Shown: in pieces, positions 1 to 50,438 of the stretch
Position numbering within the stretch: position 1 is the first letter of the stretch
How the letters are laid out: every line of letters starts with the position of its first letter
Source: Nitrospira sp. UBA2083
GTDB taxonomy: Bacteria; Nitrospirota; Nitrospiria; Nitrospirales; Nitrospiraceae
Reading direction: 5' to 3'
Length of the DNA stretch: 50,438 nucleotides
NCBI GenBank assembly: GCA_002331625.1
Contig: DCZN01000080.1
Coordinates: 293 to 50,730 of the forward strand
Translations under genes and position numbers: made by a program
The notes under the pieces: generated by a model
Told to the model about the DNA's origin: nothing
What the model saw: the letters and a program-made list of their open reading frames with translations, nothing else
Database searches by the model: none

Positions 1-1209
1 ATCCTCGACATGCGGCTCCAACGTTTGACGCAATTGGAGCGGACGAAACTCGTCGAAGAGTACCAGGAAGTACTCAAACAGATCGAATATTTGAAGTCAG
101 TCCTTGCGAGTGAGACGCTGGTCCGCACCATCATCAAAGATGAACTCACCGACATTCGTGAAACCTACAGGGATGAGCGGCGGACACAGATCGTTAAAGA
201 AGAGGCAGAAATCAGCCTGGAAGACCTGATCGCCGCAGAAGAAGTGATCGTGACCATTTCTCACTCCGGCTATATCAAACGAAATGCTCTCTCGCTCTAT
301 CGAGCCCAGCGACGAGGGGGCAAGGGCAAGATCGGCATGGGGATCAAAGAAGAGGACTTCGTCGAAAATCTCTTTACTGCCTCCACTCATGATTCACTGC
401 TCTTTTTCACGGATGCCGGCAAGGTCTATTGGTTGAAGGTTCATGAGATTCCGGAGGCGAGTCGAGCTGCGAAGGGCAAGGCGCTCGTCAATCTCCTCGC
501 CTTATCGGGTAGCGAAAAAGTCACCGCGACGTTGCCGGTGAAGGAGTTCCGAGATGACCGCTATATCGTCATGGGTACCAAGAAGGGTGTCATCAAGAAG
601 ACGGAACTATCGGCATTCAGTAATCCACGGCAAGGCGGGATCATTGCGCTGGGACTCGAAGGCGGTGATCGGCTGATCGGAGTTCAGCTGACCGATGGGC
701 AGCGGGAGATCCTTCTCGGGACACGACAAGGCATCACGATTCGATTCAAAGAAGAAGAAGTGAGAGCAATGGGTCGGACGGCCTATGGTGTCAAGGGAAT
801 CACCCTCGAAGAAGGAAACGAAGTCATCGGGATGGAAACGATCACTCCCGACTCCACTACCTCTATCTTGACCGTGACGGAGGGCGGCTACGGAAAACGA
901 ACACCCGTTGGCGAATATCGTGTTCAGGGTCGTGGTGGGAAAGGGATTATCAGCGTCAAGACGACTGAACGAAATGGACTGGCCATCGGCTTCCTGCAGG
1001 TACGCGACGGCGATGAAATCATGTTGATCGCCGCGCAGGGGAAAGTGCTTCGCTGCAAGGTAGACGACATCCGCGAAATCGGCCGGAACACCCAAGGGGT
1101 TCGTATTCTCGATCTCGATGGCGAAGGAGACCGAGTCGTCGGCGTCGCGAGGCTGGCGGAAGTGGTCGAACGAGAGGATGCAGGTTCGGAAGACACGCCC
1201 GAGGCCTAA
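1..1209 (+). CDS. gyrA: DNA gyrase subunit A, C-terminal part (5' truncated by window)
   Basis: The frame is open from base 1, so the start lies outside the window and only about 402 codons remain. The first residues (ILDMRLQRLTQLE) belong to the end of the coiled-coil and breakage-reunion region. The rest is the beta-pinwheel DNA-wrapping domain, with the GyrA-box QRRGGKG at about residue 100 of the visible part and repeated blades of the type VRxMGRxAxGVxGI. With GyrB it introduces negative supercoils in the cytoplasm. The GyrA-box favours gyrase over the ParC paralogue. The tail is short and acidic. The next gene on the same strand begins 23 bp later. Confidence 0.96.
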   Translation: MLDMRLQRLTQLERTKLVEEYQEVLKQIEYLKSVLASETLVRTIIKDELTDIRETYRDERRTQIVKEEAEISLEDLIAAEEVIVTISHSGYIKRNALSLYRAQRRGGKGKIGMGIKEEDFVENLFTASTHDSLLFFTDAGKVYWLKVHEIPEASRAAKGKALVNLLALSGSEKVTATLPVKEFRDDRYIVMGTKKGVIKKTELSAFSNPRQGGIIALGLEGGDRLIGVQLTDGQREILLGTRQGITIRFKEEEVRAMGRTAYGVKGITLEEGNEVIGMETITPDSTTSILTVTEGGYGKRTPVGEYRVQGRGGKGIISVKTTERNGLAIGFLQVRDGDEIMLIAAQGKVLRCKVDDIREIGRNTQGVRILDLDGEGDRVVGVARLAEVVEREDAGSEDTPEA

Positions 1210-1232
1210 TCTGACGAAGCCGCAGTTGTTCC

Positions 1233-1844
1233 ATGCACGAGCAGGTATCGACTCCTATTCCGCCCGCCGGCCCTAAGACCAAGAAGCCGCTCGATATCGT
1301 CGTCAAATTCGCGCTGGGTGTCTTTGTAGGATCCTTCGCGCTGATTTGGGGAGGCATGTATTTGAGTCGCCCCGATCGGTCGATTCCTCCCTATACGGTC
1401 GGTGCGCAATCCGGTCATATCGTCACGGCGGACGTTCCTCGCGGAACAACCGACAAGGAGATTGAATCGCTGGTGAAGCGATTCCGAAAGGTTGGCCACC
1501 AAACGCACGACTTCGCGCGCATGAAGATCTACCCGACCACTCCAGGCGATTCCGGTGGTCCGTACAGACAGATTCTGATCTATGTGTTCGATGACCACGG
1601 CTGGACGGATCCAGAAGTCCTGGCCAAGTATCTGGGTGGGGATACTGCGGTGATCAAGGATTATGAACGAGCGATGCGCGGATACTATCGATTGCTGGAT
1701 CAGGAGGAAGAAGGAGGCGTCGGCCCCATCTCTAAAAATGGACAGGCTACCACCGAGACACGAATCCTCTTCAAGGGGCTTGTGACGGACCCTTTGCCGG
1801 TTGAGGCGGAGACTGAGAAGGATACCTCGATATCACCTCTCTAA
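1233..1844 (+). CDS. Uncharacterised single-span membrane protein
   Basis: 203 residues, not recognised. Residues 1-18 are polar and proline-rich, followed by one hydrophobic segment (about 20-42, LDIVVKFALGVFVGSFALIW), which suggests a signal anchor with the remainder outside the cytoplasm. The soluble part contains a GDSGGPYRQILIYVFDDHGW stretch but no protease triad was identified. It follows gyrA closely, so co-transcription is possible. Its last 74 bp overlap the convergent DciA-like gene on the other strand. Confidence 0.75.
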   Translation: MHEQVSTPIPPAGPKTKKPLDIVVKFALGVFVGSFALIWGGMYLSRPDRSIPPYTVGAQSGHIVTADVPRGTTDKEIESLVKRFRKVGHQTHDFARMKIYPTTPGDSGGPYRQILIYVFDDHGWTDPEVLAKYLGGDTAVIKDYERAMRGYYRLLDQEEEGGVGPISKNGQATTETRILFKGLVTDPLPVEAETEKDTSISPL

Positions 1845-2271
1845 GCCGCTCACGGATGGACGGATCTTGGATCATGGCCGTATGCGACACCAACTCAGTC
1901 CAGGATTGCTCTGACTGAGTCGACCCGAGATCGGAGTCGGGGCTGACGGACACCTCCGGTTCACCGGGAATCTCTCCAACGCGAAAGGCAATGTCCGTGA
2001 CAACCCCCGTTCCTGACTCTGCTTGCAACTTCAGTAAGAGCGCCGGTTTGAGGAAGGTCAGCTGGTTCAGCCAGACGGAATTTCTGACGATCAGATAGAG
2101 CTTCTTAAAGCGAACCTGGACCGGCCAGGTGTGGGAGGCCATGGGCTCACCCACGATCTCGCCCCAGCGCTGCTGCAAACGAAGTTCTACAAGTCTGGAT
2201 TCGAGGCCGAGCCGCTTCGCAAGGCCTGAGAGGATACTGCCGAAGGAATCGAGTGTACCTGGGCCGATCAT
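1771..2271 (-). CDS. DciA-like (DUF721) protein
   Basis: 166 residues matching the DUF721/DciA family. The N-terminal module has the pattern LxxLxxRLGLExRLxExxLxxxWxEIVGExxAxHTxP, followed by the KKLYLIVRNSVWLNQLTFLKPALL strand-helix segment typical of the family. In many bacteria DciA recruits the replicative helicase DnaB in place of DnaC/DnaI. That role is family knowledge and is not shown here. The C-terminal 60 residues are low-complexity and look disordered. The 3' end overlaps the convergent upstream gene by 74 bp. Confidence 0.8.
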   Translation of the reverse strand: MIGPGTLDSFGSILSGLAKRLGLESRLVELRLQQRWGEIVGEPMASHTWPVQVRFKKLYLIVRNSVWLNQLTFLKPALLLKLQAESGTGVVTDIAFRVGEIPGEPEVSVSPDSDLGSTQSEQSWTELVSHTAMIQDPSIRERLREVISRYPSQSPPQPAKGPSQAP

Positions 2272-2323
2272 GTGGCATCATAGGCGGTAGCCGAGACCGA
2301 GATCAAGGCGCCGGAGTCAGAGC

Positions 2324-2797
2324 ATGGCGAAAGAGACGGAAGATCAGTCGAGGGTTGTGGCCACCAATCGGAAGGCCTACCACGACTATTTTATCGAGGA
2401 CAAATTCGAAGCTGGGATTGTGCTCAGGGGCACCGAGGTGAAATCACTTCGGGATAGGCGAGTGAACTTACAAGATAGCTATGCCGGCGTCAAAGATGGC
2501 GAGGTCTTTCTCTACCACTGCCACATCAGTCCCTATAGTCACGGCAATATCATGAATCATGATCCAATTCGAACCCGCAAGCTGCTCCTGCATCGAAAGG
2601 AAATCAACAAGCTTCTCGGAAAGACTCAACAGAAGGGGCTGACGCTGATCCCGTTACGGATCTATTTTTCAGCGCGAGGGCAGGCCAAGGTCGAACTCGG
2701 ATTAGCCAAGGGGAAGAAGCAGCATGATCGACGGGACTCGATCAAAGCGAGAGAGGCCGGAAGAGAAGTTGAACGGGCGATCAAAGAACGGAAGTAA
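2324..2797 (+). CDS. smpB: SsrA-binding protein SmpB
   Basis: 157 residues, normal SmpB length. The conserved blocks are present: [29 protein letters not shown], the [15 protein letters not shown] segment, the [13 protein letters not shown] motif, and a basic C-terminal tail ([29 protein letters not shown]) that becomes helical in the ribosomal A site. It binds tmRNA and delivers it to stalled ribosomes. A GGAG ribosome-binding site lies 8-9 nt before the ATG. No tmRNA gene was seen in the adjacent intergenic region. Confidence 0.97.
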
Positions 2798-2987
2798 AGT
2801 TCCTCACTGTGTTGATGATCGAGCAACCATCCACGGCCGTGTCTCCTGCCTTTTGGGCTCAAGGAGATCAGGCCGTGGAGGCACCCGTGTCAACGAACGC
2901 TTCGCACGGCGCACAGAGTGAACCCACCATCTGACTCAGCGTCATTTATCGTCCCCGACCGGACCAGAAGTTTCGCTCATCGGCTAG

Positions 2988-3071
2988 CTATTCATGGTCG
3001 AGGTACAGCGCCTTCAGCATCACTCCAAACACGGCGGTCAGTGCGAGCAGTGCAAAGAAGATCGTCATCAT
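2988..3071 (-). CDS. Micro membrane protein 1 (CydX-like?)
   Basis: A 27-codon ORF starting ATG ATG. If the second ATG (3068) is used the product is 26 residues. A strong extended Shine-Dalgarno (AAAGGGGGTGA) precedes it. The product is a single hydrophobic span ending in charged residues, with core AVFGVMLKALYLDHE. It aligns without gaps to the second micro-ORF at 3345-3425, with 9 of 26 positions identical including the FGV core. The FGV...AL.L(D/E)H ending recalls the cytochrome bd small subunit CydX, but alignment needs an indel and no cydAB is in the window, so the family is a guess. A palindrome lies 66 bp upstream. Confidence 0.6.
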   Translation of the reverse strand: MMTIFFALLALTAVFGVMLKALYLDHE

Positions 3072-3136
3072 ATATTCACCCCCTTTCAACTACAAAAAGG
3101 GTAACGCTCGAAAATGAATAGTAAATGATGAAATCA

Positions 3137-3150
3137 TGAAGAAATCTTCA
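3137..3150. promoter_or_regulatory. Palindrome upstream of micro-ORF 1
   Basis: TGAAGAAATCTTCA, inside a longer perfect dyad TCATGAAG-AAAT-CTTCATGA. It lies 66 bp upstream of the minus-strand start codon at 3071. The same half-sites (TGAAGA-N2-TCTTCA) occur at 3496-3509 before the sister micro-ORF at nearly the same distance, which makes it a candidate operator. Confidence 0.55.
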
Positions 3151-3344
3151 TGAATCAACCATCAATGCTGGCCAACTATCGATGGTGAGCTACCGAGGAC
3201 TAAATAGAGAATTTGATGGGGACTCGGGGCCGAGACGGTTAGTACTCTCTGGCGGAGGCGAGCCGGATCACAAGGTCATAATTGCCTGGCAAACAGGATC
3301 CTCTCTGCCCAACCCCCGCCTACAGCAGGTCGTACTTAACTCAT

Positions 3345-3425
3345 CTACCGATTCGCAAGCTGCAACATGGCATACAGCACGCCGAAAATGGCGGCTAAGA
3401 TGAACACTTCAATAAAGGAAATCAT
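3345..3425 (-). CDS. Micro membrane protein 2 (paralogue of 2988-3071)
   Basis: A 26-residue ORF with one hydrophobic span (FIEVFILAAIFGVLYAMLQL) ending ANR. The leader GAAAGGGGGTGAATA is identical over 15 nt to that of the first micro-ORF. The start ATG lies 9 nt after the GGGGGTGA ribosome-binding core. It shares F4, L10, A12, F14-G15-V16, L21 and L23 with the sister peptide when aligned from the 26-residue start. The hydrophobicity, matched lengths, strong translation signals and a shared upstream dyad argue for real expressed peptides, probably small subunits of a membrane complex. Confidence 0.6.
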   Translation of the reverse strand: MISFIEVFILAAIFGVLYAMLQLANR

Positions 3426-3495
3426 GATGGCTATTCACCCCCTTTCGCTTTCTACCTGTATACGCCTCCAAGATGAAGCCTCCATGAGGGGATCG

Positions 3496-3509
3496 TGAAG
3501 AGTTCTTCA
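3496..3509. promoter_or_regulatory. Palindrome upstream of micro-ORF 2
   Basis: TGAAGAGTTCTTCA, with the same half-sites as 3137-3150 and 71 bp before the start codon at 3425. A weak -10-like TATACA lies between it and the ribosome-binding site on the minus strand (about 3460), with no good -35. Confidence 0.5.
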
Positions 3510-3950
3510 TCATGAGAGGGCCGTCTAGGCGAAAAGCAGCCTCTCCTCAGCACCAAGAGATTTGCGAGTAGCTGTGATACCCCGGATCGATCCACCGCTT
3601 TTGGTTAACCTCGAGCAGAGAGGGGCCCTTTTAGCTGCGTTTCTGGTGTGAAGATAACCGTCTCTCCGCGTCCGATGATTCCGGATGGAACATAAGATCA
3701 TGTACGAGACCACATCTTTACCTGCACTCATCACCGGTACACCGGGAAGCACGGGTGTTCAAAGATGTCTAAGTCATGAATTATGAACGTGTTCTCCGCT
3801 CTCTTACACAAGTCAGATTCAGGTCTATAGCTTAAGTCCCCTTGCCAGGGGCCGCGTTTCGGATATCCTTAACAAGGATCTCTCGCCTTTCACACCACGA
3901 TGTGTTTCAGTCTCGGGGTGGGACTGATCACCCGTGCAAGGAGACCATGG
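3510..3950. other. Intergenic, no gene seen
   Basis: No ORF with a ribosome-binding site and no RNA gene were recognised on either strand. A short CCCCTTGCCAGGGG dyad is present near 3839. The stretch would contain any promoter for the plus-strand gene at 3951 and the far-upstream region of micro-ORF 2. Confidence 0.5.
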
Positions 3951-5027
3951 ATGACGATGAGAGTCAGTTGTCCCATCTGCGAGAACCGGCAAGAAATGAC
4001 TGCCAACGCCGCTGAGATTGGAATCTCCCAGACAAGCTGTACCAACTGTCAGGCCAACCTGGTGCTTCCCGTGCCAGGGTCACAGGAAATCGGCACTCGT
4101 CGACAGAGATCAATACCTCATGCTCAACGAGTCACCGCGACTTCTCCAGAGGATCATGATCAACAGCGTATCGGTATGGCCTTTTCAGTAGGGCTGTGCC
4201 TGTTGCTCTATGCCGTGGTGGGCTTTGGGGGCAATAGCTCTCTGCAGGGATGGAAGAGTTCCGAGCCGTATCAATTGTCCGAAGCCTTTGTCCGTAGTAA
4301 CCCGCAGATTCAGCGTCTGGTCGGTAACGAGATGGAGTTCGATTGGTTCCCCAATGGACAGGTGCAGGTGAATGGACCGGAAGGGTGGGCGCAGTATCAC
4401 CTCACGGTTTCCGGACCATCCGGAACCGCGCTTGTGCAGGTTCGTTTGGTCAGACAGCAGGACCAGTGGGAAATCGTTGAGGCGGGGTACACAGATTCAC
4501 ACGGTGCCCACATATCACTCCTCTCGACGGAGGCAACGGATCGACCAGAAAACCCGACGCGCAGTGTCGAGGCTAAGGCAACTGGGCCGAGTGTGATCCA
4601 GAGTAACGTTCGGTTGACTGAACAGCAAGTTGAGCAGGTCTTACAGTCGGTGGAGCGGGCGCTTCACGCTAAGGATGTGGATGGATTTTTCCAGCATATG
4701 GGAGAAGATCTCCAGGTCAACATATCCTTGCAGCTGCCAACGGAGACGCAAAGACGAACGCTCACGCGAACGCAATACCGAACCGAACTCCTGGCCGGTT
4801 TTCGCACGACCAAGAGTTCCGCCTTCCATCGTGACGCGACCACGATCGCCATTGCACCGGACGGACAGCATGCTCAGGCGAGCTTTCATATGACGGAGAG
4901 CACCACTCTTCAGAACGGACGCACGATAACGCTCGACGGAAACGAGGTGGTAACGTTTCGCCTCCGGAATGGGAGGCCCCTGACCGAGCGCATTGAAGCG
5001 TCGCTTCAACTCCGGTCACTCCTCTGA
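3951..5027 (+). CDS. Zinc-ribbon membrane protein with Coa1-like and NTF2-like regions
   Basis: 358 residues from the ATG that follows AAGGAG; the frame is open further upstream to 3900 but without a ribosome-binding site. Residues 5-40 form a zinc ribbon (CPIC...CTNC), as in MJ0042-type finger proteins. A transmembrane helix follows (about 75-95, MAFSVGLCLLLYAVVGFGG). Residues about 105-195 resemble the Coa1/Tim21-type fold (SEAFVRSNPQIQRLVGNEM ... VSGPSGTALVQVRLV ... WEIVEAGY). The C-terminal 130 residues look like an NTF2/SnoaL-type domain. Function is unknown. The next gene also begins with a zinc ribbon, so the two may share a substrate or site. Confidence 0.75.
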   Translation: MTMRVSCPICENRQEMTANAAEIGISQTSCTNCQANLVLPVPGSQEIGTRRQRSIPHAQRVTATSPEDHDQQRIGMAFSVGLCLLLYAVVGFGGNSSLQGWKSSEPYQLSEAFVRSNPQIQRLVGNEMEFDWFPNGQVQVNGPEGWAQYHLTVSGPSGTALVQVRLVRQQDQWEIVEAGYTDSHGAHISLLSTEATDRPENPTRSVEAKATGPSVIQSNVRLTEQQVEQVLQSVERALHAKDVDGFFQHMGEDLQVNISLQLPTETQRRTLTRTQYRTELLAGFRTTKSSAFHRDATTIAIAPDGQHAQASFHMTESTTLQNGRTITLDGNEVVTFRLRNGRPLTERIEASLQLRSLL

Positions 5028-5089
5028 GTGGCAGGGCATCGGGCTGGCTCACATGGCAAACCGTCATCGAAATTGACGAGAGGTGGTTG

Positions 5090-6274
5090 ATGTTAGGACT
5101 CTTCCAAACAGATAGTGGACTGCATCTGACCTGTCACCAGTGCCGCACCCGCCACCGAGTCCGTAATTCTCAGACACTCAAAACACGCACACGAGCACGC
5201 TGTAAACAGTGTCGCACGCCCTTTGTCGTAGTGGCTGCCGAAGCAGAACAACCCGCGAGCCTTGCTTCTCAGGTCGGAGACGATCCACTTGAAACGGCGG
5301 CGCGAGAAGACGGCCCGGACACGAATGTCTCCGCTCAGACCCGACGATTTGGCTTCGCGGGTAACGGGGGGTCTCTGTTCGGGATCTCTCTCGTGAATAT
5401 TTTCCTCACGCTCGTCACGTGCGGCATTTACATGTTCTGGGCCAAAGTGCGTGTGCGGCGGTATCTTTTCAGTCAAACCGAATTCGCCGGGGATCGCTTT
5501 GCGTATCACGGCACGGGATCGGAACTCTTCCGGGGCTTCTTGAAGGCGAGTCTGGTGTTTGGGATCCCCTACGCCTGTCTCGCGATGGGGCCAGAGTTAC
5601 TCGGGATGGAAGTCTGGATGCAGGTGACCGCTCGCCTTATGGCCGGCGGCTTGTTTGTGGCCTTTATTCCCGTCGCGACCGTAGGTGCGCGCCGGTACCG
5701 GCTCACGCGGACGTCCTGGCGCGGCATTCGCTGTTCGTTTGTGGGATCTGCTTGGCAGTACGTCAAGCTCTATCTTACCGGCGCAACCCTGAATGTGATC
5801 ACATTGGGAGTCTATTACCCATTTTTTGATGCACGACGACAGACCTTTCTTGTTTCCCATTCGTGTGTCGGCAACCAGTCGTTCCGCTTCGACGGAAAGG
5901 GCACCGGTCTGGCGAAGGACTTCTGCCTCGCCGTTCTGCTCACCCCGGTCGCGTTGGGGTTGAACTGGTTTTGGTACAGTGCGAAGCGACAGCGGTATTA
6001 CTGGGAACGCACCTCCTTGGCCGAGGGCCGATTCACCTTCACGGGAACCGGGGGTGAGGTATGCCGCTTGAAAGTTGGGAATTTCTTCTTGCTCGTGTTC
6101 ACGCTGGGCTTCGCATGGCCGTGGACCTCCACTCGGAATGCGCGCTTCGTCTTGGACCACCTGACGTTCACGGGGTCTGCGGATCTCGACACACTCACCC
6201 AGTCGCTGCAATCGGCTTCGCCAACCGGTGAAGGTCTCGATGGGTTTCTGGATACTGGGTTCGAACTTGGCTAG
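5090..6274 (+). CDS. Zinc-ribbon DUF898 (YjgN-family) membrane protein
   Basis: 394 residues starting at ATG 5090 after GAGAGG. Residues 10-45 hold a zinc ribbon (CHQCRTRH ... CKQCRTPF). After a polar linker comes the DUF898 domain, with FGFAGNGGSLFGISLVNIFLTLVTCGIYMFWAKVRVRRYLFSQTEF and two further repeats of the W-x-x-x-R-x-R-x-x-x motif after hydrophobic segments, giving about six membrane spans. DUF898/YjgN is an uncharacterised inner-membrane family. The downstream M48 protease overlaps its 3' end, so the two are translationally linked and likely act together. Confidence 0.85.
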   Translation: MLGLFQTDSGLHLTCHQCRTRHRVRNSQTLKTRTRARCKQCRTPFVVVAAEAEQPASLASQVGDDPLETAAREDGPDTNVSAQTRRFGFAGNGGSLFGISLVNIFLTLVTCGIYMFWAKVRVRRYLFSQTEFAGDRFAYHGTGSELFRGFLKASLVFGIPYACLAMGPELLGMEVWMQVTARLMAGGLFVAFIPVATVGARRYRLTRTSWRGIRCSFVGSAWQYVKLYLTGATLNVITLGVYYPFFDARRQTFLVSHSCVGNQSFRFDGKGTGLAKDFCLAVLLTPVALGLNWFWYSAKRQRYYWERTSLAEGRFTFTGTGGEVCRLKVGNFFLLVFTLGFAWPWTSTRNARFVLDHLTFTGSADLDTLTQSLQSASPTGEGLDGFLDTGFELG

Positions 6275-7421
6275 TGTCACAACCGCCAAGGCCTGGGCCG
6301 GGTACTACCTGGATGGGAAAACTGCCGCTCGCCAGCAGGTCACCGTTCACACGTCAGCCCATGCCCTCCTGATCACGTGCGAGGATGGTCATCAGATGAC
6401 ATGGCCCTATGGCGCGATTCGCCAAACGCAAGGCGCCTACAAGGGTGAACCCGTGCGTCTTGAATACGGAGCCGAACCAGCCCAGGCTCTCGTGATTTCG
6501 GATTCCGGCTTCTTGTACACCGTACATGAAGCAGCCCCCACGCAAACGACGCATCTGCACAATCCGCTCAATCGTGAAGTACGCGTCCGTCTCACCTACG
6601 TGGCCGCTGTCGCAGTCATCGTCATCGGAGGGGTGCTGTATCTGTGGGGTATTCCTGGGCTGGCGTCTGTCATTGCTCCACGGGTGCCAGTGGAATGGGA
6701 AACGCGATTGGGCGAGGCCGTGATCGAGCAACTAGCTCCTTCGTCTGCTCGTTGCATCGATCCACCCCGAACGGAAACGCTGGATAGAATCGTCGCCGCC
6801 CTCATGGGCCAGACACAGTCGCCATATACCATGCACGTCATTGTCGTCCGTGACCCGAAAATCAATGCGCTTGCGCTGCCTGGCGGCATCATCGTGGTCT
6901 TCAGCGGATTGCTGGAACGAACGGAAACGCCCGGGCAATTTGCCGGCGTGCTCGCGCACGAGCTGCAGCATATTCTCAAACGCCATACAACTAGGGCGAT
7001 CATCGAGCAGGCCTCGACCAGCCTACTCTTGGCCGTCATCGGCGGTGATTTTTCTGGGGCGATGGCCTATGGATTGGAGGGGGCGCGTACGCTGGGCCGG
7101 TTGCAGTACAGTCGACAATTCGAAGACGAGGCCGATGCGCAGGGTATGCGCATGCTGCTGGAGGCCGGCATCGATCCACAAGACATGATCGCCTTTTACC
7201 AGATCATGAAGGAGAAGTCGCCCAATCCATCTGGCGGCGTCTGGGCCTATTTCTCCACTCACCCGTCCACCGAGGACCGCATCGACAGGTTAACCTCCTT
7301 GAGCAACGCGGCGTCCACGAAACCAGCCACGTTCTTGCCGGATGTTGATTGGACCAGGACCCGGGCGCTATGTCGTGCGTTGTCTCCTCAAACGGCGGAC
7401 CCGGTCTCTAGCACACCATGA
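6240..7421 (+). CDS. M48-family membrane-bound zinc metalloprotease
   Basis: 393 residues from ATG 6240, which follows GGTGAAGG by 5 nt and lies 35 bp inside the preceding gene. A GTG at 6228 and a TTG at 6267 are alternatives. The N-terminal ~110 residues form a small domain (AWAGYYLDGKTAARQQVTVH) often fused to such proteases. One transmembrane helix lies near 125-145. The catalytic site is HELQH (in VLAHELQHILKRHT), and the downstream glutamate ligand is in the FEDEADAQGM block. The family performs protein quality control at the envelope. The overlap with a DUF898 gene suggests a joint envelope function. Confidence 0.87.
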   Translation: MGFWILGSNLASVTTAKAWAGYYLDGKTAARQQVTVHTSAHALLITCEDGHQMTWPYGAIRQTQGAYKGEPVRLEYGAEPAQALVISDSGFLYTVHEAAPTQTTHLHNPLNREVRVRLTYVAAVAVIVIGGVLYLWGIPGLASVIAPRVPVEWETRLGEAVIEQLAPSSARCIDPPRTETLDRIVAALMGQTQSPYTMHVIVVRDPKINALALPGGIIVVFSGLLERTETPGQFAGVLAHELQHILKRHTTRAIIEQASTSLLLAVIGGDFSGAMAYGLEGARTLGRLQYSRQFEDEADAQGMRMLLEAGIDPQDMIAFYQIMKEKSPNPSGGVWAYFSTHPSTEDRIDRLTSLSNAASTKPATFLPDVDWTRTRALCRALSPQTADPVSSTP

Positions 7422-7558
7422 CCTCTACCCTTAGGGAAAGGGTTTGGATTTACCCTGCGACCAGTAAATAACGGTCACGGCGCGCAAGGTGTTTCCCACA
7501 GTCACAATCAACGAGGCTGCATAACCTACGTGGCCACTTGAATTCTTACTGCCATTCG
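7422..7558. terminator. Convergent intergenic region with small hairpin
   Basis: Lies between the converging protease and histidine kinase genes. It contains ACCCTT-N5-AAGGGT at 7427-7443 followed by a T-rich stretch, a weak terminator for the protease transcript. Confidence 0.35.
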
Positions 7559-8995
7559 CTAAGCAGATACAGGTTGCTGGGCTAAGGCCGGTAAACGCAG
7601 GGTGAAGACGGAACCTTTGTTGACTTCGCTGACGACGGAAATGCTTCCGTTGTGGGCCTCCATGATTTCTTTCACGATGGGCAACCCAAGTCCGGTACCG
7701 GCGGAATCCTTCGCACGGGCCCAGTCGGTCCGGTAGAACCGCTCGAACAGATGGGGAATATTCTCCGGCTCGATGCCATGACCCGTATCCTCAACCGCCA
7801 CGGTGACCTCTTGACCGGCGGTCTGCAGACGAACCGTGACGGCTCCACCGGAAGGCGTGTACCGCAAGGCATTGTCCAGCAGATTGATCAACGCCTGTTT
7901 GAGCCACTGGGCGTCGCCGAGGATGGAGGGAACCGATTGGGCCTCAAAGGTCAATGTAATCTGGCGATCATCCGCCAACAGGATGAGTTCATCCACGAGC
8001 TCCTGAATCAGAGGCTCCAACGCGAGTGGGACGAGACTAACCGGAGGTTTACTGCTGGTGAATTTCGCCAGTGTCAATAATGGGCGCGTGAGGGCAATGA
8101 GCCGATCAACCTGTTGGAGATTATTGAGCAGCACCTCGTGATATTCCTGCGTGGTCCTCGCCTTCATGAGCGCCACCTCCAGGTTGCCCTGCAGAATGGT
8201 CAGAGGCGTTTTCATCTCGTGGGCGGCGATTTCGCAAAAGTTCCGTTGGACCTCACTCCCTCGCTGGAATTGATCCAACACGGAATTGACCGCCTGCGTG
8301 AGACGGCGAAATTCCCGGTAGGGTGAATCCAGCGCCAGTCGTTTCCCGAGGTCGGCGTCGGACATGGTTTCGGCACCCCTGCACAAGGCATCGATCGGAG
8401 CCAGTACTTTCTTGGCCAGCCAGAGGCTGCCGACCCAGGCCACAAACAACGTCGCCCCAGATCCGAGGGTGAGCAGAAAGACGAGACCATGCAGAGTTTC
8501 TTGGTAGTGGAGCAGCGAGGTCTCAGCCTGCAAGATGTACTGGACATGGTTCTTCGCGACCAGGAAAAGAAACAGATGTCGTGCCGGCGTGCCATCAGGC
8601 ATCGTGATGGTGTCGAACAGAATGTTCTTCAGACGGACCTGTTCCAGAACACGAGGGGGGAGTGACGCGACCACCGCAGCGTGGGGGCTTCTCCACACCA
8701 GCGAACCGTTGGTTGAAAAGACGCGCAAGGCATGGGTGACGTCGGGCAAAAAGTGTTGTTCCGTCGCCGTTTGGGTTAATTCGTTGGTTGGCGCGCTGTC
8801 CTTCCCACCGTTTTTGAAGAGCGTGGGTTGCCGCTCGACGAATTCTGCGAGGGTTTCCGCCAACACGAGGAGCCGGCCATCGACAAACCGCTGCAACAAG
8901 ATTTCACTGGCGGCGTAGATGAGTCCGGAAAACAGGAGCAGCCCGGCCATGAGGACGAAGGCGGACGAACTGATTAGACTGCGGAGAGATTTCAT
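7559..8995 (-). CDS. CusS-like sensor histidine kinase
   Basis: 478 residues. TM1 lies at about 10-33 and TM2 near 165-190, enclosing a periplasmic sensor of about 130 residues. A HAMP linker follows, then the HisKA H-box (IAAHEMKTPLTIL). The catalytic domain has the N-box (LINLLDNALRYTPSGG), G1 (VEDTGHGIEP), F-box (LFERFYRTD) and G2 (GTGLGLPIVKEI). This architecture is that of heavy-metal sensor kinases of the CusS/CopS group, but the ligand cannot be told from sequence. Its ATG overlaps the stop of the response regulator gene by 4 bp, so the two are one operon. Confidence 0.92.
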   Translation of the reverse strand: MKSLRSLISSSAFVLMAGLLLFSGLIYAASEILLQRFVDGRLLVLAETLAEFVERQPTLFKNGGKDSAPTNELTQTATEQHFLPDVTHALRVFSTNGSLVWRSPHAAVVASLPPRVLEQVRLKNILFDTITMPDGTPARHLFLFLVAKNHVQYILQAETSLLHYQETLHGLVFLLTLGSGATLFVAWVGSLWLAKKVLAPIDALCRGAETMSDADLGKRLALDSPYREFRRLTQAVNSVLDQFQRGSEVQRNFCEIAAHEMKTPLTILQGNLEVALMKARTTQEYHEVLLNNLQQVDRLIALTRPLLTLAKFTSSKPPVSLVPLALEPLIQELVDELILLADDRQITLTFEAQSVPSILGDAQWLKQALINLLDNALRYTPSGGAVTVRLQTAGQEVTVAVEDTGHGIEPENIPHLFERFYRTDWARAKDSAGTGLGLPIVKEIMEAHNGSISVVSEVNKGSVFTLRLPALAQQPVSA

Positions 8996-9675
8996 GCCGA
9001 GGCGTCCGGCTCTTCGAGCATATAACCGGCACCGCGGACCGTGGCGATCAAGGGCGGCGAAAAGTCCCGGTCAATCTTTGCGCGGAGGGCACGGATGTGG
9101 GCGTCGACGATATTCGTCATCGGATCATAACTGATATCCCACACGTGTTCGATGATCGCAGTTCGCGTGAGGACTCGATTCTTGTTCCGCAGGAGGAACT
9201 CGAGAAGGGCATATTCTTTGTTCGTCAAGGAGATTTCCTGGCCTGCGCGCCAGACTCGGTGAGAAGCCGGATCCAATCGAAGATCGGCTGCCTGAAGATG
9301 GGCCAGTTGTTGAGAGCTACCCCGTCGCAACAGCGCTCGGATCCTGGCGAGCAATTCCGCAAATGCGAACGGCTTCTCAAGAAATTGGTCCGCGCCCGTA
9401 TCGAAACCGGAGACCTTGGTTTCCACCGTGTTGCGAGCCGTCAAGAGCAGCACGGGAGTCGAGATCCCCTTGTCTCGAACACGGCGGCAGAGGGTCAGGC
9501 CATCAAGCTTGGGCAGCATGATGTCGAGAATCACAAGATCGTACGGGTTGTCTAACGCCAGCGCGAGGCCTGCCTCGCCGTCGTTGGCAACGTCCACCAC
9601 GTAATGCTCTTCTTTCAACCCTTTTCTGATGAACTGGGCGAGATCCGCATCATCTTCAACTAAGAGAATTTTCAC
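8992..9675 (-). CDS. OmpR/CusR-type response regulator
   Basis: 227 residues, starting at a GTG. The receiver domain has acidic pocket E7-D8-D9, phospho-acceptor D51 (LVILDIMLPKLDG), the T of LLLTARN and K of LEKPF. It is followed by a winged-helix DNA-binding domain (ISLTNKEYALLEFLLRNKNRVLTR ... VDAHIRALRAKID ... IATVRGAGYML). It is transcribed first in the operon with the kinase. The CusR/CopR resemblance fits metal sensing, but no target is evident nearby on this strand. Confidence 0.93.
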   Translation of the reverse strand: MKILLVEDDADLAQFIRKGLKEEHYVVDVANDGEAGLALALDNPYDLVILDIMLPKLDGLTLCRRVRDKGISTPVLLLTARNTVETKVSGFDTGADQFLEKPFAFAELLARIRALLRRGSSQQLAHLQAADLRLDPASHRVWRAGQEISLTNKEYALLEFLLRNKNRVLTRTAIIEHVWDISYDPMTNIVDAHIRALRAKIDRDFSPPLIATVRGAGYMLEEPDASA

Positions 9676-9728
9676 AGCCTACCCCATGACTGGATCCATG
9701 GCAGATCAGCAACACGCGAAGGGGGCGG

Positions 9729-10346
9729 TCAACAGAAGCTACTCTTACAATCCGTGACCACCAGGTTTGTCGCCTTCTCATCGGTCTCGAGCTCAACGGT
9801 CAGCCAAGCCATTCCCACCGCTCGCTCATCCTGGTGCGCTCCTCCACTCCCCTCAAGGAGACTGATCACATAGTAGCGGCCGGCGGGAACTTTTGTGAAC
9901 CAAAAGTGACCGGTTGGATTGGCCCGTGTCGTCCGAAGATAGGGAGTGAGACGCTTGTCGGTCAGCAGTTGGTCCAGATTTCCACGGAGGCATTCGACTG
10001 GTGACCCCTGTGTCGTGGGGGCCTCTGAAGAGGACGGCGCGTTCTTGGTCGGGCAGGAGGTGTCTCGCACGTGCTTGTCGAACCAGTGGCGAGTATAAGA
10101 AGCGATTGGAATCAAATAAATAGACGCCCCGGCCTGCGTGACGGCTTTTCCGGAGGCTGCGCGCAGGAACACCTGTCCGGCCGCGCCTCCTCGACCTTTG
10201 GCTCTGTAGGGGAAAAACTCCTTCTCGTTGAAGATCGGTGGATTCGACGAGGTCGTCACTACTGCCTGGACCGGTGCCACGTAGGAACTGCCGATCAGCA
10301 CGAGACAGATGGACCAGTACCTCAGGCGCCTCACACGCGGCCTCAT
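9729..10346 (-). CDS. Secreted protein with carboxypeptidase-regulatory-like fold
   Basis: 205 residues. An N-terminal signal peptide with basic n-region and hydrophobic core (YWSICLVLIGSSYVAPVQA) predicts export. The mature part contains RGGAAGQVFLRAASGKAVTQAGASIYLIP and later TGHFWFTKVPAGRYYVISLL, the pattern of a transthyretin-like/carboxypeptidase-regulatory beta-sandwich. A C-terminal CKSSFC and other cysteines may form disulfides. Its start overlaps the stop of the FTR-like gene by 4 bp (ATGA), so they are co-translated, although one product is exported and the other cytoplasmic. Confidence 0.7.
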   Translation of the reverse strand: MRPRVRRLRYWSICLVLIGSSYVAPVQAVVTTSSNPPIFNEKEFFPYRAKGRGGAAGQVFLRAASGKAVTQAGASIYLIPIASYTRHWFDKHVRDTSCPTKNAPSSSEAPTTQGSPVECLRGNLDQLLTDKRLTPYLRTTRANPTGHFWFTKVPAGRYYVISLLEGSGGAHQDERAVGMAWLTVELETDEKATNLVVTDCKSSFC

Positions 10347-10783
10347 GTCGCAGACGCCGGTGCTGTGGCCGACTCGTCCGGGACAGTTGAAGAGGGGACG
10401 GCCTTGTGCTTCAGCGCACGACCCTTGTCGGGGGTCGGATCGGTCACTACGCCATATACCTCGCGACCTTCGTGACCTTCCGGCAAATATTCGGTGATCG
10501 GCATCCCATCCTCACGCACAAACAGGAGGCAATGACAGTATTTATAGATCTGCATTTCGTCGCACGCACAGATCCACCGTCTGAGCTTGGCTTCCGCCTG
10601 TTTGTCCTTGTAAAAGTTGCACGGACAGAGCGGCTTCCCGAGTTCATCGATATGGGAGGCCAATCCCTTCACGACCGCCTCCGTCACCGCCGTATTCGGA
10701 TGCATGGCAGTTCCACTTTTCTCGGCAAACCCCTGGACGAACTTCACAATCTTATCGAGGCTTTCCTGAGTCGGTTCAGCCAT
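10343..10783 (-). CDS. Ferredoxin:thioredoxin reductase catalytic subunit-like protein
   Basis: 146 residues from the ATG preceded by AAGGAGGAG; an upstream in-frame start at 10858 lacks such a site. The cysteine layout is CPC-X16-CAC-X8-CHC, the exact spacing of FTR beta subunits (CPC-X16-CPC-X8-CHC), with Pro replaced by Ala in the second motif. In FTR these residues bind a 4Fe-4S cluster next to a redox disulfide that passes ferredoxin electrons to thioredoxin. No variable subunit gene is nearby, which is common outside phototrophs. A fold homologue with another partner is possible. Confidence 0.85.
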   Translation of the reverse strand: MAEPTQESLDKIVKFVQGFAEKSGTAMHPNTAVTEAVVKGLASHIDELGKPLCPCNFYKDKQAEAKLRRWICACDEMQIYKYCHCLLFVREDGMPITEYLPEGHEGREVYGVVTDPTPDKGRALKHKAVPSSTVPDESATAPASAT

Positions 10784-10885
10784 GGAGCTCCTCCTTCGAG
10801 CGGCGATCGGCAACGCCTCTAGTTTACAAGGATAATTCGCTGCTTTACAATCCGTCACTTCGACTGAAGTTCCCGATAGGGCACA

Positions 10886-13879
10886 ATGGATATGTCGACT
10901 AGACAGATCTTGCTACAGCGGCTGGTCGCCGAGTTGGAGCGTGCGGTCGCCGAGCCGTTGGTGGAGCGTTTGCCGCAGGCCACTGGCCAAGCGGATGCCG
11001 AGGCACGGGTGCTGATGCTCCTCGATGAACTCGAAGCGTTATCGGAGAAAGCCGCCAACTCAGCGATGGCGGCAGTGCCGGAGCTCGACCGACGGGGCGG
11101 CCTGTCTCACGTCCTATTGTGGCTCGACCTGGGAATCGCGATCGCTCAGTCGTCTGGGGCATCCGCACTCAAGTATTTTAAAGATAGCCCTTTGGTTCTT
11201 GGGGTAATGGAACAGACCGATATGCGTACCGAGGCGTTGACGGTCGGTCTGGACATTGCTGAGCAGGATGCCAACGTCGCGCTTGAATACATCCGACATG
11301 CCCCGCAGATCTTCTCAGATGTTCCGGCCACACAGGTACGAGCTTGGCTCGAAATCGGTAGGGAACTGACCGAGGTCAATGCGGTCGTGGGACTGGAGTT
11401 CATCCGCCAAATCTCCAATCTAGCCCCCGTGCTGCCATACGAAAGTGCCCGCAACTGGGCCACGGTAGGCATGAAATTAGTTGTACCGAACAGTCTGGGG
11501 AAGCCAGACTATGTGGCCTCGATCGAGTTTCTGAGGACGAGCCCATCGATCCTTGGAAGAATTCAAGACCCAGCTGTTCGAGAAAAGGTTATCTCGCTGT
11601 GCCTTGCACTCGCTGAACAGTCTCCCCAGTCCAGCATCACGTGGCTCGCGGAGTCACCACAGCTTGTGGAAATGGTGCCGTCAACGGAATGGCGGATCCG
11701 GCTCTTGCAATACGGGGCCTTACTCGCAGAGAAAGACGCAGCCGTCACACTGGAGTACCTGCGCCGTGGTGCAGAACTTGTGGGGCTCATCGGAAGTGGA
11801 GCTGATGGGCTCGCGCGATTTGAAAGATGGTTTCAGGCCGGTATGGAGGTTGCCGCCTACAGTCTCGATGGGGCGCGTGCCTATTTTGCGGTCGAGTCGC
11901 AGAAAGCTCTGTCCTCCGTTGAGCAAGCGCTGAGCGGGGTGCCGTTTCGGCAGGTGGCCCGGTGGGTGAAACTGTTCGTCCAGGGGCTCTGTGGAACAGA
12001 GGTCGCGGTGACGGCGCGTCCAGATTCGGTGATCTTACCAGCCCGCGCAACGGTCAGCGAGGATGGACGAACCATATCATTGCCGGCGCTGCTTCGCCGA
12101 TATCCGACGGCTCCGGAGAATGAGCGGCTCTATCTCGTGATGGCGGCGCACGAAGCGGGGCACCTTGAGTTCGGCACCTATCGGCTCACACTTGATGCGC
12201 TCGCCGATCAGGTCGAAACAGTACGCCAGCGGTATGGCCGATCCACCGCAGCGACACCAGACACACTGGCCGCCCTCTTTCAGATGTATCCCCATCCTGG
12301 CCTGGTGCGGGATCTCTGGGTCGTCTTGGAAGATGCGCGTATCGAATTTTTGTTACAGATCGAGTACCCGGGGCTGCGGTGCGACCTTGCGCGATTGGCG
12401 AGTGAATCCATCGCTCCTCGTGATGCCGCCCAAGGATTGACAGTACAGGAGTTGGTCATCGACTGTCTCCTGAGGCTCTCGGTTGGAGAGTCGGCAGACG
12501 CGGCGGTGCCGAAGGCCGTTAAGGAGGAAGTCGCGATCCTGTGGGCGCTGTGTCAGTCCGTGTTTCACGCGGCGGCAACGGCAGAAGAGACGGTCCGTTT
12601 GGTCGATACCGTCTACTTGCGGCTGGAAGAGCTGCTGGCAGCTCGCGGCGACATGATAGAGGCCGAGCGGCGTGAAGAGCCGAAGGACCAAGAAATAGGA
12701 CAGATGAACCAGGGTCAACCGGACGACCAATACCGAGCCCTGGCTGATGTGCCCTATCGTGGCTCGATGAATCCAGAGTTCATTACCTGGAGTCAGGAGC
12801 AGGTTGACCAGCATCGTGAGTCTCAGCCGCAGCTAGAGAGTCAACAGAGGCAGAGTGTCCGGAGCAATCAACCAGAATCCAGGGGAACAGAGGTGTTGCG
12901 CGAGGGACATGTCGATCCTCATCTTGTGGAAGAATCCCTGGCGCTTGAGCTTGATGCGCAGTCGAGACAGGACACGGCGCCTCATGGCGGACGAGCTATC
13001 CTCTATCCCGAGTGGGATCATCGGATTGACGATTATCGGACGAATTGGTGTCATGTTCTCGAACGACCAGCGGATTCCGGATCAGACGAATTTGTAACGG
13101 AGACGCTGGCTTCCCGGCAGAGTACCGTGAGGTTACTGCGTCGGTTCTTTGAGGGCCTGCGTCCTCCGGCATTCCGTCGCGCTGCAGGGCAATCCGATGG
13201 GGAAGAAGTGGATCTCGACGCCGTCGTTCGGCGAACAGGGGAACAGAAAGCGGGTCTAGAAGGCGATGACCGGCTGTACATTCGACGGGAAAAACGAGAA
13301 CGCAACGTGGCAGTGGCATTCCTCATTGATATCAGTGGATCGACCAGCCGAGATCTCGGAACCGGTCGGCGAGTGATCGATATTGAGAGAGAGGGCCTGG
13401 TGCTCCTCTGTGAAGCACTGGATGCCGTTGGCGATCAGTATGGACTCTATGCCTACTCGGGCCAAGGGCGAGCGAAGGTCGAATTTCTCACGATCAAAGA
13501 CTTTGACGATCGGCTCGGCGCGACAACCGCTCATCGGCTCGGCGGTTTGGCTCCTCGTCATCAGAATCGTGACGGTGCGGCCATCCGCCATGCCACGGCG
13601 AAGCTGCTGACGCGGGACACGAAAACCCGCCTCCTGGTGTTGTTGAGTGACGGGCGACCATTGGATGACCAGTACAAAGATGACTACTCGTTGGAGGATA
13701 CGAAGGCGGCACTTCGCGAGGCACGACAACGGGGCGTTGAGACCTTTTGTGTGACGATCGACCGGGAAGCGGAGACCTATCTGCACCGCATGTATGCCGA
13801 GGCGCGGTACTGTGTCATCGACCGCGTTGAAGCCCTTCCCACCAAGCTGCCGCGTATTTACCGGCAATTGACGGCATAA
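10886..13879 (+). CDS. NorD-like VWA-domain protein with helical repeats
   Basis: 997 residues. Residues about 60-330 contain tandem helical repeats of roughly 35-40 residues (ALEYIRHAPQIF, GLEFIRQISNLA, SIEFLRTSPSIL, TLEYLRRGAELV). An HExxH motif (HEAGH, residues 422-426) follows, then a long acidic/Gln-rich linker. The C-terminal von Willebrand A domain has the MIDAS motif D815-I-S-G-S. NorD/CbbO-type VWA proteins work with MoxR-type AAA+ ATPases to activate metalloenzymes. No MoxR ATPase is adjacent here, so the partner is unknown. Divergent from the FTR-like operon. Confidence 0.8.
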   Translation: MDMSTRQILLQRLVAELERAVAEPLVERLPQATGQADAEARVLMLLDELEALSEKAANSAMAAVPELDRRGGLSHVLLWLDLGIAIAQSSGASALKYFKDSPLVLGVMEQTDMRTEALTVGLDIAEQDANVALEYIRHAPQIFSDVPATQVRAWLEIGRELTEVNAVVGLEFIRQISNLAPVLPYESARNWATVGMKLVVPNSLGKPDYVASIEFLRTSPSILGRIQDPAVREKVISLCLALAEQSPQSSITWLAESPQLVEMVPSTEWRIRLLQYGALLAEKDAAVTLEYLRRGAELVGLIGSGADGLARFERWFQAGMEVAAYSLDGARAYFAVESQKALSSVEQALSGVPFRQVARWVKLFVQGLCGTEVAVTARPDSVILPARATVSEDGRTISLPALLRRYPTAPENERLYLVMAAHEAGHLEFGTYRLTLDALADQVETVRQRYGRSTAATPDTLAALFQMYPHPGLVRDLWVVLEDARIEFLLQIEYPGLRCDLARLASESIAPRDAAQGLTVQELVIDCLLRLSVGESADAAVPKAVKEEVAILWALCQSVFHAAATAEETVRLVDTVYLRLEELLAARGDMIEAERREEPKDQEIGQMNQGQPDDQYRALADVPYRGSMNPEFITWSQEQVDQHRESQPQLESQQRQSVRSNQPESRGTEVLREGHVDPHLVEESLALELDAQSRQDTAPHGGRAILYPEWDHRIDDYRTNWCHVLERPADSGSDEFVTETLASRQSTVRLLRRFFEGLRPPAFRRAAGQSDGEEVDLDAVVRRTGEQKAGLEGDDRLYIRREKRERNVAVAFLIDISGSTSRDLGTGRRVIDIEREGLVLLCEALDAVGDQYGLYAYSGQGRAKVEFLTIKDFDDRLGATTAHRLGGLAPRHQNRDGAAIRHATAKLLTRDTKTRLLVLLSDGRPLDDQYKDDYSLEDTKAALREARQRGVETFCVTIDREAETYLHRMYAEARYCVIDRVEALPTKLPRIYRQLTA

Positions 13880-13892
13880 CCACATCAAGGGT

Positions 13893-14300
13893 ATGACGAA
13901 CTCGACAGAAAAACCGACGGTTCCCGCGTGGTTGTATAAGCTGTTCACGGGACATCAGTATCCGTATGTCCGTCGTTTAGCCAAGTTCGGACAGGTGGTG
14001 AAACCGGGCGAGGACCGTCCCGAGCCGACGAAGGGCATGATTGACGCGAAGTTCTGGGAGGTCTATCCGCGTTGTCGGGTGAAAGTGCTGCAGGAAGTCA
14101 AAGAAGGGATGATCGTGGTCTTTCATGATCTCGGTGAGTATCCACCTGGGGGGTATCAAGCACTGGTGGACAATCCGGAGGAATTTCTGGCACAAACCTA
14201 CGGGAAGAAGAAGATCAAAGTGAATTTCTATGACGGAGAGAATTTCGTTTGTACGATCAACTTCAAAGTTGCTGGCTGGACTGAACATGAACATGCGTGA
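13893..14300 (+). CDS. Conserved hypothetical protein, 135 aa
   Basis: Not recognised. Soluble, with no signal or membrane segment. It is rich in aromatic and basic residues (PAWLYKLFTGHQYPYVRRLAKFGQ, FYDGENFVCTINFKVAGWTEHEHA). AAGGGT precedes the ATG, and it follows the VWA gene by 13 bp, so it is probably co-transcribed and may assist it. Confidence 0.7.
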   Translation: MTNSTEKPTVPAWLYKLFTGHQYPYVRRLAKFGQVVKPGEDRPEPTKGMIDAKFWEVYPRCRVKVLQEVKEGMIVVFHDLGEYPPGGYQALVDNPEEFLAQTYGKKKIKVNFYDGENFVCTINFKVAGWTEHEHA

Positions 14301-14316
14301 GGGGTTAGGAGAGAGG

Positions 14317-14360
14317 CGTAAGGGAATGGTACGCTTCACACCTTACGGTTCACGCTTCAC
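14317..14360. repeat. Short CGTAAGG dyad and ACGCTTCAC direct repeat
   Basis: ACGCTTCAC occurs at 14331-14339 and 14352-14360 (21-bp period). CGTAAGG and CCTTACG form a dyad around the first copy. It lies directly before the mdh ribosome-binding site. Confidence 0.5.
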
Positions 14361-14369
14361 GAGGTGGCA

Positions 14370-15311
14370 ATGATGGCACGACCGAAAATCACAGTGGTGG
14401 GAGCGGGGAACGTCGGAGGGACCACTGCCCAGCGATTAGCGGAGAAAGATCTCTATGACGTGGTCCTGGTCGATATTAGTGAGGGACTCGCGCAAGGCAA
14501 GGCGCTTGATATTTCCCAAGCCGGACCTGTCTGCGGGTACAACACGCGAGTCGTCGGGACCAACGAGTACACGGATACGGCTGGGTCGTCGATTGCCGTG
14601 ATCACGTCAGGCATACCCAGAAAGCCGGGTATGAGCCGTGATGAGCTATTGGCGACCAACGCGAAAATCGTGAAGTCCGTCGTCACGGAATTGGTATCTC
14701 GCTCACCGAACATCATCCTGATCTTGGTGACCAATCCCTTGGATGCCATGGTGCATGTGGCGCGTTCCGTGAGCGGTCTTCCCCCATCGAGAATCATCGG
14801 CATGGCCGGCGTGTTGGATTCAGCCAGAATGCGCACGTTCATCGCCGCTGAGCTGAAGGTGCCGATGACGGACGTCGAGGCCATGGTCCTGGGAGGACAC
14901 GGGGATACGATGGTGCCGCTGCCGCGGTACACGACCGTGAAGGGACGACCGGTGTCGGAGCTCATGTCGAAAGAGAAGCTAGAGGCCATCGTCAAACGCA
15001 CGCGCGATGGGGGAGCTGAAATCGTCGGCCTCTTGAAAACAGGGAGTGCCTTCTATGCGCCGTCCGCCTCGGCAGTGGCCATGGTGGACGCGATCCACAA
15101 GGACGAGAAGCGGGTGATGCCGTGCGCAGTCCTGTGTGACGGGGAGTACGGATTGAAAAATGTCGTGGTCGGCGTGCCGGTGAAAATCGGACGGGGCGGA
15201 GCCGAACAGATTGTGGAGTATGAACTGACCGGTGACGAACGAGCGGCGTTGGACACGTCGGCCAACGCGGTGCGGGAACTCTGTAGCGTCGTGGATCGGC
15301 TGATGGCCTAA
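14370..15311 (+). CDS. mdh: Malate dehydrogenase
   Basis: 313 residues from the ATG after GAGGTGG (another ATG follows at once). The Rossmann motif GAGNVGG is followed by the D of LVDIS, which selects NAD. Other motifs are [29 protein letters not shown] and the catalytic [10 protein letters not shown]. It oxidises malate to oxaloacetate in the TCA cycle (reductive or oxidative). The sequence is of the LDH-like MDH group common in Nitrospirota and Bacteroidota-type lineages. Single gene, possibly read through from the upstream pair. Confidence 0.95.
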
Positions 15312-15382
15312 GAAATCCCCTCCAGAATGTATCTTCAGCGCCGATGGACGGCCATGGTCGCGCCGACCACAGTCACTCGCGC

Positions 15383-15412
15383 TTGACATTCGGAGAAACA
15401 CTACAGTACAGA
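15383..15412 (+). promoter_or_regulatory. Predicted sigma-70 promoter
   Basis: TTGACA (15383-15388), an 18-bp spacer, then TACAGA (15407-15412). It lies 41 bp before the PuuD-like start codon. Confidence 0.5.
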
Positions 15413-15452
15413 CATCGGGTTAACAGTCAACCGTTTGAGGAGAGAGGGAGCT

Positions 15453-16040
15453 ATGAAATTTCTTGAAGATCCGATGCAGACGATGGGCGTAGGCTTTGTG
15501 CTGACCCTCGTCTTGGTCGTCATATATTTGGGGTTAACCGGTATTGGCGCAGGTGAAGCGGAGTGGGCTTCCATGATCCTTCGCTGGATTCATTTCCTGG
15601 CTGGTATCACGTGGATTGGTCTCCTCTATTTCTTTAACCTGATCAATGCCGCTTTCTTGAAGAGCCTGGACGGGCCGACCAAGAACGTGGTGATTCCCAA
15701 ACTCATGCCGGCGGCGCTCAACTGGTTCCGGCATGGAGCCACCGTGACCGTGCTGGCCGGTGTGCTGTTGTACGGCCACATGTACCACAAGGGTGGCACT
15801 GGAGCCGTGGCCTTGGCCATCGGTGGGTTGCTCGGCATCATCATGATGGGCAATGTCCATGGCATCATCTGGCCGAATCAGAAGAAGATCATTGCCGCCG
15901 TCACCGCGGCGGCGCAGGGGACTCCAGCGCCGCCTGAGATGGCGCAATGGGGCCGGACGGCGTTGCTGGCCTCACGCGTGAATTTCATGCTCTCGATTCC
16001 CATGTTGTTCTTCATGGGAGCCGGCAGCCACTTCAGATAA
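15453..16040 (+). CDS. PuuD-like integral membrane protein (urate hydroxylase membrane-domain family)
   Basis: 195 residues from the ATG after GGAGAGAGGGAG. Five or so transmembrane helices carry conserved histidines. The segment RWIHFLAGITWIGLLYFFNLINAAF matches the N-terminal membrane domain of PuuD-type urate oxidases, which in purine degraders is fused to a cytochrome c domain. That cytochrome domain is absent here, and no purine-degradation genes are nearby, so a different, probably heme- or quinone-linked role is likely. Apparently a single-gene transcript. Confidence 0.7.
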   Translation: MKFLEDPMQTMGVGFVLTLVLVVIYLGLTGIGAGEAEWASMILRWIHFLAGITWIGLLYFFNLINAAFLKSLDGPTKNVVIPKLMPAALNWFRHGATVTVLAGVLLYGHMYHKGGTGAVALAIGGLLGIIMMGNVHGIIWPNQKKIIAAVTAAAQGTPAPPEMAQWGRTALLASRVNFMLSIPMLFFMGAGSHFR

Positions 16041-16051
16041 AGTTTTCTTCT

Positions 16052-16080
16052 TCGGTCGGGGAGCCTGGCTCCCCGACCGA
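16052..16080. terminator. Strong hairpin after the PuuD-like gene
   Basis: A perfect 12-bp stem, TCGGTCGGGGAG / CTCCCCGACCGA, with a 5-nt loop, 11 bp after the stop. No T tract follows on either strand, so it may be an RNA-stabilising end or a non-canonical terminator. Confidence 0.55.
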
Positions 16081-16245
16081 CGTGAGCCGCACTCCGCGAT
16101 CTTCTTTTCCTGTATTCGCACTTTCCATAACCCGTTCGGCCTTCGCCATTCGAGGATTTGCAACGCCATGGGTTTCCTCCAAATCTTGTCGCGCTGATTG
16201 CTCGTCATCGCATCAGATCGAACGGTTGATCTCCAATGGAAGCCA

Positions 16246-16259
16246 TTGAAACGTTTCAA
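16246..16259. promoter_or_regulatory. Palindrome upstream of the AbiEii-like pair
   Basis: TTGAAACGTTTCAA, a perfect 14-bp palindrome 59 bp before the first gene of the pair, a candidate autoregulatory operator. Confidence 0.4.
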
Positions 16260-16317
16260 ACCATCTAAACGTCCTAAGTTTGCTACGCCCAGACTCCTGT
16301 GCTAGAAACAGAGGGCT

Positions 16318-16533
16318 ATGCATGATACCCCTGCCACACTCGAAACGTTGATGCAGCTCTATCAGCGTGCCTTTTCGGAATACGGGACACAGGCGCTGTG
16401 GAATAAACGCAGGCTCGATACGCCGACCCCAGAGGATGCCATGGTCATCGCCCGCGCCCTACGTATCGAGGGAGACCGGGACGCACGCAGGCTGGCGGAG
16501 CAAATCGAGCAGGTGTGCCGTGCCGCTCGGTAA
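16318..16533 (+). CDS. Small partner protein of nucleotidyltransferase (putative antitoxin)
   Basis: 71 residues, highly charged and helical, with ALWNKRRLDTPTPEDAMVIARALRIEGDRDARRLAEQIEQVCRAAR. No domain was identified. The stop lies 14 bp inside the nucleotidyltransferase gene, the overlap typical of two-component toxin-antitoxin or addiction modules. Its role as antitoxin is inferred from that arrangement alone. Confidence 0.65.
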   Translation: MHDTPATLETLMQLYQRAFSEYGTQALWNKRRLDTPTPEDAMVIARALRIEGDRDARRLAEQIEQVCRAAR

Positions 16534-17350
16534 AATTCAGACGGAGATTCTCCGACTCCTTGCGTCGCACCGCGACCCGGAAAGCTACGTGGCCGGAGCC
16601 AGCGCATTGAACCGCAATGCGCCACGCTATTCCGGCGACATCGATGTGTTTCACGGTCGCGAGGAGCGGATGGCCGCTGCGGCCGCCAGCGATGTCCAGA
16701 CACTTGAAGCAGCAGGATATCGTGTGCGATGGACGCGGCGCCTGCCGACCATATATGCCGCTGAAATTTCTGGGCCGTCCGGCGCCACGCATCTGGAATG
16801 GGTGGTCGATAGTGAGTTCCGATTTTTTCCGGTGCTGCGCGATGACCTCTTCGGTTATGTCCTCCATCCGATCGACCTCGCGACAAACAAAGTCATGGCC
16901 GCTGCCGGTCGTCGTGAAGTCCGGGACATTGTTGATGTGGTGATGGTGCATGAAAAGATTCTGCCTCTCGGGGCTGCCGTGTGGGCCGCTGTCGAAAAAT
17001 CACCGGGATACACTCCGGAAGGGCTGATTGCCGAGATCCGGCGTCACGCCCACTATCCCCTCGCCGAATGGCGGGCGTTGTCCAGTGCGGAACCCATTGA
17101 TCCGGGTCTCATAACACAGAAGCTTCGTGCCGCGCTTGACGACGCGGATGCGTTTGTTGCGCGCATGCCGACCGACAAGCTCGGTGTGCTCTTCCTCCAG
17201 GCCGGACAGGTAGTCCAGCCGGATCCTGACCGGCTGAGTGCCTATCACACGCATGCGGGACAACTTCGGGGCCACTGGCCGACCAACGCCGATATCACTG
17301 CCGCTATGTTCGGACGGTTCCAGAAGAAGCAGGGTGACGAATCGGTTTGA
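16520..17350 (+). CDS. AbiEii-like nucleotidyltransferase (putative toxin)
   Basis: 276 residues from GTG 16520. The frame is open upstream but overlaps the small partner gene, so the GTG start is preferred. Residues about 20-45 hold the nucleotidyltransferase signature GASALNRNAPRYSGDIDVFHG with the D-I-D metal-binding pair, followed by DPIDLATNKVMAA-like text (HPIDLATNKVMAAAGRREVRDIVDVV). This is characteristic of the AbiEii/DUF1814-like toxin group, which modifies tRNA or other targets in known cases. Such modules are linked to phage abortive infection and mobile DNA. The IS110 element follows nearby. Confidence 0.75.
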   Translation: MPLGKIQTEILRLLASHRDPESYVAGASALNRNAPRYSGDIDVFHGREERMAAAAASDVQTLEAAGYRVRWTRRLPTIYAAEISGPSGATHLEWVVDSEFRFFPVLRDDLFGYVLHPIDLATNKVMAAAGRREVRDIVDVVMVHEKILPLGAAVWAAVEKSPGYTPEGLIAEIRRHAHYPLAEWRALSSAEPIDPGLITQKLRAALDDADAFVARMPTDKLGVLFLQAGQVVQPDPDRLSAYHTHAGQLRGHWPTNADITAAMFGRFQKKQGDESV

Positions 17351-17505
17351 CCGGGACCTGCTTTTCCGTCGTTCCAACTCTACACAAACCTATTCACCCG
17401 CCGCCAAATCCAGCATTTGCTACGCCAGGGGCTTGGACCGTGGTACGGTGCTCGTATCGTGCGCTTCAGTGTGAAGACAGCTGAGTTGTTCATTGAGGAG
17501 ATCAC

Positions 17506-17914
17506 ATGAAATTCAATGGAATCTTTGTGCTCATCCTGTGGTTGCTGTTCCATGCATTAGCGCATGCTGACATTACGGATAAGAAGCCAAAGCATACGAA
17601 CTTTTTCAAACCTTCAGTATAACGAGGAGGGCAGTGATCTATTAGGAGCTGAAATCAAAATAGTGCTGACAAAAAATGGTTACCAGGGAGCTCTCCAAAT
17701 TGCAGAAGGAGGACCCAGTCAATTCATGGTAGTCAATGTCATATTTGAGAAAAATACCGTCAGGTTCCATATACCTACTTCTTATCCAATTTATGGAGGA
17801 GGGACATTTGAAGGAAAGATTGATCCTCAGAAAATCAGAGGTCGCTTTAGATTTGATGGAAAAGCCTGGGATCAAGAGGACTTAACCCGCGGACGAAGTT
17901 ATTGGGATAAATAA
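17506..17914 (+). pseudogene. Frameshifted gene for a secreted ~135-aa protein
   Basis: An ATG preceded by GAGGAG opens a clear signal peptide (FVLILWLLFHALAHA) but the frame stops at 17622. The remainder of the protein continues in another frame to 17914 (NLQYNEEGSDLLGAEIKIVL ... RGRSYWDK). A run of five T at 17602-17606 sits at the junction, and one T fewer would join the two parts seamlessly. Either an indel inactivated the gene, the assembly has a homopolymer error, or a shift occurs in expression. The base composition is more AT-rich than neighbours, suggesting transferred DNA. Function unknown. Confidence 0.7.
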
Positions 17915-18006
17915 AGATGGAGGAGGAAAGAAAGGAGTGGAAAATTGTAGATTTTCCAGACCGACTGCGCGGACACAGGCACAGGAAAAGTAGCCTTGTA
18001 TCTTAC

Positions 18007-19128
<1,122 letters not shown>

Positions 19129-19189
19129 TGTTCAAGACAGTTGCTGTCCCTCTATTTCTGTTCCTCGTCGGAATAACTGATCCGTAACT

Positions 19190-19516
19190 ATGTTTTCACG
19201 CATCACAGCCAAAATCACTGATCGTTTGACCAAACCACTCGTCAAACACTATAGCGGCTTGCCTCCAGAGTTGACTGCAGGGCATGATCTCCGTGAACAG
19301 ATGGAGGCACCCGCACTCGTTTTCATCCAAGAAACATCAGAGGGGGTGCTCCTGTTTCGTTTTACTTCCGACGGTCAGGTCGTTGGAGATACCTGGCATA
19401 TGACGATGGAGGAAGCGAAACAGCAAGCTTACTTTGAGTTTCCCGAGGTACTCTCCCCTTGGAAGTCAGTTCCTGCAGATGTGGAGGATGTGGTTGCGTT
19501 TGGGTTGGGTGACTAA
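19190..19516 (+). CDS. Conserved hypothetical protein, 108 aa
   Basis: Not assigned a function. The C-terminal half, GQVVGDTWHMTMEEAKQQAYFEFPEVLSPWKSVPADVEDVVAFGLGD, resembles a widespread small family of soluble proteins with a W-H...EEAK..A.FEF pattern. No good ribosome-binding site precedes the ATG, and the IS110 element ends shortly upstream, so its native leader may have been displaced. Confidence 0.65.
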   Translation: MFSRITAKITDRLTKPLVKHYSGLPPELTAGHDLREQMEAPALVFIQETSEGVLLFRFTSDGQVVGDTWHMTMEEAKQQAYFEFPEVLSPWKSVPADVEDVVAFGLGD

Positions 19517-19614
19517 CTCACTCCTAACCCTCTATACCCAGCCTCTGACTAGGTCCCCTAGCCTTAACTGCTTGAGATTCAGGCCTATTTAGGCCCATTA
19601 CCATAGCCATTACC

Positions 19615-19644
19615 TTGACGGATGAAGAGGTGGAGCCGTATAGT
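19615..19644 (+). promoter_or_regulatory. Sigma-70 promoter of nuoF
   Basis: TTGACG (19615-19620), an 18-bp spacer, then TATAGT (19639-19644). It occupies the region that would be the N-terminus if the TTG at 19615 were taken as start, so it argues for the downstream ATG at 19681. Confidence 0.65.
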
Positions 19645-19680
19645 ACGCCTTCCACTTGGAAAGTCACCGGACGGACAGCT

Positions 19681-20985
19681 ATGCCTACGGTCGCAGAACC
19701 ACGCCTTGTCCAACAGATCGAGGGAGCTCCTTGGGAGATCGAGGGGTATCTCAAAGTCGGCGGCTATGAAGCCTGGAAGCGGTGCGTGAAGGAATTGAAC
19801 GCGGCGCAAGTCATTGATGAGCTGAAGAAATCAGGCCTCCGTGGGCGGGGTGGCGCAGGATTTCCGACGGGTATCAAATGGGACAAGGTCCTCAACCATC
19901 GGGTCAAGGAACGCTATTTCGTCTGCAACGCCGGGGAGCACGAACCGGGTACGTTTAAGGATCGGCATTTGCTCAAGACCTTGCCGCACCAATTGATCGA
20001 AGGTTGCCTGATCGCCTCGTTCACGGTGCAAGCAAAAGCCTCATTCATCTACGTGAACCACGAGTACCATGAAGAACAGCAGAATCTGAAGAAAGCTATC
20101 GCCCAAGCGAAGGCCCACAGACTCCTGGGGAAGAACGTCCTGGGCAGCGGCGTCGATATCGAATTGGAACTCTTTGACGGTCATGGCAGCTACGTGGCCG
20201 GCGAAGAGACGGCGATGTTGGAATCGATGCAGGGCCGTCCCGCGATGCCGAGGCAGAAGCCACCGTTCTATCCGACGGATTTCGGCCTCTATGGCAAGCC
20301 CACTCTCGTCAATAATGTGGAGACGTTGTGCAACATTCCTCGAATTCTCCACAAAGGCGCCGCTTGGTTCACCCAAATCGGAACAGAGAAGTGTCCCGGT
20401 ACCATGATGTTTTCACTCAGCGGCTCGGTCAATCGGCCCGGGGTGTATGAGATGCCGATGGGCGTGACGATCCGTGAGTTGGTCGAGCGATGTGGCGGGG
20501 GTGTGCCGAATGGCCGCAAGATCAAAGCCGTGTTTCCTGGTGGTCCGGCCTTTTCCATGGTGACGGCCGATCAGCTCGATCTGCCCATGGATTTTGACTC
20601 CCTGAAAAAAGCCGGTACGGGGTTGGGGTCGGCCGGTGTGATCGTCGTCGACGATGCAACCTGTATGGTCGCCAAGACGCTGCACTTCTCCAATTTCTTC
20701 AAGAACGAAAGTTGCGGACAGTGCCCTCCCTGCCGAATGGGCACGAACAACTTGGCCGTGCTGATGACGAAGATCGAATCAGGGCAAGGCACGCAGAAAG
20801 ATTTGGACAGCATGCTGCAGCTCTGTGGATTCGTCAAAGGAACCGGGTACTGCACCCTCGTCACCGGTGCATCGGTCTTGGTGCAGAGCAGTTTGAAGTT
20901 GTTCCGTCACGAATACGAAGATCATATTCGGCTGCAGCGGTGTCCCTATCAGGAAACCCCGGCTGGGGTCGTCACTCATTCATAG
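19681..20985 (+). CDS. nuoF: NuoF-type NADH-binding flavoprotein subunit
   Basis: 434 residues from ATG 19681, chosen because a good promoter occupies the open frame upstream. It carries the NADH/FMN motifs GLRGRGGAGFPTGIKW, YFVCNAGEHEPGTFKDR and YVAGEETAMLESMQG, and the 4Fe-4S ligand motif ESCGQCPPCRMG with a later Cys in LQLCGFVKG. NuoF oxidises NADH in complex I or feeds NAD reduction in hydrogenase/formate dehydrogenase complexes. No nuoE, nuoG or other complex I genes are here. A 2Fe-2S ferredoxin follows after 8 bp, suggesting a free-standing NAD(H):ferredoxin module. Confidence 0.9.
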   Translation: MPTVAEPRLVQQIEGAPWEIEGYLKVGGYEAWKRCVKELNAAQVIDELKKSGLRGRGGAGFPTGIKWDKVLNHRVKERYFVCNAGEHEPGTFKDRHLLKTLPHQLIEGCLIASFTVQAKASFIYVNHEYHEEQQNLKKAIAQAKAHRLLGKNVLGSGVDIELELFDGHGSYVAGEETAMLESMQGRPAMPRQKPPFYPTDFGLYGKPTLVNNVETLCNIPRILHKGAAWFTQIGTEKCPGTMMFSLSGSVNRPGVYEMPMGVTIRELVERCGGGVPNGRKIKAVFPGGPAFSMVTADQLDLPMDFDSLKKAGTGLGSAGVIVVDDATCMVAKTLHFSNFFKNESCGQCPPCRMGTNNLAVLMTKIESGQGTQKDLDSMLQLCGFVKGTGYCTLVTGASVLVQSSLKLFRHEYEDHIRLQRCPYQETPAGVVTHS

Positions 20986-20993
20986 GAGGCGCC

Positions 20994-21329
20994 ATGCCGC
21001 GAGTGACCTTCCTGCACTCAGACGGGCGAAGCGGCGAAGTCGACGAGAACACGTCGCTCCTTGATGCCGCAAAAGAGTTGGGGTTTCGCTTGAACCACGA
21101 CTGTGGAGGCAATGCATCTTGTACGACGTGCCGGGTCGAAGTTCAGACGGGACAGGAGCATCTGTCAGAGATTGATTTCGATGAGCAAGATCTGTTGGAT
21201 CGCGAAGCGCTGACCGAACCGTGGCACCGTCTGGCGTGCCAAGCGCGTGTGCTGGGAGATGTCGTGGTGCGTGTGCCCGAAGCGAAATGGGGGAGTCCAC
21301 AACAAGCAACATCAGAGGCAAGGGGTTGA
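20994..21329 (+). CDS. 2Fe-2S ferredoxin
   Basis: 111 residues from the ATG after AGGAGG; a longer open frame upstream lies inside nuoF. Plant/adrenodoxin-like fold with NHDCGGNASCTTCRVEV and the fourth ligand in LACQAR (C-x5-C-x2-C...C). It carries single electrons in the cytoplasm and probably partners the adjoining NuoF-like flavoprotein. Confidence 0.9.
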   Translation: MPRVTFLHSDGRSGEVDENTSLLDAAKELGFRLNHDCGGNASCTTCRVEVQTGQEHLSEIDFDEQDLLDREALTEPWHRLACQARVLGDVVVRVPEAKWGSPQQATSEARG

Positions 21330-21405
21330 TATTCGAGGAAGAGGTGTTAGACTAACATTCTAGCTCGCTGGGGCGGGTTAGGTCGATCTATAGAGGAGGA
21401 CGACA

Positions 21406-21726
21406 ATGGTTACCATTACACAGGTGGCGGAGCAAAAGATCAAGGAATTGATGGCCGAGGAAAAGGATATAGTGGGATTGCGCGTGTATGTCCGCGGCGG
21501 TGGATGTCATGGCTATCAATATGGGATGGCCTTTGAATCCAAGATGGCCGAGGATGACACCATTATCGAAAAGGGTGATGTGAAGCTGATAATGGATTCG
21601 CAGAGCGCGCCCTTGCTGCAAGGCGCCGAAGTCGATTACGTGGACAGCGTGCAGGGCTCGGGATTCTCGATCAAGAACCCCCAGGCCAAAACGACATGCG
21701 GTTGCGGCAGCTCCTTTAGCGCATAA
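21406..21726 (+). CDS. A-type iron-sulfur carrier protein (HesB/IscA/ErpA family)
   Basis: 106 residues, standard length. Conserved GGGCHGYQYGMAF (C34) and the C-terminal CGCG pair supply the three cysteines that hold an Fe-S cluster. The family delivers clusters to apo-proteins. A strong GAGGAGG ribosome-binding site precedes it. Its place after nuoF and ferredoxin suits maturation of these clusters. The sequence does not separate ErpA from IscA. Confidence 0.93.
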   Translation: MVTITQVAEQKIKELMAEEKDIVGLRVYVRGGGCHGYQYGMAFESKMAEDDTIIEKGDVKLIMDSQSAPLLQGAEVDYVDSVQGSGFSIKNPQAKTTCGCGSSFSA

Positions 21727-21770
21727 ACAGTTCGACGGGCGCTATCGGAATGCCGACGATGAACCTCCTG

Positions 21771-21803
21771 GCTAAGACCGCTCACACCTCGAGCGGTCTT
21801 AGC
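21771..21803. terminator. 13-bp hairpin after the Fe-S carrier gene
   Basis: GCTAAGACCGCTC / GAGCGGTCTTAGC with a 7-nt loop, 44 bp after the stop. The T tract is weak, but the stem is long and perfect. It separates the nuoF group from the pterin genes. Confidence 0.7.
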
Positions 21804-21834
21804 CTATTGCTCCACCCACGAGACATCTGATCCC

Positions 21835-22239
21835 ATGTCACAGGTACATGTGACGAGGCGCTACCGCTTCTGCGCCGCTCATAGGCTTCACACGGATCTT
21901 CTTTCTCCTCAAGAGAATTGGGCTGTGTTCGGGAAATGTAATAACCCGAACGGGCATGGGCACAACTACGTGGTGCTGGTGACGATCATCAGCGGAACGC
22001 CACAAGGAGTGGGCACAATCGAGAGGCTTGACCACATCGTCAACGACACCATCATCGAGCGCTTTGATCATCACGATCTCAACGGCGATCCGGCGTTTGC
22101 CGTGCTGACCACGACGGGGGAAAACCTTGTCAAAGTGATCTGGGAGATCTTACAACCGTTACTACCGGCCGGCAGTCTTCGAAAGATCGGGGTCATCGAG
22201 ACGAGAGACAATTATTTCGAATACGCGGGCTCGACGTAA
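21835..22239 (+). CDS. 6-pyruvoyltetrahydropterin synthase (PTPS/QueD family)
   Basis: 134 residues. Zinc ligands H16 (CAAHRL) and H41/H43 (HGHNY), catalytic Cys35 in [14 protein letters not shown], and FDHHDLN and [13 protein letters not shown] downstream. The spacing [11 protein letters not shown] and the wording of these motifs resemble the animal-type PTPS that makes tetrahydrobiopterin more than E. coli QueD, whose motif is shorter. It acts on dihydroneopterin triphosphate, the product of the FolE encoded 16 bp downstream. Confidence 0.88.
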
Positions 22240-22255
22240 GCGAGAGAGGAACACT

Positions 22256-22903
22256 GTGAGAAAGCAATCGAAGAGAGCACACCGACAAACATCGGTCGAG
22301 GACGTCAACGGGAGCGGACGGCCTCCTGACTTGCCGGTTCTCCAATCCTTGGTCACAGAAATGCTCCTGGCCCTTGGGGAAAAGCCGAGTCGAAACGGTT
22401 TGCTGAAGACTCCGGAACGCGTGGCCAAAGCATGGGCCTTTATGACGCAGGGCTATCAGCGCGATATCGACCATTTGTTGAACGGTGCGCTCTTTCCGAT
22501 CGAATACGACGAGATGGTCATCGTTAAAGATATCGATTTCTTCAGCATGTGTGAGCACCACCTGCTTCCGTTTTTTGGCCGGGCCCATGTCGGCTACCTG
22601 CCGAACAAGAAGGTCGTCGGCCTCAGTAAGATCCCGCGGATTGTCGATATGTTCGCCAGGCGTCTGCAAGTGCAGGAACGGCTGACGGTGCAAATTGCTG
22701 AAACATTGAGCAGCAAGCTGAATGCCCACGGCGTCGGTGTCGTCGTCGAGGCGCGACATCTCTGCATGATGATGCGTGGAGTGGAAAAACAGAACACCGT
22801 CGCCGTGACCAGCTCCATGTTGGGGGCCTTTCGCAGTCAGTCACAGACCCGTGAGGAGTTTCTCAAATTGATTCGCCGGGGCAGCGTCGGCGATCCCGAG
22901 TGA
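22256..22903 (+). CDS. folE: GTP cyclohydrolase I
   Basis: 215 residues, with a GTG start after GAGAGAGGA. The zinc and active-site block [22 protein letters not shown] (C99, H101/H102) and [31 protein letters not shown] are typical, and [14 protein letters not shown] supplies the second cysteine. It converts GTP to 7,8-dihydroneopterin triphosphate, the first step of folate, biopterin or queuosine synthesis. It forms an operon with PTPS, which points to a pterin cofactor or 7-deazaguanine product. The ~20-residue N-terminal extension is basic and variable. Confidence 0.95.
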
Positions 22904-22934
22904 CGGCGTAGTCTATACCCTGCCACCCGCCCGC

Positions 22935-23729
22935 TTACCGGATGACATCCGACACAAAAGACCGGACCATGTCGTTGAAGAGATCCGGTTGTTCCAGATT
23001 GGAAAGATGGGCCGCTTCTGGAATGACGGCCAAGCGGGCATTGGGGATCCTGTCCGCCATCAGCTTGGCATCGGAAGGCGGGGTCGGAAGATCAAGTTCA
23101 CCGACGATAATCTGAGTCGGACAGGTGATCTGTTCTAGGAGAGGAATGGAATCAGGCCGCTCGGCCATTGCCATCAGATCTCCGGCGATGCCACTGACTT
23201 GGTTGTTCTCGATCATCGTGCGCACCCCTTGAACCAGCTCCGGCCTCGTCCGGATCGTTGCGGGACTCAATAATTTCGGAACCATGATGTCCGCGATCGC
23301 TCCTGCTCCTTGTTTGTAGGCAATCTGCGCCATCTCAAATCGTGCCCGTTTCCCGTCCTCCGTGTCTGCCTGGGCCCTCGTATCGGCCAGGACCAGCCCT
23401 TTCACCAACTCGGGATATTTCCGATAAAACGCGAAGAGGATATATCCTCCCATGGACAGTCCGACGAATACCGCGTGCCGGATCGACAGATGGTCGAGCA
23501 GGCTGCGGACATCATCGGCGGCTTGGTCGAGTGTGTAGTGCCAGAGCGGCGCATCGGATTCGCCGTGTCCGCGCAGGTCAATCGTAATCACTCGGAACTG
23601 CGATGAGAGTGCTCGTGCCTGCTCCTGCCACATCGTACGGTTGAGCGGAAACGCATGGATGAAGACAAGGGGAAACCCGGTCCCCTGATCAGTGAATGCG
23701 AGGGTGATGCCGTTGATCTGAGCCAACAT
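22935..23729 (-). CDS. Alpha/beta hydrolase
   Basis: 264 residues from the ATG at 23729; an upstream start at 23762 would add 11 residues. The nucleophile elbow is GLSMGG (S92), the oxyanion region is FIHAFPLNRTMW, RGHGESDAP follows, the acid is in VGELDLPTPPSDA and the histidine is in EAAHLSNLEQP. It is close to 3-oxoadipate enol-lactonase-type and related small hydrolases, but the substrate cannot be stated. It converges with folE and is divergent from rarA. Confidence 0.88.
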   Translation of the reverse strand: MLAQINGITLAFTDQGTGFPLVFIHAFPLNRTMWQEQARALSSQFRVITIDLRGHGESDAPLWHYTLDQAADDVRSLLDHLSIRHAVFVGLSMGGYILFAFYRKYPELVKGLVLADTRAQADTEDGKRARFEMAQIAYKQGAGAIADIMVPKLLSPATIRTRPELVQGVRTMIENNQVSGIAGDLMAMAERPDSIPLLEQITCPTQIIVGELDLPTPPSDAKLMADRIPNARLAVIPEAAHLSNLEQPDLFNDMVRSFVSDVIR

Positions 23730-23850
23730 CGTCCGCTCCCTAGGATGCGGTGTTCGTATCATCGGCGGCTTCGATGGTCAAGCGGCGGTTTGCGATCATG
23801 GGGCGCTGCGTATACAATTCTCATCTTACTGTTTTGGGGACTGAACGACG

Positions 23851-25146
23851 ATGACGCGGTTACATCATGAGGGTCCTGATCTGTTCACCTCGCGGGACTA
23901 TAACGAGCCGGTCGATGCTCCGCTCGCGGAGCGGATGCGGCCACGTGCCTTCGCGGATTTCGTGGGGCAAGAGGACATCACCGCCCCAGACCGACCGCTG
24001 CGGCGCTCCATCGAGAGCGATCAGCTTTCCTCCGTGATCTTCTGGGGTCCGCCCGGTTCCGGAAAGACGACCTTAGCCCATCTCATTGCCCAGCATACGA
24101 AGGCCCAGTTTGTTCCGTTCTCCGCGGTGACCAGCGGCGTGCCCGAGCTGCGTACGATCATCAAGGCAGCCGAGCAACGCCGCTCGATGCACGGCCAACG
24201 AACCCTCCTCTTTGTGGATGAAATCCACCGTTTTAACAAGGCCCAGCAAGATGCGTTTCTCCCCCACGTCGAGCGAGGCAGCATCATTCTGCTCGGGGCG
24301 ACGACAGAAAATCCATCCTTCGAGATCATCAGCCCCCTCTTGTCCCGTTCTTTGGTTGTGGTGCTCAAGCCACTGACGGAAGAGGCCTTGGGACAGATTC
24401 TCGATCGTGCGCTCGCGGACTCCGATCATGGGCTGGGAACATGGCAGGCGCGCCTGTCGCCGGAGGCTCGACGGCGCTTGATCGCGTTCGGCAACGGGGA
24501 TGCGCGGGCTCTCCTCACGACAGTAGAGTTTATTGTGAGGCAAGCGCCGGCTGGACCAGATGGCACGCGTACGATCGATGAGGCGATGCTCGTCGCCGCC
24601 TTGAGCAAGAAGGCTCTGCGGTACGATAAGGCAGGCGAAGAACATTACAATGTCATCTCGGCCTATATCAAAAGCCTTCGCGATTCGGACCCAGACGGGG
24701 CCCTCTACTGGTTGGCTCGGATGCTGGACGCCGGAGAAGACCCAAAATTCATCGCTCGTCGAATGGTCATCTTCGCGTCCGAAGATATCGGCAATGCCGA
24801 TCCTTTGGCCCTCATTGTCGCCACGTCGGTCGCACAAGCCGTTCAGTTTGTCGGGCTCCCGGAAGCGCAGATCAATCTGGCTCATGGCACCACCTATCTG
24901 GCATCATGTCCGAAGGACAACGCCTCCTACGTCGGCCTGTTGGAAGCGCTGAAGGATGCATCCACACACGGGAATCTGGGAGTTCCGCTCCATCTCCGGA
25001 ACGCGGTCACCTCTTTGATGAAAGAACTGGAGTATGGAAGCAACTACCGGTATGTCCATGATGACCCCCAGGCCAAAACAGAGCAAACCCACCTCCCTCC
25101 CCTACTGAGCCACCGACGGTACTACCGCCCAAAGTCGCAGAAATAG
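23851..25146 (+). CDS. rarA: Replication-associated recombination protein A (RarA/MgsA AAA+ ATPase)
   Basis: 431 residues. LAERMRPRAFADFVGQEDI at the N-terminus, Walker A GPPGSGKTT near residue 66, Walker B LLFVDEIHRFNKAQQDAFLPHVE, sensor 1 GATTENPSFE, and the C-terminal DNA-clamp-loader-like region ending with YRYVHDDPQA ... YYRPKSQK. RarA acts at stalled replication forks. Length and motifs are those of the family. Confidence 0.95.
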   Translation: MTRLHHEGPDLFTSRDYNEPVDAPLAERMRPRAFADFVGQEDITAPDRPLRRSIESDQLSSVIFWGPPGSGKTTLAHLIAQHTKAQFVPFSAVTSGVPELRTIIKAAEQRRSMHGQRTLLFVDEIHRFNKAQQDAFLPHVERGSIILLGATTENPSFEIISPLLSRSLVVVLKPLTEEALGQILDRALADSDHGLGTWQARLSPEARRRLIAFGNGDARALLTTVEFIVRQAPAGPDGTRTIDEAMLVAALSKKALRYDKAGEEHYNVISAYIKSLRDSDPDGALYWLARMLDAGEDPKFIARRMVIFASEDIGNADPLALIVATSVAQAVQFVGLPEAQINLAHGTTYLASCPKDNASYVGLLEALKDASTHGNLGVPLHLRNAVTSLMKELEYGSNYRYVHDDPQAKTEQTHLPPLLSHRRYYRPKSQK

Positions 25147-25161
25147 GGCCAATTGTCCTCG

Positions 25162-25189
25162 TTTACATTCTTGTCTAATCGGTTATACT
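25162..25189 (+). promoter_or_regulatory. Sigma-70 promoter giving an apparently leaderless transcript
   Basis: TTTACA (25162-25167), a 16-bp spacer, then TATACT (25184-25189). The ATG of the PilZ gene begins 8 nt after the -10 box, so the predicted transcription start falls on or next to the start codon. Confidence 0.6.
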
Positions 25190-25196
25190 TAGAATA

Positions 25197-25589
25197 ATGA
25201 AACGAGGCGAAACCAGACCATCAGCGAGCGTGGCAGCCGTCAGTGAACGGAGAAAATTTGTCCGCGCCACGTTGGTCGGCTCCGCCTTGATTGCACCGAA
25301 GAGCGGCGGGCGTGCCTGTACGGCCGTCCTGGATAATGTCAACAAGATCGGGGCCGGGCTGCACACCAAAGAGCGCTTTCCATCGAATGAGCGTGTGACC
25401 GTCTCGCTGGCATTTCTTGATTCCGACCAAGTCGAACAACAAGAGAAGCTTGGTGGAACGGTGGCTTGGGTGAGGCCCTGGGAGAAGAAGGGCTATTTGG
25501 TCGGAGTGGTCTGGGATGAATTGGTGACCAAAGAGAAAAACCGCTGGCTCTACTACTATCTCGAAGAAACCCTCAAAGCCTCAGTCTGA
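25197..25589 (+). CDS. PilZ-domain protein
   Basis: 130 residues. The PilZ c-di-GMP motifs are seen as RRKFVR (RxxxR) near residue 20 and DNVNKIGAGL (usual D/NxSxxG, here with N for S). The remaining beta-barrel includes GTVAWVRPWEKKGYLVGVVW. Likely a single-domain c-di-GMP receptor. There is no ribosome-binding site and the promoter abuts the ATG. A GTG at 25227, just before the RRKFVR motif, is the alternative start. Confidence 0.78.
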   Translation: MKRGETRPSASVAAVSERRKFVRATLVGSALIAPKSGGRACTAVLDNVNKIGAGLHTKERFPSNERVTVSLAFLDSDQVEQQEKLGGTVAWVRPWEKKGYLVGVVWDELVTKEKNRWLYYYLEETLKASV

Positions 25590-25659
25590 CATTCTCGTCT
25601 ACAGCGCCCCCACGTGCCCATCGACAACCAACGTACCACGCCACAGTCGAAAGAGCCCC

Positions 25660-27501
25660 CTAACCCATGGAGACCAACTGTTGTTTTACAGTTTCCAATT
25701 CGGCCGACAGCGATTCCCAACGCGAGGTGAGTCGTTCCAGATTCCGCTTCCACTCCTCCTGTTCTTGATGCAGAAGATTCCACCGATCGAACTCGGCGTA
25801 CAGTTTCGGATCGGTGAGTTCGGCTTCTCTTGACTTGATCTTGGCCTCGGCCTCGGTAATTTCTGCTTCTGCTCGAGACACCTGCTTCTCCAATCGCGCA
25901 TGAGTTTTCGTGAGGTCTCGCCGCTCCCCTCCTCGCCCTTTCTGTTGAACTTGTTGTTCCATGGCACGGGTGGGGGCTGACGCTTGAGGGGATGAAGCGC
26001 CTTCGAGTTCCTCACGCGACTCCTTGATCGACTCGAACTCTTGAGCCTTCTTCCACAGATAATACTCGTAGTCGCCGATGAAGTTTCGAGCCTGTCCGTC
26101 TTCGATTTCGACGATGCGGGTGGCGATGCGTGCCAAAAACGTCGGGTCATGGGAAATGAAGATGATGGTTCCAGGGAACTCAGCCAGGGCATCCGTCAGC
26201 ACATCCACGGAAGCCGGGTCGAGATGGTTGGTCGGTTCATCCAGCAGCAACGTATTGGCGGGTTCGACCAGCATGCGGGCCAGGGCGACCCGGTTTCGCT
26301 CGCCACCGCTCAAGGCCTTGATGGGCTTTTTCTGATCCTGACCGGAAAACAGGAATGCGCCTGCGATCCCGCGAAGGAAATTCATTTCGGCATGCTTGGT
26401 GACTTCCTCGAGCGATTCGAGAATCGAGTGCTCGGGGTTCAAGGTCTCCGCCTGATGTTGGGCGAAGTAGTGCAAAGTCACGCCATGCCCGACGGTTCGG
26501 GTGCCGGTATCGGGAGGGAGCACGCCCGCGAGCATTTTTAAGAGCGTACTCTTGCCCGCCCCGTTTTCACCGACCAACGCCACGCGTTGGCCTCGCTCCA
26601 TGGAAAAGTCGAGCGTCTTGTACACCACCTTTTCACCGTAGCGTTTACTCGCTCCGACAAGCTCCAACACCTGACGGCCACTGGTCGACGGAAGAGGAAA
26701 CCGGAATTTGACCCGTTTCGGATCTCGTTGGACCTCGATCCGCTTCACTTTTTCCAACTGCTTCAGTCGCGATTGGACCTGGCTGGCCTTGTTTGCCTGG
26801 TACCGAAAACGGTCGACGAACTTCTGCACACGAGCAATCTCTTTGGACTGCCGAGTCGCCGAGGCCTGGAGTTGAGCGTCCCGTTCTGCCTTCAGCTTAG
26901 TGAAGAGCGAGTAGTTGCCGCGGTATTCCTCGATCTTGTGATGCCGGAGTTCCCAGATGTGCGTCACGACACGATCCAGAAAATCGGTGTCGTGGCTGAT
27001 GATCAGCAGGGTCATGCCGGATTGGAGCAGAAACTGTTCGAACCACCGTTGGGTCGGTTTATCCAAATGGTTGGTCGGCTCGTCGAGCATCAACACATCG
27101 GGGTTCGACAACAGCAGATGGGCAAGGGCGACGCGCATCCGGTAGCCTCCGGAGAGTTTCTCGACGGGACGACCGAAATCGGCTTCCGTGAATCCCAACC
27201 CCATGAGGATGCGCTTCGCTTCGTGCTCAGGGTACTCATCGCGATGGGCGGCATCGAGGGCGGTCTTGCCGGTGATGGTTTCCAATTCTTGCGGGAGATA
27301 GCCGATCCGAAGCCGAGGTCGCTTGCGGATGGAACCTTTGTCCGGTGATTCTTCGCCCAGGACCATGCGAAAGAGCGTCGTCTTGCCGGCGCCATTCGGG
27401 CCGACCAAGCCGACTCGTGAGTTCGGGCGAAGATGCGCGGAGGCCTCCGTAAGCAGCACCTTCGTGGAATATTGCTTGCTGACCGATTCAATTTGGAGCA
27501 T
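25660..27501 (-). CDS. ABC-F family ATPase
   Basis: 613 residues from ATG 27501 after GGAAGG. Two ABC cassettes on one chain: Walker A GPNGAGKTT and GENGAGKST, signatures LSGGYRMRVALA and LSGGERNRVALA, Walker B LMLDEPTNHLD and LLLDEPTNHLD, and no membrane domain. A linker rich in basic helices (FVDRFRYQANKASQVQSRLKQLEKVKRIEV) joins them, and a C-terminal coiled coil follows (about 530-613). ABC-F proteins act on the ribosome (translation rescue or resistance). The sequence resembles the Uup/YheS-type housekeeping members. Its exact subfamily is uncertain. Confidence 0.92.
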   Translation of the reverse strand: MLQIESVSKQYSTKVLLTEASAHLRPNSRVGLVGPNGAGKTTLFRMVLGEESPDKGSIRKRPRLRIGYLPQELETITGKTALDAAHRDEYPEHEAKRILMGLGFTEADFGRPVEKLSGGYRMRVALAHLLLSNPDVLMLDEPTNHLDKPTQRWFEQFLLQSGMTLLIISHDTDFLDRVVTHIWELRHHKIEEYRGNYSLFTKLKAERDAQLQASATRQSKEIARVQKFVDRFRYQANKASQVQSRLKQLEKVKRIEVQRDPKRVKFRFPLPSTSGRQVLELVGASKRYGEKVVYKTLDFSMERGQRVALVGENGAGKSTLLKMLAGVLPPDTGTRTVGHGVTLHYFAQHQAETLNPEHSILESLEEVTKHAEMNFLRGIAGAFLFSGQDQKKPIKALSGGERNRVALARMLVEPANTLLLDEPTNHLDPASVDVLTDALAEFPGTIIFISHDPTFLARIATRIVEIEDGQARNFIGDYEYYLWKKAQEFESIKESREELEGASSPQASAPTRAMEQQVQQKGRGGERRDLTKTHARLEKQVSRAEAEITEAEAKIKSREAELTDPKLYAEFDRWNLLHQEQEEWKRNLERLTSRWESLSAELETVKQQLVSMG

Positions 27502-27726
27502 CGACACAAACCTTCCGTATGAGAGTGAATAACGAGGTCACTCGAAATGGATTCGAAACCGCGAGAGAAATTAGCTGGTCGGGAGGCGAGGCAGCTGAAG
27601 GAAATTGAATCTGGTCGATGCGGACAGCGTGAACATTCTAGAATCCAGAAACACCTGTGGGTTTTATCCGTCGGCAGCCGTTACGAGAAACCGATGATCA
27701 ACCGACCGTACGCACGAAGTGCGGTT

Positions 27727-27802
27727 TGGTGGAGCTGGCCGGGATTGAACCGGCGACCTCGTGAATGCCATTCACGCGCGCTCCCAACTGCGCTACAGCC
27801 CC
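27727..27802 (-). tRNA. tRNA-Ala (anticodon GGC)
   Basis: 76 nt. Acceptor GGGGCTG pairs with CAGCTCC, the anticodon stem CGTGA/TCACG encloses loop ATGGCAT (anticodon GGC), the T loop is GTTCGAACC-like, and CCA is encoded. Isolated gene between the ABC-F gene and purA. Confidence 0.95.
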
Positions 27803-27972
27803 ACCCTAATCAAAACGGGAAGAAAGCAGAATACACTCGCAAAATTAAGGCGTTGAGAACGAGAGGGCATGCTAACACGCAGATACAGGCCAGTCAAGAA
27901 AGCATCGGCTGATGATGCCGTACCAGTTCAGTATGCGAAGAGTTCAGCGTCCAAATATCTCTGGCAAGTGGC

Positions 27973-28001
27973 TTGACAAAACACGAGGCCACACCTACCA
28001 T
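27973..28001 (+). promoter_or_regulatory. Predicted purA promoter
   Basis: TTGACA (27973-27978), a 17-bp spacer, then TACCAT (27996-28001). The predicted start (about 28008) lies only a few bases before the terminator hairpin at 28012-28047. Confidence 0.55.
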
Positions 28002-28011
28002 GAGCCCCCTT

Positions 28012-28047
28012 GGCTCTGATCTCCCAATCGGGTCAGAGCCATTTTTT
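28012..28047 (+). terminator. Intrinsic terminator in the purA leader (possible attenuator)
   Basis: The stem is GGCTCTGA / TCAGAGCC, with inner CCC/GGG pairing, followed by ATTTTTT. It points toward purA and has no plus-strand gene before it. An upstream GAGCC (28002-28006) could pair with the 5' arm GGCTC and prevent the terminator, but only if transcription starts upstream of 28002. Confidence 0.7.
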
Positions 28048-28079
28048 CGTTCTGACGCAGACTGTGGATATCTTCAACT

Positions 28080-29396
28080 ATGGGTAATCTCGTCATCATC
28101 GGTGCGCAGTGGGGCGACGAAGGCAAGGGCAAGATCGTCGATATCTTGGCCCGCGATGCCGATTATGTCGTGCGCTATCAGGGCGGTTCCAACGCCGGAC
28201 ACACGGTGATCAATGAGCGAGGCACCTACATTTTCCATCTCATCCCCTCAGGGATTTTGTATCGAGGGACCACCTGTGTCATTGGAAACGGTGTGGTCGT
28301 CGATCCTGGTGCGTTGATCGAAGAAATGGATCACCTCCAGACCCAGGGCGTGATGATCGGGAAGAACTTCGCGGTCAGTCGACGTGCCCACTTAATCCTC
28401 CCGTACCATAAGGCCATCGACCGAGCATCGGAACAATCGAAGGGGTCACGGAAAATTGGGACGACCGGACGAGGAATCGGGCCGTCCTATGCAGACAAGA
28501 TGGCACGCATCGGCATTCTCATGGGGGACTTGCTGAATCCGCCCTTGTTCAAGAAAAAGCTCGAAGAGAATCTTGTCGAGATGAACTGGTTCCTCGAGCG
28601 GCTCTACAAAGTCGAGACATTTCAAGTCGACAAGGTCTTCGAGCAGTACATGGGTTATGCCGATCGTCTCAAGAGCCATATCGTCGACACCACGGTGCTA
28701 TTGAACCATGCGATCGAGAAGAACAAGACCGTCCTGTTCGAAGGGGCGCAGGGCACACATCTTGATGTGGATTTCGGCACCTACCCCTATGTGACCTCAT
28801 CGAGCGCGGCGGCCGGGGGGGCCTGTACAGGCACCGGTGTTGGGCCCACGATGATCGATGCGGTCATGGGAATTGCCAAGGCCTACACCACCAGAGTCGG
28901 CAGCGGACCATTTCCAACCGAACTGAATGATGAGGTCGGGCGAGGGCTTCAGGAACGAGGGCGAGAGTTTGGGTCGACCACTGGACGTGCCAGACGATGC
29001 GGCTGGTTCGACGCCGTGGTGGTTCGTCATGCGGCGGTGGTGAACGGGCTCACCTCTCTCGCGTTGACCAAGCTCGATGTGCTGGACGGCTGCAAGGAAT
29101 TGAAGCTCTGTACCGGCTACAAACACGGTGGCACCACCTACAAGACCATGCCGTCTGATGTCGACGTCTTAAGCAACTGTGAACCGATGTATCAGCGCAT
29201 GAAGGGGTGGAGTACCGCAACGACCGGAACGACCAGCTATAAGAAGCTTCCGGTTGAAGCGAAGAAGTACTTGGCCCGGATCGAAGACTTAGCCCAGTGC
29301 CGAATCGATATGATCTCGACCGGATCGAAGCGTGCGGAAACCATCATGCTGCGCAACCCAGTAGACTGCTCCCGCCGTCGCCCCAAACGCACCTGA
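28080..29396 (+). CDS. purA: Adenylosuccinate synthetase
   Basis: 438 residues. GAQWGDEGKGKIVDILA (P-loop-like GTP site with catalytic Asp), QGGSNAGHTV with catalytic His, TTGRGIGPSYADK, VLFEGAQGTHLDVDFGTYPYVTSS, GRARRCGWFD and KLDVLDG are all in place. It converts IMP and aspartate to adenylosuccinate with GTP. A terminator-like hairpin lies between its promoter and start, suggesting control by premature termination. Confidence 0.97.
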   Translation: MGNLVIIGAQWGDEGKGKIVDILARDADYVVRYQGGSNAGHTVINERGTYIFHLIPSGILYRGTTCVIGNGVVVDPGALIEEMDHLQTQGVMIGKNFAVSRRAHLILPYHKAIDRASEQSKGSRKIGTTGRGIGPSYADKMARIGILMGDLLNPPLFKKKLEENLVEMNWFLERLYKVETFQVDKVFEQYMGYADRLKSHIVDTTVLLNHAIEKNKTVLFEGAQGTHLDVDFGTYPYVTSSSAAAGGACTGTGVGPTMIDAVMGIAKAYTTRVGSGPFPTELNDEVGRGLQERGREFGSTTGRARRCGWFDAVVVRHAAVVNGLTSLALTKLDVLDGCKELKLCTGYKHGGTTYKTMPSDVDVLSNCEPMYQRMKGWSTATTGTTSYKKLPVEAKKYLARIEDLAQCRIDMISTGSKRAETIMLRNPVDCSRRRPKRT

Positions 29397-29496
29397 GAAT
29401 AGCCAATGGTCATCCGTCAGGCGGGAATGCTAGGATGGGCCGATGTCGTTTTCGCCATTCGTGCTGTTCACAGAATGGTGAGGTGATTGCATATGC

Positions 29497-29620
29497 AGGA
29501 TGTTCAAAATGGCCGGCAACAAGGCCGCAGCGAGCGAAAACCCGAGTCGTACCGCGTCGTTGGTACGTCGCAGGGTTTGAGCGACGCGAGAACGCCGTCG
29601 GCGACCATTTTCAACATCCT
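29497..29620. repeat. Long hairpin repeat A (MITE/REP-like)
   Basis: 124 bp with imperfect terminal inverted repeats (AGGATGTTCAAAATGGCCG at the left; AGGATGTTGAAAATGG on the complementary right end) and an internal GTACC...GGTAC dyad. It carries no ORF with a start signal. It matches in plan the element at 32530-32677. It ends 5 bp before tRNA-Lys. Confidence 0.7.
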
Positions 29621-29625
29621 GTAGT

Positions 29626-29701
29626 GAGCCGGTAGCTCAGTCGGTAGAGCATCGCCCTTTTAAGGCGAGGGCCCTGGGTTCGAGTCCCAGCCGGCTCACC
29701 A
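29626..29701 (+). tRNA. tRNA-Lys (anticodon TTT)
   Basis: 76 nt. Acceptor GAGCCGG/CCGGCTC, D arm GCTCAGTCGGTAGAGC, anticodon stem TCGCC/GGCGA around CTTTTAA, T arm CTGGG TTCGAGT CCCAG, with CCA encoded. Its 3' 45 nt are repeated perfectly at 30811-30855, marking it as the attachment site of an integrated element. Confidence 0.96.
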
Positions 29702-29766
29702 CTTGTTAACTCTCTCCCTCTGCCTCCTGTTTCTTCTGTGACCTGCACGGTGCTTCTCCTTCTCTC

Positions 29767-29895
29767 AGACGTTTCAAGGATCAGTCCGGTGCGTGGCGCA
29801 ACGGCACCTCGTTCGGTCTCAACGACTTCGAGGCCCTCATGAATGTCGCCTGTGAGGCCAAGGAGTGGATCACCGCTCACACGATGAAGTGCTGA
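29767..29895 (+). pseudogene. C-terminal fragment of a plasmid/ICE-type hypothetical protein
   Basis: 42 codons reading RRFKDQSGAWRNGTSFGLNDF and then EALMNVACEAKEWITAHTMK before TGA. The S-G-x-W-x-x-x-T-x-F-x-x-x-D-(F/L)-x-x-L...A.E(W/F)I pattern is that of small uncharacterised proteins frequent on plasmids and integrative elements. No start codon or N-terminal half precedes it, so it is a truncated relic. It lies just inside the left island repeat. Confidence 0.5.
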
Positions 29896-30017
29896 GCCGC
29901 TTCACTGGAAGCCCCCGGTACTGAGGGGAGGCCTCCCTACTTCACGCAGGATTCTAGGAGATAGAGGGAATTTGTATAGTGATAATGGCAGGGAGTCTAA
30001 GACGGAATGTCCCGTCA

Positions 30018-30338
30018 TCAGGCAGTCACGAGCGCTGACCTGCGTTGCTCGATATGCCTTCTGACCTTCACCGGCAAGGCTTGTTCGGCAAGCCTCAGCT
30101 CATAAGTCTTCTGCAGGTTCATCCAAAATTCAGCTGTGGTGTTGAAAAATGCCGCGAGGCGCACCGCCGTATCGCCCGTGATGCCACGCTGTCCTTTGAT
30201 AATCGCCGTGATCCGATTCGCCGGAACTTCGAGGGCTTTAGCCAGTGTATTGGCGTTAATCGGCGGATCTGAGGGTTTCATGAACTCCTCCAAGAGAATT
30301 TCTCCTGGATGAACTGGCCGCATGCCGTTCTTAATCAT
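30018..30338 (-). CDS. higA: HigA-type antitoxin (XRE/VapI family)
   Basis: 106 residues from the ATG at 30338 (MIKNGMRPVHPGEILLEEF). The helix-turn-helix is INANTLAKALEVPANRITAIIKGQRGITGDTAVRLAAFF and the ending WMNLQKTYELRLAEQ is typical. It neutralises the toxin and represses the operon. It lies 13 bp after the toxin gene, in the inverted toxin-first order usual for HigBA. Confidence 0.93.
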   Translation of the reverse strand: MIKNGMRPVHPGEILLEEFMKPSDPPINANTLAKALEVPANRITAIIKGQRGITGDTAVRLAAFFNTTAEFWMNLQKTYELRLAEQALPVKVRRHIEQRRSALVTA

Positions 30339-30351
30339 GGTGTTTTCTCCT

Positions 30352-30630
30352 TCAGTGATAATCGGTGAGCTCGACCTCATGGGGTCCGTCAGCCATCCAG
30401 ATGAAACAAATCCGCCACTGATCATTGATCCTGATACTGTGTTGGCCGACCCGATCGCCTTTCAATCTTTCCAGTCGGTTGCCTGCCGGTGATAGAAGGT
30501 CTTTCAGATCCGTCGCGTTGTCGAGCATCGTGAGTTTCCGCTCAGCTACCTTCCTGAAGCCGGAAAACTCCTTCACCATCTCGCCGGCGAAGAACTGTTG
30601 CGTCTTCTTGTCACGAAACCCTCGAATCAC
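30352..30630 (-). CDS. higB: HigB/RelE-type toxin (mRNA interferase)
   Basis: 92 residues from GTG 30630 (AGGTTGGA upstream); a TTG at 30639 is an alternative. The family sequence GFRDKKTQQFF, GNRLERLKGDRVGQHSIRINDQWRICFIW and VELTDYH is complete. It cleaves mRNA on the ribosome. First gene of the operon, with a direct repeat TTTACGatTTACG in the upstream region that may serve HigA binding. It is the only intact functional module in the tRNA-Lys remnant, and probably explains why the remnant persists. Confidence 0.93.
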   Translation of the reverse strand: MIRGFRDKKTQQFFAGEMVKEFSGFRKVAERKLTMLDNATDLKDLLSPAGNRLERLKGDRVGQHSIRINDQWRICFIWMADGPHEVELTDYH

Positions 30631-30810
30631 GATATCCAACCTATCACAATTTTACGATTTACGTACAGCGTATGTGCTAAAATTCTGCAAAACGGCCCGC
30701 ACTTCTCAGAATCAATCGAATCGGTAGAAACCCATCAACGCCTTGATTTGCCTGATAAAAGGGGGAAACCGTCACGATTTTAAGCCATTGTTGTTATTGG
30801 TCTTTTCGAG

Positions 30811-30855
30811 CTTTTAAGGCGAGGGCCCTGGGTTCGAGTCCCAGCCGGCTCACCA
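30811..30855 (+). repeat. Island right-end repeat (duplicate 3' half of tRNA-Lys)
   Basis: 45 bp identical to 29657-29701, from the anticodon loop to CCA. It cannot be a tRNA alone because the 5' half is missing. Interpreted as att site of the integrated element. Confidence 0.85.
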
Positions 30856-31102
30856 TCCCATTCGTTCCCGCTATTTCTCTCCTCACCAGCCCGTTGGTTT
30901 CGACCGGTCCCTCGTCTCCTTCCATGAGAGAGACCACCTGAGTTCAAACAAAGGAGGAAAGAAGAAGGCAACGAACAACTCGTCATTCGGCTACCCGCTG
31001 TCGATAAATGATGTGGCGCGATACAATTCAACGATGGCGTTTGTGGCAATCTAATGGAACGTTGATTAGAGCCGGCACCCGAAGCTGCTGCGCCATCAGG
31101 GA

Positions 31103-31720
31103 ATGATGACCACCCTGTCTCTCTTTGCGATCATCTTTGTGTTCAATTGTCTGCCCGCGTTCACGCCACCGACGTGGATGGTGGTGTCTGCGGTGACACT
31201 GTCCAGCCCCGGTGCGAATCCCTGGCTCACCGCGCTCGTGGCTGCAACCGCAGCCACTGCCGGGCGACTGGTCCTCGCGAAATTGGCGTTTCTTCTCGTC
31301 AGGCAACGCTGGCTGAGCACGCGCACCAAAGAGAATGTTGATCTGGTAAAAGTCCGTCTGGAAAAGCACCGTACAATGACCTTTGGAGCCGTCCTCGCTT
31401 ATACCTGCAGCCCCTTGCCCTCGAACTCGCTGTTTATCGCCTATGGGCTCACGTCGTTGCCCCTGGCTCCGGTGGCGGCCGCCTCCTTCATCGGCCGGTT
31501 TCTGACCTATAGTGTGTGGGTGGTCATGGCGATGGGGGTGGCGCAGAAGGTCGTGGTCGATGAGGGATCGGTCTTTGCCTACCTCGGGGGGTATTTTGTC
31601 GTGACGCAGGTCCTCATGCTCGCGCTGGTGGTGCTCTTCACAAAACTGGACTGGAGGGCCTGGTTCGCCAGCAAGACAGTTCGACTCATGAACCAGACCG
31701 AGCTCTCTCAACGGAAGTGA
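31103..31720 (+). CDS. VTT/DedA-like membrane protein
   Basis: 205 residues with four to five hydrophobic segments. The part AATAATAGRLVLAKLAFLL and YTCSPLPSNSLFIAYGLTSLPLAPVAAASFIGRFLTYSVW resembles the VTT (SNARE-associated/DedA) fold, with its re-entrant segment and a conserved arginine. Members move or scramble lipids or undecaprenyl phosphate. This assignment is by motif resemblance only. ATG ATG start after CAGGGA. Confidence 0.6.
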   Translation: MMTTLSLFAIIFVFNCLPAFTPPTWMVVSAVTLSSPGANPWLTALVAATAATAGRLVLAKLAFLLVRQRWLSTRTKENVDLVKVRLEKHRTMTFGAVLAYTCSPLPSNSLFIAYGLTSLPLAPVAAASFIGRFLTYSVWVVMAMGVAQKVVVDEGSVFAYLGGYFVVTQVLMLALVVLFTKLDWRAWFASKTVRLMNQTELSQRK

Positions 31721-31882
31721 CTCGGCATCATCGCAGAGTCGACCGTGTGTCTCCCTCATCCTGTCACTCCCACAGTGTCTTCCCCGCCCTTGGGAGAGGC
31801 ACTTTCCGGATTTGCGGTCGTGGAAGGAGATCAAACGATCTTGGTGAAGCAACGGATCTGCTAATCGGCAGAATTGTTGCAG

Positions 31883-32527
31883 GTGAACGATGACACTGTG
31901 TCGTACCATGTTGTGATCATTGGAATAGTGTTCACCTTCTGGGCTGGATTGGTCTCATCCTGCTGGGCACAGTCAGATGCCGTCTCACCAGACGCTCGAG
32001 CGATTCTGAAACGCGGGACGATAGAGGCCGGCGGGACTGTCGGGTACTGGGAGGAGTTCCTCTTTCCAAGCGAGGCACACTCGTCAAGTCGTCGAGCCAT
32101 CTTGGTGATGCCGAGGATAGGAGTGGTCGTGACCGATGCAATAGCAGCCGGCGTGCTCTCGGGGAATCTGGAGGTCCTACTGGAACCAGTCTATGGTCGG
32201 TTCAAGAATACATTCACTGGTCATGCAGCTGGGGCGTCGCTGGTCGCGAAGTACAATCTCCTTTCATTCGGGCGATGGGTGCCCTTCTGGGATGTCGGCG
32301 TCGGAGTGCTGTGGACCGATCTCGCTCCCCGCATTGCTGAAGACAGCAGTCAGGTGAACTTTGCCCTTGAGACCGGACCGGGCATCCGATACTACGCGAC
32401 GGCCCGCATGGCGTTGACCTTGGGACTGCGATACCATCACATCTCAAACGCCGGAATAGGAGAACGAAACTTGGGGCTGGACGCCGTGCTATCGTATGCG
32501 GGAGTCTCCTGGATTGTATCGCACTAA
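31883..32527 (+). CDS. PagL-like acyloxyacyl hydrolase / outer-membrane beta-barrel
   Basis: About 214 residues. No ATG fits, and GTG at 31883 or 31895 are the likely starts. A signal peptide (VVIIGIVFTFWAGLVSSCWA) is followed by alternating beta-strands and the PagL-type active-site text GLRYHHISNAGIGERNLGLDAV with the H-x-S pair near the C-terminus. PagL removes the 3-O acyl chain of lipid A in the outer membrane. Activity here is inferred. The ~150-bp hairpin repeat begins right after its stop. Confidence 0.7.
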   Translation: MNDDTVSYHVVIIGIVFTFWAGLVSSCWAQSDAVSPDARAILKRGTIEAGGTVGYWEEFLFPSEAHSSSRRAILVMPRIGVVVTDAIAAGVLSGNLEVLLEPVYGRFKNTFTGHAAGASLVAKYNLLSFGRWVPFWDVGVGVLWTDLAPRIAEDSSQVNFALETGPGIRYYATARMALTLGLRYHHISNAGIGERNLGLDAVLSYAGVSWIVSH

Positions 32528-32529
32528 CC

Positions 32530-32677
32530 GGATGCTGAAAAAGTCCGCCAGCGGCGTTCTCGCATCGCACGCCTCGCGAAGTTGGCGATGCGGGCTCAGA
32601 GGCTCAACGTACCGGAGCGTACGCACACACACCTCTTGGCTCGCTGCGGCCATGCTGGACGGCCTTTTTGAGCATCC
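32530..32677. repeat. Long hairpin repeat B (MITE/REP-like)
   Basis: 148 bp with inverted ends GGATGCTGAAAAAGTCCGCC and, on the opposite strand, GGATGCTCAAAAAGGCCGTC. The centre contains GTACCGGAGCGTAC. It has the same plan as 29497-29620 but different length and diverged sequence. No ORF is convincing inside. Confidence 0.75.
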
Positions 32678-32917
32678 GTAAGCTATTGTGGTGTGTGTAC
32701 CGCAAGGAACATTCCAGCGACTTTATCGGCAATAACCGAGTTTTTCAGCAGACTGCGAGGTCTCCTGACATTTTCGTAGGGGTGGGCATCCTTGCCCAAC
32801 ACCGGTTTGTAGCTGAGTGTGCTCCCGCAGATTACACATTGAACCATCCTGCGAATCCCTCCTAGAATGCCTCATCTGATGAGGTAGCAGCCGTTCGGCC
32901 GCTCCACATCGTGAACC

Positions 32918-33703
32918 ATGGCGTCCAGCGACAACAAGAAAGTCCAGGAGGCTCGTGCCGGTGCTCGCCGCCTGATCGAGCAGGGCCCGAAAGTCTTGCT
33001 CGGCTTGTTTGCGATGAGCGGCGTCGCCTATCTGGCAGGATCGGTGTATACGAGATCCTATTTTTCGGAGTTTGGCGCCTCGTGGATCCTGGAGGAAGTT
33101 CCGGCCGCCGTCTACTTTAGTCAAAGCTCGATCCCGCTGCTGCTCATTCTCTTTGTTGGGTACCTGGCCACGACGAATCTGGTGCTAATCGGGAACCAAA
33201 GCAATCTCGCAGCCGGCCCGCGCTTCAAAGTTTCAACCGCTGCGGTCACGCATGGCCCGTGGGTCCTGATGGGCCTCTTAGCCATCATCTCTCTATCAAG
33301 CTCGCTAGAATACGTGACCGCCGCAATCGCCCTGTCGGTGATTTCCATTCTCTTTATCCTGTTCTTGTCGGCCTCGGCACTCGAAATCCTGGTCGTGCGA
33401 TTCACCACAATCGATCGAGGCGTCGATCTGTCGATGGTGTACGTGTCCGTCGCCATGATTGCCGTCGCGCTCTACCTCGTTCCGGCCCAGCTTGGTGTGA
33501 ACCGAGCACGGGTGGACAAACAGGACACATCGTCACTTCCTAGAGTCTACGTTCGCGACGATGTGACGGAGTATAAGCTGCTGTTCGCGGTAGATGAGCG
33601 GTGGTATGTCTTTCCGACCAGATATGCGGGGAGCCATCCACCGGTGAAGGCGATCGCTGCAGGTCAGGTGACCTTCGTTCCCGATGAGAGTCGGCCTGAG
33701 TGA
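32918..33703 (+). CDS. Uncharacterised polytopic membrane protein, 261 aa
   Basis: Not recognised. Five or so hydrophobic helices (VLLGLFAMSGVAYLAGSVY, IPLLLILFVGYLATTNLVL, WVLMGLLAIISLSS, AIALSVISILFILFLSASAL, SMVYVSVAMIAVALYLVP) precede a soluble C-terminal domain of about 60 residues, which includes VTEYKLLFAVDERWYVFPTR. Resembles in outline membrane proteins with a small regulatory tail. No operon partner. Confidence 0.72.
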   Translation: MASSDNKKVQEARAGARRLIEQGPKVLLGLFAMSGVAYLAGSVYTRSYFSEFGASWILEEVPAAVYFSQSSIPLLLILFVGYLATTNLVLIGNQSNLAAGPRFKVSTAAVTHGPWVLMGLLAIISLSSSLEYVTAAIALSVISILFILFLSASALEILVVRFTTIDRGVDLSMVYVSVAMIAVALYLVPAQLGVNRARVDKQDTSSLPRVYVRDDVTEYKLLFAVDERWYVFPTRYAGSHPPVKAIAAGQVTFVPDESRPE

Positions 33704-33860
33704 AGACGCGGTCACGGATCGACTGGTCTTTCCCTTGCAGACTCACCGGTTCAGTATGTCTTACAGCCGCAAACTGTTGCATAATGCGCCAGGTCGCATG
33801 GTTCTCTGTGGCAAATTTGGACTAGCGCATGGCCTAGTGCATGGTTGAGTGGAGACCGTC

Positions 33861-35240
33861 ATGACTGAAGACTGGGGTGCGATACTCGTCGTGGATGATG
33901 ACGCAGATATGCGAGAACTCGCCTACGACATGCTGAAAGACCGTGGTCACCAAGTGACAATGGCTGGAAGTGGAGAAGAAGCCCTGAAACGGTTGAGTGA
34001 AGAGGATTATGCCGTGGTCCTGACCGACCTCCGCATGAAAGGGATGGAAGGGATCGAGCTGTTATCTGAAATCAAGCGGAGGTATCCCGAGATCAACGTC
34101 ATTCTGATGACGGCCTTCGGATCGGTGGAAACAGCTGTCGAAGCGATGAAACACGGCGCCAGCGATTACCTCACCAAGCCGGTCAAAAAAGACGAATTGG
34201 TTCGCGTGATTGAGCGAGTGGTTCGCGAGGCATCGTTACGTCGGGAAGTGAGCCGACTGAGAAAAGAGGTTCATAAGGAATATAGCTTTCATCAGATCCT
34301 TGGAAAGAGCAAGGCGATCCAAGGCGTCTTCGACTTGATTCGCCGGGTGGCGGATAGTCCGACCAATGTGCTGATTACCGGCGAGAGCGGGACCGGCAAA
34401 GAGTTGGTGGCCAAAGCCATCCACTTCAATAGCGATCGGAAAGACGCCCCGTTTGTGCCCGTCAATTGCGCGGCCATTCCCGAACAGCTCTTGGAGAGCG
34501 AGTTGTTCGGCCATATGCGCGGGGCCTTTACCGACGCCAAGATGGACAAGCGAGGCCTGTTTGAAGAAGCGCAGAAAGGCACCTTGTTTCTCGACGAGAT
34601 CAGCGAACTGCCGTTGATGCTCCAGGCGAAAATTCTACGCGCGATTCAGGAGAAGGAAATCCGGCGCGTGGGCGCCACAAAACCGGTCTCGGTCGATGTA
34701 CGGATCATCGCGGCCACAAATCTGAATCTCAGCGACGAGGTGAAGAACAAACGGTTCCGCGAGGACCTCTACTATCGGCTCAACGTGATCGAGCTGAAGC
34801 TCCCGCCGCTCCGTGAGCGACGCGAGGATATTCCGCTCCTGGTCGATGCGTTTCTCAAGAAGTGCGGCCTGGCTCGTGGGAAGGACGTCAAAGGCGTGAG
34901 CGAAGCCGCGCTTGCGATGTTGATGGATTATGCCTGGCCCGGCAACGTACGAGAGCTGGAAAACGTCATCGAACGGGCCGTGACGCTGAGCCGGGGAGAG
35001 AAGATTGTCCCCGATGATCTTCCCGCGGCCGTACAAGGCGCTCGTGGTGACCGGCGTGTGCTCGACGAAGCAGCCGAGCACGCTCTGCCTTTGCATGAGC
35101 TGGAAAAAGAGTACATCAAGAAGATCCTCGAAAAGTACGGTGGCAACAAATACCAGGCCGCTCACGCTCTTGGAATCGACCGCAAGACGCTGTATCGTAA
35201 ACTCGCCGAAATCGAGGGAAAGCTTCATCCAGAGGAATAA
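33861..35240 (+). CDS. NtrC-family sigma-54-dependent response regulator
   Basis: 459 residues from ATG 33861 (GGAGA upstream; GTG 33849 is also in frame). Receiver with D56 as phospho-acceptor (VVLTDLRMKG), AAA+ domain with GESGTGKE, the sigma-54 contact loop GAFTDA (usual form GAFTGA) and Walker B-like GTLFLDEISELP, and a Fis-type helix-turn-helix at the C-terminus (GGNKYQAAHALGIDRKTLYRKL). It activates sigma-54 RNA polymerase when phosphorylated. The next gene, 68 bp downstream, encodes a histidine kinase that is its likely partner. Confidence 0.95.
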   Translation: MTEDWGAILVVDDDADMRELAYDMLKDRGHQVTMAGSGEEALKRLSEEDYAVVLTDLRMKGMEGIELLSEIKRRYPEINVILMTAFGSVETAVEAMKHGASDYLTKPVKKDELVRVIERVVREASLRREVSRLRKEVHKEYSFHQILGKSKAIQGVFDLIRRVADSPTNVLITGESGTGKELVAKAIHFNSDRKDAPFVPVNCAAIPEQLLESELFGHMRGAFTDAKMDKRGLFEEAQKGTLFLDEISELPLMLQAKILRAIQEKEIRRVGATKPVSVDVRIIAATNLNLSDEVKNKRFREDLYYRLNVIELKLPPLRERREDIPLLVDAFLKKCGLARGKDVKGVSEAALAMLMDYAWPGNVRELENVIERAVTLSRGEKIVPDDLPAAVQGARGDRRVLDEAAEHALPLHELEKEYIKKILEKYGGNKYQAAHALGIDRKTLYRKLAEIEGKLHPEE

Positions 35241-35308
35241 CTGCCGCTGTTTGATCATCACAGCGTGGCTGTGAACTGACGGCCCCGCTCCAGGCCGGGA
35301 TCGATCAT

Positions 35309-37597
35309 ATGAAGGCTATCGAGCGTCTTGCTATGCGCACCGCACCTTGGGTGATCCCGGTCCTCACGATCGTAATCTTCGCGCTCGACCTCTTCACTCC
35401 GGTCGGGGTGGGGGTCTCGATCCTCTACATCATTCCGTTGCTGCTGACGTATCCATCGCTCCGTACGAAGGACTCGCTCTACTTTTCCGCCGTGGCGACC
35501 ATCCTGACCTGGGTCGATGTCTTGATAAGCCCGCCAGGACTCCCCATCCCCTATTCGCTATTCAATCGAACCTTGGGCACGATGGTCATGTGGCTCATTG
35601 CCCTAGGGTTGGTTCGGCAGAAACAGACTGAACAGGAGTTACGGTCTGCGCAAGTTGAACAAGCTCATGCCGAAGGGTTGATGGTGGAGGCACAACGGGC
35701 CCGCTATTACGCTGATCAGGAGGCCGTACAAGCCATCGCCGGTCGCGAAACAGCAGAAGAGCAACTCCTGGTCAGCCAACTCAGGTTGGAAGGCATCATC
35801 GAATCCGCGATGGATGCGATCATCACCGTGGACGAGGACCAGCACGTCTTGTTGTTCAACCGGGCGGCCGAGCAGATGTTCGGTTCATCAGCTCAGGAGG
35901 CCATCGGGCAACCGCTTGATCGATTCTTGCCCGCCCGTTTCCGTGCAGCCCATCATGATCATGTCCAGTCGTTCGGGCAATCCGGTGTGACAAGCCGAAA
36001 GATGGGGAAACTTGGAACGGTGATGGGGCTCCGCTCGAATGGAGAGGAGTTTCCGATCGAAGCGGCCATCTCGCATATCACGGTCGAGAAGAGGAAATAC
36101 TATACCGTCATTCTCCGTGACATTGCCGAACGTAAACGGACGGAAGAAGCCTTCCAGGACAGTCAGCGGCAACTGACCACCTTAGTCAGCAATCTTCCCG
36201 GCTTCGTCTATCGTTGCGAAAACGACCGTGACTGGACGATGCAGTACATCAGCGAAGGGGTAAACGATCTTACGGGATACAGCATCGAGGATTATCTCGC
36301 GCAACATTCCACTACATACGGCGAAAATACTCATCCGGGTGACCGTGAACGAGTGTGGCAAGAGATTCAGGCAGCCCTATCGCAACGTCGCCCATACGAA
36401 ACGACCTACCGAATCCTGACCAAATCAGGCGAAGTCAAATGGGTTTGGGAGAGAGGCGAAGGGATTTATGCACCGGACGGCACTCTGAACTACCTGGAAG
36501 GGTTTGTCACCGACATCACTGAACGCAAACATGCCGAGCACTTGCTGAGGCAGAGCGAAGAGCGCTATCGGCGGCTGATCGCTGTCTCACCCTATGCGAT
36601 CTTGGTGAACAGGGGTGACCGTATTATCTTCGCGAACGACCGGGCCATCACGCTGTTCGGTGCGGTGAAGACCGAGGAGATTCTAGGAAAGTCGTCGTTG
36701 GAGCTGTTTCATCCTGACTATCACGAGGTCATTCGAGAGCGGATTCACGAATTGCTAGAAGGCAGGTCGATCGTTCCAGTGATCGAGGAGAAAATCGTCC
36801 AATTGGATGGAACGTCATTGGATGTCGAGGTCAGCGCAGCACGGTTTGTGGATGAAGAAGGACCTGCCATCTTGGTCATGCTCCGAGACATCAGCGAACG
36901 GAAACGGCTCCAAGAGCAATTGCGCAAGACGGAGAGGGTCGCAGAGCTCGGCACGCTGGCCTCCGGTATGGCCCATGAGATTGGGACGCCGATGAACGTC
37001 ATTCTTGGCCGCGCCGAGTATCTTCTGGATCGTGTGACTGAGGAGCCGGTTAAGAAAGGGCTTCAGACGATTATTACACAAGTGGAGCGGATTACGAGGG
37101 TGATGAACCAACTGCTCTCGTTTGCCCGCCGCAAAGCCCCGCAACGTGTGGCCCTGGATCTTCGAAAAGTGGTCGAAGACGGTCTGGAGATGTTTCAGGA
37201 ACGGCTCTCACGCAGTCACGTCCAGGTCGTGACGCAGTTTGCCGAAGAATGTCCCATGGTCCAGGCGGACGGGGATCAGATGAGCCAGGTCTTCATCAAT
37301 CTTGTGATGAATGCCCTCCACGCCACGTCGGACGGCGGACTGCTCCGAGTCGGGCTGGCGTCGGAGAGGCAGATGGTGAAACTGACAGTGAGCGACTCCG
37401 GGCATGGCATTCCCCACGATGTCATCAAACACATTTTCGATCCTTTCTTTACGACGAAGGAGTTCGGCAAGGGGACCGGATTGGGGCTGACCGTGGTGAA
37501 GGGCATCATCGAAGAGCATCAAGGCTCCATCGCCGTGGAAAGTGAGGAAGGCAAGGGCACGACGTTTACGATCTTGCTGCCGGTCCATATCGAATAG
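35309..37597 (+). CDS. Membrane-bound histidine kinase with three PAS domains
   Basis: 762 residues. The N-terminal ~105 residues form three to four transmembrane helices (MASE-like sensor), then a coiled coil and three PAS/PAC modules (about 165-285, 285-415, 415-530). HisKA follows, with H556 in GMAHEIGTPMNVILG (the less common HEIGTP form), and an HATPase with NALHATSDGG, VSDSGHGIPHDVIKHIFDPFFTTKEFGKGTGLGL. It belongs to the NtrB/AtoS-like group and pairs with the preceding sigma-54 regulator. The PAS domains suggest cytoplasmic redox or ligand sensing. Confidence 0.93.
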   Translation: MKAIERLAMRTAPWVIPVLTIVIFALDLFTPVGVGVSILYIIPLLLTYPSLRTKDSLYFSAVATILTWVDVLISPPGLPIPYSLFNRTLGTMVMWLIALGLVRQKQTEQELRSAQVEQAHAEGLMVEAQRARYYADQEAVQAIAGRETAEEQLLVSQLRLEGIIESAMDAIITVDEDQHVLLFNRAAEQMFGSSAQEAIGQPLDRFLPARFRAAHHDHVQSFGQSGVTSRKMGKLGTVMGLRSNGEEFPIEAAISHITVEKRKYYTVILRDIAERKRTEEAFQDSQRQLTTLVSNLPGFVYRCENDRDWTMQYISEGVNDLTGYSIEDYLAQHSTTYGENTHPGDRERVWQEIQAALSQRRPYETTYRILTKSGEVKWVWERGEGIYAPDGTLNYLEGFVTDITERKHAEHLLRQSEERYRRLIAVSPYAILVNRGDRIIFANDRAITLFGAVKTEEILGKSSLELFHPDYHEVIRERIHELLEGRSIVPVIEEKIVQLDGTSLDVEVSAARFVDEEGPAILVMLRDISERKRLQEQLRKTERVAELGTLASGMAHEIGTPMNVILGRAEYLLDRVTEEPVKKGLQTIITQVERITRVMNQLLSFARRKAPQRVALDLRKVVEDGLEMFQERLSRSHVQVVTQFAEECPMVQADGDQMSQVFINLVMNALHATSDGGLLRVGLASERQMVKLTVSDSGHGIPHDVIKHIFDPFFTTKEFGKGTGLGLTVVKGIIEEHQGSIAVESEEGKGTTFTILLPVHIE

Positions 37598-37700
37598 CTG
37601 ACACGATTCATGCGAGCAAGTTGACAAGTAAGGAGATGAGCGAGCGCTTTTCACCCCGTTACCTTGTCATCCTTTTGGTTCCCCACTCACCTGTCAGCTA
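37595..37700. repeat. Imperfect long inverted repeat after the kinase gene
   Basis: TAGCTGACA (37595-37603) and TGTCAGCTA (37692-37700) bracket ~90 bp. An inner TGACAAG...CTTGTCA dyad is also present. It could form a long hairpin in RNA and may end the kinase transcript or be a degraded repeat. Confidence 0.4.
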
Positions 37701-37890
37701 CCAATGCTGTAGCATCCCGCAACAGTTGATCCCCTCGTGATTGTGGTCTTTCTCGCCAACCAGCCTCTTCATGTCATGTGTACGCCTTGTTTTTCTTGGA
37801 ATTGCACCGACTCCTTTCCATCCAGAGTGGCATACCCCTTGCCAGTAACTCCTCTAAGAGCGTGCCAAGAGTGGATGGGGGCCAGAGAGG

Positions 37891-38289
37891 ATGTCGACCG
37901 TGGCAAAAGGAAAAGCCGCCGTGGTGCTGATCGTCGAAGATGACCGGGAGATGCGCAGTCTGCTGTGTGACGAATTTGCGGATACAGGATATCAGCTTCG
38001 TGAAGCGAGAGACGGAGACGAAGCCTTTTTGGCCGTTCTGCAAGCCGTTCCTGACCTGATCCTCACCGATCTCCGGATGCCGGCGGGAGGAGATGATTAC
38101 GTCAGCCGGTTGAGGACCGTGGCCCCTCGGTGTCCCATTGTCGTCATCACCGGATTCGGCGACCTGAGATTGAAAGCCCAGGTGCTCAAAGCGGGAGCGG
38201 ACGCCTACTTCGACAAACCGGTGCGCCTTGCCGAGCTGAAGAAATGTGTGCAACAATTGCTCGGCGACGGAAGTGGACCTGATAGCTGA
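37891..38289 (+). CDS. Single-domain response regulator
   Basis: 132 residues: one receiver domain with acidic pocket E16-D17-D18, phospho-acceptor D60 (LILTDLRMP), T of VVITGFG and K of FDKPV. There is no output domain. AGAGAGG precedes the ATG. Lying between a kinase and a sigma-54 activator without its own receiver, it may be an intermediate in a phosphorelay or a sink for the kinase. Confidence 0.9.
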   Translation: MSTVAKGKAAVVLIVEDDREMRSLLCDEFADTGYQLREARDGDEAFLAVLQAVPDLILTDLRMPAGGDDYVSRLRTVAPRCPIVVITGFGDLRLKAQVLKAGADAYFDKPVRLAELKKCVQQLLGDGSGPDS

Positions 38290-38392
38290 GCAGTCCGGCC
38301 GGTGGACGACGAACGCCACGTAGCTCTGTCGCTTCGCCACTTCCATTTGTGCACGGCACAGATGGTTCTCACCCGAGAGAAGCGAGATCAAC

Positions 38393-39772
38393 GTGTCTGA
38401 CCCAGAACGCTCGAACAAACCGGTGCCTCTCGATTCCATCATTACTGCGCGAATCGAAGCTATTAAACAGTTGGCACAGGGGCTGTCCGACCGTGTGGCG
38501 GTCATGGATCAGTCGTTCAATGTGGTCTACGCGAACGAAGCGGCGTGGTCGGTACAGGAGGGCACACACACTCGACGGCCTCACGCTAAGTGCTACGAAG
38601 CCTTTGCGCAGCGGACCGATCCTTGCGGGACCTGTCCAGCCATCAAGGTATTTGAAGCACCCGAAGTGCAGTGCGTGTCCTGTTCCGGTGGAGGCGACGG
38701 CACAGCCTGCGGAATGCAGCAAGCCTTTCCATTGACGGATGCCGATGGATCAGTTGCCTCCATGCTCGTGCTCTTCCAGCCGGCATCAAAGGCCGGTCTC
38801 TCTGTCACGGCTGAGGATGCCGGTACGACCCCCAGCGCTGATGGTCTCGGTGATTTGATCGGCCGGAGTCTCGTCATGCGGCAGCTCTTCGACATGACCC
38901 GCCTGGTCGCGGAGAGCTCGGCGACTGTCCTCATCCAAGGTGAGAGTGGAACGGGAAAGGAACTTCTGGCGAAAACGATTCACGCCTTCAGCAACCGCAG
39001 AGACCGACCATTCGTTGTGGTCGATTGTGGCTCACTGCCTGAGACGCTGCTCGAAAGCGAGCTGTTCGGGCATGTGAAGGGAGCCTTCACCGGAGCGGTG
39101 GCGAACAAGCGAGGCTTGTTCGACGAGGCCGACGGCGGCACGATTTTCTTGGATGAGATCGCCGACACGACTCCGACCTTTCAAGCCAAATTGCTTCGTG
39201 TCCTCCAAGAGGGAGAGATCAAGCCGGTGGGTGGAACGCGGACCATTAAAATCCATGCGCGTGTCATCTCAGCCTCGAACAAAGATCTGGCCGAACTGGT
39301 GAAGACCAAGACATTTCGACAGGACCTCTACTATCGCCTGGCTGTGTTGCCGCTCTATTTGCCGGCTCTCCGGGAGCGGCGGGAAGACATCCCGCTGCTC
39401 GTCCAACAGTTTGTCGCTGCGTCGTGCAGTCGGCATCATCAACCTGTGCGACAGGTATCAGAGCGGACGCTGCGGGCATTGCGCGACGCGCCATGGCCCG
39501 GCAACGTCCGTCAGTTGCAACACTACATCGAGCGGGCGGTCGTGACGACGGTCGGCCCTTCGCTCGAATGCCCGGATCTAATGAATATTGGCACCGAGAT
39601 CGAGGATGAGGGGTTACGCTCAGCGTCGCGCGAGGCTGTTGTTCAGACCGAGCGTATCAGGATCGTTGATGCTCTGAAAAAGACCGCAGGCAACCGATTG
39701 AAGGCAGCGAAGCTGCTCAGGATTAGCCGAGCGAGTCTCTATAACAAACTTCGAGCGTATAGCATCGAATAG
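38393..39772 (+). CDS. PAS-containing sigma-54-dependent transcriptional activator
   Basis: 459 residues, GTG start. The N-terminal PAS domain (about 20-140) contains a cysteine-rich insert ([17 protein letters not shown], then CVSCSGG and CGMQ) that may bind metal or respond to redox. The AAA+ domain has [14 protein letters not shown] (intact sigma-54 loop), [10 protein letters not shown] and [15 protein letters not shown] Fis-type helix-turn-helix closes it ([23 protein letters not shown]). There is no receiver domain, so it senses through PAS. A consensus sigma-54 promoter lies 386 bp beyond its stop. Confidence 0.93.
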
Positions 39773-39981
39773 AATCGGCCTTCCGCCCTCTCTTCCCATG
39801 ATTTATAGCTTTCTTTGTTAGAGCCGGGGACATGGCTGTGGTGTTGTGTCATCACGGCAGTCAGTTCACGTTCCATTTGCTGATCCTTCTCTCCTCCAAC
39901 TGTGGGTCCGAGCAAGTACAGAGCGCTTTATTCAAACGACCCCCGGTTGTCCCTTTTCGCCCCCTCATATCAGGAATGAGC

Positions 39982-40110
39982 GTCTATCGGTGTAGACAGC
40001 ATAAGTACATGATATTTGGACGGACGACTGAGGCGTTGTTTCCACTGTCTAAGTAAGTGGAGTTCGCTGAGCAGCAGCACCAGACGCTTGTTGTGCTGGA
40101 CGTCGTCCAT
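39982..40110. promoter_or_regulatory. Dyad cluster (candidate enhancer sites) upstream of a sigma-54 promoter
   Basis: Four inverted repeats: GTCTA-N6-TAGAC (39982-39997), TCCACT-N9-AGTGGA (40041-40061), CAGCAC-N12-GTGCTG (40075-40098) and TGGAC-GTC-GTCCA (40097-40109). They lie roughly -190, -130, -95 and -80 from the predicted start at about 40184, the range where bacterial enhancer-binding proteins bind. No protein-coding gene is seen between 39773 and 40157. Confidence 0.5.
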
Positions 40111-40157
40111 CTTCGCTTCTGTTGCACGAATGAGCCGTCGAGGGATTACGAAACGGA

Positions 40158-40173
40158 TGGCACGACCGTTGCT
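40158..40173 (+). promoter_or_regulatory. Consensus sigma-54 (-24/-12) promoter
   Basis: TGGCACGACCGTTGCT matches the TGGCACR-N4-TTGCW consensus at every fixed position, with GG and GC separated by 10 nt. It drives rightward, but the nearest plus-strand ORF with a start is 246 bp away and a terminator lies between. Confidence 0.8.
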
Positions 40174-40183
40174 GATGATATTG

Positions 40184-40331
40184 AACAACACAGAGAGAGT
40201 TGACTCTCTGGGTGATGGGTAGCGATTCGCCCTATCGTTATCCAACACAGTCCACCCAAATGTGAGCGGTTGTCCCGACCGCCACGTGTCAGCGATGAGG
40301 GGGCCACAGGTGAGAGTGGCCCCCTCATTTT
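40184..40331 (+). ncRNA. Candidate sigma-54-dependent small RNA (~148 nt)
   Basis: It spans from the predicted start of the -24/-12 promoter to the end of the terminator. Four hairpins: CAGAGAG/CTCTCTG (40191-40210); a 10-bp stem with two G-U pairs, 40217-40226 with 40234-40243; GCGGT/ACCGC (40266-40282); and a 13-bp terminator (40295-40328) with TTTT. Between stems 2 and 3 is an unpaired-looking segment (CAACACAGTCCACCCAAATG) that could pair with targets. No start codon with ribosome-binding site is present. It lies next to a sigma-54 activator gene, as Vibrio qrr1 does next to luxO. Function unknown. Confidence 0.6.
40295..40331 (+). terminator. Strong intrinsic terminator
   Basis: ATGAGGGGGCCAC / GTGGCCCCCTCAT, a perfect 13-bp GC-rich stem with an 8-nt loop, then TTTTCTATT on the plus strand. 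Confidence 0.85.
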
Positions 40332-40418
40332 CTATTCGGGCAGGGCTGGCGTCCGTGGCGATGATGATGTGGCTCACCGATCCGCTGTCATGCGGAGGAT
40401 ACGAAAGAGGCCAATGAA

Positions 40419-41267
40419 ATGAGAAGCCCGGTAGTCGATCTCGAAGAGGAGCTTGCAGAGACTGTCAAACGATCGGATCGACAGAACCTGCGGCGTACAT
40501 ATTGGAGCCAGAACGAGTTCATCCACCTTGAGCACTTTTTACCCTCGATGGTGTTCGAACCGTTGCTCGCCGAACTCGACCTGCTTCAGTCGGACATCCA
40601 TCGCAACTATGTTCCCGGTCACAAACAGGGAGGGAGCGTCAGCTACTACAGCATTCGAGAGAAGGCACCAGCGATGCTGGCTCTCTATCAGTCGCTGGCG
40701 CTTCGGACGTTCCTCGACCAACTTACCGACGCCGAGTTGAAGCGGTGTCCCGAAGACGACCCACATGCTTGTGCCCTGTACTACTACACAAAACCAGGGG
40801 ATCGCATCGGCTATCACTATGACACCTCCTACTACAAAGGCGCCCGTTACACAGTCCTCATCGGGCTCGTGGAGCATTCGGAGCGTTGCCGGTTGGTGGC
40901 ACGTGTGGGGACGGGTGAACCCGTCGAGAATCTCCCTGAAACCAGTTTTCGGATGGATGCGGGCACGATGGTGGTCTTCAACGGAGACAAGCTCTGGCAT
41001 GCCGTCACTCCTCTGGGGGAAGGTGAACGGCGAGTGATCCTGACTCTCCAATATGTCACCGATCAACAGATGGGACCGGTGAAGAAATTGTTCTCGAATA
41101 TGAAAGACGCATTCGCCTACTTCGGCCCTGCCGCCTTGATACGCACGCCGAAGGCGAAGCAGACGATCGATGCGAATGCCACCTCGTCGTCAGACGTGAT
41201 GACCGAGCATCCAACATTGTCATTCCTCGCAGGAGCCGGTGGTGCATCTCTCAATCGCAATTCCTGA
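40419..41267 (+). CDS. 2-oxoglutarate/Fe(II)-dependent oxygenase
   Basis: 282 residues. The jelly-roll facial triad is H133-x-D135 (GYHYDTSYY) and H194 (KLWHAVTP), with an Arg at 204/205 (GERRVIL) to bind 2-oxoglutarate. The C-terminal ~55 residues are variable. Close to prolyl-hydroxylase-like and other soluble 2OG oxygenases, but the substrate is unknown. Its 3' end overlaps the next gene by 29 bp, so they form an operon. Confidence 0.85.
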   Translation: MRSPVVDLEEELAETVKRSDRQNLRRTYWSQNEFIHLEHFLPSMVFEPLLAELDLLQSDIHRNYVPGHKQGGSVSYYSIREKAPAMLALYQSLALRTFLDQLTDAELKRCPEDDPHACALYYYTKPGDRIGYHYDTSYYKGARYTVLIGLVEHSERCRLVARVGTGEPVENLPETSFRMDAGTMVVFNGDKLWHAVTPLGEGERRVILTLQYVTDQQMGPVKKLFSNMKDAFAYFGPAALIRTPKAKQTIDANATSSSDVMTEHPTLSFLAGAGGASLNRNS

Positions 41268-41748
41268 GGCGCAGGTCGTTGACGCGCCGACGCTGTTGAG
41301 GCTAATTCGGATGGCCCCTGCCTGCGACGTGGAGGGGGATGACCAGGGCGCCGAGTACGTAGCGCTCTTTGACGACTTCCCGAAGTCGGTGGGAGTTGTT
41401 GCGCGATTGATGGAGGAGGCCTGGGACCTGCGCGATGTCCACATCACAGTCGAAGGCAGACCCGTCGTCAGCCGGATAAACTTTTATGCCGCTCTCCGCT
41501 GCTATCAGGAGAGTCTCAGTGCTGCTGACGCGAAGGCCTATTGTCTTCAGCAGGCGGAACAAGTTGGCGCTGACAGAGCATGTCCTGAGCGATCGTGCCT
41601 GTCTCACTGCCGGTTTATTTGTTCACGGTGTGTGGGACTGTCGCGCGATCGAGGCGCGCCTCCGATGTCGAGTCAGCTGTTGGAAATGGCGCGCCGGGCG
41701 GAAGTGGACTGGTGTCCGAACCTGCGCATTACTGAGGTGGAAGCGTGA
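41239..41748 (+). CDS. Hypothetical protein, 169 aa
   Basis: Not recognised. GTG start inside the preceding oxygenase gene. Residues 1-110 have the composition of a folded alpha/beta domain (LRLIRMAPACDVEGDD, VALFDDFPKSVGVVARLMEEAWDLRDVHITVEGRPV). The C-terminal part is Cys/Arg-rich (CPERSCLSHCRFICSRC) and may be a metal-binding tail, or the product of a frameshift. Confidence in the C-terminal 60 residues is low. Confidence 0.5.
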   Translation: MVHLSIAIPEAQVVDAPTLLRLIRMAPACDVEGDDQGAEYVALFDDFPKSVGVVARLMEEAWDLRDVHITVEGRPVVSRINFYAALRCYQESLSAADAKAYCLQQAEQVGADRACPERSCLSHCRFICSRCVGLSRDRGAPPMSSQLLEMARRAEVDWCPNLRITEVEA

Positions 41749-41862
41749 GAGGTCAGTCGAGGGTCGCGCAAGCCAGATGAGATGCTTGCGATCGGATATT
41801 GTCGGTGGATTGCTCGACGGAGGGCCGTGCTCCTCGATGCGTAACCAGGGAGGGAGAGCGTC

Positions 41863-42585
41863 ATGCAGGTTTTGAGAAGCAGGGGGAACATCGGAGTGTG
41901 GGTTGTCGCGGTATTGCTCGTGGCGGCGAGCGCTTTTTCTGACCGAGGGACTGTTCTGGCCCAAGATACGACAAAGGAAACCACCGCGACAGGAAACCGC
42001 GTGTTCTTTCGCGGGGGCGCGGGCGGACTGACAAGTGATCGTGCCGGCGAGTTGATTACCGACGGCCATGGCGCGGCCGGCAAGAATGATGGGTCGTTCG
42101 GCTATTACATAGGCGGTGGGACGGACCTGATGGTCACCAGAGATCTCTGGGGTATGATGAGCGGTGTCGCGGTCGTCGGTGAGATTGGATTGGAATTCAA
42201 GCGGTGGGCGTCCGCCAACGTTGCAAATGGGGATACCGCCCTTCCCCCCGGGCCGGGGGGTGTCACAGGGGTGAGTAATGGTGGTCTGAGCAAGGTGCAA
42301 CTGACCATGTTGACCGTGAGTGTGGCGCCCAAGGTAAAGTTCCGGCAGGGGACTGATTTCCAACCCTGGATTATTCCGGCCGGGTTGGATTTCCACGTCA
42401 TCAGCCCGACGTCGAGTCAGGTCAATTATTTGGACATCGGTGTTCAGTTCGGCGGCGGCGCCGAGTTTCGTGTGTGGAAAGAATTGTGGCTTGGTCTCGA
42501 CAGCCGGTTCCACCTCGCCTCCAACCAAACCAACACGGTGAACAACTTCTGGACGGCCGGCATCTATGGAGCGATCGGGTTCTAG
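41863..42585 (+). CDS. Outer-membrane beta-barrel protein
   Basis: 240 residues. A signal peptide (WVVAVLLVAASAFS ... VLA) precedes a mature chain of alternating Gly/aromatic beta-strands ending in a terminal aromatic (GIYGAIGF), the outer-membrane sorting signal. Repeats such as YYIGGGTDLMVTRDLWG and LDIGVQFGGGAEFRVWKELWLGLDSRFH fit an 8-strand barrel. Function unknown. Upstream of two further exported redox proteins. Confidence 0.75.
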   Translation: MQVLRSRGNIGVWVVAVLLVAASAFSDRGTVLAQDTTKETTATGNRVFFRGGAGGLTSDRAGELITDGHGAAGKNDGSFGYYIGGGTDLMVTRDLWGMMSGVAVVGEIGLEFKRWASANVANGDTALPPGPGGVTGVSNGGLSKVQLTMLTVSVAPKVKFRQGTDFQPWIIPAGLDFHVISPTSSQVNYLDIGVQFGGGAEFRVWKELWLGLDSRFHLASNQTNTVNNFWTAGIYGAIGF

Positions 42586-42678
42586 AGACCGTAAATGCGT
42601 CTTTATGATGCCGGTCTCCCGAGAGAACCGGTAGAAGCTGAAGAAGATCAACCTGCCTAAGACCATGGGCAAACGTGC

Positions 42679-42720
42679 ATCCAGGCCGATCTCAACGTAA
42701 GAGTTTTGATCGGCCTGGAT
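42679..42720. terminator. 13-bp inverted repeat before the PHM-like gene
   Basis: ATCCAGGCCGATC / GATCGGCCTGGAT with a 16-nt loop, ending 32 bp before the start codon at 42753. It has no T tract. It could end the barrel-protein transcript or control the next gene. Confidence 0.5.
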
Positions 42721-42752
42721 CGACGCGCAATCTCTCTTCAGAAGGAGGAGTC

Positions 42753-43736
42753 ATGCTGGTGTTTTCGCTCGTATTATTCCTCATGCTCAGCGTAGCAGGC
42801 TCGGTGTCGGCGGACGGCGGGCACCACGATCACCAGGTTGCGCCGCAGTTGGCGGGCCGAACGACGACGAGCGTATCCTGGGAAAGCAATCGTGTCACCA
42901 TCACGTTCGGCCCGACCGATCTGCCGTCGGGGCATGACGGCGAGTTGGCCGCCAGCTTGCCGAAGCATGTCTTTACCGTGCCGGACGACATGATCATGAC
43001 CGGCTTCCATTCCGCTGTTTTTCAAAAGGACGGAACGCCCCTCCCACGCCAGTACCTGCACCATATTTTGATGATCAATCAGGATCAACACAGCGCCGCC
43101 TGCCCCAGCGAACCGTTGTTTTTCGCCGGGGCCGGTATGGAGATGGCGCAGACCCGGTTTCCAGACGGGTATGGAGTCAAGCTCACGAAGGGCCAGAAAC
43201 TCATGACCATCGTCGCGTTTTATCATGGCGTACCGCCGACGAAGGATGTCATGGCCAGCTTCACGATGGAAATGGCGCCGAAAGGGTCGGCGGTGCGGCC
43301 GCTTGAGGTATACCAGGTCGGCGTCAACACCGTCTGTTTCACGCAGTTCGACAAGCGCCGATCAGACGAGACTGATGAAGGCATCGAAGTCCAACGGGGT
43401 GTGCAGGTGGATCGTGCGCCGCTCAAGTTTCGCATGGACGGCTGCGTGAAATTCGCCTACCCACATGGGCACGATCAGGTGCTCTTGATTGCCTTAGAAA
43501 ACAAGACCGCGCAGAAGACGCTGCTCAGGACGGTGCCTGATGTCGCGCCGGACGGGACATTCCTGTCGTTTCCGCCGCACCAAGTGTATCGAAACACACA
43601 AGGCTTCCCCATCAATACGCACGACGAGTACGAGATGGTGATGGTCCATCACCGTCCGTTGCAGGAATCGCAGGTGAATCATGGGATGGGTAACTATCTG
43701 CTCTACATGACGGCGGGTGGTTGCTCAGGCTCATAG
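42753..43736 (+). CDS. Secreted PHM-like (type-2 copper monooxygenase fold) protein
   Basis: 327 residues from the ATG after AAGGAGG. Signal peptide FSLVLFLMLSVAGSVSA, then a His-rich start (DGGHHDH). The ligand set of peptidylglycine alpha-hydroxylating monooxygenase is reproduced in order: H103-H104 (YLHHILM), H158 (AFYHG), H238-x-H240 (YPHGHD) and M312 (NHGMGNYLLYM), against 107/108, 172, 242/244 and 314 in rat PHM. The local text TRFPDGYGVKLTKGQ also resembles PHM. This suggests a dinuclear type-2 copper site in the periplasm. The substrate is unknown, and overall identity is clearly low. Confidence 0.55.
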   Translation: MLVFSLVLFLMLSVAGSVSADGGHHDHQVAPQLAGRTTTSVSWESNRVTITFGPTDLPSGHDGELAASLPKHVFTVPDDMIMTGFHSAVFQKDGTPLPRQYLHHILMINQDQHSAACPSEPLFFAGAGMEMAQTRFPDGYGVKLTKGQKLMTIVAFYHGVPPTKDVMASFTMEMAPKGSAVRPLEVYQVGVNTVCFTQFDKRRSDETDEGIEVQRGVQVDRAPLKFRMDGCVKFAYPHGHDQVLLIALENKTAQKTLLRTVPDVAPDGTFLSFPPHQVYRNTQGFPINTHDEYEMVMVHHRPLQESQVNHGMGNYLLYMTAGGCSGS

Positions 43737-43952
43737 TCAGTGGTGCCGCTGTTGGCACGGGTGCGCAGTAGTTCGACTGTCACCCAGGTCATCAAAGCCA
43801 GTGTAAAAAAACTGTTCTTAAACCTGAAGGATGCGTCGGCCTGCATCGGCTAGCTGCATCAATGCCCCAGCCGCGAGCGAAGCAGGTGGGGTGCCCTCTG
43901 AATGAGTAAGTCCAGCTTCATTCCGGATGTGTTGATCAATAAGGAGTTTTAG

Positions 43953-44675
43953 ATGTCTACCTCAGACCAAGCCCCAACACTCCAGGCACTTCAGCGTCAA
44001 TATGTAAACTTCGTCTTCTATAAAGTCGATCCAGCCTGGCGGCGGTTGCCTGAAGATAGGCGCACCCAGGGCAAACAGGAGTTCCTCCGGGCCGTGGAGG
44101 GTTACAACGGGAAAGTTTTGGTGGTTCCTTATTCGACCATCGGCATTCGCGGCGACTGCGATATCATGCTCTGGCGGATCAGTTACGACTTGGACCTCGT
44201 CCAAGACATGAGCACCAAGATCCTTGCCTCCGGCTTAGGGCACTACCTCACGACTCCGTACTCCTATCTGGCGATGACCAAACGGTCGGTCTACGTGGAC
44301 CACCATACCCATGCCGGTCAGGAAGGAAAGCGACTGACGGTGGTGCCGGGAAAGAGTAAGTACATTTTCGTGTATCCGTTCCTGAAAACGCGCGGATGGT
44401 TCCTGCTCACGAAAGCGGCGCGCCAGGGCATGATGGATGAACACATCGAAGTCGGGCATCGCTTCCCCTCGGTGAAGCTCAATACGAGCTATTCATTCGG
44501 GTTGGATGATCAAGAATGGGTCGTGGCGTTTGAGAGCGATAAGCCAGAGGATTTTCTGGAGTTGGTGATGGCGCTACGGGAGACGGAAGGATCGCGATAT
44601 ACCTTGCGGGACACCCCCATCTTCACCTGCATTCGTCGAAGTCTCAAGGAAACGCTCGACACAATCGGCGGCTGA
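43953..44675 (+). CDS. Chlorite-dismutase-family heme protein lacking the distal arginine
   Basis: 240 residues. The family fold is shown by KSKYIFVYPFLKTRGWFLL, the proximal heme ligand H164 (MMDEHIEVGHRFP), YSFGLDDQEWVVAFESDKPEDFLELV and the ending DTPIFTC. In Nitrospira chlorite dismutase the distal Arg lies 13 residues after the proximal His. Here that region reads L176-N177, so no Arg is present. Chlorite dismutation is therefore unlikely, and a coproheme decarboxylase (HemQ)-like or other heme-linked role is more plausible. GGAG ribosome-binding site present; the Rieske gene follows by 14 bp. Confidence 0.85.
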   Translation: MSTSDQAPTLQALQRQYVNFVFYKVDPAWRRLPEDRRTQGKQEFLRAVEGYNGKVLVVPYSTIGIRGDCDIMLWRISYDLDLVQDMSTKILASGLGHYLTTPYSYLAMTKRSVYVDHHTHAGQEGKRLTVVPGKSKYIFVYPFLKTRGWFLLTKAARQGMMDEHIEVGHRFPSVKLNTSYSFGLDDQEWVVAFESDKPEDFLELVMALRETEGSRYTLRDTPIFTCIRRSLKETLDTIGG

Positions 44676-44689
44676 TGCCACAGAACTGA

Positions 44690-45730
44690 ATGCTCGAAGG
44701 TTTCTGGTACATTGCCGGGAAGAGTGCGGCGGTCAAAGCCGGTCGGCCGCTTGCGTCGGCACTCTGTAATCAGCCATTGGTGCTGTTTCGGGATGGCCGA
44801 GGTCGCATCCATGCGTTGGAGGATCGCTGTCCCCACAAAGGCGTTCCGCTCTCGTCCGCTCGGCAGGAAGGGGATTCCCTGCGGTGTCCGTTTCATGGAT
44901 GGCGTTTTATCTCCTCGGGTGAGTGCGTGGAGGTTCCGGCCATCGGCAACGTGGCACACCCATCATCGGCTTCGGCCTGCGTCAAGCGCTTTCCATCCGA
45001 GGAACAGGACGGATGGGTGTGGGTCTACATTGGCAACGACCAATGCCGGCAGCCTTCGTCTCCCCCACCGTCGTTGCCAGTGCCCGCTGATGGGAGTCCG
45101 ATGGTTTCCGTGTGCGAGTCTGCCGAAGCACAGGTCCGATGGGACTTCGCCGTGGACAGTCTCATGGATCCCGCTCATGTCCCGTTCGTGCACCACAATT
45201 ATTTCCGCCGACGGGAGGCGGCCCGCAGAAAAGAGAAAGTGTTCACACGATTGCCGCTGGGGTTTCGCACCGTATCGCAGAACGTGTTGCTGCCGGACAC
45301 CTTTATCTTTCGCGCCTTGTCTCCAAGGCTGGGGTCGGCAACGACCACGGTCGACTTCATCCTGCCCGGTATCCATCTGGAGCAATGGGAGATCGGCAAA
45401 CGGTTCGCGTCCGTCATGTTGGTTGCCACACCGCTCACCGATGAACGAAGCCGGTTCGACATCTGTGTCGGGTGGAACTTTTTGCACGGGTTCCCTGTTG
45501 GGTGGCCGATTCGCCGGACCTTGAGGACAATTCTGGGACAAGACCGGAAAGTGTTGGAATTGCAGGAACAGGGGTTCGGCCAGAAGGGAAGTATGCTATT
45601 GAACTTGGAATCGGATACACCAGCCGTGTGGTACCGACGGCTGAAGCGATATCGCCTTGATCAATTGGCTGGAGTGCCGAACCTCCAACATCCGGTTCCT
45701 GAGAAAGTCGCCCTCAGCTGGGTCACCTAA
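44690..45730 (+). CDS. Rieske-type oxygenase
   Basis: 346 residues. N-terminal Rieske 2Fe-2S site C47-x-H49-X16-C66-x2-H69 (CPHKG ... CPFHG), then the mononuclear iron region NXXDPAHVPFVHHN (LMDPAHVPFVHHNY) and a C-terminal catalytic domain. The length and arrangement match pheophorbide-oxygenase/vanillate-demethylase-like enzymes. Substrate unknown. Closely behind the chlorite-dismutase-family gene, with a heme-binding partner suggesting tetrapyrrole or aromatic substrates. Weak ribosome-binding site. Confidence 0.9.
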   Translation: MLEGFWYIAGKSAAVKAGRPLASALCNQPLVLFRDGRGRIHALEDRCPHKGVPLSSARQEGDSLRCPFHGWRFISSGECVEVPAIGNVAHPSSASACVKRFPSEEQDGWVWVYIGNDQCRQPSSPPPSLPVPADGSPMVSVCESAEAQVRWDFAVDSLMDPAHVPFVHHNYFRRREAARRKEKVFTRLPLGFRTVSQNVLLPDTFIFRALSPRLGSATTTVDFILPGIHLEQWEIGKRFASVMLVATPLTDERSRFDICVGWNFLHGFPVGWPIRRTLRTILGQDRKVLELQEQGFGQKGSMLLNLESDTPAVWYRRLKRYRLDQLAGVPNLQHPVPEKVALSWVT

Positions 45731-45850
45731 AATAGGGCTGTTGAAGATTCGCCGCATGAGCATGTTCTACGGCCGCCGCTCCGGTGAACGGCGTGAGCAG
45801 GTAGAAGCCTTGTCCAGGTTCGTGCCGAATGTCACCGATGTCTCGGGCCA

Positions 45851-46456
45851 GTGGGATTCGATCAATCTGATTGCCGAAAGTTGGAGTTCCGTCTTCCTGT
45901 GAGCGCACACCGAATCATCTTGGATGAACTCCGGGGCGGGGATCGGCGCTCGATCGGTCGTTCCAATCAGGTGGTCGGGCTTGTACGGCGAACACCGACA
46001 CTCTTTCCTGCTCTGATTGACGGCATGCAGCATGCGGACGAGCTGGTCCGCATGCGTGCCGCCGATGCAGCAGAGAAACTGACCGTGACGAATCCGGAGT
46101 GGCTCCGCCCCTTCAAAGCTCAGCTCATCAAGCTGGCCACTGAAACGAAACAGCAGGAGCTGAAATGGCATTTGGCTCAGATCCTTCCGCGCTTGGAGTT
46201 GTCGAGGAGGGACCGCGTGATGGTTGCGGCGGTTTTTCGACGCTATCTTAAGGATCAAGGCTGCATCGTCAAGACGTTCGCCATGCAAGGCTTGGCCGAC
46301 TTGGCCATGCAGGACCATCGGTTGTTACCAGGAACTCGACGAACGATCTCCTCTCTCATGCGAACTGGTAGTCCCTCTATGAAAAGTCGAGGACGTAGGC
46401 TGTTGCACCAACTTGATACTCTCATCCTGCCCCATCCTGCCCCAGTTTTTAAGTAG
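45851..46456 (+). CDS. HEAT-repeat-like helical protein
   Basis: About 201 residues from GTG 45851, or 185 from GTG 45899. Pairs of amphipathic helices at ~35-40 residue spacing (LFPALIDGMQHADELVRMRAADAAEKL, ELKWHLAQILPRLELSRRDRVMVAAVFRRYL, FAMQGLADLAMQDHRLLPGTRRTISSLM) resemble HEAT/armadillo-type repeats used as protein-binding scaffolds. No enzyme motif is seen. No clear ribosome-binding site, so the start is uncertain. Confidence 0.65.
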   Translation: MGFDQSDCRKLEFRLPVSAHRIILDELRGGDRRSIGRSNQVVGLVRRTPTLFPALIDGMQHADELVRMRAADAAEKLTVTNPEWLRPFKAQLIKLATETKQQELKWHLAQILPRLELSRRDRVMVAAVFRRYLKDQGCIVKTFAMQGLADLAMQDHRLLPGTRRTISSLMRTGSPSMKSRGRRLLHQLDTLILPHPAPVFK

Positions 46457-46630
46457 ACACTGTCCAGTTAGTTGGACATACGTAACTTCATGATTTTTCT
46501 AAACATGCAGTGATTGAGGTCAGCAACTGTCTCTTTCTGTAGAAGATCTCCCCAAAGTTTGCTGATCAGTGCTTCATGCTCATGTTCGTTCGAACACATT
46601 GTTTCTGTTGGACAATATCAGCTCATTGTC
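46457..46630. other. AT-richer intergenic stretch, no gene seen
   Basis: No coding region or RNA gene was identified. It precedes the structured leader of the multicopper oxidase gene and probably contains its promoter. Confidence 0.4.
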
Positions 46631-46797
46631 GCCTTTGTACAAAAAGGCACGGCGATTGCCCTACGAAAGAGGTGCTGGTGAGGGTCTGGGTGATTTTGGA
46701 CCGGCCTCCGAATGACCCATTCCTTCGCAAGAAGGAACCCTTCACCAGCTCTTAGCCCTCCTGAGATGCAAGGCCGGTGGGTAGTTCGGAGGCCGGT
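46631..46797 (+). promoter_or_regulatory. Structured 5' leader of the multicopper oxidase gene (possible riboregulator)
   Basis: Hairpin GCCTTT/AAAGGC (46631-46648). GCTGGTGAGGG (46674-46684) pairs with CCCTTCACCAGC (46738-46749) and encloses TTCCTTC-GCAA-GAAGGAA (46720-46737), a 7-bp stem with a GNRA tetraloop. A 13-bp helix ACCGGCCTCCGAA (46700-46712) / TTCGGAGGCCGGT (46785-46797) crosses the previous one, so the leader forms either a pseudoknot or two exclusive folds. The start codon follows ~100 nt later. Confidence 0.5.
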
Positions 46798-46899
46798 TCT
46801 CATTCCTATAGTTCGGTATGGGCGATCGGAGGCAGGTCTACTAGCAGATTCCAACTGTTTCTTAGGCGGTCACATATCTAGAGAAGGGGAGGCCGAGTT

Positions 46900-49800
46900 A
46901 TGAGGTCTAGTCATTTTCAACAGAGTAGGAGGCTGAGGAGGGCTGGCGCGATGCGGCAACTCTTCAGCTTGGTATTGATGGGCGGTCTCGCCATCACACC
47001 GATGGCGTGGGCTGCCGAGCAGCACGGTCACCAGGGCAGCGCCGAACAGGCGTCTGCGAAAAAGGTGATCTATCGTGAAGGCGGGTCAGTCCTTCACGAC
47101 CGCATGATGGACGAAATCAAGCGGCAGCAGGAATTCATCGGAAAGAAAGGGGGGTACGGCACAGGCGCCAACAGCCACATGATGCAACAGGGCGTGTTGC
47201 TGGTGGCGGATGACCCGGACAAAGTCTCGGTTACCAACGGGCAGCGATGCCCGGCAAACGCGCCAGTCAAGGAATACCACGTCTCAGCGATCAACATGGA
47301 AATCACGTTGAGCCGGTTTCTCGATTACTTCCCTGGGTACATGTACGTCCTGAACGAAAATCTGGATAAAGCACGAGCCGAGGAAACGGCGAACAAGGAA
47401 GCACGGGAAAAAGAAAACGATCCGGGCGCCGTGTCGAACGGTCTACAGGGTGATGTGATCCAACCGCTCGTCATTCGGGCGAATCAGGGTGATTGCCTCA
47501 AGATGACGCTCCACAACCGGATCGCTGATGAGCCGACGAACCTTGTCATCAACGGTTCGTCGATGGTGGTCTCTTCGACCGGCAAGCCGGCGACTCCGTC
47601 GAATCCGGATACGACCGTGGCGGCGGGGAAAGAGCAGAGTTTTGAATGGTACATCAAGCCGGACACACAAGAGGGCGCGCGGTTTCTTCGATCGCATGCC
47701 TCACGTGAACAGTTTAATCTCGGATTGATCGGCATGCTGGTGGTCGAGCCACGCGGCTCACGCTATCTGAGTCCGTTCGATGGAAAGCCGATGACCAGCG
47801 GCTGGGAAGCCATGATTGAAGATCCGAATGGAGCGGACTTCCGCGAGTTTGCGATCTTCTATCATGAGGCAGGAGACGAGGCGTTCCGGATTTTGAACAA
47901 GAAGGGTGAGATGTTACCGCAGCGCGATCCTCACACCGACTCGTATCGGCCGGGAGCGCGTTTGTTGAACTATCGCAGCGAGCCACACGGCACACGCATC
48001 GAACTCCAAGCGCACATGGGATTCTATGGTGATGAGTCCATGGCGTACGGGTCCTATACATTCGGCGACCCGGCCACAACTATCCCCCGCTCCTACATGG
48101 GTGATCCGGCCAAGTTCCGGATGGCGGGTGGGTCGGAAATCGTGCACTCACACCACCTCCATGGTGGGTCTATCCGCTGGGCACGCCAGCCGGGGAACAG
48201 CAACCTGGACTTTGCCGCTTCGAGCAATGGGCCGGTGAAGTTCCCGCTCATCAGCGATACGTCTGACCGCCTCGACGTCCAATCCATTGGGCCGACGGAG
48301 ATCTACGATCAAGTCATCGAGGGTGGTTCAGGAGGGCTGCAGGCATTGGCCGGAGAATTCGTGTTCCACTGCCACATCCCGCAGCACTATGTCACGGGCA
48401 TGTGGGGATTCTGGCGTGTGTACAACACGCTGCAGGCGCCAGGTTCTCAGACCGACGTGATGAAACCGTTGGTTGAATTGCCGGACCGTGTCGGCCGAAT
48501 GAAGACCGGTGTCGCGAGCGATAAGCTCGTGGGTACGATGGTCGATTGGTACGGAGGCAAGAAATTCGAGATCACCAAGGACAAGTCCGATTGGAAAGCC
48601 AATCCGGCCAAGGTCTCCATCAAGGATTGGGTTGAAATGCAGGTGCCGCCGCAGGGCAAGCCAGGGCACAAGAATACAGAGAAGGAGCAGACCCTGGCCT
48701 ATGACTCGACGGTCAATGATTGGGCCTGGGATGGTATGAAGGCTCTGTCCGAACCTGAAACGACGTACGAATGGGTGAACTACAAGTCGTCGACCCCTGG
48801 CAAGCGGCAGGAGATTCTCTTTGACCCGCGGACCGGAAAACTGTCGTGGCCGTGGCTGCGGCCGCATCTCGGTAGGCGAGTGCCGTTCTCGCCGAGCCAC
48901 AGCGGTGCGCCTTGGTTGGAGCCGATTCATCGGCGGGATGACGGCAGCAACTCGACCGAGCCGCCGAGACCGGGAGAGCAGGGACCATGGAGTCTTTGTC
49001 CGGAAGGAGCGCCGGTCAAGAAATTCAATATCCATGCGATCACCTTGCCGATTACCTTGAAGGCGGCGACGGCCAAGACGCCGGCGATCGTCGATCCGGG
49101 CGGCTTACTCTATGTCTTGCACGAAGAGGAAGCTGAGGTCCGAAAGAATAGAGCGAAGCAGTTTCCGCTGGTCATTCGTGGAAACGTGCAGGACTGCATT
49201 GACGTGGTCTATAAGAGCGAGCTGAAAGATGATACGCGGCAAGGGTTCTCCAGCAAGACGAACCTGCATCCGCACATGTTCCAGTTCGATACTCAGGCGT
49301 CCGATGGACCCATCATCGGTTTCTCCTATGAGATGTCACTCCGTCCGTTCACGATCTTGAAGGACGAGCACCCGGGCAAAGGCATGCCGGTCCCGATGAA
49401 CACCACGATCGAGGCCGATGCCGCCAAGGGGGCGACCAGCATCAAGGTCAAGGATGCGTCAAAGTTCCACGTCAAGACGGAGCTGGGCGTGGGGATGGAT
49501 GAAGTGAATGGATTCGAGTCAGCCCGTATCAGCAAGATCGACGGCAATACAATCACCTTCGAGCGGCCGTTGCTCCATGCTCATAAGAAGGGTGAGATTG
49601 CCTCGGTCGAGTGGATCCGCGAGCGCTGGTATGTGGACGCCGACTTCGGCACCACGTTCTGGCATGACCATGTGTATGGACTCGACTCGTGGGGGCACGG
49701 GCAGTATGCCTCATTCATCACGGAGCCGCCGCGATCGACCTATCACGATCCAGTGACGGGGAAGGAAATCAGGAGCGGCCCTGTCGCGGACATTCACACG

Positions 49801-50438
49801 ACCGAACCGGTGTCCGCCCATATCAAGGGGTCGTTCCGTGAGATCGTGACCCATGTCATGGATTCCAACCCTCGGGCGGCGGAATTGATTACGGCCGACA
49901 ATCCACAGGCGAGGGTCAACGCCATTTCTGTCGATGGGACACCGTCGGCGGTTTATCCGGCGAAATTGAACCTCTCGCCGATGAAGTTCCTGAACGGCGG
50001 CGAAGCCACGACCGGTGGCGGGTACAACATGCGGATAGAGCCCTTGTCTGTCCGCTTGGCAAACAACCCGGATCCTTCGAAGTTGTTCAGCAGTGTGATC
50101 CACGGAGATCCGGATACGCTGATGTTGCGGGCCTATCTGGGTGATCCAGTGGTGGTCAGACTGCTAGAAACGTCAGCCAACGAAGTGCATTCCTGGCACA
50201 TCAGCGGTCACTGGTTCCCGATGGAGCGGTATAGCAAGAACTCCATCCCGCGCAGCTCGCTGCATGTGGTGATCGGGGAACGGTACGATGCGGCCATTCC
50301 GGCCGCCGGCGGACCGCAACAGATGGCGGGCGACTACCTGTACTATAGTGGTCGTGCGTCGCACTTCGTCGAAGGCAGCTGGGGAATTGTCCGAGTTCTG
50401 GACAAGGCGGATGCGACACTCAAACCGCTTCCAGGGCG
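46900..50438 (+). CDS. Very large multicopper oxidase (3' truncated by window)
   Basis: At least 1,179 residues and still open at the window end. ATG 46900 follows GGGGAGG; ATG 46951 (GAGGAGG further back) would start directly at the signal peptide (LFSLVLMGGLAITPMAWAA). Numbering from 46951, copper motifs are HSHHLHGG near 397, HCHIPQHYVTGM near 472 (type 1/3 site with Met), LHPHMF near 771, WHDHVYG near 903 and HSWHISGHWF near 1079. The HCH motif comes before the HPH and HDH motifs, the reverse of a laccase order. Multidomain, exported. The substrate could be Mn(II), Cu(I) or organic; unproven. Confidence 0.9.
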   Translation, partial: MRSSHFQQSRRLRRAGAMRQLFSLVLMGGLAITPMAWAAEQHGHQGSAEQASAKKVIYREGGSVLHDRMMDEIKRQQEFIGKKGGYGTGANSHMMQQGVLLVADDPDKVSVTNGQRCPANAPVKEYHVSAINMEITLSRFLDYFPGYMYVLNENLDKARAEETANKEAREKENDPGAVSNGLQGDVIQPLVIRANQGDCLKMTLHNRIADEPTNLVINGSSMVVSSTGKPATPSNPDTTVAAGKEQSFEWYIKPDTQEGARFLRSHASREQFNLGLIGMLVVEPRGSRYLSPFDGKPMTSGWEAMIEDPNGADFREFAIFYHEAGDEAFRILNKKGEMLPQRDPHTDSYRPGARLLNYRSEPHGTRIELQAHMGFYGDESMAYGSYTFGDPATTIPRSYMGDPAKFRMAGGSEIVHSHHLHGGSIRWARQPGNSNLDFAASSNGPVKFPLISDTSDRLDVQSIGPTEIYDQVIEGGSGGLQALAGEFVFHCHIPQHYVTGMWGFWRVYNTLQAPGSQTDVMKPLVELPDRVGRMKTGVASDKLVGTMVDWYGGKKFEITKDKSDWKANPAKVSIKDWVEMQVPPQGKPGHKNTEKEQTLAYDSTVNDWAWDGMKALSEPETTYEWVNYKSSTPGKRQEILFDPRTGKLSWPWLRPHLGRRVPFSPSHSGAPWLEPIHRRDDGSNSTEPPRPGEQGPWSLCPEGAPVKKFNIHAITLPITLKAATAKTPAIVDPGGLLYVLHEEEAEVRKNRAKQFPLVIRGNVQDCIDVVYKSELKDDTRQGFSSKTNLHPHMFQFDTQASDGPIIGFSYEMSLRPFTILKDEHPGKGMPVPMNTTIEADAAKGATSIKVKDASKFHVKTELGVGMDEVNGFESARISKIDGNTITFERPLLHAHKKGEIASVEWIRERWYVDADFGTTFWHDHVYGLDSWGHGQYASFITEPPRSTYHDPVTGKEIRSGPVADIHTTEPVSAHIKGSFREIVTHVMDSNPRAAELITADNPQARVNAISVDGTPSAVYPAKLNLSPMKFLNGGEATTGGGYNMRIEPLSVRLANNPDPSKLFSSVIHGDPDTLMLRAYLGDPVVVRLLETSANEVHSWHISGHWFPMERYSKNSIPRSSLHVVIGERYDAAIPAAGGPQQMAGDYLYYSGRASHFVEGSWGIVRVLDKADATLKPLPG

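Follow-up and report, generated by a model that had tools for sequence, protein, structure and literature searches.

At positions 40184-40331 of the window, a 50,438-nt stretch of DNA from Nitrospira sp. UBA2083, lies a conserved RNA gene that is apparently non-coding, has a sigma-54 promoter to itself and recurs in many Nitrospira genomes. The window spans positions 293-50,730 on the forward strand of contig DCZN01000080.1 (assembly GCA_002331625.1); its own genome, of 4.44 Mb and 89.5% complete, has an rpoN gene. At the level of comparative sequence analysis the RNA, here called RNA-1, is real: it founds a new family of RNAs, of a functional kind that is already known, and its apparent regulon is small and unusual. 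It is probably regulatory, and probably switched on by the sigma-54 activator encoded beside it. The original observation, a first-pass annotation made from the sequence of the window, comes out of the comparison stronger. Comparison of relatives shows conservation of the promoter, two upstream dyads, the RNA structure, the terminator, the lack of a common reading frame, the synteny and a control element shared with a second RNA, RNA-2 (Table 1).

A structured RNA behind a sigma-54 promoter

Table 1 Features of the window around RNA-1 and RNA-2.
Feature	Position	Strand	Basis
Sigma-54 activator gene: AAA domain, Fis-type HTH, Cys-rich N-terminal domain	38393-39772	+	PF00158, E 1.3e-67; HTH_8, E 7.5e-11
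Dyad 1, GTCTA-N6-TAGAC, candidate activator site	39982-39997		33/36 copies; paired TCTA/TAGA to TCCA/TGGA changes
Dyad 2 (imperfect), TGTCTA-N6-TGGA, possible binding site of the activator	40046-40061		33/36 copies
Sigma-54 promoter of RNA-1, TGGCACG-ACCG-TTGCT, TGGCACGACCGTTGCT	40158-40173	+	GG and GC in 36/36 aligned copies
RNA-1, apparently non-coding RNA, ~150 nt (148)	40184-40331	+	Fold z, covariance model, covariation; start inferred from promoter
Hairpin 1	40191-40210	+	Fold; pairs kept in 91.2% of cells
Hairpin 2, C-rich loop	40212-40248	+	Fold; both-side changes in 8/12 pairs
Hairpin 3, loop GUCCC	40260-40287	+	Fold; 96.5% of cells paired
Terminator hairpin, conserved loop	40294-40329	+	98.9% of cells paired; followed by TTCTATTCGG
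Dyad 1 of the RNA-2 element	46461-46478		Repeat of dyad 1; composite match
Imperfect dyad 2 of the RNA-2 element	~46528-46543		Sequence reading; composite match
Sigma-54 promoter of RNA-2, AGGCACGGCGATTGCC	46645-46660	+	2 mismatches to TGGCACG-N4-TTGCW; composite match
RNA-2, conserved structured leader	46672-46800	+	Near-invariant alignment; fold z -3.15
Multicopper-oxidase gene behind RNA-2	46900-50436	+	Runs off window

The perfect -24/-12 promoter claimed at the outset is present, and is the sole match without mismatch to TGGCACG-N4-TTGCW within the window. The motif alone is not decisive, because the whole genome holds two such matches and its reversed control one; with up to two mismatches, the window has 6 matches against 7.7 expected. 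Among relatives, the promoter stands directly before the non-coding RNA in all 36 aligned copies, with its -24 GG and -12 GC kept in every one.

With a predicted free energy of -73.6 kcal/mol, RNA-1 folds far more stably than 200 shuffled sequences (-45.1 +/- 3.7 kcal/mol; z -7.6). The four hairpins first described are all there; the central segment, described as unpaired, holds a small predicted CAC-N6-GTG hairpin that covaries (columns 75-77 with 84-86 of a MAFFT alignment). In the structure drawn from that alignment, the lower pairs of hairpin 3 compete with a small hairpin upstream. The GC-rich terminator with its T tail also stands, with 14 pairs, nine of them G-C, rather than the 13 originally counted.

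In a model-fitted alignment of the 36 copies, 95.4% of cells pair and 16 of 39 base pairs have changed on both sides. None of 500 shuffles reached the covariation score, a control that overstates significance because the sequences are related. The MAFFT alignment, independent of the model, returns the same main helices, with 15 of 36 pairs double-changed. The stems, like the promoter, are kept among relatives, and with compensatory changes.

No Rfam 15 family matches RNA-1 at its gathering score, and none credibly at E<=5. RNAs that sequester CsrA/RsmA carry repeated GGA in their loops; GGA is absent from 40184-40331 in the window sequence. We also considered, and rejected, the terminator hairpin as a repeated element. 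Five matches of the covariance model are confined to positions 110-146 (G009, G059, G075, G081, G083): three of them sit just 3' of the activator gene, the G075 match and the activator gene lie on different contigs, and in G059 a long distance separates the two.

At the DNA level, the query 39970-40420 matched 16 of 59 genomes, own genome included. Of the loci found, L018 (G053) was excluded as too weak, L019 was a second piece of G034 and L017 (G012) was mostly terminator. The window was aligned with 14 loci, and 13 of these plus the window made up the covariance-model alignment. The loci resemble one another over the upstream dyad, the promoter and the RNA. The model, R1, matched 44 of 79 Nitrospira genomes at E<=0.01. 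Strong copies (at least 59 bits) number 39, in 37 of the 79 genomes; the other seven matching genomes have weak or terminator-only matches. The 36-copy alignment was built from the strong copies after excluding those of G027 (truncated), G101 and G028 (both degraded). A single strong copy is the rule (35 of 37 genomes). The exceptions, G074 and G100, have two each (L050, L085; L064, L084), activator and RNA-1 being doubled together, by duplication or in a mixed assembly.

Outside this set, 295 genomes of the phylum were sampled and 23 carry RNA-1; every one of the 23 belongs to the 40 Nitrospira genomes in the sample. None was found in the 255 sampled genomes of other Nitrospirota genera under strict filters with ten scored candidates per genome, settings that might have let weak relatives slip by. 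A degenerate word pattern run against 84,980 species genomes returned 21 stretches: 18 are labelled Nitrospira (two representing one isolate), and one each Nitrospirae bacterium, Nitrospiraceae bacterium and 'uncultured Nitrosospira isolate CMX', the last perhaps a mislabelled comammox organism.

A control element shared with a second RNA

Four dyads had been proposed upstream of the promoter. A repeat search does give four short inverted repeats, at 40041-40109, but only two dyads, those of Table 1, are conserved. Both occur in 31 of the 36 copies, spaced 65-67 bp apart in 30 of these 31, or about six helical turns, and dyad 2 sits 113-117 bp ahead of the -24 GG. In the other five copies one or both are missing by pattern: L073 lies at a contig end, L053 and L076 are without dyad 1, and L062 and L068 have TAGA instead of TGGA in dyad 2.

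Searched singly, the dyad is no commoner in the window's own genome than its control (30 matches against 32). Both dyads plus the promoter, searched as one composite pattern, match in 64 of the 79 genus genomes and nowhere in the reversed control. The window's own genome has two matches, both inside the window: one before RNA-1, the other before RNA-2. The pattern was written from sites already seen, and its weight therefore rests on the reversed control and on the own-genome result. Of the 66 pattern rows followed (some sites appear twice; L080, which stops where its locus ends, and L173 represent one site), all but one lead into RNA-1, an RNA-1 variant or RNA-2. By the word test, the one left over, L171 (1501-1698), is followed by neither of the two RNAs; it marks a possible third regulon member. 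Separately, five loci (L082, L083, L106, L107, L112) show a diverged third RNA type, in which the composite element is followed by a terminator whose loop resembles that of RNA-1 (CACAGGTGAGAGTG or close), while the rest of the sequence differs. Two own-genome sites with a dyad and a promoter-like sequence (L134, L144) may be due to chance and were set aside.

In several genomes, the sigma-54 promoter right after the activator leads into RNA-2 instead. The core word of RNA-2 was looked for in 32 loci, of which L102 and L154 had no exact match and L163, which shares its genome with L099, was left out; about 79 nt are near-invariant across the 29 aligned sequences. A 31-nt core with at most two mismatches occurs in 44 of the 295 phylum genomes and never in the control: in 39 of the 40 genus genomes, and in five genomes from three other genera of the family. 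As with RNA-1, Rfam gave no credible match, at gathering or lenient thresholds.

One loop of RNA-2, CCGGCCUCC, is complementary to GGAGGCC, which occurs in two copies. The first lies 83-93 nt downstream of the loop in 26 of the 29 sequences. The other stands directly before an ATG, also in 26 of 29, the window included (L099 is without it; L101 and L166 fall outside the count). In the window this ATG belongs to the multicopper-oxidase gene, whose Shine-Dalgarno site the loop complements. The single-sequence fold favours the loop paired with the downstream copy (z -3.15). We read RNA-2 as a leader that would control translation of this gene, and the activator encoded at 38393-39772 probably controls it as well. 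The oxidase itself resembles MnxG far below the NCBIfam cut-off.

The activator and the genes around RNA-1

The neighbouring gene had been annotated as a PAS-sigma-54 activator. Its PF00158 and HTH_8 domains bear out a sigma-54 activator; the PAS domain is unconfirmed, the one PAS_4 match being sub-threshold and 23 residues long (E 0.11). Pfam finds no receiver domain in the protein, and a kinase and a lone receiver are encoded by separate genes upstream. Redox or metal sensing by the Cys-rich N-terminal domain is speculation, since that domain reaches no Pfam threshold.

An orthologue of the activator is found at E<=1e-150 in 68 of the 79 genus genomes. In 37 of the 39 strong copies it lies upstream of RNA-1 and is read in the same direction (a contig break cuts the gene in two in G102); the remaining two copies lie at contig ends, with 420 and 66 bp of contig upstream. 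This conserved adjacency ties the activator to RNA-1, and the dyads are its presumed binding sites.

On the other side of RNA-1, a 2OG-Fe(II) oxygenase-like gene (40419-41267; Halogenase D at 45.6 bits against a Pfam cut-off of 26) is the nearest tested gene in 20 of the 36 copies. Between RNA-1 and RNA-2, the window also encodes a chlorite dismutase and, after it, a Rieske oxygenase-like protein (43953-45730).

In some genomes an orphan amoC separates the activator gene from RNA-1, or from a remnant of RNA-1 (L076, L079, L080, L081, L086, L087, L089, L090, L113, L114); it is frame-broken in L087 and reduced to a remnant in L078. No strong sigma-54 promoter before orphan amoC passed our scan, which applied weights of our own to the sigma-54 consensus. 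The window's own genome has amoA and one partial amoC match, and is therefore probably that of a comammox organism. All comammox genomes hold a non-operonal amoC, a gene linked to stress in ammonia-oxidising bacteria, according to an excerpt of PMC6311188. A tie of RNA-1 itself to ammonia oxidation was tested and rejected: besides genomes with an AMO match, five that have none carry RNA-1 (G001, G003, G006, G010, G011), and one of the five is 99% complete.

Parallels, alternatives and a proposed circuit

The arrangement had been likened to luxO-qrr of vibrios, and a sigma-54 sRNA beside or under its activator gene is indeed common to both. LuxO, a response regulator, carries a receiver domain, and the Qrr RNAs act with Hfq from several copies per genome. 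RNA-1 differs on each count: one strong copy in 35 of 37 genomes, an activator without a receiver domain in Pfam, no match to an Rfam family, and no Hfq (PF17209) in 20 genomes, 12 of the same genus and 8 of the same order, when 5 of 14 control genomes were positive. The luxO-qrr system is not the closest parallel, because the receiver domain and Hfq were not found, and the Hfq result makes the usual chaperone route unlikely.

On our best reading the layout is closer to cbrB-crcZ and ntrC-nrsZ. In Pseudomonadaceae, as described in excerpts of PMC8871633 and PMC8395346, two-component genes including a sigma-54 activator (cbrA-cbrB) are followed by a sigma-54-dependent sRNA (crcZ) as a unit of its own, with synteny kept across the group. 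RNA-1 shares with CrcZ the place directly 3' of a sigma-54 activator, the apparently independent unit and the conserved synteny; in contrast to the Nitrospira activator, CbrB has a receiver domain, and CrcZ is a 407-nt Hfq/Crc decoy (same excerpts) whereas RNA-1 is of ~150 nt and highly structured. A decoy of this type sits poorly with the lack of Hfq in the 20 genomes, and the Rfam search gave no sequence relation between RNA-1 and CrcZ. The Pseudomonas sRNA NrsZ likewise lies in the intergenic region after its activator gene and is driven by NtrB/C and RpoN; at ~226 nt and processed, under NtrC, it differs from RNA-1 in structure, activator and lineage (excerpt of PMC8395346).

We propose, with good though not full confidence, that RNA-1 is a free-standing RNA gene, driven by the adjacent activator and sigma-54, which acts in trans without Hfq, and that the activator also drives the RNA-2 leader. 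The kinase and receiver, the Cys-rich domain, or both would pass a signal to the activator, which would bind the two dyads, whose starts precede the promoter by ~176 and ~112 bp. Sigma-54 polymerase would then start RNA-1 at ~40184 and stop at the hairpin ending at 40329. We infer both this transcription and an action in trans, on other mRNAs, with pairing through the C-rich hairpin loops or the linkers; the loops GCCCU and GUCCC are suggestions only as target-pairing candidates. With the same activator driving the RNA-2 leader of the multicopper-oxidase gene, one signal would yield two structured RNAs. Against this explanation counts that 42 of the 79 genus genomes are without a strong RNA-1 copy, most of them with the activator.

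RNA-1 could instead act in cis, as an attenuator- or riboswitch-like leader for the oxygenase gene that comes next or for the genes beyond, its last hairpin serving as a conditional terminator. Such a role would suit the same-strand gene of the tested set found ~16-370 nt after RNA-1 in all 36 copies, as well as RNA-2, which reads as a leader under the same control element. Yet the kind of gene downstream is not constant, four different ones of the tested set being nearest in 20, 10, 4 and 2 copies, and the terminator hairpin is almost invariably paired, with no competing antiterminator seen in the predicted structures; we judge a cis-acting leader unlikely. That RNA-1 derives from the orphan amoC, as a relic of that gene or its 3' UTR, seems very improbable. 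The activator itself is the nearest upstream tested gene in 26 of the 36 copies, against 8 for amoC or its remnant, and where amoC is present the 447-563 nt from the amoC match to RNA-1 contain a sigma-54 promoter, even if weak model matches follow amoC in G012, G028 and G101 with no promoter passing the scan.

The same stretch might also be a short protein gene, the least credible of these alternatives. Open reading frames of at least 25 codons overlap RNA-1 in most copies and some are common to close relatives, but no frame is common to all 36 aligned copies, three copies (L060, L063, L065) are without any frame of that length, and base pairs rather than codons are conserved. No conserved frame covers the interval across the alignment, as the initial claim of a non-coding product would have it, and we read RNA-1 as an RNA gene.

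No title among the open-access PMC matches listed concerns an sRNA or a sigma-54-dependent RNA in Nitrospira. One Nitrospira transcriptome study removed small RNAs (PMC6606698); the Nitrospira literature covered also includes PMC13374858. The free-standing RNA gene we favour matters in a lineage where Hfq was found in none of 20 genomes and where the open-access PMC matches listed hold little on gene regulation. An RNA outside Rfam 15 comes here with its promoter, candidate binding sites, a candidate activator and a second, putatively co-regulated RNA, all of them directly testable. Nitrospira carry out nitrite oxidation and, as comammox organisms, complete nitrification. Tentatively, at somewhat short of even odds, we suggest that a single activator may govern a very small regulon, composed of RNA-1, as an sRNA that acts in trans without Hfq, and RNA-2, as a leader that hardly varies, with amoC part of the activator-RNA-1 unit in several genomes: a signal-driven RNA circuit that would be linked with copper enzymes and perhaps with nitrification.
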